In this document: positions 1-34,788 of the stretch, piece by piece
Layout: each line of letters starts with the position of its first letter
Position numbering within the stretch: the stretch's first letter is position 1
Assembly: GCA_947471505.1 (NCBI GenBank)
Contig: CANIWM010000067.1
Coordinates: forward strand, 1-34,788
Length of the DNA: 34,788 bases
Origin: Chthoniobacteraceae bacterium
Lineage (GTDB): Bacteria > Verrucomicrobiota > Verrucomicrobiia > Chthoniobacterales > Chthoniobacteraceae
Direction of reading: 5' to 3'
Translations under genes and position numbers: made by a program
Notes under the pieces: generated by a model
Seen by the model: the letters and a program-made list of their open reading frames with translations, nothing else
Database searches by the model: none
Told to the model about the DNA's origin: nothing

Positions 1-177
1 AGGCCCCTCCCCACCCAAACAAAACGCGCTGATTTTCTAAAACAGCGACCGCGCAACCACCGCGCGCAGCATCATCGACCTGCCGCCACCGTGAAATCCA
101 ACCCGCGCCGCTCCCCCTCGCCCTCAACCCTCAACTGCCGTTTTTAGGTTAACTCCAACCTCAATAAAAAGAACACT

Positions 178-1122
178 ATGAAAGAATACTGGGAAATCAC
201 TCTGGAACGTCTCATCGCCACGTGTGCGGTGTGGGGCATCAATCCGACGTTTGCACTGAAAAATCTGACGCTGACGAGCCACTCCACGGCGATTGCGGGG
301 CTGACCGATACGGCAAATCTCCGGGCGCAGAAGGAGGGGGACTTGAGCGACAAGCGGGCGCTGCGCGATAATGTGCTGGCGGTCATCAAGGATGTGATTG
401 TGCGAGTGCCGGGGATCATCGGCAACAAGCTGGAGGATGGGGATGATTTGCAGGACCAACTGGACCTCGTTTTTTCGGTGTCTGGTCCTTTTACGGAGAC
501 GAGTGCGCTGCGTCGCTCAGGGTATCTTTTCGGGCTGTGGGCGGATTTTAATGCGCTTCTGGCCGCGCAGGTGCCCGCGCAGACGCCGCTGACGCTGGCG
601 GTGACGGGGAATCCGGCGATGGATTTGGGCGCGTTTATGAGCCTTTGCTCGAATTTCGCGATGCTGCGCTCGGAGGTGCAGACTGCGGAGCGCGAGGTGA
701 ATAAGGCGAAGACGGCGCTGCGCGCGCTGGAGAGTAAGACCGACCGTGGCAATAAACGCTGGTATGGGGCGTGGATGAAGCAGTTCCCGGAGGGGACGCC
801 GGAGGGCGATGCGGCGCTGTCGCAAATCCCGACGGAGCAAGGCACGGCGGCCCCGACGCCGCTGGAGATTAATTCGCTGACGCCGCAGGTGGACCACACG
901 GTGGCGGTGCTTTTTCAGGACGGGACGGGGCTGCATGGGACGACGAAGGAACTGCTCTACCGCCTGCCGGGCGAGGCGGAGTTTGGCCACTCGACACCGG
1001 TGACGTTGCCCTCGCAGTCGATCGGGCCTTTTCCTCCGGGAACGATCGTGGAGGTGCGCACGCGGCTGGCAAATTCGACGCCGGGGGTGGTGCTGGGGAC
1101 GGTAAAAAGCGTGTTGGTATAG
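178..1122 (+). CDS. Conserved-looking hypothetical protein
   Basis: A 314-residue protein that I do not recognise. It has no signal peptide and no membrane segment. The first ~215 residues look helical: a hydrophobic, Leu/Ala-rich body, then a charged helix around residues 165-190 (many Glu, Lys and Arg in heptad-like spacing) that could form a coiled coil. After a Pro/Thr/Ala linker (about 200-215) comes a beta-rich tail of ~95 residues, ending in a pattern like a fibronectin-type or Ig-like strand set (for example PGTIVEVRTRLANS). The coding strand uses many G-ending codons (GGG, CTG, GCG), unlike genes further right. The ATG follows an A-rich stretch without a clear ribosome binding site. 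A strong hairpin lies just after the stop. It is a real gene by length and codon pattern; the function is unknown. Confidence 0.8.
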   Translation: MKEYWEITLERLIATCAVWGINPTFALKNLTLTSHSTAIAGLTDTANLRAQKEGDLSDKRALRDNVLAVIKDVIVRVPGIIGNKLEDGDDLQDQLDLVFSVSGPFTETSALRRSGYLFGLWADFNALLAAQVPAQTPLTLAVTGNPAMDLGAFMSLCSNFAMLRSEVQTAEREVNKAKTALRALESKTDRGNKRWYGAWMKQFPEGTPEGDAALSQIPTEQGTAAPTPLEINSLTPQVDHTVAVLFQDGTGLHGTTKELLYRLPGEAEFGHSTPVTLPSQSIGPFPPGTIVEVRTRLANSTPGVVLGTVKSVLV

Positions 1123-1133
1123 TACGTGGAATA

Positions 1134-1168
1134 GGCGTGGCACGGGTAGTGGTTTCCCGTGCCACGCC
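1134..1168 (+). terminator. Perfect 13-bp hairpin after the first gene
   Basis: The arms GGCGTGGCACGGG (1134-1146) and CCCGTGCCACGCC (1156-1168) are exact reverse complements around a 9-nt loop. They start 12 bases after the stop codon at 1120-1122. The position and stability suit a transcription terminator or mRNA 3'-end stabiliser. No T-run follows, so a classic intrinsic terminator is not certain. Confidence 0.6.
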
Positions 1169-1191
1169 GACCCGCTCGGGAGATTGCGACG

Positions 1192-1291
1192 ATGCCCGAC
1201 GTCTTCACGAAAACGAAACGCAGCGAGGTGATGTCGCGCATCCGGGGGGAGCGGCTGCGGAGTTGCGGTTGATTGCGCGGGCCGTGGCGGC
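1192..1291 (+). repeat. Vsr-like gene fragment, copy 1 (decayed)
   Basis: An ATG at 1192 opens a reading frame MPDVFTKTKRSEVMSRIRG, the typical opening of Vsr-type (very short patch repair / DUF559-like) endonucleases. A frame change then follows, and in another frame ELRLIA, which continues the same family motif. The bases 1208-1278 match 2160-2229 almost exactly (one mismatch, one G indel). The match resumes with 1279-1291 against 2272-2284, so this copy lacks 42 bases present in copy 2. It cannot encode a working enzyme and is best read as a pseudogene remnant that became a dispersed repeat. Confidence 0.7.
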
Positions 1292-1306
1292 GAGGGTGGA
1301 CCACTA

Positions 1307-1385
1307 ATCTCCGCTCATCGGCGCTGATGTTTTCGAGGAAAGGATGCGCCGAATGATGAGCGGAGATGAGCGCAGATAAGCGGTT
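1307..1385. repeat. Palindromic element made of 10-bp units
   Basis: The outer arms ATCTCCGCTCAT (1307-1318) and ATGAGCGGAGAT (1356-1367) are exact reverse complements, with further imperfect pairing inward (CATCGGCGC against GCGCCGAATG). The right side runs as three tandem decamers: ATGAGCGGAG (1356-1365), ATGAGCGCAG (1366-1375) and ATAAGCGGTT (1376-1385). The left side is built from similar decamers in the opposite sense. It resembles REP-like intergenic repeats of the 'atctgcg...atctgcggtt' kind seen in many environmental bacterial genomes. It lies just upstream of the antitoxin gene and could form a hairpin in its leader or upstream DNA. Confidence 0.6.
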
Positions 1386-1422
1386 CTCTTTTCGCGGAAT
1401 GGATGCTAAGGTGCGCTCCATT

Positions 1423-1689
1423 ATGAGCGTAACGATTTCGATTCCGGACGATATAGCGACGGTGCTGGGCGGCTCCACAGAAGAGCGCGAAGTGCGCATC
1501 AAGGAAGCGCTCGCGCTAGAACTTTACCGAGAGGGGAAGATCTCGCTTCGCAAGATGGGAGAACTCGCGGGAGTCGGCGGCGACTATTGGGCTGCGGATG
1601 CGTTTCGTTCGCTGCACGGAGTGCCGCTGAACTACTCGGTAGAGGATGTGGAGTCGGATAGCCGCGTAGCCGAGACGTTCATCCGCTGA
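1423..1689 (+). CDS. UPF0175-family antitoxin
   Basis: An 88-residue protein of the UPF0175 type (PF03683), the usual antitoxin partner of DUF3368 PIN-like toxins. The N-terminal strand MSVTISIPDD is a typical ribbon opening for DNA binding and dimerisation. The helical part with EREVRIKEALALELYREGKIS and LRKMGELAG matches the family's helix-turn-helix-like core. I chose the ATG at 1423 over the in-frame ATG at 1366: the protein then begins at the family's normal first strand, AAGGTG lies about 11 bases upstream as a weak ribosome binding site, and 1366 falls inside the repeat element. The stop TGA overlaps the toxin's ATG by one base, as expected for a coupled pair. By analogy with known antitoxins it probably represses its own promoter; no operator was identified apart from the nearby palindrome. 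Confidence 0.8.
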   Translation: MSVTISIPDDIATVLGGSTEEREVRIKEALALELYREGKISLRKMGELAGVGGDYWAADAFRSLHGVPLNYSVEDVESDSRVAETFIR

Positions 1690-2183
1690 TGGTTCTAGTC
1701 GTCGCGGACACCGGGCCGATCAATTACCTCATTCAGATCGGCTGTATCGAGGTGCTGGCTTCGCTGGCGGATTCCACGGTGCTGCCGCGCGCGGTGCATA
1801 CCGAGCTTTCGCACCCCGCGGCACCTGATTCCGTAAGAAAATGGGTGGAGAAACTTCCCGGATGGGTTGTTGTGAAGAATGCTATCAGCAGTGTCGAGGC
1901 ACCGGATATTTCGGCGACCGACCGCGAAGCAATCGCCCTGGCGATGGAACTGCACGCAAAGGCACTACTGATGGACGATCAGCAGGCCCGCCGCTGTGCG
2001 GCCACGCTCGGAGTTCCGACGATGGGAACGGTGGGGATTCTGGAGGCTGCGGCGGCGAAGGGGCTTGTCGATTTGCCAACCGCGCTGTCGGCTTTGCGGG
2101 AGACGTCGTGTTATTTGAGCGAAGCTGTGATCGAGAATGCGCTCGCTCGCGATGCAGCGCGAAAGCGAAACGCAGCGAGGTGA
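1689..2183 (+). CDS. DUF3368 / PIN-like toxin
   Basis: A 164-residue protein of the DUF3368 family (PIN-like fold), the partner of UPF0175 antitoxins and by family a probable RNase. The first acidic residue is in VVADTGPINYLI (Asp7), where PIN proteins have Asp and then Ser/Thr. Further conserved acidic positions are in TDREAIALA and LLMDDQQARR, followed by GTVGILEAAAAKGLV, a family signature. The start overlaps the antitoxin stop (TGATG). The last ~9 residues (ARKRNAAR and stop) are encoded by the Vsr-like repeat that begins at 2160, so the natural C-terminus may have been replaced when the repeat arrived. The catalytic motifs are complete, so the protein may still work. Confidence 0.82.
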   Translation: MVLVVADTGPINYLIQIGCIEVLASLADSTVLPRAVHTELSHPAAPDSVRKWVEKLPGWVVVKNAISSVEAPDISATDREAIALAMELHAKALLMDDQQARRCAATLGVPTMGTVGILEAAAAKGLVDLPTALSALRETSCYLSEAVIENALARDAARKRNAAR

Positions 2184-2284
2184 TGTCGCGCATCCGGGGG
2201 AGCGGCTGCGGAGTTGCGGTTGATTGCGCTGTTTCGCGGACACGGCATCACGGACTGGCGGAGCATTGCGCGGGCGGTGGCGGC
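2160..2284 (+). repeat. Vsr-like gene fragment, copy 2 (longest copy)
   Basis: Reading AKAKRSEVMSRIRGSG and then, after a one-base frame change, ELRLIALFRGHGITDWR, this stretch is clearly related to the N-terminal ~35 residues of Vsr-type DNA mismatch endonucleases. A few codons are missing at the join and the rest of the enzyme is absent. It matches copy 1 (1208-1291) but keeps 42 more bases, which lie between two ATTGCGC repeats (2223-2229 and 2265-2271). Its first bases overlap the toxin gene and give it its stop codon (2181-2183). Confidence 0.7.
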
Positions 2285-2319
2285 TTGTCAGATGACCGTG
2301 CGCTGCGTATAGGCCGGGC

Positions 2320-4095
2320 ATGTCGCTCTCCAATAATTTCATCACGTATGCAATGTCACCTGAACGCTCGCGGGAGGAACGCTTCGCCGTTTTGCGGGTC
2401 GTGGAGTGTCTCTGGCCGCAGGTGGAGCGTGCCCGCGACCCGGAGGCGGTCATGGTCCTGCGTCCGGGGAGGGAGGAGCGTGATTACCGGCGACTGAATC
2501 CTGCATGGGAGCCGGTGTTGGTGAGGGAGGAGGTGGAAGCGGTGGCGGCGTTGGCGGAAAAGGCGGGGGCGATGATGTTGTCTTCGGCGTCGGACCGACC
2601 GCTGCGGGATCTCGGGGTCTTGCGATTTTTTCCGGCGCTGAAGTCACTGCACCTTTCAGAATTTGAGGGCCTGGATTTGTCGCCGCTCGCGGCGCTGGAG
2701 CAGGCGGAGGAAGTCACCATAAGCGCGAAGGAGGCGGAGGACTTTGGAGCGCTCCGGGGGATGCGGCGTCTGCGGAAGGTGTATATCAATGCGTGGCGTC
2801 CGTGGCCGGATTTATCTGCATTGGAGGAGTTGAAGGAACTGGAGTCGCTGACGTTTAATGGGAACCCTCTTGTGCTGGAAGGGTTGTCAACGTTGCCCAG
2901 AGTGAAGGTGGCGGCTATCGCGGTGTGGGTGTCGTCCACGCTACCGCTGCGGGATGCGCGGCGTCTGCCGGAGATGCCTGCGCTACGGTCGCTGACGCTG
3001 TCTGGAGTGGATCGATTGGATGGGCTGGAGCGGTATCCGAATTTGGTGAATCTGGAGTTGAGCGGTTGTTTTGAGGATGTGCAGCCCGTCGTAGCGTTGC
3101 GCGATCTGACGAAGCTGGGGCTTACGAGCGACCGTCTAGGGACGGTGGCTCCGCTCGCGGCGCTGCCGAAGTTGCGGGCGCTGGAAATCGACAGTGAACT
3201 GCCGCGCGATTACTCGGTGCTGACGGAGGCTCCGCGCTTGCGGGAGGTGACGGTGAAGCGATGCAAGACGAACGAGGTGGAAGTGGCGGCGCTGAATGCG
3301 GCACTACAGGCGTCGGACGATGACGATGAGGACTTTCTCGCGGCGGAAGCGCGCCCGGTGAGGCCGTGGCGCTATATTCTGGTGGGAAAGGAGCGGTGGA
3401 CTGCGGCGGCGCAATCGGTCGGACCGATGGCACCCGACTACGATGGGGACAATGCAGCGGCGGCGCGGGAGGGCGCGTGGTTCGGCAAAGTGATGACCAA
3501 GGCGCTCGATGGCGCAATCGGGGATGGCCCTTGGGGCTCCATCAACAACACAGCGCCCTTTGGCAGGACTGCGACTTTGATGATTCACTCGCAGGACGCA
3601 GCGGAACAATTGGTAGAACTGGTCGAGGCGGCGAGGCAGGTCCTCTCCCGGACGCGATTTGAGTGGGACTTCACATTCATCGTCACTCTTCTGGAAGATT
3701 GGGGGGAGGAAGCGCCAGGAGGGGCGATGGCTCAGCGCTCGGAAGAGCAGATGGAGCGCGAAGACAACGAGGAGTTCAAGCGGATGAGAAAGGAACGGGA
3801 GGAGTTTCTGGAACGCGAGCATGTGATGAAGCTTCGGGAAGCAGACGGAGAGAAAGTGCAGCCGGAGGATTTCGCAGCACCCGAAGCGCCGAAGCCGAAA
3901 CCAAAACCGGAGCAGAAAGAAGCAAAAGGCGAGTTCTCGGATTTCATGCGATTTCTCACGGGGCGCGGACCGCACCCGCGTGCCGCAGAATTCTCCCTCG
4001 TGTTGAAAATCAAAGGCGACGCCCTGCTTGTGAGGGCTACCGATGAGGAAAATGCAACCCGAATGCTCGGACGTGGACCGGATTCAGTAGAGTGA
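2320..4095 (+). CDS. Leucine-rich-repeat protein, cytoplasmic, function unknown
   Basis: A 591-residue protein without signal peptide or membrane segment. Residues ~95-330 form about ten irregular leucine-rich repeats, for example LKSLHLSEFEGLDLSPLAAL, LESLTFNGNPLVLEGLSTL, LRSLTLSGVDRLDGLERYPN, LVNLELSGC and LTKLGLTSDRLGTVAPLAAL. They resemble the internalin-like or 'STYMM' class and probably serve protein binding. Residues ~350-455 are a globular part of unknown type. A very charged Glu/Lys/Arg stretch (~460-520, likely coiled coil), a KPKPKPEQK linker and a short C-terminal domain follow. The ATG at 2320 has no clear ribosome binding site, and an in-frame ATG at 2353 is the alternative. The gene stands alone between two Vsr-like repeats and uses G-ending codons like its left neighbours. 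Confidence 0.8.
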   Translation: MSLSNNFITYAMSPERSREERFAVLRVVECLWPQVERARDPEAVMVLRPGREERDYRRLNPAWEPVLVREEVEAVAALAEKAGAMMLSSASDRPLRDLGVLRFFPALKSLHLSEFEGLDLSPLAALEQAEEVTISAKEAEDFGALRGMRRLRKVYINAWRPWPDLSALEELKELESLTFNGNPLVLEGLSTLPRVKVAAIAVWVSSTLPLRDARRLPEMPALRSLTLSGVDRLDGLERYPNLVNLELSGCFEDVQPVVALRDLTKLGLTSDRLGTVAPLAALPKLRALEIDSELPRDYSVLTEAPRLREVTVKRCKTNEVEVAALNAALQASDDDDEDFLAAEARPVRPWRYILVGKERWTAAAQSVGPMAPDYDGDNAAAAREGAWFGKVMTKALDGAIGDGPWGSINNTAPFGRTATLMIHSQDAAEQLVELVEAARQVLSRTRFEWDFTFIVTLLEDWGEEAPGGAMAQRSEEQMEREDNEEFKRMRKEREEFLEREHVMKLREADGEKVQPEDFAAPEAPKPKPKPEQKEAKGEFSDFMRFLTGRGPHPRAAEFSLVLKIKGDALLVRATDEENATRMLGRGPDSVE

Positions 4096-4105
4096 GGGAA
4101 GGTCG

Positions 4106-4143
4106 GCGTGGTGATGTCGCGGATCCGGCGGAGCGGCATTGCG
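4106..4143 (+). repeat. Vsr-like gene fragment, copy 3 (shortest)
   Basis: GCGTGGTGATGTCGCGGATC and the following CGGCGGAGCGG match the MSRIRGSG-coding part of copy 2 with three mismatches in about 30 bases. The next CATTGCG matches 2264-2270 of copy 2, so this copy also lacks the middle. It sits between the LRR gene and the protease gene. It is short and diverged, so the relationship is supported mainly by the shared order of the two blocks. Confidence 0.5.
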
Positions 4144-4205
4144 TTTTTCCCGAATAATTTCCTTTCCAACGCCACCGGGCTGCAAATGATGCGCGCTCGT
4201 TCCGA

Positions 4206-5139
4206 ATGAAATTTCTTTGTCTTCGTATCGCCACTGCGGCGCTCATCATCGTTTCCCGCGCTGCTGCTTCTCCGGCTACGGTGGAGCTGAATCAAGGCGG
4301 GGCGGTGCGGGGGGAGATTCTGGCGGATACTGCAGAGCGGGTGGTGGTGGATCTGGGGTTTTCGGTGCTGACGATTCCGCGCGATGCGATCACGCGGGTG
4401 ACGAAAGATGCTCCGGGCGCTGCGCCGACGACTGCGGTGGGGGATGAGCTTTTCCGTGAGGACCCGACTGCGCGGCCGCAGGCGGTGAAGGATTTGGTGA
4501 ATGGGATCGGGGACCGTGTGGTGCTGGTGAAGACGCCGGTGGGGGCTGGGCTCGGGGTTTATCATTCACGAGGATGGGTATTTGATTACGAACGACCATG
4601 TGATTGCGGGGGAGAGCGAGATTACGGTGACGGTATTCGGGCAGGGGAATAAGGGGATGGATAAGAAGACGTGGGGGAATGTGCGGATCGTGGCGGCGAA
4701 TGCGGAGATGGATTTGGCGCTGCTGAAGATCGAGACGGGGGATAAGACGCGGTTCCCGACGGTGCCGCTGGGGGCCTCGGATGATTTGCGGCAAGGGATG
4801 CCGGTGTTTGCGATCGGTGCGCCGCTGGGGCTGGAGCGGACGGTTTCGCAGGGGATTATTTCGCTGAAGAATCGGGTGGAGGATGGGCATATTTTCATCC
4901 AGACGACGACGCAGATTAATCCCGGCAACTCGGGCGGGCCGCTGTTTAATCTGAAGGGGGAAGTGGTGGGTGTGAACAATATGAAGATCGTATCGCCGGG
5001 GGCGGAGGGGCTGGGGTTTGCGATTCCTTCGGACATTTTGAAGCTGTTCTTGCACAACCGGGAGGCGTTCGCCTTCGACCCGGCAAATCCGAACTCGGGC
5101 TTCCGCTACAACCGCCCGCCGCGCTCTAACTCAAAGTAA
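4206..5139 (+). pseudogene. Exported trypsin-like (HtrA/DegP-type) serine protease, one-base frameshift
   Basis: Two overlapping frames together make one S1C-type serine protease of about 310 residues. The first frame has a signal peptide (MKFLCLRIATAALIIVSRAA) and a small beta-rich domain with GAVRGEILADTAERVVVDL, then VVLVKTPVGAG. The expected family sequence SGFIIHEDGYLITNDHVI continues only in the next frame, from TCG at 4552. One extra base at about 4551 (GGGCTCGGGG) explains this. The catalytic triad is present in the second frame: His in TNDHV, Asp in EMDLALLKI, Ser in NPGNSGGPL. No PDZ domain follows, unlike DegP. Either the gene is inactivated or the base is a sequencing error; the rest is well preserved, which favours an error or a very recent change. 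It is 13 bases upstream of the next gene, probably in the same transcript. Confidence 0.75.
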
Positions 5140-5152
5140 AACAATCGAATCT

Positions 5153-6952
5153 ATGAAATACCGCATCTGCACTCTCGTCGTGCTGGCCGCTGCCTGGCTG
5201 CCAGTCCGTGCCGTCGAAAACCTCAGCACTTTACTGCCGGAGGACGTGACTGTTTTCTCCAGCGCGAAGGATGGGCATTTGTTTGAGCATCTGGAGGAGC
5301 ATCCGCTGAAGAAGATTCTCGTAGGCTCTGGGCTGGAGAAGGTGTTGGCCCCGTGGTTGGCGAAGACTGCGGAGAACAAGGTGAAGATCGACAAGATTTA
5401 CAAGGAGGAGACTGGGCTCTCGATGGATGAGGTGATGAAGAAGTTCGGCGGTGCGACGGCGGTGGGGGCGAAGATTGATTTTGCTGCGCTGTTTATGGGC
5501 GTGGCGAATCTGCGGGGGAATGGTGCGCCGGAGCTGCCGAAGGGCTTTCTCGATGCGACGGTGGCGATGGACTTCTCGGGCGATGAGGCGCTGGCGGAGA
5601 AGATCGTGCGCTGCTACGGGCGGATGTTTGGCGAACTGGTGAAGATGCCTGCGGCTGCGGCCAGCCCGATCCCGTTTGCGAAGTTCCCGGATGAATACGA
5701 GGCGACGGCGGAGGATTATGCGGGAGTGAAGCTGCACGTCTGGAAGCTGAAAAAGGGCGCGAAGTCCTTTATCGAGAGCCCCGGCTACGCGCTGATTGAT
5801 GGGGCGATGGTGGTTTCTTTTAGCGAAGAAGGTCTGCGTGCTTCTGTGGACCGCGTGAAGAAAGGCGGCAAGTCGCTGGCGGATTCTCCACGCCACGCGG
5901 CGTTGGCGAAGTCGGCGAAGGATAGCGATATGGTTTCTTACTTCGACATCGGCTCGGTGGTGAAGTCGGGGATGAACGCCGCAGCGAAGCAAGGCGGCGC
6001 GGGGGCTGGGCAGGGACTCTCGGTGGTGCGGGCTCTGGGGCTGCACAAGCTGGATTTCATCTACTTCACGCTGGACCTGTCGAAGAACCGCTCCGACATG
6101 GAGTTTGGCGTCACGTACCACGACAACCCCGGCATCATGAAAATCTTCGCGACGGACGGCCCTGGGATCGTCCCGAACTTTCTCCCGCCGGATGCGGACA
6201 GCGGGGGCCACAGCACGATCTACTTCGACAAGATGCTGGCGGCGATCGAGGGGCTGATGAAAGAAGCCGTCCCGGCGATGGGCGATATGATCGGCGCGCA
6301 GATCGATGAGCTGAAGAAGCAGACGGGCGTGGATATCCGCAAGGACATCATCGCCAATATCGGGCCGGACTTTATTAGCGCCAGCGAGCCGCTGAAAGAA
6401 GGCACGGCCAAGAAGGACGAGGACGAGGAGGAAATGGAGCCGACGATTGTGGGCATCAAGATCAAGGACCGGAAGACGGTCGAACTCGCGGTAAACACGC
6501 TCATTAACAAGTCCGCGCCGGATGGGGCGTTGTTTGAAAAGCGGGAGTATCAAGGCGTGAGCATCAACAACATGAAGGACGCGCCGATGGGCTACATCTT
6601 CACGGACGACTGGTTCATCATGAGCATGGGGCCGCAAACGTTGCTGGAGAAAGTGATCACGCGCCTCGCCAAACCCGGCGACGACCACCTTTTCGCGCAG
6701 CCGATTGTGAAGTCGGCGTTTGAAGGACTTCCCGGCGACGACGACGGCAGCACCTTCCTCGACCTCGGGCCGACGCTCGACAAGCTCTTGGAAATGGCGA
6801 GCGGACTCGGCGAAGTGCCGGGGCTCAGCGAGCTGATCAATCTGAAAGATCTTCCGAAAAAGCTGAACCTCCCCATCGTCATCGGGGTGCGCCAGTACAA
6901 GGACGACAACTCCTTCCACGTCCGGATGCACATCGCTGAGAAGAAGAAATGA
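5153..6952 (+). CDS. Exported protein of unknown function
   Basis: A 599-residue protein with a clear signal peptide (MKYRICTLVVLAAAWLPVRA, cleavage near residue 20), so it is periplasmic or surface-exposed. I do not recognise a catalytic motif. The sequence has two similar halves in style, with alternating beta strands and helices and repeated phrases such as ALIDGAMVVSFSEEGL and GYIFTDDWFIMSMGPQTLLE. This resembles the DUF3352-like exported proteins of cyanobacteria and planctomycetes, but that is only an impression. An acidic, Lys-rich loop (KKDEDEEEMEP) lies near residue 425. The stop overlaps the next start by ATGA (6949-6952), so translation of the two genes is probably coupled. Codon use shifts within the gene from G-ending to C-ending after roughly 6.05 kb. 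Confidence 0.78.
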   Translation: MKYRICTLVVLAAAWLPVRAVENLSTLLPEDVTVFSSAKDGHLFEHLEEHPLKKILVGSGLEKVLAPWLAKTAENKVKIDKIYKEETGLSMDEVMKKFGGATAVGAKIDFAALFMGVANLRGNGAPELPKGFLDATVAMDFSGDEALAEKIVRCYGRMFGELVKMPAAAASPIPFAKFPDEYEATAEDYAGVKLHVWKLKKGAKSFIESPGYALIDGAMVVSFSEEGLRASVDRVKKGGKSLADSPRHAALAKSAKDSDMVSYFDIGSVVKSGMNAAAKQGGAGAGQGLSVVRALGLHKLDFIYFTLDLSKNRSDMEFGVTYHDNPGIMKIFATDGPGIVPNFLPPDADSGGHSTIYFDKMLAAIEGLMKEAVPAMGDMIGAQIDELKKQTGVDIRKDIIANIGPDFISASEPLKEGTAKKDEDEEEMEPTIVGIKIKDRKTVELAVNTLINKSAPDGALFEKREYQGVSINNMKDAPMGYIFTDDWFIMSMGPQTLLEKVITRLAKPGDDHLFAQPIVKSAFEGLPGDDDGSTFLDLGPTLDKLLEMASGLGEVPGLSELINLKDLPKKLNLPIVIGVRQYKDDNSFHVRMHIAEKKK

Positions 6953-9201
6953 GGCGCGCTTTCCTCGCCCTCTCAATCGCCGCTTCGTGCGTGGCTGCGG
7001 ACCTCCAGTTTGGCGGGCCGGAGATTGCCCGAGTCACTTGGGATACGCGCTCGCCTGCGGTCGTTGATTTAGACGGCGATGGAAAGCTGGACGTAGCGCT
7101 CATCAATAACGAGAACGCCAAACTCGTGCTGCTCTACCAGCGCGCACCGGGCGAGGCGGAGGGGAAAAATGCGCGCCGCGCAGTGAGCCGGGATCGCTGG
7201 GAGCCGGTGGTGGAGGACTCGCGCTTTGAGAAAGTCTCGCTGCCTGCGGACCAGCGGCATCACGCGATGGTGGCGGGGGATTTCGACGGCGACAAGCGGC
7301 CCGACCTCGCGCTCACGGGCGTCGAGGATGCGCTCGTCGTACGCTTTCAGGCGGCAGATGGGACGTTCACGAAGACGTGGAAATACAAAGACTTCGAGGC
7401 GCTCCAAGGCACCCAGCACATCCAGACTGCGGACCTGAACGGCGACGGACGGAGCGACCTCGCCGTGCTCGGCAAAGGGAAGCTGCTCGTCTTTTTGCAA
7501 AAGCAAACGGGCGGCTTTGGAGACCCGGAAGTGTACCTCACCGGCGAGGATAAAATGGGTCAGCTCTTCGCCGAAGACGCGGACGGCGATGGCAAGGTGG
7601 ACCTTCTCTATTTGGCCGGTGGCGGCGACGGCACCTTGCGCTGGCGGAGGCAGATCGCGCCCGGCGTTATCTCTGCGGAAGTCTCCCTGCCCTACTCGGT
7701 GCCCGCGTATGCCGCGACGACTTCGCGCGATGCGAAAGGGCGGCTGCTCTTTACGAAAGTGAACGCCAAGTCGCAGATCATTGAGCGCCACGTATTCACT
7801 GCCAGCGGGTCCGGGGATGCGAGCGATACGCTGCTCGCCACAGTCTATAATGTGCCCAGCGGGATGAAGTCCGCCGCGCACGCAGTCGGCGATTTCAACG
7901 GCGACGGCCTCGCGGATTTCGCGATGGCAGACAGCAAGGCCGCGCAAATCGCGCTCTTCCTCCAGCAGCCCGATGGCACGTTCGCCGAGCCTCGCACGTT
8001 CCCATCGTTCTCCGGCATCTCAGGCATCGCCGCAGTCGCGCTGCCCGGCTCGAAGCGCGTGGCGCTCGCCGTCGTGAGCCGCAAAGAAGGACTCGGCATC
8101 GCGAAGCTCACGGACGACGGACGACTGGAGTTCCCCACATCGGTAGCGATCAAAGGCGAACCCGTCGCCATCACCGCACTCGGCGAAAAGGCCGCAATCC
8201 TTGTGGATGAAAAGAGCGCCTGGCGCGTGGACACGATGAGCACCGCCGACGGCACAAAGTGGACCTTCACCGAGCGCCCGCTCGGCACGCTCAAGCGCGA
8301 ACCCATCGGCATGGCTGCGGGCGACCTCACGGGCGATGGTCGCGCCGACCTGCTCGTGATGCTCCCCCGCGAAGCCGCGCTCATTTTACCCGGCACGGAA
8401 GAAGGGCTCGGCGCTCCGCTGAAAGAGACTGCAAACATCCGCTCCCAGCTCACCGACCTCGCCCCCGACCGCGTCGCGCTCGTGGACATCGACGGCGACA
8501 AACGCGCCGAAATTATCGCCGCCGCCGCAGGCTATGCGCGCTCCATCCGCCTCACGCCCGACAATACTGATGTCCTCGTCGTGGACCAATTCAACGCCCG
8601 CCAGGCCGACAACAAACTCGGCACGCCCGCGTTTGTGGACACCGACGCTGACGGCAAACCGGAACTCGTATTCTCCGAGACCGGCACCCCGTTTTTCCAA
8701 GTGATGAAAAAGGACACCACTGGCGTCTATCGCGTCACTCGACGCTTGCAGGGTGCCCCCGGAGAACCCGTCGAAGTCTTCGCCATGACGCTCGGCCCAG
8801 CGAAGACACCGCAGCTCCTCATCGCGGGGCGCGAGCGTTTTTGGACCGCACCATTTTCCGCCAACGGTGCGCGCCTCGAAGCCGTAGATACCTACGACAC
8901 CGACCTGAAAAACTGCGCCTACTTCCAAGCCCTCACCGCCGACCTCGACGGCGATGGAAAGGGCGAAGTCATCGCCTTCGACCGCACGAGCCACCTCATG
9001 GAACTCCTCTCGCCTGCCGCCGCTGGAACGCCGTGGAAGAGTATGATGCACTTTGTCCTATTCGAGATGAATATCCACTTCCGAGGCCGCAAAGGCGACA
9101 CGGGAGTCCGCGAAGTCATCGTGCGCGATATGACGGGCGACGGACGCCCCGACATCATGCTCATCGTCCACGACCGCGTGCTGCTGTACCCGCAAGGGTA
9201 A
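6949..9201 (+). CDS. Exported FG-GAP/VCBS repeat protein
   Basis: A 750-residue protein with a short signal peptide (MRRAFLALSIAASCVAA). About ten calcium-binding-type FG-GAP/VCBS motifs are spread along it: DLDGDGKLDVAL, DFDGDKRPDLAL, DLNGDGRSDLAV, DADGDGKVDLLY, DFNGDGLADFAM, DLTGDGRADLLV, DIDGDKRAEIIA, DTDADGKPELVF, DLDGDGKGEVIA and DMTGDGRPDIML. These build a beta-propeller like that of integrin alpha chains, probably two propellers here. No transmembrane anchor or enzyme domain is visible. Such proteins are common at PVC cell surfaces and usually have unknown binding roles. It overlaps the upstream gene by four bases and lies 6 bases before the permease gene. Confidence 0.85.
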   Translation: MRRAFLALSIAASCVAADLQFGGPEIARVTWDTRSPAVVDLDGDGKLDVALINNENAKLVLLYQRAPGEAEGKNARRAVSRDRWEPVVEDSRFEKVSLPADQRHHAMVAGDFDGDKRPDLALTGVEDALVVRFQAADGTFTKTWKYKDFEALQGTQHIQTADLNGDGRSDLAVLGKGKLLVFLQKQTGGFGDPEVYLTGEDKMGQLFAEDADGDGKVDLLYLAGGGDGTLRWRRQIAPGVISAEVSLPYSVPAYAATTSRDAKGRLLFTKVNAKSQIIERHVFTASGSGDASDTLLATVYNVPSGMKSAAHAVGDFNGDGLADFAMADSKAAQIALFLQQPDGTFAEPRTFPSFSGISGIAAVALPGSKRVALAVVSRKEGLGIAKLTDDGRLEFPTSVAIKGEPVAITALGEKAAILVDEKSAWRVDTMSTADGTKWTFTERPLGTLKREPIGMAAGDLTGDGRADLLVMLPREAALILPGTEEGLGAPLKETANIRSQLTDLAPDRVALVDIDGDKRAEIIAAAAGYARSIRLTPDNTDVLVVDQFNARQADNKLGTPAFVDTDADGKPELVFSETGTPFFQVMKKDTTGVYRVTRRLQGAPGEPVEVFAMTLGPAKTPQLLIAGRERFWTAPFSANGARLEAVDTYDTDLKNCAYFQALTADLDGDGKGEVIAFDRTSHLMELLSPAAAGTPWKSMMHFVLFEMNIHFRGRKGDTGVREVIVRDMTGDGRPDIMLIVHDRVLLYPQG

Positions 9202-9207
9202 CCACGC

Positions 9208-10203
9208 ATGAGCCAATCCAACAAATCCATTTTCGCGCGCCATGAGACGGTGCTGCTCGCAGTGCTCATCGCGGAAGTGCTGCTGTTTCATTTCATCGGG
9301 CGCAGATTTCTCACGGGCGCAAACGTCGCAAATATCGTCCGGCAGTCTGTGGAGATAGGACTGCTCGCGCTGGTGATGACGCCCATCATTTTAATGGCGG
9401 GGATCGATCTATCCGTGGGGTCCCTGATGGGACTTTGCGCCGTCGCTTTCGGGATGCTTTGGAAAGATGCGGGGCTTTCGCCATGGCTCGCTGCGCTCGG
9501 CGCAATCGGGATCGGCACACTGGGCGGCGGGTTGAATGCGACGTTAATTACGCGGCTCGGATTGCCGCCGTTGATTGTCACACTGGGGACGTTCTCACTT
9601 TTTCGTGGACTGGCAGAGGCGCTGACCGGCGGGACGAAATCTTACACGAGTTTCCCAGAGTCTTTTCTCGCGCTGGGCAACGGCTTCGCGCTCGGGGTAC
9701 CGGTGCAGGCTTGGGTGTTTGGCGGCGTCGCAGTCGGCGCTTGGATGCTCGTGCATCGAACGACGTATGGGCGGTCTTTTCGCGCGATAGGTTTCGCGCC
9801 GGAAGGAGCGAGGTTTGCGGGCATCCCTGTCCAGAAAAGGCTGGCGCTTGCATACACAATGGCGGGAACGGTGGCGGGACTGGCCGCGGTAATTTTCGTA
9901 TCGCGCGTCACGGAAGCGCGAGCGAGTGCCGGAGTCGGCTACGAGTTGGCTGCGATCACCGCCGTAGTGCTGGGAGGCACGAGCATCTTTGGTGGAGTCG
10001 GAACGATTCACGGCACATTGCTCGGCTGGTTGGCGGTGGCGGTGATGACCAACGGACTGAAGTTCACAGGCACATCGGACCCCAGCGAAAAGGCCGGAAT
10101 GCTCACGGGCGCACTCTTACTGGTCGTGCTCGCCGTCGGTGCGGTGATGAAGATCCTGGCCGAACGCCGCGCGCGAAACGGGAGTGTGAAGCTGGCCAAT
10201 TAG
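9208..10203 (+). CDS. ABC transporter permease, ribose/AI-2-type sugar family
   Basis: A 331-residue integral membrane protein of the BPD_transp_2 family (PF02653), the permease of CUT2-type sugar importers such as RbsC, XylH or LsrC/D. Eight to ten hydrophobic helices are visible. The family signatures AGIDLSVGSLMGL (about residues 64-76) and TAVVLGGTSIFGGVGTIHGT (about 250-270) are intact. The typical NIVRQSVEIGLLAL segment follows the first helix. No ATPase or periplasmic binding protein gene adjoins it on either side, which is unusual for this family, so its partners must be elsewhere or absent. It follows the FG-GAP gene by 6 bases and probably belongs to the same transcript. The substrate cannot be told from the sequence. 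Confidence 0.88.
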   Translation: MSQSNKSIFARHETVLLAVLIAEVLLFHFIGRRFLTGANVANIVRQSVEIGLLALVMTPIILMAGIDLSVGSLMGLCAVAFGMLWKDAGLSPWLAALGAIGIGTLGGGLNATLITRLGLPPLIVTLGTFSLFRGLAEALTGGTKSYTSFPESFLALGNGFALGVPVQAWVFGGVAVGAWMLVHRTTYGRSFRAIGFAPEGARFAGIPVQKRLALAYTMAGTVAGLAAVIFVSRVTEARASAGVGYELAAITAVVLGGTSIFGGVGTIHGTLLGWLAVAVMTNGLKFTGTSDPSEKAGMLTGALLLVVLAVGAVMKILAERRARNGSVKLAN

Positions 10204-10288
10204 CCAGCGGAAGTCGAACGAGGGCAGGCAATCTCGCAATGCACGCTTCCCCCCGGCACTGTTTTGGCTACAACAGCCCTGCCCAATC

Positions 10289-11815
10289 ATGTCAGAAACT
10301 ATCGACTTCGCGCAAAAGCGCGTCCTCATTTTCATCGTCGCCTATAACGCGGAGAAGACCATCAGCAGTGTCTTGAACCGCATTCCATCTTCCATGCGGA
10401 ACAAGAATGTGGAGGTGCTCATTATCGACGATTCGTCGAAAGATCAGACCTTCGCTCAAGGAGTAAAATACGAAACCGGAAGCGACGATCTACGCATCGT
10501 GACGCTACGAAACCCCGTAAACCAGGGTTACGGAGGCAACCAAAAGCTCGGCTACCGCTACGCCATCGAGAACGGATTCGACATCGTCGCCCTCGTCCAC
10601 GGCGACGGGCAATATGCCCCCGAAAAGCTACCCGCGCTGCTGGCACCGCTCATCAACGAGACGGCGGACGCTGTTTTCGGCTCCCGAATGCTCAAAAAGC
10701 AGGACGCGCTGACCGGCGGGATGCCCATGTATAAATGGATCGGAAACCAAGTCCTCACCAGCTACCAGAATATCATGCTCGGCACGCAACTGAGCGAATT
10801 TCACAGCGGCTACCGGCTCTACTCCACGGCTGCGCTGAAGCGCATTCCTTTTGAGCGCAACTCGAACGATTTCCACTTCGACACGGACATCATCGTCCAA
10901 CTCCACTTCGCCAACCTCCGCATCGCCGAAATTCCGATCCCCACTTTCTATGGCGATGAAGTGTGCAACGTGAACGGATTCAAGTATGCGTGGGACTGCT
11001 TCAAGACGATGATCCGCGCCGCGATGCACCGCAAAAACTTGCTCTACGATCGCAAGTTCGACGTCGGTGCGGTCGAGGAAACCTACGACCTCAAGCTCGG
11101 CTTCCGCTCCAGCCACACCCTCGCGCTTTGCTCCGTAAAAAAAGGTGCGCGCGTCCTCGATATTGGGTGCGGGCGCGGCTACGTCGCCGAACTCATGGCG
11201 AAAGATGCCGCCCACGTTACAGGCCTCGACCAGTATTCCAAGGACACCAGCGACCTCCCGAATGTGGACTACAAAAAGTGGGACATCGACGGCCAGCCAT
11301 GCCCCGTGAAAGTCTCCGACTACGACCAGATATTCCTGCTCGATATTATCGAGCACTTAAAAGACCCCGAGGTCTTCATGGAAACGCTCCGCGAACGCGC
11401 CGAGCACAAGCGCCCCGAACTCATCCTCACCACCGCAAACATCGGGTTCTTCGTCACCCGCTTTATGCTCCTCATCGGGCAGTTTAACTACGGACGAAAG
11501 GGCATCCTAGATCGCACCCACACGCGCCTCTTCACCTTCCGAAGCCTGCGCGATTTATTCGAGCAAACGGGCTACGACATTCTGGAGATACGGGGCATTC
11601 CTGCCCCGTATCCCAAAGTGCTCGGCGCGGGTATTTTCAGCCGCATCGTCATGCTCATCAACCAGGCATTCATCCGCCTGCCCTTCCTTCGCGGGCTCTT
11701 CAGCTACCAGATTTACGTCCGTGCCCAAGCCCGCCCCACGGTGGAGAACTTGCTGGCGAAGACGATCTCTACCAGCGAGGAACTGCGCACCGAGATGAAC
11801 AAAGCTGCTGTTTAA
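10289..11815 (+). CDS. Glycosyltransferase family 2 - SAM methyltransferase fusion
   Basis: A 508-residue two-domain protein. Residues ~10-240 are a GT-A fold family 2 glycosyltransferase like dolichyl/polyprenyl-phosphate sugar synthases: nucleotide-binding VLIIDDSSKDQT, the NPVNQGYGGNQKLGY helix, the metal-site region LVHGDGQYAPE and the acceptor region FHSGYRLYST. Residues ~275-430 are a class I methyltransferase with motif I VLDIGCGRGYVAEL (near residue 290), GLDQYS, and LLDIIEHLKDPEVFME. The C-terminal part holds hydrophobic stretches (VLGAGIFSRIVMLINQAFIR) that may touch the membrane. It probably makes a lipid-linked sugar or modifies a glycan; sugar and acceptor are unknown. It is a single gene, 85 bases after the permease, and its stop codon interleaves with that of the convergent gene. 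Confidence 0.87.
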   Translation: MSETIDFAQKRVLIFIVAYNAEKTISSVLNRIPSSMRNKNVEVLIIDDSSKDQTFAQGVKYETGSDDLRIVTLRNPVNQGYGGNQKLGYRYAIENGFDIVALVHGDGQYAPEKLPALLAPLINETADAVFGSRMLKKQDALTGGMPMYKWIGNQVLTSYQNIMLGTQLSEFHSGYRLYSTAALKRIPFERNSNDFHFDTDIIVQLHFANLRIAEIPIPTFYGDEVCNVNGFKYAWDCFKTMIRAAMHRKNLLYDRKFDVGAVEETYDLKLGFRSSHTLALCSVKKGARVLDIGCGRGYVAELMAKDAAHVTGLDQYSKDTSDLPNVDYKKWDIDGQPCPVKVSDYDQIFLLDIIEHLKDPEVFMETLRERAEHKRPELILTTANIGFFVTRFMLLIGQFNYGRKGILDRTHTRLFTFRSLRDLFEQTGYDILEIRGIPAPYPKVLGAGIFSRIVMLINQAFIRLPFLRGLFSYQIYVRAQARPTVENLLAKTISTSEELRTEMNKAAV

Positions 11816-12804
11816 AAAGGCCCTTGCGGCGGCTGCGGACGCGGACCTCGCTCGCCCTGCTCATCGCGCCCAAAACCCCGTGGACCTTGCGGCGGAAATG
11901 GCTGATGCCCCTGCTCTCGCATCTCCGGACCGCCGCGATGCTCTCCGCGTGATCCCTGCGGCTGCCCGCCTTGCGGAGGCATCGGCTTGTCAAATTGCGG
12001 TGGCATCGGCTTCCGCTCGCGCATTTGAGGGCCACCACGACGATCGTCTTGCGGCCCCTGCGGCGGCATTGGCTTGCGCTCATTCATTTCGGGTCCGCGA
12101 CGCTGGTCGCCCCCCAGTCCCGGTGGTCGATTAAACTGCGGCGGCATCGGACTTCTTCCCTCCCGACCAAAAGGCGGACGCCCCATCTGCTGCGGATCGC
12201 CCATCGGCATCGGCCTGCGAAACTCGCCTCGCTGCTGCCCAAACTGGCCCTGCATCGGCCCTTGCCGACTGTCGCCACGGAACGCCTGCCTCGGCTCAGA
12301 GCGGCGAGGGTCTTCACGACGCGGCTCATCCCCTTGGGAGCGGGCGTCCTGGCGGAAGTCACGCCCCATCCGTTCGTCATGCGGACGCTGCATATCTCGT
12401 GGCCCCTCCGTTCCAGGCCGATCCCCGTCACGGCGGACACCCTCTGGCTTCGGCCCCCGGCGTTCGCCCTCCGCACGAGGAACTGCTTCATTACGGCGCT
12501 CACCCTCTACGCGATGATCTCCTTCCTGCTGCCCGGCTGGAAGAAACTCATCCGGCGTGATCTTCCCGTCGCCATTGCGATCCAGTTTGCGCAGAGCGTC
12601 AATTTCCGCCGAATCAATGGCTCCATCGTGATTGGCGTCGAGTTGGCCAAACATTCCCGCAATCGGTCGCTGCGGCGTCGGGCCGCGTTCTCCACGCGGG
12701 GCGTCGCCCGGCGGGCGTTCCGGATTGGGCCGATCTTGGGCCGACAGTGTGAAGCCGGAGACGACGAGCGCCACGGCAGTGATGAGTGCTTTATTTGTGT
12801 TCAT
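11812..12804 (-). CDS. Exported EF-hand protein with low-complexity tail
   Basis: A 330-residue protein with a signal peptide (MNTNKALITAVALVVSGFTLSA). Two EF-hand calcium loops follow: DANHDGAIDSAE (residues 56-67) and DRNGDGKITPDE (75-86), both with all usual ligand positions. The remaining ~230 residues are disordered, rich in Pro, Gly, Arg, Gln and Glu. Near the C-terminus they show imperfect repeats around GPEMNERKPMPPQ, GPQMRERKPMPPQ and GPEMREQGHQPFPPQ. It is probably a periplasmic or extracellular calcium-binding protein; EF-hand proteins with such tails are frequent in Planctomycetes and Verrucomicrobia. Its function is unknown. The last codon overlaps the stop of the convergent glycosyltransferase gene (11812-11815). 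No clear ribosome binding site precedes the ATG. Confidence 0.82.
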   Translation of the reverse strand: MNTNKALITAVALVVSGFTLSAQDRPNPERPPGDAPRGERGPTPQRPIAGMFGQLDANHDGAIDSAEIDALRKLDRNGDGKITPDEFLPAGQQEGDHRVEGERRNEAVPRAEGERRGPKPEGVRRDGDRPGTEGPRDMQRPHDERMGRDFRQDARSQGDEPRREDPRRSEPRQAFRGDSRQGPMQGQFGQQRGEFRRPMPMGDPQQMGRPPFGREGRSPMPPQFNRPPGLGGDQRRGPEMNERKPMPPQGPQDDRRGGPQMRERKPMPPQFDKPMPPQGGQPQGSRGEHRGGPEMREQGHQPFPPQGPRGFGRDEQGERGPRPQPPQGPF

Positions 12805-13057
12805 AGTATTGGTTTTCGAATCAAACCCGCACCAGTCGTGGAGCGGACTATTTCAACGGGTTAAACTCCGCCGACCTTCTGTTTGTGCAAAAAACATCCC
12901 GGAAAATCGTGAAGCTTGTGTAAAGACCGGCATTTTCCACCACAGAAACCGACCATTCCTCAGCAGCCCGAGACACCAAGACTGCGCTGCTTTGTTCCTC
13001 CGAAAATGAAGATGTGGATTGCCTCGCGGCGACGAAGCGATGAAAAAGGGGTCTTCG

Positions 13058-14107
13058 ATGAATTCCAAAAAAGCAGCCAGCAAAAGCACACAACCAAAGA
13101 AAAAAGCCTACGCCGCCGCTGGCGTGGATGTGGACCTCGGGAACCGCGTGAAGAGCGGCATCCAGGCTCTCGTAAAGGGAACGCACGGGCCGGAAGTGCT
13201 GGGAAAAATCGGCGGCTTTGGCGGACTTTTCCGCCCCAACTTTAAGGGAATGAAAGACCCGGTGCTCGTATCGTCGGTGGATGGCGTGGGGACGAAACTG
13301 AAGATCGCTTTTGCCACGGGCAGTCATGACACAGTGGGGCAGTGCCTCGTGAATCACTGCATCAACGACATTGCCGTCATCGGAGCAAAGCCGCTCTTTT
13401 TCCTCGACTACATCGGCGCGGCGAAGCTGGAGCCCGTCGTTTTCGAGGCGCTGCTGAAGGGCTTTGCCAAAGCGTGCAAGGCCGCCAAGTGCGCCATCGT
13501 GGGCGGCGAGACTGCGCAAATGCCAGGCATGTATGCGCCGGGCGAATACGACCTCGTGGGCACGATCATCGGAGTGGTGGATAAGGCGAAGAGCATCGAC
13601 GGCTCGAAGATCAAAGTGGGCGATGTCGTCATCGGTCTCGCCTCCAACGGCCTGCATACGAACGGCTACACGCTTGCTCGCAAGGTGCTCTTCGAGGACA
13701 TGAAGCTCAAGCTCACGGACAAGCTCGAAGGCGTCACCGGCACCGTCGGTAGCGAGCTGATGCGCGTTCACAAAAACTACCAGCCTGCGCTGGCAAAGCT
13801 CCCGCATGGCCTCGTGAAAGGGCTGGCGCACATCACCGGCGGCGGGCTCGTGGATAATTTCCCGCGCGTCCTCCCGAAGACCGTGGATGCTCTGATCGAC
13901 ACAGCCTCGTGGAAGGTGCCCGCCATTTTCCAGCACATCGAGCGCGGCGGAAAAGTGGACCACGCGGAGATGTATCAGGTGTTCAACATGGGCATCGGCA
14001 TGTGCATCGTCGTCGCGGAGAAAGACGTGAAGGCGGTGACGAAGATCGTGGGGGGCAAAGTCATCGGGAAAATCGAGAAGGGCAGCGGGATTGTGCGGCT
14101 GAAGTAG
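13058..14107 (+). CDS. purM: Phosphoribosylformylglycinamidine cyclo-ligase (AIR synthetase)
   Basis: A 349-residue PurM, the ATP-dependent ring-closing enzyme of step five in purine synthesis (FGAM to AIR), cytoplasmic. Visible family motifs: SSVDGVGTKLKIA (residues 72-84), HCINDIAVIGAKPLFFLDY, IVGGETAQMPGMY, SNGLHTNGYTLARK, HITGGGLVDNFPR and the C-terminal FNMGIGMCIVV. The length fits the family (~345). I chose the ATG at 13058 because AAGGGG lies 8-13 bases upstream, one of the few good ribosome binding sites in the window. ATG 13040 (six residues longer) is the alternative. The N-terminus is Lys/Ala-rich up to the start of the conserved domain. No other purine gene adjoins it. The stop is directly followed by the stop of the convergent gene. 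Confidence 0.95.
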   Translation: MNSKKAASKSTQPKKKAYAAAGVDVDLGNRVKSGIQALVKGTHGPEVLGKIGGFGGLFRPNFKGMKDPVLVSSVDGVGTKLKIAFATGSHDTVGQCLVNHCINDIAVIGAKPLFFLDYIGAAKLEPVVFEALLKGFAKACKAAKCAIVGGETAQMPGMYAPGEYDLVGTIIGVVDKAKSIDGSKIKVGDVVIGLASNGLHTNGYTLARKVLFEDMKLKLTDKLEGVTGTVGSELMRVHKNYQPALAKLPHGLVKGLAHITGGGLVDNFPRVLPKTVDALIDTASWKVPAIFQHIERGGKVDHAEMYQVFNMGIGMCIVVAEKDVKAVTKIVGGKVIGKIEKGSGIVRLK

Positions 14108-16357
14108 CTACTTCTTGAGCACCTCCCGCAGCTTCACCGGGTCGGTCTCCGGGGCTTTGCAGGCGAAGTCTTCGCAGACGTAGGCGGCGGCTTTTCCGTG
14201 CTTGGGCTTCATCTCGGCGATGGCGGCGTTGCGTTTGCCGATCCATGCTTGGCCAGCGCCGCCGTCGGCGAGGATCACGATCTGGTTGGGCGCAAACTGG
14301 GCGCGGGCTTCCTTGATGAGCGCCTTCGTGTCCTCCGCTCCGGGCGTGCCGGCGATGACGATCTGGCGGCCTTTCGACATGGAGGCATCCACGGCGCAAA
14401 GCATCTGGGTGAGCGCGCTCGGCCGCTTGTCGAGCGTCTCGCCCATGCTGGCGATGGTCTTCTCCGCGCGCTCGCGTAGTTCTTTGGAATCGGTGAGTTG
14501 CGCGAGGCGAATGAGGTTGAGCGCGGCGACGCTGCTGGCGGCGGGCTCGGCTCCGTCGTGGTCTTCTTTGGAGCGGAAGAGGATGTCGCTCTGATCGGCG
14601 GGCGTCTGGAAGTAGCCGCCGTGCTCCTTGTCGTAAAAGACGGCATCCATCTTCGCCTGCAAGTCCACCGCCCAAGCAAGCCACTGCGCATCGAAATCCG
14701 TCTCATACAAGTCGAGCAACCCCGCGATGAGCGAGGCGTAGTCATCGGCAAACCCGGCGGCGTTGCTGGGCTCGTGCCGGTAGCTGCGGGTGAGCGCGCC
14801 GTCGCGCCACAGCTTCGCCTTTATAAAGCGGGCGCTGGCTTGGGCGGCGGCGGTGTAGCGTGGCTCGTCGAGCACTTGCGCGGCGCGGGCGAAGGCGGAA
14901 ATCATGAGGCCGTTCCACGCGACGATGATCTTGTCGTCGAGGTGCGGGCGCGGGCGTTTGGCGCGAAGGTCGAAGAGTTTTGCGCGAGCGGCGGCGAGGG
15001 TCTTTTCGACCTCCGCCTCCGGCTTGCCCGCGTCCTTCGCCAGCTCGGCGACGGTCTTGCGGATGATGAGCGTGTTCTTCCCTTTCAGCTCGCCGAGCGG
15101 GTCGCTGCCTGCGGGCGAGTTCCCATCGGCCACGACGCCGTATGCTGTGCTAAAGAGCGCTGCATCTTCGCCGAGGGCGGCGTCTATCTCGGCTTTTGTC
15201 CATACGTAAAACGCGCCCTCTTTCTTCTCGGCGTGCCCGGCTTCGAGGCTGTCGGCGTCTTCGGCGGAGTAAAAGCCGCCTTCTTTATCCGTCAGCTCGC
15301 GGAGGGTGTAGTCGAGGATGCCGCGCGCCACTTTCTCCCAGCGCGCATCGTGGGTGAGCTGGAATGCGTCTAGGTAATTGCGCACGAGCTGGCCCTGATC
15401 GTAGGCCATCTTCTCGTAGTGCGGGACGTGCCAAAAGCGGTCCACTGAGTAGCGGTGAAAGCCGCCGCCGAGATGATCGTGCATCCCGCCATCCGCCATC
15501 TTCCCGAGGGTGATGAGCGCCATCTTCCCCGCCACGGCGCGGTCGCGCTCCTCCGCCTCGGGCGACTCGCCCAGCCCCTTGCGCACAGCCATGCGGAAGA
15601 GGAATGCAAGATTGCTCGGCTGGGGAAACTTCGGCGCACCGCCGAAGCCGCCAAGGTCCGCATCGAACGTCTGCACGAGCTGGCTCTGGCCTTTGGTCAG
15701 CGCGGCTTTTGCCGTCACTTCGACTTTACTCGGCGTGCTGGCGGTGTACTCGGTAAGCTTCTTTGCGACCTCATTGCCGTGCTCGACGATGCCTTTGCTG
15801 TCCTTCGCCCAGCCGTCAGCGAGCTGCTTCAGGACGGCGGGAAATCCGGGGCGACTCCCGCGACTCTCGGGCGGGAAATACGTGCCGCCGACGAACGGTT
15901 TGAGGTCCGGCGTGAGCCACACATTCAGCGGCCAGCCGCCGCTGCCCGTCGTCGCCTGTACGAACGTCATATACACTTTGTCCACGTCAGGCCGCTCCTC
16001 GCGGTCCACTTTGATGCAGACGAAACTCGCATTCATAATCGCCGCGATGGCCTCATTTTCAAAGCTCTCGCGCTCCATGACGTGACACCAGTGGCAAGTG
16101 CTGTAGCCGATACTCAGGAAGATGGGCTTATTCTCTTTCTTCGCCTTTTCAAAAGCCTCCGCGCCCCACGGGAACCAGTCCACCGGGTTGTGCTGGTGCT
16201 GGAGTAAATAGGGCGACTTTTCCTTCGCGAGGCGGTTGGTGTGTTTCGGAGCAGTGGTCACGGTAGTGTCTTTCGGAGTGGTGTCGGCGCAGTGGACGAG
16301 CTGGGGAAAAGCCAGCGCCGCAGCGGCAGCGAGTTGGAGATGGCGGATTGCGATCAT
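14108..16357 (-). CDS. Exported DUF255 / thioredoxin-like protein (YyaL/Spata20 family)
   Basis: A 749-residue protein of the YyaL/Spata20 family. Residues ~42-200 are the DUF255 thioredoxin-like domain with the signature [21 protein letters not shown] and the CxxC motif in [16 protein letters not shown] (Cys88, Cys91). An (alpha/alpha)6-like glycoside-hydrolase-type region follows, with [21 protein letters not shown] and [10 protein letters not shown]. The usual family ending ([14 protein letters not shown]) is present. The ATG at 16357 gives a signal-peptide-like start ([23 protein letters not shown]), so this form is probably exported; an in-frame ATG at 16411 would bury that segment. The biochemical role of the family is not settled. 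It ends back-to-back with purM and starts divergently from the DUF1592-type gene. Confidence 0.88.
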
Positions 16358-16456
16358 GGCGGCACTCAAGGGAATAGCCCTGCGAGTGGCAAGAGCGTTG
16401 GGCTGCGTCATTCGTCATTCCCTATCCGCAAAAAACGCGGTTACATTCCGGCATTC

Positions 16457-18793
16457 ATGTCCGCCGTCCGATTCATCGCACTCACACTCATCGCCGCCGC
16501 CACGGCGAGCGCTGCCGATTTTGGGAAAGAGATACGTCCACTCTTGGACACGTATTGTTTCAAATGCCACGCAGGCACGAAGAAGAAGGGCGGCATCTTA
16601 CTCGACACCGTCACCTCTGCCGATGGCGCGGCGAAGGATTTCGAGACGTGGGATGCGGTGCTGGAGAACTTGCGCTCGGGCGCAATGCCGCCTGACGATG
16701 AGGACAAACAACCGAAACTCGAAGAACGCGAGAAGCTCATCAAATGGATTCAGTCCGAAGTCTTCGTCACCGACCCGAACAATCCCGACCCAGGCCGCGT
16801 CACCATCCGGCGACTCAACCGCGCGGAATACAACAACACCATCCGTGACCTCGTGGGCATCGACTTCGAGCCCGCTGCGGACTTCCCCGCCGACGACTCT
16901 GGCTACGGCTTCGACAACATCGGCGACGTGCTCTCGCTCCCGCCGGTCCTTTTTGAGCGCTATCTTGCGGCGGCGGAAAAAATCATGAGCGCCGCCATCC
17001 TGAACGACCACAAGCCGCGCTCGGAAAAAATCCCCGTGGACCTTCTCGCAATCAAAGGGGGCCCGGAAAAAGGCAACACGCCCACGTCCCGCCGTGTGGA
17101 TGAAGTGGAGGCCAGCATCACCGTGGACCTTCCTGTGCCCGGCCAATACACGCTCCGCATCGAGGCCATCGGCCCGCGTGTCGGCGGCGAGGCCACGAAG
17201 CTCGCCGTGAAGCTCGGAGCCCAAGCCATCAACGTCCCCACGCTCCCCACCGAACAAGATGTCGTAGGCAAGCACCAACTCCCGATCACCATCGCCGCTG
17301 CTGGAAAACAGACGCTCACTTTCCGCGTAGCGAATCCCCTCGCCCAGCCCGAGATGAAAGACGGCAAGCCGAAGAAGCGCATCGTCACGCTTCGCAAAGT
17401 GGAACTCCTCACCCCGGCCAAACCCGTCACCGCGCCCCCGACGCAGATCCGCCTTTTTGCCCCCGGCAAAGGGCAGCGCGACCTCAACGTCGCCGCGCGC
17501 ATGATCCTCACGAACTTTGCAGCCCGCGCATTTCGCCGTCCGCTTTCGCCACAAGAAACAGAACGGTTCCTCTTTATTTACCGCACGGCCGGGCAAAAGG
17601 GCGGGAACTTCGAGCAAAGCGTGCAAACGGCGCTCACGGCCATCCTCGTCTCTCCGCATTTCCTTTTCCGTGGCGAACTCCAGCCCGAGCCCGACAACCC
17701 AAAAATCACCCAGCCCGTCAACGAATGGGCGCTGGCCTCGCGCCTCTCTTACTTCCTGTGGAGCACGATGCCCGACGGCATACTCTTCGCCCAAGCGGGC
17801 GCCGGAACGTTGCGGAAAAACCTCGCCGCCCAAGTCCAGCGGATGATCAAAGACCCGCGCTCCGAGGCGCTCATCAACAACTTCGCCGGCCAATGGCTCC
17901 AAACGCGCAACCTCCTTTCCATCCAGCCCGACCCGAAAACTTTCAAGGATTGGAACCGCGACCTCGCCCTCGCGATGGAGCGCGAAACCGAGTTACTCTT
18001 CGATCACATCATGCGTGAAGACCGACCCATCACCGACCTCCTCGGGGCCGACTATACTTTCGTGAACGAGCGCCTCGCTCGTATTTACGGCATCGACGGC
18101 GTGGAGGGCGAAGCCTTCGTCAAAGTCAAAGTCCCCGCCAAGCGCCCCGGCGGCATCCTCGGCCACGGCTCCTTCCTCACGCTCACCTCGAATCCCACCC
18201 GCACCAGCCCGGTAAAGCGCGGCAAATTCGTCCTCGAAAACATCCTCGGCACTCCCCCGCCCCCGCCCCCACCGGACGTGCCCGACCTCAACGACCCAAA
18301 GCGCCCCGAGCTAAAAGGCACGCTCCGACAAAAAATGGAGCTGCACCGCAAAGAGCCACTCTGCGCCGGATGCCACGCCCGCATGGACGACATCGGCTTC
18401 GCGCTAGAAAACTTCGACGCCATCGGCGCATGGCGCACCACCGACGCCGGCGCAGCCATCGAGACGGCCGGGCAACTCGTCAGCGGCGAAAAGTTCCTCA
18501 ACGCCACCGAGCTCCGCGACGTGTTGCTGAAGCAAAAGCGCGGCGACTTTCTCCACTGCGTCAGCGAGAAAATGCTCACCTACGCGATGGGTCGCGGCCT
18601 CGAATACTACGACCGCCCAACCGTGGATAAGATCGCCCAAGCCGTGGATAAAAGCGGCGCGAAATTCAGCACACTCGTCCTCGAAATCGTCAAAAGCGTC
18701 CCCTTCCAAATGCGACGCGGCGAAGGGGATCACCGCCAATTTTCCGCAGCGAAAGCCGAACCGAAGCCAGCGCCCAAAGCGAAGAAAGAGTAG
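16457..18793 (+). CDS. Exported DUF1592-family cytochrome-type protein (PSCyt / DUF1587-1595-1592-1588-1585)
   Basis: A 778-residue exported protein with the full domain string typical of Planctomycetes, Verrucomicrobia and relatives. It has a signal peptide (MSAVRFIALTLIAAATASAA) and a cytochrome c-like domain with CFKCH (Cys34, Cys37, His38). DUF1587 follows (RRLNRAEYNNTIRDLVGI), then a beta-rich carbohydrate-binding-like part, DUF1595 (FAARAFRRPLSPQE), DUF1592 (SPHFLFRGE, LASRLSYFLWSTMPD), DUF1588 (GGILGHGSFLTLTSNPTRTS, then a Pro-rich stretch) and DUF1585. DUF1585 carries a second heme-type motif CAGCH (Cys636-His640). It is probably a periplasmic redox protein; substrates are not established for the family. 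A DUF1552 gene, the usual neighbour, is not seen. The start at 16457 is the first ATG that gives a signal peptide. It converges with the FecR gene. Confidence 0.9.
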   Translation: MSAVRFIALTLIAAATASAADFGKEIRPLLDTYCFKCHAGTKKKGGILLDTVTSADGAAKDFETWDAVLENLRSGAMPPDDEDKQPKLEEREKLIKWIQSEVFVTDPNNPDPGRVTIRRLNRAEYNNTIRDLVGIDFEPAADFPADDSGYGFDNIGDVLSLPPVLFERYLAAAEKIMSAAILNDHKPRSEKIPVDLLAIKGGPEKGNTPTSRRVDEVEASITVDLPVPGQYTLRIEAIGPRVGGEATKLAVKLGAQAINVPTLPTEQDVVGKHQLPITIAAAGKQTLTFRVANPLAQPEMKDGKPKKRIVTLRKVELLTPAKPVTAPPTQIRLFAPGKGQRDLNVAARMILTNFAARAFRRPLSPQETERFLFIYRTAGQKGGNFEQSVQTALTAILVSPHFLFRGELQPEPDNPKITQPVNEWALASRLSYFLWSTMPDGILFAQAGAGTLRKNLAAQVQRMIKDPRSEALINNFAGQWLQTRNLLSIQPDPKTFKDWNRDLALAMERETELLFDHIMREDRPITDLLGADYTFVNERLARIYGIDGVEGEAFVKVKVPAKRPGGILGHGSFLTLTSNPTRTSPVKRGKFVLENILGTPPPPPPPDVPDLNDPKRPELKGTLRQKMELHRKEPLCAGCHARMDDIGFALENFDAIGAWRTTDAGAAIETAGQLVSGEKFLNATELRDVLLKQKRGDFLHCVSEKMLTYAMGRGLEYYDRPTVDKIAQAVDKSGAKFSTLVLEIVKSVPFQMRRGEGDHRQFSAAKAEPKPAPKAKKE

Positions 18794-18824
18794 TTCGGAT
18801 CTCGGCCTGACCTCGGAGAGCGGA

Positions 18825-18850
18825 GGAAATCAGCGCGGTTTCTGATTTCC
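18825..18850. terminator. Hairpin between convergent genes, possible two-way terminator
   Basis: GGAAATCAG (18825-18833) and CTGATTTCC (18842-18850) pair perfectly around an 8-nt loop. The hairpin lies 31 bases after the stop of the DUF1592-type gene and includes the stop and last codons of the FecR gene on the other strand. A terminator serving both genes is plausible; there is no long T-run on either side. Confidence 0.45.
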
Positions 18851-19699
18851 ACCCTGTTTTGGCGGCGGCGGTGGCGGCGGTGGTTTCTGCGGAACGGGCA
18901 GACGCTTTACGTCGATGCCTTGCACGCCGATCCTCTCGACTCTTGGCGACGGTGGTGGTGGTGGTGGTGGCGGTGGCGGGGCTTCGCCTGATGCTTGCCT
19001 ATCGCGCGGCGGCGGCGGCAATTTTCCTCCTGTGTTCGGCGCGAGTCGGCCTTCTTGGATTTTCCGTTCTTGCACGCGAACGGACTGCTCGACGCGTGGC
19101 GCAGAAGCAAGCGGCGCACGGAAGCCGCGCACGAGCATCGACGCCGAGACTTGTCGCGAAAGCTGGAAGTCCAGCACCGGACTGAGTTGAGCTCCCGGCA
19201 TCACGATCACGAGTTGTCCGGGGGCTAATGTGACGCTTTTTCCGTCCGGCAACGTCACGCTCCCCTTCCCCTCCAGCATCACGACTTTCATCGCGCCTGC
19301 TTTCGTGGCGGAGACGATAAGCGTGGTGCCGAGCACGGCGGCAGATGCTGCGCTGGTGCGGATGGTGCCACCGCCACGGCCTGCGGGTGAGTGGAAAAGG
19401 AGGGAGCCTTTTTCCAGCTCCATCGTCCGCGATTCCGGCTGGAAGGAGAACAGCGTGTTCGAGCCCACGCGCGTCACGGTCTGGTCTGCGGCGATGAGTT
19501 CGGCGCGGGAATTGATGCCAGTGCGCAAGACGTTGGGCGCGCGAAACTCCTCGCGCATCTGGGCGGCGTGCGCGGTGCGCGTGGCGCGCTCGATGACTCG
19601 CACGTCGTTGACGATCTCAGTGATTTGCGCGCGGTCGAGCGGGGCTGCGTGCGCGAGTCCCGCCGTGAAGATGCAGAGGGCGATGGTGTTGGTTTTCAT
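18830..19699 (-). CDS. Exported FecR-domain protein with polyproline tail
   Basis: A 289-residue protein with a signal peptide (MKTNTIALCIFTAGLAHA). Residues ~40-190 form a FecR domain (PF04773): NVLRTGINSRAELIAADQTV, LEKGSLLFHSPAG, TSAASAAVLGTTLIVS, and VMLEGKGSVTLPDGKSVTL followed by LAPGQLVIVMPG. The C-terminal ~100 residues are Pro/Arg-rich with two long proline runs (10 and 8 residues), encoded partly by a GGT-type triplet repeat as read on the plus strand. It lacks the cytoplasmic and membrane parts of true FecR sigma regulators and has no sigma-factor neighbour, so a role as a soluble or surface beta-protein is more likely than iron signalling. Such FecR-domain exported proteins are common in Verrucomicrobia. 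The ATG at 19699 was chosen for its signal peptide. Confidence 0.85.
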   Translation of the reverse strand: MKTNTIALCIFTAGLAHAAPLDRAQITEIVNDVRVIERATRTAHAAQMREEFRAPNVLRTGINSRAELIAADQTVTRVGSNTLFSFQPESRTMELEKGSLLFHSPAGRGGGTIRTSAASAAVLGTTLIVSATKAGAMKVVMLEGKGSVTLPDGKSVTLAPGQLVIVMPGAQLSPVLDFQLSRQVSASMLVRGFRAPLASAPRVEQSVRVQERKIQEGRLAPNTGGKLPPPPRDRQASGEAPPPPPPPPPPSPRVERIGVQGIDVKRLPVPQKPPPPPPPPKQGGNQKPR

Positions 19700-19779
19700 G
19701 GAAAGGTGGATGCGAGCAATGAAAGCGCGTTTCGTGCGAATCGAATACCGGGATATTGTAAAGCGGCGGTAAAACTCTG

Positions 19780-20772
19780 CTACCCGCCGAGGAGCGACAT
19801 CTCGGCCTTGGGGAGTGCCGCCGTTTCGCTGGTGCGTAGCTCGGAGTATCGGTCGTCCCGCTTGCCCCAGATGCCGCCGATGAGTGCGGCGATGTCCGCA
19901 TCGCTCGCGCCGTTGCGCAGGGGCGCGCGGAGGTCGTGGCCGTGGGCGGAAAATAGGCAGGTGAAGAGCTTGCCGTCCGCCGTGAGTCGGGCGCGCGTGC
20001 AGCCTTTGCAAAAAGGGCGCGTGACGCTGGCGATGATGCCCAGTTCGCCGCCGCCGGGCGTGCGGTAGCGGAGGGCGGTCTCGCCTTCGTAGTTCGGCGC
20101 GAGCGGCGTGAGTTGCAGCTCGGTGCGCTCGGCGATTTCGGCGGCAGGGACGACGTCGGCCATGCGCCAGCCGTTCGAGTTTCCAACGTCCATAAACTCG
20201 ATCATGCGCAGGACGTATTGCGGGCCGGAGAAGCGGTGCGCCATCGCAGCGATCTGGTCGTCGTTCATGCCGCGCTTAACGACCATGTTGATCTTGATGG
20301 GCGAGAAGCCTGCGGCCAGCGCGGCATCAATCCCATCGAGCACGCGGGCGACGGGGAAGTCGGCGTCGTTCATCGCGCGGAAGGTGGCGTCGTCCAGCGC
20401 GTCGAGGCTCACGGTGAGGCGGTGCAGCCCAGCCTCGCGGAGGGCGCGGGCTTTTTCGGAAAGAACGGAGCCGTTCGTGGTGAGCGCGATGTCTTGCAGC
20501 CCCGGCGTGCCGCGCACCATGCCGATGAGCGCCTCCACATTGCGCCGCAGGAGCGGTTCGCCGCCGGTGAGCCGCAGCTTTTCCATCCCGAGCGATGCGA
20601 AGATGCGGACGAGCCGCGCGCATTCCTCCAGCGAGAGAATCTCCGCACGCGGCAGGAAGTCGTAGCCGCGCCCGAAGACCTCGCGCGGCATACAATATCG
20701 GCAGCGGAAATTGCACCGGTCCGTGACAGACAGGCGCAAGTCGCGAAGTGGCCGGTTACTAGCGTCGTGCAT
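19780..20772 (-). CDS. moaA: GTP 3',8-cyclase (molybdenum cofactor biosynthesis)
   Basis: A 330-residue radical-SAM enzyme that, with MoaC, turns GTP into cyclic pyranopterin phosphate for molybdenum cofactor. The N-terminal iron-sulfur motif is CNFRCRYC (Cys20, Cys24, Cys27). The SAM-binding GGEPLLR and the TTNGSVL, SLDALD and KINMVVKRGMNDDQ segments are intact. The second cluster motif is CKGCTRARLTADGKLFTC near the C-terminus, and the protein ends in the GG pair that MoaA needs. The length matches the family. No other moa gene adjoins it, so the pathway must be spread over the chromosome. It is 80 bases upstream of the FecR gene on the same strand and divergent from the dehydrogenase gene, with ~100 bases between the two starts. 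Confidence 0.95.
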   Translation of the reverse strand: MHDASNRPLRDLRLSVTDRCNFRCRYCMPREVFGRGYDFLPRAEILSLEECARLVRIFASLGMEKLRLTGGEPLLRRNVEALIGMVRGTPGLQDIALTTNGSVLSEKARALREAGLHRLTVSLDALDDATFRAMNDADFPVARVLDGIDAALAAGFSPIKINMVVKRGMNDDQIAAMAHRFSGPQYVLRMIEFMDVGNSNGWRMADVVPAAEIAERTELQLTPLAPNYEGETALRYRTPGGGELGIIASVTRPFCKGCTRARLTADGKLFTCLFSAHGHDLRAPLRNGASDADIAALIGGIWGKRDDRYSELRTSETAALPKAEMSLLGG

Positions 20773-20877
20773 CGCGCTATGCGTGCGCGGTTTGCGGCGA
20801 GTAGTAAAGTTTTCATGTCCACGTAACCAGTGATTGAATGGACATCCATCGTACGTTTCGCCAACGTCCCCGCCGTT

Positions 20878-23800
20878 ATGCGCACACTACTTTTCCTCAG
20901 CCTCGCCGTCTCACTCTTCGCGGATGATTTCCCGAAGCCGTTTAATACTGGCACCGATGTCGGCAAGAAGCCCATGTCTGCCGATGAAGCGGTCAAATCG
21001 ATCCAGATGCCCGAGGGCTTCAAAGCGACCGTCTTTGCCGCCGAGCCGGACATTCAGAATCCCATCGCATGTGCGTGGGACAGCCGGGGGCGCTTGTGGG
21101 TCGCGGAGAATTACACCTACGCAGAATCGGCGGTCGGTTTTGACAAGAACCTCCGCGACCGCATCCTCATTTTCGAGGACACGGATAACGACGGGAAGGC
21201 GGACAAGCGCACCGTTTTCGCCGACAATCTACACAATCTCTCTAGCATCGAGCTGGGCTACGGCGGGGTGTTTTGCACGGCTGCGCCGTATCTGCTGTGG
21301 ATACCGGATGCCGATGGCGACGACAAACCGGACGCGCCCGGCGGCAAAGGCTACGCGGACTTTCCCACGCTCCCCGGCACCAGCACGCGCATCCTGCTCG
21401 ATGGCTTCGACGCCGGGGCTGTGCGCCACAACTTCGTGAACGGCCTGCGCTGGGGGCCGGATGGCTGGCTCTACGCACGCCACGGCATCCAAGGCTCCAG
21501 CCGCGTCGCCAAGCCCGGCACGCCCGACGCCGAGCGGCAACTCATCAGCGTCGGCATCTGGCGCTACCACCCCGTCCGGCACACCGTCGAGATGGTCACG
21601 CACGGCGGCACGAACCCGTGGGGGCTCGATTTCAACGCGGAAGGCGAAGGCTTTTTCACCAACACCGTCACCGGCCACCTCTACCACATGATCCCCGGCG
21701 CGCACTACGAGCGCATGTATGGCGAAGACCCGAACCCCTTTATCTATCAGCTCCTCCCGCAGACCGCCGACCATTACCACTACGACCGCGCGAAGAGCTG
21801 GACGGATTCGCGCGATGGAAAAGCGAACGACCTCGGTGGCGGCCACGCCCACGTCGGCTGCATGATCTACCAAGGCGAAAACTGGCCCGAGCAATACCGG
21901 GGAAAACTGATGACGGTGAACCTCCACGGACGCTGCATCAACGTCGAGCGACTGGAGCGAAAAGGCAGCGGCTACACCGCCAAGCACGAGCCCAGCGTCA
22001 TCACATTTGGCGACCCGTGGTTCCGAGGCAACGAACTCACCTACGGCCCCGACGGCGGCGTGTACGTCCTCGACTGGAGCGACCAAGGCGAGTGCCACGA
22101 AAACGACGGCGTGCATCGCGAGAGCGGGCGGATTTATAAAATCACCTATGGAGAAGTGAAAACAAACGCGGTCGCGGCTGACGCGAAACTTGGAGTGAAA
22201 GGGGCAATGAAATCCCTAGCTGAAAAAAGGGACGTGGCTCGGTTATCCGACTCGGACCTGACGATGTTCGTCATGGACGGCCCAGAATGGCACGCTCGAA
22301 TCGCACTGCGGCTGATGCTCGAACAGTGCGCAAAGAACAACTCATACGAAGCCCTCAAAGGGTTGGGAATGGGGGCAGCGCTCGCAGGCGTCGAGCGCGG
22401 GTTGAAACGGGTTTCCAAGATGATGCGGTTTGAAGCGTTGCCGGAAAAACGAGAAATCACGGCACCGCAAATTGATACGTTTCTCGCGGTAGCGGCGAAG
22501 GTGGCCACCAAGGATTCGGGAACGCGACTCGCACTCGCGAGCGATCTCATCCAACCCAGTTCATATGCGCCGAGTTTGCAGCTCCCCCTTTGGTCGCAGC
22601 TCTTTTCCTTTGCCGAAGATGCAAATGATCATGTGCTGCCGCTTGTGTGCTGGTCAGCCTTCCATCCGCTCCTTAGCCCTTCCGACGAACCAACTGCGAA
22701 GCGCGCAACGGAGATCGCCTACTCCGGCAAAATCCCCCTCATCCTCGAAAACACCGCCCGCCGCCTCGCCACCGACCTCGCCACAAAACCCGAGCGTCTC
22801 GACGGCCTGCTCGCTTTAGCCAACGCCTCCTTTGATGAGGCCAAAGCCGCCAGCATCCTGCGCGGAATCTCCGCCGCCGTGCGCGGGATGGCCAAGGCCA
22901 AAGCCCCCGCAAACTGGCCCGCCTTCGCCGCCCAAGTCGGCAAAACTCCCGCCCTCGCCGACAAACTCCGCTCTCTAAACGTCATCTTCGGCGACGGACG
23001 CGCCCTCGACGAAATCCGCGCTCTTGCCCTCGATGCCAAAGCCGAACTCGCCGCCCGGAAAATGGCCATCGAATCCCTCATCGCCGCCAAGCCCGCCGAC
23101 CTCCGCACCACGCTGGAGTCCCTCGTGAAAAACTCCAACGACCTCCTTCCCAACGCCCTGCAAGGCATGGCCGCGTTTGACGACGCCGGGCCGCTCATCG
23201 CCCAAAACTACACCCGCGTCCGCCCCGACTTCCGCCCCGGCGTCCTGACCGCCCTCTGCTCGCGCCCCGCATTTGCCACCGCCCTCCTTGATGCCGTCGC
23301 CGACGGCAAAATCGCCCGCAACACCGTCACGCCCTACCACGCCCGCCAAATCGCCGCCCTCGCCGACGCCGCCGTGAGCAAGCGCCTCGCCGAAGTCTGG
23401 GGCACCGTCGCCACCACCTCCGACCAAAAGAAAAAGCGCATCGCCGAAATCAAAGCCGCCCTCCCGCCCGACGTTCTGGCAAAGGCCGACATCGAAAATG
23501 GACGCACCATTTTCACCCAAACCTGCGCCGCCTGCCACACCCTCTACGACCTCGGCCAAACCGGCGTAAACCTCGGCCCCAACCTCACCGGCAGCGGACG
23601 CGAAAACATAGATTACCTCCTAGAGAACATCGTGGACCCCAGCGCCCTCGTCCCCGCCGATTACAAACTCAGCACCGTCACCCTCAACGACGGGCGCCTG
23701 CTCACCGGCTTCATCTCCAAACAAGACGCCCAAACCCTCACCCTTCGCACCATGACCGAAACGCAAACCCTCGACCGCACCACCATCTCCAAAACCGAAG

Positions 23801-23892
23801 CCATGCCTCAATCGCTCATGCCCGAAGGAATCCTTGATGCGCTCAAGCCCGAGCAAGTGCGGGACTTGTTTGGGTTTTTGATGAGGAAGTGA
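20878..23892 (+). CDS. Exported PVC-type 'membrane-bound dehydrogenase' with HEAT-like repeats and heme tail
   Basis: A 1004-residue exported protein of the TIGR02604/TIGR02603 architecture, known mainly from Planctomycetes and Verrucomicrobia. The signal peptide is MRTLLFLSLAVSLFA. Residues ~30-430 form a propeller-type N-terminal domain like quinoprotein sugar dehydrogenases: IACAWDSRGRLWVAENYTY, FEDTDNDGKADKRTVF, VNGLRWGPDGWLYARHG, LTYGPDGGVYVLDWSDQGEC. Residues ~440-870 are helical, HEAT-like. The tail carries a c-type heme motif CAACH (Cys883, Cys886, His887) and the family ending with VDPSALVPADYKLSTV and LKPEQVRDLFGFLM. It probably oxidises a sugar or alcohol in the periplasm; the substrate is unknown. 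The ATG at 20878 gives the signal peptide directly. Codon use in ~22.14-22.70 kb differs from both sides. Confidence 0.9.
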   Translation: MRTLLFLSLAVSLFADDFPKPFNTGTDVGKKPMSADEAVKSIQMPEGFKATVFAAEPDIQNPIACAWDSRGRLWVAENYTYAESAVGFDKNLRDRILIFEDTDNDGKADKRTVFADNLHNLSSIELGYGGVFCTAAPYLLWIPDADGDDKPDAPGGKGYADFPTLPGTSTRILLDGFDAGAVRHNFVNGLRWGPDGWLYARHGIQGSSRVAKPGTPDAERQLISVGIWRYHPVRHTVEMVTHGGTNPWGLDFNAEGEGFFTNTVTGHLYHMIPGAHYERMYGEDPNPFIYQLLPQTADHYHYDRAKSWTDSRDGKANDLGGGHAHVGCMIYQGENWPEQYRGKLMTVNLHGRCINVERLERKGSGYTAKHEPSVITFGDPWFRGNELTYGPDGGVYVLDWSDQGECHENDGVHRESGRIYKITYGEVKTNAVAADAKLGVKGAMKSLAEKRDVARLSDSDLTMFVMDGPEWHARIALRLMLEQCAKNNSYEALKGLGMGAALAGVERGLKRVSKMMRFEALPEKREITAPQIDTFLAVAAKVATKDSGTRLALASDLIQPSSYAPSLQLPLWSQLFSFAEDANDHVLPLVCWSAFHPLLSPSDEPTAKRATEIAYSGKIPLILENTARRLATDLATKPERLDGLLALANASFDEAKAASILRGISAAVRGMAKAKAPANWPAFAAQVGKTPALADKLRSLNVIFGDGRALDEIRALALDAKAELAARKMAIESLIAAKPADLRTTLESLVKNSNDLLPNALQGMAAFDDAGPLIAQNYTRVRPDFRPGVLTALCSRPAFATALLDAVADGKIARNTVTPYHARQIAALADAAVSKRLAEVWGTVATTSDQKKKRIAEIKAALPPDVLAKADIENGRTIFTQTCAACHTLYDLGQTGVNLGPNLTGSGRENIDYLLENIVDPSALVPADYKLSTVTLNDGRLLTGFISKQDAQTLTLRTMTETQTLDRTTISKTEAMPQSLMPEGILDALKPEQVRDLFGFLMRK

Positions 23893-23957
23893 GCGGCGAA
23901 GCCCTCGGAATCTCCTACCTTGCTCCGACTGGCTCAAGCGGCCACTTTTCAAGAATC

Positions 23958-24518
23958 ATGAGTGCTATCTCCGGCGAACATTTTTTCGCAACTCCATCCG
24001 CCTACCTCGCGGCGGAAGAACTATCGGAAGGAAAGAATGAGTATGTGGACGGCGTCGTTTTCGCCCGACCGGGCGGCACAGTCCGCCACTCGGAGATCAG
24101 CGGAAATATCTCCTCCGGCCTAGATGCACGGCTGCGCAGAACCAATTTCCGCTCATGCGGCTGCGACTTCCGAGTCCACCTCACTTACGAATTCCACGAG
24201 CGATTCTATTATCCAGACGCCTCGGTAGTGCAGCTCCCGATAGACGGCCACGCCCTTTTCGTCGAAAATCCCACCGTCATCTTCGAGGTCCTCTCCCCGA
24301 GCACCGAACGGTTCGATAACGAAGAAAAGAAAGACGCATACCTCCGCTGCGAGAGCCTCCAAGCCTACGTCCTCGTCCACAGCGAGCGCGTAGAGGTCAC
24401 CATCTACACCCGTCGCGTTGACGGCTGGGACGCCACGATTTACAACGAGACAACTGACACCCTCCCGCTGCCGTGCATCGAGTGCGAATTGCCGCTCTCG
24501 GAGATTTACGAGGAGTAA
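23958..24518 (+). CDS. Uma2-family (PD-(D/E)xK-like) protein, first of a convergent pair
   Basis: A 186-residue protein of the Uma2 family (DUF820), a PD-(D/E)xK nuclease-fold group very common in cyanobacteria and PVC bacteria. Visible marks: the opening YLAAEELSEGKNEYVDGVVF, the conserved YYPDASVV (Asp of the nuclease core), VIFEVLSPSTERFD (Glu of the core) and KKDAYLRCESLQAYVLV. The length is normal. Function in the cell is not known for the family; a nuclease role is assumed from the fold. The ATG at 23958 gives the usual family start; the frame is open further upstream to 23889 but without family similarity. The gene converges with a related copy four bases away. Confidence 0.85.
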   Translation: MSAISGEHFFATPSAYLAAEELSEGKNEYVDGVVFARPGGTVRHSEISGNISSGLDARLRRTNFRSCGCDFRVHLTYEFHERFYYPDASVVQLPIDGHALFVENPTVIFEVLSPSTERFDNEEKKDAYLRCESLQAYVLVHSERVEVTIYTRRVDGWDATIYNETTDTLPLPCIECELPLSEIYEE

Positions 24519-24522
24519 GCGC

Positions 24523-25092
24523 TCAGGAAGTCATCCGCTCGTAGAGTTCCGCCAGCGGTATCTCCACTGCGATCTCGGGTAACCGCAGGATGCCGTCCAG
24601 CCCGCTGATGACCTCAACGGCCCACCCACCGACGATGCGCCGCTCGATAATGATCTCTGGCTTCGATTGCTCGATGCGGACATAGGAACGCAGTTGGTCA
24701 ATCTGGTGATAGGCCATGCGCTTCTCCCGCTCGTCAATGTGGCGCGTGGAGTCCGATAGAATCTCGAAGATCACCGTCGGACGCTCGCGCCACCCGTGAC
24801 CGGAATCCGTTGCATCGCAGGCCACCATTGCGTCGGGGTAATAGTAGTATGTGTCGCCACGGAGGTTCAGCTTGAGCTTCATGTTCGAGCCCAAAGCCTG
24901 GCACCGCTTTCCCCGTAGTTGAATAAAAAGAAGGCCCGCAAGGTTTGCCTCAACGAAGGTATGCGGCTCACTCGCCCCGGCCATCGCGTGAACGACGCCC
25001 CCGAGATACTCGTGCTTCACAACACTGAGTTCTTCGCCCGCGAGGTAGTCTTCCTCGCTGATGTATAATGACGAACCCGAAACGGTGCTCAT
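24523..25092 (-). CDS. Uma2-family (PD-(D/E)xK-like) protein, second of a convergent pair
   Basis: A 189-residue paralog of the neighbour at 23958-24518, on the other strand. It shares the same landmarks: EEDYLAGEELSVVKHEYLGG, YYYPDAMVACD (core Asp), VIFEILSDSTRHIDEREKRM (core Glu and following Lys/Arg) and IPLAELYE at the end. The two differ in many positions, so this is an old duplication or separate acquisition, not a recent copy. The ATG at 25092 matches the family's usual start; an ATG at 25128 would add 12 unrelated residues. The end lies 4 bases from the convergent neighbour's stop, and the start is 44 bases downstream of the icd stop on the same strand. Confidence 0.85.
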   Translation of the reverse strand: MSTVSGSSLYISEEDYLAGEELSVVKHEYLGGVVHAMAGASEPHTFVEANLAGLLFIQLRGKRCQALGSNMKLKLNLRGDTYYYYPDAMVACDATDSGHGWRERPTVIFEILSDSTRHIDEREKRMAYHQIDQLRSYVRIEQSKPEIIIERRIVGGWAVEVISGLDGILRLPEIAVEIPLAELYERMTS

Positions 25093-25136
25093 GGGCGCGA
25101 TGCTGAGAGTGAAGCGGCAAGCCGTCAACCGACGCT

Positions 25137-26501
25137 CTACATGTGTGCGATGATGTTATCGCCGAACTCGCTGCACTTGATCTCCGTCGCGCCGTCCATC
25201 TGCCTGGCGAAATCATACGTCACGCGCTTGCTGCCGATGGCTCCGTTCAATCCCTTAATGATAAGGTCTGCCGCCTCGCTCCAGCCGAAGTAGCGGAACA
25301 TCATCTCGCCGCTGAGGACGACACTGCCGGGGTTCACTTGGTCCTTGCCTGCATACTTCGGCGCGGTGCCGTGGGTGGCTTCAAAAATGGCGTGGCCGGT
25401 GACGTAGTTGATGTTTCCGCCGGGAGCGATGCCAATGCCGCCGACTTGTGCAGCGAGGGCGTCGGAGAGGTAGTCGCCGTTGAGGTTAAGCGTCGCAATC
25501 ACGTCGAAATCGCCGGGGCGTGTGAGCACTTGCTGGAGCGTGATGTCGGCGATGCTGTCTTTAATGAGCACACGGCCTGCAGCCAGCGCGGCCTTCTGCT
25601 CTTCGTTCGCGGCGGGTTCGCCTTGCTCCTTCTTCGTGCGTTCCCATTGCGCCCACGTATAGACTTTGTCGCCAAAGATGCGCTCGGCGGCGGCGTATCC
25701 CCAGTCGCGGAAGGCGCCTTCGGTGAACTTCATGATGTTCCCTTTATGGACGATGGTGACGCTCTTCTTCTTCTCCGCGATGGCGTATTGGATGGCCGAT
25801 TTGATGAGCCGAATCGTGCCCACTTGCGACACGGGCTTGATGCCGATGCCGACGGTCGGCGGGTAGTTCTCCATCGTGTGCTCGGGCGCGGCGAGCTTCA
25901 TGTATTCCACAACGGCGTCGCTCGTTCCGAAGCGGATTTTTTTGAAGTCTTTCGGGAATTCCTTGGCGATGAAATCGAGCACTTTCTGCGCTTCCGGCGT
26001 GCCGCCCGCGTATTCGATGCCTGCGTAAATATCCTCCGTGTTTTCGCGGAAAATGACCATGTCCACAGCCTCCGGACGCTTCACGGGGGAGGGGACGCCG
26101 GTGAAATACTGCACCGGGCGCAGGCAGACGTAGAGGTCGAGCATTTGGCGCAGCGCGACGTTCAGCGAGCGGATGCCGCCGCCGACGGGCGTGGTGAGCG
26201 GGCCTTTGATTCCGACGAGAAATTCGCGGAACGCCTCGACGGTATCATCGGGCAGCCAGTTGTTAAATTTCGTGAACGCCGTCTCGCCAGCGAAGACTTC
26301 CATCCACGCGATTTTCTTCGCGCCGCCGTAGGCTTTCTCCACTGCCGCATCCAGCACGCGCACGCTGCTCGCCCAGATGTCGGGCCCGGTGCCGTCGCCC
26401 CGGATGAAGGGGACGATTGGGTTCGCAGGGACGGTGAGTTTGCCAGCGTTGATGGTGATTTTTTCGCCCGTGGGCACTGTGCAGGTTGTGTAGTTCGACA
26501 T
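25137..26501 (-). CDS. icd: NADP-dependent isocitrate dehydrogenase
   Basis: A 454-residue isocitrate dehydrogenase of the E. coli type (TCA cycle, isocitrate to 2-oxoglutarate plus CO2, making NADPH). The substrate loop [10 protein letters not shown] has the serine (Ser112) that is phosphorylated by AceK in E. coli. Other signatures: [68 protein letters not shown] and the nucleotide site [19 protein letters not shown], whose Lys-Tyr pair is typical of NADP rather than NAD use. It is somewhat longer than the E. coli enzyme (416). The ATG at 26501 fits the family; an upstream in-frame ATG at 26618 lies inside the divergent spacer. It is divergent from the aldolase gene. Confidence 0.95.
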
Positions 26502-26620
26502 CGTTGTTTTTTGTAAAATGGGGCGCGGATGTATCACGGGCGGCGGCGATTGGGAATGGAGAAGATGGGCATCTTTTCTGTTGTCCTCTACGCGCAGAAC
26601 CGCTGTTCTCCGCCGCACTT
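26502..26620. promoter_or_regulatory. Divergent promoter region between icd and the aldolase gene
   Basis: This 119-base spacer must hold the promoters of both outward-facing genes. A small inverted repeat AAGATG-GG-CATCTT lies at 26562-26575 and could be an operator. I could not place convincing -35/-10 boxes. Confidence 0.4.
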
Positions 26621-27541
26621 ATGGCAAAACCTTACTGGACGGGCGTATTTCCCGCGATCACTACACAGATTCACCGCGACGGCTCGCTCGACCTTGACGG
26701 CACGGCGAAGCACATCGAAGTCCTCATCGAGAGCGGCGTGAGCGGCATCGTGATGCTCGGCTCGCTGGGCGAAAATCAGATGCTTGAGCCGGAGGAAAAG
26801 CGCGCAGTGATGGACATGAGCGTCCAGCTCATCGAAGGCCGCATCCCCGTCCTCAGCGGCGTCGCGGAAACTTCCACCGCTGCCGCCGTCCAGTATGTGC
26901 GCGACTGCGAGGAGATTGGCGCGGACGGCTTCATGGTGATGCCCGCGATGTGCTACAAAACGCCCGACCCCGCCGAGAGCATGGCGCATTTTAAGACCGT
27001 GGCGAAGGCGACTGGCCTGCCCATCATGATTTACAACAACCCCATCAGCTACGGCAACGACATCACCCCCGAGATGTTCGCGGAGCTGGGCAAAGTGAAG
27101 AACTTCGTGGCGCTGAAAGAAAGCAGCGGCGACACCCGGCGCATCACCGACCTGCACCGCGTCTGCGGCGACCGATACGCCATTTTCACCGGCGTGGACC
27201 CGCTGGCGCTGGAGTCCGCCATCCTGGGTATTGATGGCTGGGTTGCGGGGACAGGCATCGCTTTCCCCGAGCAAAATCAATATCTGTGGGAGCTGATGAA
27301 GGGCGGCGAGTGGGACGAGGCGTTGCAGATTTACCGTTGGTTCACTCCCTTGCTCCATCTCGATACGCACGTGAAATTCGTCCAATACATCAAGCTCTGC
27401 GTGCAGGAATGCGGCCTCGGCAACGAGTGGACGCGCGCCCCTCGCCTCCCGCTCACAGGGGCCGAGCGTAAGCGCGTGCTGAAGGTCATCCACGACGGCA
27501 TCGCCGCTGCCCCCAAGGTGCCGAAGCGGAAGAAAAAGTGA
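26621..27541 (+). CDS. DapA-superfamily aldolase/lyase (not clearly true DapA)
   Basis: A 306-residue (beta/alpha)8-barrel enzyme of the dihydrodipicolinate synthase / N-acetylneuraminate lyase superfamily. The Schiff-base lysine is Lys166 in FVALKESSGD, and the catalytic tyrosine is Tyr138 in IMIYNNP. The substrate loop reads GSLGEN (residues 47-52), where true DapA has GTTGE; the second threonine of the DapA proton relay is replaced by leucine. This argues for another member of the superfamily, acting on a different pyruvate-type or keto-acid substrate. The C-terminus ends in a Lys/Arg-rich tail (KVPKRKKK). No lysine-pathway gene adjoins it. The ATG at 26621 is the natural start; the frame stays open upstream without family similarity. 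Confidence 0.85.
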   Translation: MAKPYWTGVFPAITTQIHRDGSLDLDGTAKHIEVLIESGVSGIVMLGSLGENQMLEPEEKRAVMDMSVQLIEGRIPVLSGVAETSTAAAVQYVRDCEEIGADGFMVMPAMCYKTPDPAESMAHFKTVAKATGLPIMIYNNPISYGNDITPEMFAELGKVKNFVALKESSGDTRRITDLHRVCGDRYAIFTGVDPLALESAILGIDGWVAGTGIAFPEQNQYLWELMKGGEWDEALQIYRWFTPLLHLDTHVKFVQYIKLCVQECGLGNEWTRAPRLPLTGAERKRVLKVIHDGIAAAPKVPKRKKK

Positions 27542-27653
27542 CGGTGGCGGGCTTCGCCGCGCGTCATTCTACATTCACAAACGCCGGATATTCTCGCTCA
27601 GGACGCGATTCCTCTTGGCCCACGCGGCTGCTTGTCCTACCAACTGCTCGACT

Positions 27654-29480
27654 ATGACTGAGGACATCAAGAACGCCATTGAGGCAGGGAAACTTTCGGA
27701 CGCAGCCGGCGCAGCGCTCGGCAAATTAACACCGGGCACTTACGTGCAACACAAGAGCTGGGGATACGGAGTCATCGCCTCGCACGACTTCCTACTCGGC
27801 AATACCGTAATCGACTTTCGCAACAAGAAGGGCCACCCGATGAAGCTCGATTATGCAGCCGAGAGCCTCGTGCCGCTGACGCCTGACCACATTGCCGCGA
27901 GGAAGTATCGCGACATGGATGGCGTCCGCAAAATGGCGCAGACCGACCCGAGCCAAGTCATCCGCATCGTCCTCGCCAGCCTCGGCGGGCGGGCGTCGCA
28001 AGAGCAGCTCACCTCGCAGCTCGTGCCCGATGTTTTCGCTGAGCCCGCTTTTAAGAAATGGTGGGAAATCGCCAAGCGCGCACTCAAGGCCGACCCACTC
28101 GTCGGCGTGCCCCAGAAGAAAACCGAGCACTTTCTCCTGCGCGAGGAAGCTCTCTCCCAGACGGACGAACTGCTCACCGGCTTCCGCAACGCCCGCACGC
28201 TGAAAGACCAGATTCTCGCGCTCGACAATCTCACCAAGGCACTCTTGGCATTTACCGACGCTTCCGTGCTCGTCCCCGTCCTCACGGCTATCGAGGACGC
28301 TGCGAAGAAAGCGGTGAAGCTACAGACCGCCGAGGCCATCCAGCTCATCGTTGTGCGCGACGAAATCGTCTCGAAATTCCCCTCGCTTTCCAAAGGAGCC
28401 GACTCCCTCACCATCGCCGGAATCTTCCGCGATGAAGAGACGAAGCTCTCCACGCTCCTCGGCGATCTGCCCGTCTCGAAGCTGAAAAAAGCGGTCCTTT
28501 CGCTGCCCGAAGCATTTTCTGAACATTGGGCGCCGAAGGCCATCAGCATCTTCATGCGCGGCAACAGCAAGGTCGTCCCCGAAGCCGCACGACTCCTCGT
28601 GGAGAACGGCAAGACCGATGAATTCGGAGTCGCGCTCGACCGCGCCATCCGCGACCAAAGCATCACCGCAGAAGGCGTCCACTGGCTGTGTGAAGAGCGA
28701 AACGGAGTGTTCAAAGAAGTCGCCCTCACGCCTCGCACCCTCAGCGCCGCGCTCGGGGCGATGGAGCGCGACCAGTTTAAAGAGAAGCGCGACCGCCGCC
28801 TGCACGACCTTTTGATGAACGACAAAGCGCTCATCCTCGACCTCATCGAAACCGCCGAGGCCGACGAACTGCGGGAAGCGATGCGCAAGCTGATCATGAC
28901 GCCCATTTTCGAAGAGCTAAACAAGCGCTCGCTCCTCGGTCGCATCGTCCGCGTTTACCCCGAACTCGAAGACGTGATCACCGGCCGCGAGGAAGCGCCG
29001 AAGACCGAACTCATCGTTTCGTGGGAGAGCCTCGAACGCCGCAAAGGCGAACTCGAAGAGCTGGTGAACAAAAAAATCCCGCAGAACCGGCAGGACATCC
29101 AGATCGCCCGCGACTACGGCGATCTTCGCGAAAACTTCGAATACAAGAGCGCCAAGGAACAGCAGCGCGTGCTCACCCGGCAGAAAATCGAGCTCGAACG
29201 CGACCTCGCACGAGCCCGTGGGACCGACTTCCGCGACGTGAAAGCCGAAGTCGTCGAGATCGGCACCACCGTCGTCATCAAGCGCATGAAAGACGGCGTG
29301 CAAGAGACCTACACCGTCCTCGGTGCTTGGGATACAGACCCGGACAAACACATCATCAGCTACCTCTCGCAAATGGCGCAGGCGCTCATCGGGAAAAAGC
29401 CCGGTGACCGAGTCTCCGCCCCGACCGAGACAGGCGAGCACGAGGTCGAGGTCGTCTCCGTAGTCGTCGCAGTGCGCTAA
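27654..29480 (+). CDS. greA: Transcript cleavage factor GreA with long PVC-type N-terminal extension
   Basis: A 608-residue protein. The last ~155 residues are a complete GreA: a coiled-coil domain with the acidic tip ARDYGDLRENFEYKSAKEQQ (around residue 490; Asp and Glu coordinate the catalytic metal in the polymerase channel), then an FKBP-like domain (VEIGTTVVIKRMKDG, SYLSQMAQALIGKKPGD). GreA rescues backtracked RNA polymerase. The ~450-residue extension begins with a small beta-domain (YVQHKSWGYGVIASHDF, residues ~30-46), reminiscent of CarD/TRCF-type polymerase-interacting domains, and continues as helices. Chlamydial GreA proteins (about 715 residues) have a similar long extension, while E. 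coli GreA has only 158 residues. The ATG at 27654 was chosen; the in-frame start at 27615 adds 13 non-conserved residues. Confidence 0.88.
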   Translation: MTEDIKNAIEAGKLSDAAGAALGKLTPGTYVQHKSWGYGVIASHDFLLGNTVIDFRNKKGHPMKLDYAAESLVPLTPDHIAARKYRDMDGVRKMAQTDPSQVIRIVLASLGGRASQEQLTSQLVPDVFAEPAFKKWWEIAKRALKADPLVGVPQKKTEHFLLREEALSQTDELLTGFRNARTLKDQILALDNLTKALLAFTDASVLVPVLTAIEDAAKKAVKLQTAEAIQLIVVRDEIVSKFPSLSKGADSLTIAGIFRDEETKLSTLLGDLPVSKLKKAVLSLPEAFSEHWAPKAISIFMRGNSKVVPEAARLLVENGKTDEFGVALDRAIRDQSITAEGVHWLCEERNGVFKEVALTPRTLSAALGAMERDQFKEKRDRRLHDLLMNDKALILDLIETAEADELREAMRKLIMTPIFEELNKRSLLGRIVRVYPELEDVITGREEAPKTELIVSWESLERRKGELEELVNKKIPQNRQDIQIARDYGDLRENFEYKSAKEQQRVLTRQKIELERDLARARGTDFRDVKAEVVEIGTTVVIKRMKDGVQETYTVLGAWDTDPDKHIISYLSQMAQALIGKKPGDRVSAPTETGEHEVEVVSVVVAVR

Positions 29481-29648
29481 GCACAAACGCGATTCGCCGC
29501 CCGATTCGCCAGATAGAACGAAGGTCCCCTGCGCGCCTCAATTTTGTTGAGACACGACTCCTTTTTCTACCCGGCGAACAGGGCGGCGAATGCGGAAATA
29601 AAAGCCGCGTCCGGGATTTCTGTCTTCCCCGAAATGGTAATCAACCCG
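29481..29648. other. Spacer between convergent genes with distant inverted repeat
   Basis: The 168-base spacer holds an exact 11-bp inverted repeat, ATTCGCCGCCC (29492-29502) and GGGCGGCGAAT (29581-29591), 78 bases apart. A small inner hairpin CTCAA-TTTTG-TTGAG lies at 29537-29551, followed ten bases later by a CTTTTTC tract. The inner hairpin may help end the greA transcript. No gene is visible. Confidence 0.35.
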
Positions 29649-31298
29649 TTACCGCTTCGACGGCTTTATCAGCGGGGCAGAGTTTGGCTTTGTCGGCCCT
29701 GTGAATGACATCTCCACGATGCGCAGGATGTTCACCCCGGTGCTCGCATCTTGCGCCGCGATTTGCTGGCGGACAAATGCTAGGGCGGCGACGTTCCCTT
29801 TCAACGCCTGCACCGCCGCCGTCTCGTGGACGGCGACGCGGATTCTGTCCTCGGGGCTCGCGTAAGCCGCGCGCGCTTGCTGAAAGGCGCGCTGCGCATC
29901 CGCATTATTTCCCGCACGCAGATGGAGCAGGCCGAGCCCTTCGTAAATCACACCGCTCTTGAGCCGCTTGGCCGACGCGGCGAGTGCGTCGTCGCTTCCA
30001 CCCGCCTTCGCCCACGCCGCTACTCCGGCACGGTAAGCGTCCCATTCATTCGACGGCTGCACTTTCTCCTCCGACCGGAAGCGAAACGGACGGTAGAGCG
30101 GATCGCCAACCCAGGTCGTCATCCACGATAAGAACCGCACGGACATGTGCCCGGCCTCCGCGAACGTGAAACCCTCACTGAGGCGACGCTCGAACACATC
30201 CAGATGCGGCGTCAGAGTCAGGAACGGCTCATACACATTCCCTATCGTCGCCGCCGCACCGCGCACGAGAAGAGGGCCGCACCAAGTCCGCTCCGTCGAG
30301 CGAAGCGTCACTGCGGAAAACGAGTGGATGTGGACCGCCACTGCACCCGGCACAAACTTGAAGTTCCCCTGCGTGAACGGGCCGTGAATCGACTCATTAT
30401 ACCAGCCTAGATACAGCGCGCACTGGCGCATCGGATACGGCTCGGGGAAAAGCGCCGGGCCATTATCGAGAATCACCGGCATCCCGTCCGCCCGGAGATG
30501 CTCAGCGAGATTAAACAGCCAGCGGTCCGCCTCGTATAAACCCGCCGCACGCGGGTCATCGCCCGGCAACCCACGCGCGTCCACATAGGCAAACCCGCGC
30601 AGCCCCGTCTTTTCCGCAGCAATGGCGTCGGTAATCATCCGGCGCACGTCCGTCACAGTCGGTCCGTCCAGACGGCAGACAAGAAGCTGGCTGATCATCT
30701 CTGTCTTATGAAAGGACTGCACATCGCGATAATACGGGTTTTTCAGCACGCCGGAAATGCGGCGACTCCACAGCCCGAGGATGCTCAACTCCGAGTCCAC
30801 CGCCGCCCCGTTTTGCTCCACGATCTCCGCCGGAATGCCCTCGATGATGTCGCCTGGATAGTTCGCCGCAGGGGCGATCTTCAGCGGGATACCCCGAATG
30901 AGCGCGACGAAGCGGATCTTCGTTTCCTCGACCAACCCAGCATCCGTCGCCTCGCCGCGCAGCTTCCACCAGCCTCGCTCTACGAAAATTTTCTTCAGAG
31001 GATCGGCGATGGTTTCATCGTACTCGCGGCGTGTAATTTCTTCGCGGCCCGAGGTCTTTAGCGCGACAAGATGCCCCTCTGGGATTGCGCGCTGCTCGGC
31101 GTAAAAACTCGCTAGGCCGACCGAGTCGATATCGTTTTCATTAAAAACCACGACCGTCTGCGCCGCAAGTTCAGCGTCGCTAAGCATCTCGGGCTTCCCC
31201 TCGGGGACGGGCTGATTTTTTTGCTGACTGGGCAGCCCACCAGTCTCCTGAGCAGACGCGGTGAAAACGGTAAAACAGATGATAAGTAGTCGCTTCAT
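29649..31298 (-). CDS. Exported TIGR03790-family protein
   Basis: A 549-residue protein with a signal peptide (MKRLLIICFTVFTASA). The body matches the TIGR03790 family, found in PVC bacteria, Acidobacteria and some others, whose function is unknown. Typical pieces are VVVFNENDIDSVGLASFYAEQR, PEGHLVAL, LIRGIPLKI, SQLLVCRLDGPT, YVDARG and the tail-side GNVYEPFLTLTPHLDVFERRL, SWMTTWVGDPLYRPFR. The C-terminal ~110 residues are alanine-rich helices resembling tetratricopeptide repeats. The start overlaps the stop of the metallo-hydrolase gene upstream by four bases (ATGA at 31295-31298), so the two proteins are probably made in coupled amounts. The ATG at 31298 gives the signal peptide; the frame extends further upstream inside the other gene. 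Confidence 0.85.
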   Translation of the reverse strand: MKRLLIICFTVFTASAQETGGLPSQQKNQPVPEGKPEMLSDAELAAQTVVVFNENDIDSVGLASFYAEQRAIPEGHLVALKTSGREEITRREYDETIADPLKKIFVERGWWKLRGEATDAGLVEETKIRFVALIRGIPLKIAPAANYPGDIIEGIPAEIVEQNGAAVDSELSILGLWSRRISGVLKNPYYRDVQSFHKTEMISQLLVCRLDGPTVTDVRRMITDAIAAEKTGLRGFAYVDARGLPGDDPRAAGLYEADRWLFNLAEHLRADGMPVILDNGPALFPEPYPMRQCALYLGWYNESIHGPFTQGNFKFVPGAVAVHIHSFSAVTLRSTERTWCGPLLVRGAAATIGNVYEPFLTLTPHLDVFERRLSEGFTFAEAGHMSVRFLSWMTTWVGDPLYRPFRFRSEEKVQPSNEWDAYRAGVAAWAKAGGSDDALAASAKRLKSGVIYEGLGLLHLRAGNNADAQRAFQQARAAYASPEDRIRVAVHETAAVQALKGNVAALAFVRQQIAAQDASTGVNILRIVEMSFTGPTKPNSAPLIKPSKR

Positions 31299-32074
31299 AG
31301 ACGGAGTTTGAGCCCGTCGTAAGCGATGCCGACGCCGGTGGGAAGCGTGCGTTCGAGTTCCGAGTGACCGAGTTCGTGACAAAGGTGCGTAAACCAAGTC
31401 TGGCGCGCTCCCACTTCCGCAGCCACGGCGAGCGCCTCCGCGACGCTCATGTGCGTGCCGTGTTCCTTGTGCCGCAGCGCGTCTAGGATCACCGTGTCCA
31501 CACCCGCGATCTCCGCCATCACCGCAGGCGGCACCGCTTTGCAATCGCTCAAATACGCCGCCAATTTCCGCCCACCCCGCGTGAAGAGATAGCCAAACGT
31601 CGTCACCCGGCCATGCGGCACCGGCAGCGGCGTAATCGTCGTTCCTCCAAGCGTGAAAGGCCCATCCACAATGTTCGGCACCGGGCGCAAGTAGCCCAGC
31701 GAGCGAGGGTCATCCACGAACGCAAAGGCGAACGAACGCTGAATCGTCTCCATCGTTTCCGCCGAGGCGTAAATCGGCAGCTTTCGCCCGCCAAAGCAAA
31801 AGGGCCGCAAGTCGTCGAACCCCATCACATGGTCCGTATGGGCGTGAGTAAAGAGCATCGCATCCATCCGCCGGATATTCTCTCGCAGCGCCTGCACGCG
31901 GAAGTCCGGCCCCGCATCCACACCCCACGCACACTCCGGCGTCTCGCAGTAAATCGAGGCCCGCGTCCGATTGTCGCGCGGATCTGCCGACAAGCACACC
32001 TCGCAGTCGCACCCGATCATCGGGATGCCGAGCGAGGTTCCAGTGCCGAGAAAAGTGAGCGTAAAATCAGACAT
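31295..32074 (-). CDS. MBL-fold metallo-hydrolase, PhnP-like
   Basis: A 259-residue metallo-beta-lactamase-fold enzyme close to PhnP-type phosphodiesterases (phosphoribosyl cyclic phosphate hydrolases). The opening LTFLGTGTSLGIPMIGCDCE with a following Cys is the PhnP-like structural zinc motif. The metal-site motif is THAHTDH. Later ligand positions are VPHGRV, LSDCKAVP, and FTHLCHELGHSELE at the end. It is probably cytoplasmic, with no signal peptide. No phosphonate gene surrounds it, so the substrate is open; cyclic nucleotides or another phosphodiester are possible. The ATG at 32074 fits the family; an in-frame ATG at 32113 adds 13 residues. It lies 39 bases after the exported-protein gene and overlaps the TIGR03790 gene, forming a likely three-gene unit. 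Confidence 0.87.
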   Translation of the reverse strand: MSDFTLTFLGTGTSLGIPMIGCDCEVCLSADPRDNRTRASIYCETPECAWGVDAGPDFRVQALRENIRRMDAMLFTHAHTDHVMGFDDLRPFCFGGRKLPIYASAETMETIQRSFAFAFVDDPRSLGYLRPVPNIVDGPFTLGGTTITPLPVPHGRVTTFGYLFTRGGRKLAAYLSDCKAVPPAVMAEIAGVDTVILDALRHKEHGTHMSVAEALAVAAEVGARQTWFTHLCHELGHSELERTLPTGVGIAYDGLKLRL

Positions 32075-32113
32075 GCAAGCCGCACCATCCGGCACCGGGC
32101 CTCCCTCGTTCAA

Positions 32114-32695
32114 CTACTGATTCTGCCGCGCGTCCTCTTCGTTCGGGTCGGTCGGCTCCACACGCGTCTGGCTGAGCCGCTTCATCGCCTTGTCATAACG
32201 CTCGCCCAAAGCTTCCGCGACAACGGGATCCACCGCTTTGATTTTTGCCTGAATGAGATCGTAATACCGCTTCAGCGCCTCTCGTTTCGCATAGTCCGTA
32301 AGTGCTTCACGCGATGCGTCCCAAGCAGCGACAACGGCGGCATCCCGCTCGGCAAATGTCCGCGCTTTGCGGTAGCGGATGCGCATCTCCAAGTCCTCGG
32401 AGTTCACCGGCGGCAAGAGCGTTGTGCGGCCTTTGGGCTGCGTGACCTCGCGCTTCGAACTGACCTTCGCCCCTCCCGATTTCACGTCGGGCTTCGCGGG
32501 CTTTTCCTCCGCTGGCTTGACGTTTTCCGGAGCTGGGCTCTTGCGGAGCAATTCAAGAAACTTGTCGTCCCGAGGCGCCGAAGCGCTTGCTGGCAATTCG
32601 GGCTTATCGGCAGGCGGCTCTTTTTCAACAGGCGGCGCAGTAGGCTCCTGCGCAAACAGCGGAAGCGTGGCGAAGATGAGCAACAGTGGTTTCAT
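32114..32695 (-). CDS. Exported Ala/Pro/Lys-rich protein of unknown function
   Basis: A 193-residue protein with a short signal peptide (MKPLLLIFATLPLFA). Residues ~16-95 are low-complexity and rich in Pro, Ala, Glu and Lys (for example PPVEKEPPADKPELPA). Residues ~100-180 are a charged helical domain (EDLEMRIRYRKARTFAERDA, REALKRYYDLIQAKIKAVD). I do not recognise a family. The linker-plus-helix design suggests a periplasmic protein that reaches from the membrane or wall to a partner. It is the first gene of the probable unit with the metallo-hydrolase and the TIGR03790 protein. No clear ribosome binding site precedes the ATG. Confidence 0.75.
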   Translation of the reverse strand: MKPLLLIFATLPLFAQEPTAPPVEKEPPADKPELPASASAPRDDKFLELLRKSPAPENVKPAEEKPAKPDVKSGGAKVSSKREVTQPKGRTTLLPPVNSEDLEMRIRYRKARTFAERDAAVVAAWDASREALTDYAKREALKRYYDLIQAKIKAVDPVVAEALGERYDKAMKRLSQTRVEPTDPNEEDARQNQ

Positions 32696-32785
32696 AACGC
32701 GACGCTATCGCATTGCAGTGAGCACACGCAAGGCGCAGAACTGGCGAAGTCGAAACTCACACGCTTGCGTTCGATGTTTCGCATC

Positions 32786-34639
32786 TCACGACTGGCGTAG
32801 CACGACAGCGCTCGCATTGATGCGCCCGCACTGCCGCATGACTTCGATCCCCTCTTGCGGGAACGGCCCCGCTTTTCGCTCGCCTTCGATGACCCACTCC
32901 TCCGCTGGAGTGACACTCGCGAGTTCCTCGCCGGTGAAGCCCAGCACCTCGAAAACGGGTACGGGTTCGGGGATTCCCTTCAGCCGCAGCTCGGCGAAAA
33001 GGCGCGCTTCCACTTTACCTTGGACGATGGCCCATGTGCGGGGAGAAAGGAGGATTCTCCCCGAAGGTGCCCACGACTCGATACGGGCGGCGAGGTTCAC
33101 TCCGCGTCCGATGACGGTGTAGTCGGTGAAGTCTTTCGAGCCGAAGTTGCCCACCGTCACGAATGCGGTGTTGATGCCCATGCCGACATGCAGTGCTTCT
33201 CGCCCTTCGGCGTGCCAGTGCGTGTTGAGCTTTTCGATTTCTCGCTGCATCTCCCACGCCATGCGGATGGCGCGGATGGGGTGATCGGGCTGCTCCACGG
33301 GCTCGCCGAAGAACACCATGATGGCGTCGCCGATGAACTTATCCAGCGTCCCGCCGTGCCGCTCCACAACTTCCGTCATCGCGGTGAAATACTGGTTGAG
33401 CACGAGTGTGACCTCGTCCGGGTCCATGCGCTCGGTCCACAGTGTGAAGCCACGCACGTCGGAGAAAAAGATCGTCAACTCACGGCGCTTGCTCTGCGTG
33501 GGCATTGCGCCACCGCCTTCGACGATGCGCTTCACCAGCGCGTTCGAGACGTAGCGGCTGAAGCGGTCCAGCAAACGCCCCCGGTCGGCCCGAACCATCG
33601 TCATCTGTAAGCCCAGCATCACCATCCCCGTGCAGCCCAGCCCGCCGAGGGTGGCGATGAACGGCAGCAGCCAATCCCCCGCCGCCGCACCGCACACCAC
33701 CAGCACCCAGCCCAGCGCCAGAGCAACGATGAGCGCCATATTTACCCACGGCTGGCTAAAGCAAAGAACCGCGCCAAACAGCACGCAAACCCCGACCAGC
33801 AAAAGCCCCTCCGCCCACGGCGGCAGGAACCGCAGATGCGCGCCGGAGAGGATATTGCTCACCACCGTCGCCTGCACCGCCACACCGGGGATGCGCCCGA
33901 TGGGAACGTTCACAATGTCCGCGTTCCCCGTGCTCACATTGCCGATGACGACGACGCGGTCTTTCAACGCAGCAAATACTTCGCCCCCGCCCGCGCTCAC
34001 CGCCGCGTAGAGGTCTGTGTATTGAAAAGATGGCGCGAACACCCCGAGGTCGCCCGCAAAGTTCACGCGATACTCGCACCGCTCATCCACCGGGATCCGG
34101 AGCGTGCCGTTCGGCGTATCCACCAGCGTCACCGCCACGCCCGGCACCACCTGCACTTGGTCCGGCTCCACATGCAGCGCCGCCAGCACCGTCTGCATCG
34201 CCAGCGAAGGATACAGCTTCCCGCCGTGGGCGAAAAAGAGCGGCACCTTCCGAATCATCCCATCGCCATCCGGCACCGCATTCACCGCGCCAAAGCTCGT
34301 CGGCAGAGCCGCAAACGGCGGCACGGGATTCCGCGCCTGCACAAAGTCAAAGCGCGACACCTCCGCACCATACCGCTGCCCTACCAAGAAATGCGCCCCC
34401 GGCCCACCTTCCGCCGCCTCATCGAAGTGATATGCCAGCGTCGTATTCTTGTGCGCCACAAACCCCGCGATGAGCTTCTCGTCCTGCACCGCATCCGCCG
34501 ACGGCTCGGTAAAAAGCACATCCAGCGTGCAATGCCGCGCCCCCGCCGTGTTCAAAATCGCCAGCACATCCGCATGGACCGCACGCGGAAACGGCCACCG
34601 CCCAAAAGTCGGCCCAACATCCCGGTCCCCGATCCCCAC
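32786..34639 (-). CDS. CHASE2-domain adenylate cyclase, 5' end probably lost
   Basis: Up to 617 residues from a GTG at 34639. Residues ~1-270 are a CHASE2 sensor domain (FGRWPFPRAVHADVLAIL, TLDVLFTEPS, SLAMQTVLAALHV, VVVIGNVSTG). Three hydrophobic helices follow (~280-360), then a class III cyclase domain. All catalytic parts are present: metal Asp in FFSDVRGFT (near residue 394) and in FIGDAIMVFFG (near 438), Lys in TLDKFIGD and Asp in FTDYTVIG as adenine-selecting residues, and Asn/Arg in VNLAARIE. It should make cAMP. CHASE2 proteins normally start with a membrane helix and ~20 or more residues before this point. Here the frame is closed by a TGA at 34658-34660 after a few unrelated codons, so the 5' end seems cut off. 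The other start codon candidates lie inside the CHASE2 domain. Confidence 0.85.
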   Translation of the reverse strand: MGIGDRDVGPTFGRWPFPRAVHADVLAILNTAGARHCTLDVLFTEPSADAVQDEKLIAGFVAHKNTTLAYHFDEAAEGGPGAHFLVGQRYGAEVSRFDFVQARNPVPPFAALPTSFGAVNAVPDGDGMIRKVPLFFAHGGKLYPSLAMQTVLAALHVEPDQVQVVPGVAVTLVDTPNGTLRIPVDERCEYRVNFAGDLGVFAPSFQYTDLYAAVSAGGGEVFAALKDRVVVIGNVSTGNADIVNVPIGRIPGVAVQATVVSNILSGAHLRFLPPWAEGLLLVGVCVLFGAVLCFSQPWVNMALIVALALGWVLVVCGAAAGDWLLPFIATLGGLGCTGMVMLGLQMTMVRADRGRLLDRFSRYVSNALVKRIVEGGGAMPTQSKRRELTIFFSDVRGFTLWTERMDPDEVTLVLNQYFTAMTEVVERHGGTLDKFIGDAIMVFFGEPVEQPDHPIRAIRMAWEMQREIEKLNTHWHAEGREALHVGMGINTAFVTVGNFGSKDFTDYTVIGRGVNLAARIESWAPSGRILLSPRTWAIVQGKVEARLFAELRLKGIPEPVPVFEVLGFTGEELASVTPAEEWVIEGERKAGPFPQEGIEVMRQCGRINASAVVLRQS

Positions 34640-34673
34640 CGGTAGAGTGCGAAGAGTTCAGCAAAAAGAAAGC

Positions 34674-34732
34674 GGGTCATGGTAAGGAAGGGAGCGATCA
34701 AGCAACCCAAACCTAAAAAACAACCATGACCC
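34674..34732. repeat. 10-bp inverted repeat overlapping the start of the right-edge gene
   Basis: GGGTCATGGT (34674-34683) and ACCATGACCC (34723-34732) are exact reverse complements with 39 bases between. The right arm contains the ATG of the partial gene at 34726. It may be an operator, an mRNA hairpin, or part of a mobile-element end. Confidence 0.5.
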
Positions 34733-34788
34733 ATAAAAAGAATAAGAAGACCGTGAGTGAACTCAAAGCAATAATTGGCCAGGACGAT
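34726..34788 (+). CDS. Partial gene at window edge, possible IS256-type transposase
   Basis: Only the first 21 codons are in the window: MTHKKNKKTVSELKAIIGQD and one more residue, open to the edge. A Lys-rich start followed by SELKAIIGQD resembles the opening of mutator/IS256-family transposases known from PVC genomes, but 21 residues cannot prove it. The position next to a truncated cyclase gene, with no match between the spacer and cyclase coding sequence beyond ~34645, supports a mobile element whose left end would lie near 34640-34680. No ribosome binding site is clear. Confidence 0.4.
   Translation, partial: MTHKKNKKTVSELKAIIGQDD

Follow-up and report, generated by a model that had tools for sequence, protein, structure and literature searches.

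Background

In the IS256 family of insertion sequences, target duplications of 9 bp also occur, and the motif TGTAAA is frequent but not required. For one described member, ISCth4, PMC7780238 gives 15 copies, most with 8-bp duplications, and presents subterminal TGTAAA as a conserved feature of IS256 members. Among nucleotide cyclases with a CHASE2 domain, most of those from Campylobacterota are clustered with a FecR-domain protein, according to the survey in PMC9239204. Here we describe a locus at which an IS256-type element has almost certainly jumped into a CHASE2 cyclase gene, duplicating 8 bp, splitting the gene into 56 and 617 codons and leaving a fragment that is most likely dead. Our literature searches returned no paper title on this element or this insertion.

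The stretch of DNA analyzed, called the window throughout, is the entire contig C67 (34,788 bp) of genome G000, an assembly of 6.07 Mb in 153 contigs that is 96.7% complete. The right edge of the window is thus the contig end, and it falls within a repeat. The features on which the analysis turns are the following.

32786 to 34639, minus strand: CHASE2 nucleotide-cyclase gene, 3' part, residues 57-673 of a 673-residue intact frame (Pfam; in-frame continuation on C130)
34633 to 34640, no strand assigned: 8-bp target-site copy TCCCCACC, with a second copy on G000:C130 right after the right end of the element
34641 to 34788, plus strand: left end of an IS256-type insertion sequence, running off the contig end (repeated ends; inverted repeat with the right end)
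34658 to 34660, minus strand: TGA within the element, closing the cyclase frame upstream of the break (sequence)
34726 to 34788, plus strand: start of the transposase gene, 21 codons up to the contig end that truncates it (sequence; G005:C62 has a PF00872 frame beginning at the same ATG)

Results and discussion

A cyclase gene in two parts

The minus strand from 32786 to 34639 codes for 617 residues. Pfam searches of this frame, including the short run inside the element, identified a CHASE2 domain (PF05226, E 1.3e-40) matching only from position 37 of the 257 in the profile, followed by a nearly complete Guanylate_cyc domain (PF00211, E 4.2e-23, profile positions 6-172 of 183). The sole NCBIfam match of the fragment was to a cyclase fusion family, far below the cut-off. 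Past the break the frame continues for 18 nucleotides to the TGA, 17 bases from the edge of the element.

The rest of the gene was found on contig C130. Joining the C67 and C130 flanks with one copy of the 8-bp sequence yields one open frame of 673 residues, which begins with MNHRLPLRTRLLVGLIVGVLAALVQLSGWVRPLEELNVDARLRWRPVGRVSEQVRLVGIGDRDVG from an ATG at C130:322-320. The C130 part supplies the first 56 residues, including an N-terminal hydrophobic stretch at about residues 9-30, and C67 supplies the other 617. The stretch at residues 9-30 is the membrane helix absent from the window fragment. Searched alone, the 56-residue part had no significant Pfam match (best E 0.35). As it stands on C130, the 5' part ends after 59 codons at a stop inside the right end of the element, and the insertion leaves a stop codon on either side of the break. 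The edge of the insertion, the duplication, the continuity of the frame across the empty site, the two stops and the repeated, near-uniform ends can all be read directly from the contigs; the 8-bp copy and the frame continuity argue for the link between C67 and C130.

These results bear out most of an earlier note on this DNA, made from its letters alone. It had pointed to the abrupt beginning of the CHASE2 similarity, to the TGA that closes the frame and to a missing membrane helix, and it had proposed an insertion near 34640 with the 5' end of the gene beyond it. Indeed, the proposed position is exact, since the target copy ends at 34640 and the element starts at 34641, with the TGA inside it. 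The note had also considered that close homologs might begin at the same point; against this, in all 12 aligned relatives at least 67 residues precede the break column, in frames taken from stop to stop, part of which may therefore be untranslated. Of 19 relative loci, 12 entered the alignment, and one of these 12, L032, fails to line up across the cyclase motifs.

The same data make it scarcely credible that the gene is a short CHASE2 form that naturally starts here and merely adjoins the element. Such a form could in principle start at the GTG at 34637-34639, the nearest in-frame start to the edge, yet no purine-rich ribosome site was seen by eye before this codon, the 5' part on C130 is in frame and carries an ATG and the membrane helix, and the stop-to-stop frames of the 12 relatives extend upstream of the break. 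The closest cyclase matches among 38 genomes, including its own, are about 30% identical, and we therefore count no intact orthologue at this site among them. When named genomes were scanned for the cyclase fragment, 24 pattern matches came up, none of which was confirmed as a relative.

Repeated ends and target duplications

Using window positions 33700-34788 as the query, we found 14 matching places in the same genome, and the 148 left-end bases, used alone as a query, likewise gave 14. As 40 of 126 candidates were scored in the first search, the counts are lower bounds. There are at least 13 left ends including that of the window, 93-148 bp long and 100% identical as far as each runs. All 13 lie at contig ends and share exactly the same boundary base, whereas the 40 bases to the left of the edge differ across all of them. 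Separately, an internal 47-bp piece of the left end, 98% identical and without the rest of the element, is present on C128 (L021 2500-2546, equal to G000:C128:6499-6545), where it forms the end of a 215-residue frame; the domain in that frame is a MobA-like NTP transferase (PF12804, E 8.2e-31). This piece is either the scar of an old insertion that now serves as a C-terminus or a captured end.

For the right end, the query was the 979-base 3' part of the copy in G005, a genus-mate of the organism of the window. Its matches in the window's genome are confined to its last 205 bases and define at least 14 right ends, each of them at the end of a contig; with 40 of 70 candidates scored, this too is a lower bound. 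The terminus is CTTGACGGACACTACC in 13 of the 14, and the copy on C101 lacks the last 8 bases. Those right ends that are whole fall into three classes of 6, 5 and 2 copies, distinguished by a single base and by a single C run. Together with the right end, the outermost left-end bases, GGTAGAGTGCGAAGAGTTCAGCAAAAAGAAAGCGGGTC, form an imperfect terminal inverted repeat, GGTAGAGTGCG-AAGAGTTCAGCAAAAAG... on the left against GGTAGTGTCCGTCAAGATTCAGCAAAAGG... on the right, with about 40 bp aligned with mismatches.

A search for right ends that resemble the first 16 left-end bases, allowing up to 3 mismatches, was rejected: it gave 53 matches forward and 54 in reverse, and a control pattern gave 49 and 58. 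Among the places listed, this 16-base search gave no contig-end group beyond the 13 exact left ends.

Comparison of the flanks of all 13 left ends with those of all 14 right ends gave a perfect 8-bp match for eight left ends: C67-C130 (TCCCCACC), C6-C85, C47-C102, C118-C113, C62-C44, C56-C125, C17-C92 and C90-C18. In none of the eight pairs does the match extend to 9 bp, and moving the comparison 1 to 399 bases off the element gave no match in 399 shifted controls, so the eight matches are not due to chance. Five left ends (C33, C74, C11, C139, C103) and six right ends (C101, C120, C87, C7, C75, C73) are unpaired, and a search among these for near-miss pairs, with at most one mismatch over 7-10 bp, found none. 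Either the partner contigs are missing from the assembly, or deletions have occurred beside the element. In the pair C17-C92 (L016, L086), the copy interrupts a long, repeat-rich frame, which spans at least 1126 residues once the site is joined and closes in what we take to be a PEP-type sorting tail.

The break is 148 bases away from a contig end, a kind of place prone to misassembly, and a chimeric end could in principle have fused an intact cyclase gene with a repeat that has nothing to do with it. The chance of such an artefact is negligible, given that the same boundary base recurs in all 13 left ends, that eight of them have 8-bp duplications, and that the 5' part on C130 begins at the exactly complementary point, beside a matching right end.

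The transposase

The window holds the first 21 codons of the transposase gene, a stretch for which NCBIfam found nothing. We searched 40 genomes of the same family, including its own, and six had a match to the element, those in G007, G008 and G011 being short or weakly similar only. On contig C62 of G005, the left end is conserved at 91% DNA identity, and the same ATG opens a 103-residue frame that matches Transposase_mut (PF00872, E 9.2e-26); stop codons follow this piece, and then a further 298 residues of PF00872 (E 3.9e-109). On contig C138 of G006, a cut copy has the left end at 97% identity and a 128-residue PF00872 match (E 1.1e-40) opened by a GTG slightly downstream of the ATG, which is out of frame through a one-base gap. 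The six top matches listed from a plasmid collection share 66-69% identity with the transposase; four are annotated as 'IS256 family transposase' and two are unannotated.

The interiors of multi-copy repeats are commonly missing from assemblies. PF00872 had no match in the window's own genome: the interior of the element is missing from this assembly. The transposase C-terminus and its stop lie in the right end. The transposase in the relatives' copies is of the PF00872 type, and the element in the window, seen by its ends alone, would share that type. The earlier note had called the plus-strand frame from 34726 IS256-transposase-like, which the shared ATG in G005 supports, and had expected terminal inverted repeats, here present in imperfect form, and a target duplication of 8-9 bp, here 8 bp and perfect between C67 and C130. 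Its concern that the sequence to the right might lack a transposase is answered by the right ends; of the full transposase it anticipated, the relatives' copies show the named type, cut or split by stop codons, and the interior is absent from the window's own assembly.

Both G005 copies, on C62 (L052, about 990-1055) and on C173 (L057), share an insert of about 60 bp, as judged by eye, in the transposase gene. It contains two in-frame TAG codons and is without counterpart in the G006 copy; across five genomes, a 40-base pattern taken from it occurred nowhere but at these two places. With this insert the G005 copy measures 1,423 bp, and the element in the window would be about 1.3-1.4 kb long. 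The G005 copies are perhaps non-autonomous and have multiplied using a transposase from elsewhere.

Movement of the element

By analogy with its family, the element would transpose by copy-out/paste-in through a circle, using a DDE transposase, as for ISCth4. Its insertion in the cyclase gene, with duplication of 8 bp of target, TCCCCACC, has almost certainly parted the initial 56 codons, which include those for the N-terminal helix, from the remaining 617. In line with a circular intermediate, a -35-like TTGACG lies in the right end, 9 nucleotides from the edge, and a -10-like TAGAGT in the left end, 2 nucleotides from the edge, such that they are 11 nucleotides plus the junction apart; a 6-bp circle junction would give a 17-bp spacing, by consensus fit only.

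The motif TGTAAA was absent from the left end in the window and from three of the 14 right ends, one from each class of whole right end. It was also absent, with one mismatch allowed, from the first 60 bases of the same ends and of the G005 copy. As such, transposase type, repeats and duplication agree with the label 'IS256-type', and TGTAAA does not. The element has probably been active recently, and at least a dozen copies of it are present here. G005 is a metagenome bin; if the genome of the window is one as well, the insertion could be present in just part of the population.

Consequences for the cyclase

On C130, the cyclase ATG lies 9 nucleotides behind a FecR-domain gene (PF04773, E 1.7e-13), which is itself preceded by a second one (E 5e-09), and both are on the cyclase strand. 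Given this arrangement, the insertion most likely broke up a signaling unit of operon-like form, FecR-FecR-cyclase. In seven of 12 relatives' genomes (G002, G003, G004, G008, G014, G016, G035), the best CHASE2-type match has a FecR match on the opposite strand no more than 5 kb away, and in G015 the distance is about 6 kb. Among the matches listed, G009, G025, G028 and G037 had no FecR on the contig of the best CHASE2-type match. A further FecR-domain match is present in the window at 19265-19531 on the minus strand.

Loss of cyclase function is the most likely outcome. The window fragment most likely yields no active protein: the scan for promoters showed none facing it, no purine-rich ribosome site was visible by eye before the GTG, and the element stands between it and the upstream FecR genes. 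The earlier note had foreseen a cyclase lacking its N-terminal anchor with catalytic parts intact. The N-terminal helix is indeed lost, but three hydrophobic stretches remain, with peaks at residues 332-350 and 357-375 and a weaker one at 380-398 of the intact frame (hydropathy), so that a product would be mis-oriented and not anchor-free: its CHASE2 part would be left unexported, on the wrong side of the membrane.

Were the 617-residue fragment still translated, as a truncated, deregulated cyclase free of CHASE2 and FecR control, the insertion would rewire cyclic-nucleotide signaling in this strain and not remove it. The nearly complete Guanylate_cyc match and the three remaining hydrophobic stretches fit such a protein, which we nonetheless regard as very unlikely. 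A scan of 34400-34788 found no promoter-like site, a weak test with 0.1 expected by chance; the TTGACG sits in the other end of the element and faces outward onto C130, away from the fragment; and the fragment has no clear start site, in addition to the probable misplacement of its CHASE2 part. Silence of the fragment thus remains the preferred reading, and annotators should not take the truncated cyclase on C67 for a naturally short form.

Comparison with known systems

The IS256 family, its target duplications and gene disruptions of this kind are all well known; the event is an ordinary one and changes no general view. It is a clean example of a disruption read from contig ends alone with the element itself unassembled, with its ends, its target duplications and the lost gene part all recoverable.

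Like ISCth4 and IS256, the element would have a Mutator-type transposase, as seen in the relatives' copies, and it has imperfect terminal inverted repeats and at least a dozen genomic copies. Its target duplications are of 8 bp, as in ISCth4, and the -35-like and -10-like sequences, by consensus fit, would lie across a circle junction much as described for ISCth4 (PMC7780238). In contrast to the IS256 members as described there, its left end in the window and the three right ends covered show no subterminal TGTAAA.

The interrupted gene resembles the CHASE2 class III nucleotide cyclases in its predicted order of N-terminal helix, CHASE2, further hydrophobic stretches and Guanylate_cyc, and would encode a cyclase on that basis. 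The adjoining FecR genes recall the CHASE2 cyclases of Campylobacterota (PMC9239204). In contrast to seven of the 12 relatives' genomes, where FecR is on the opposite strand, the FecR genes here precede the cyclase on the same strand, and unlike other CHASE2 cyclases next to FecR genes, this one is interrupted.
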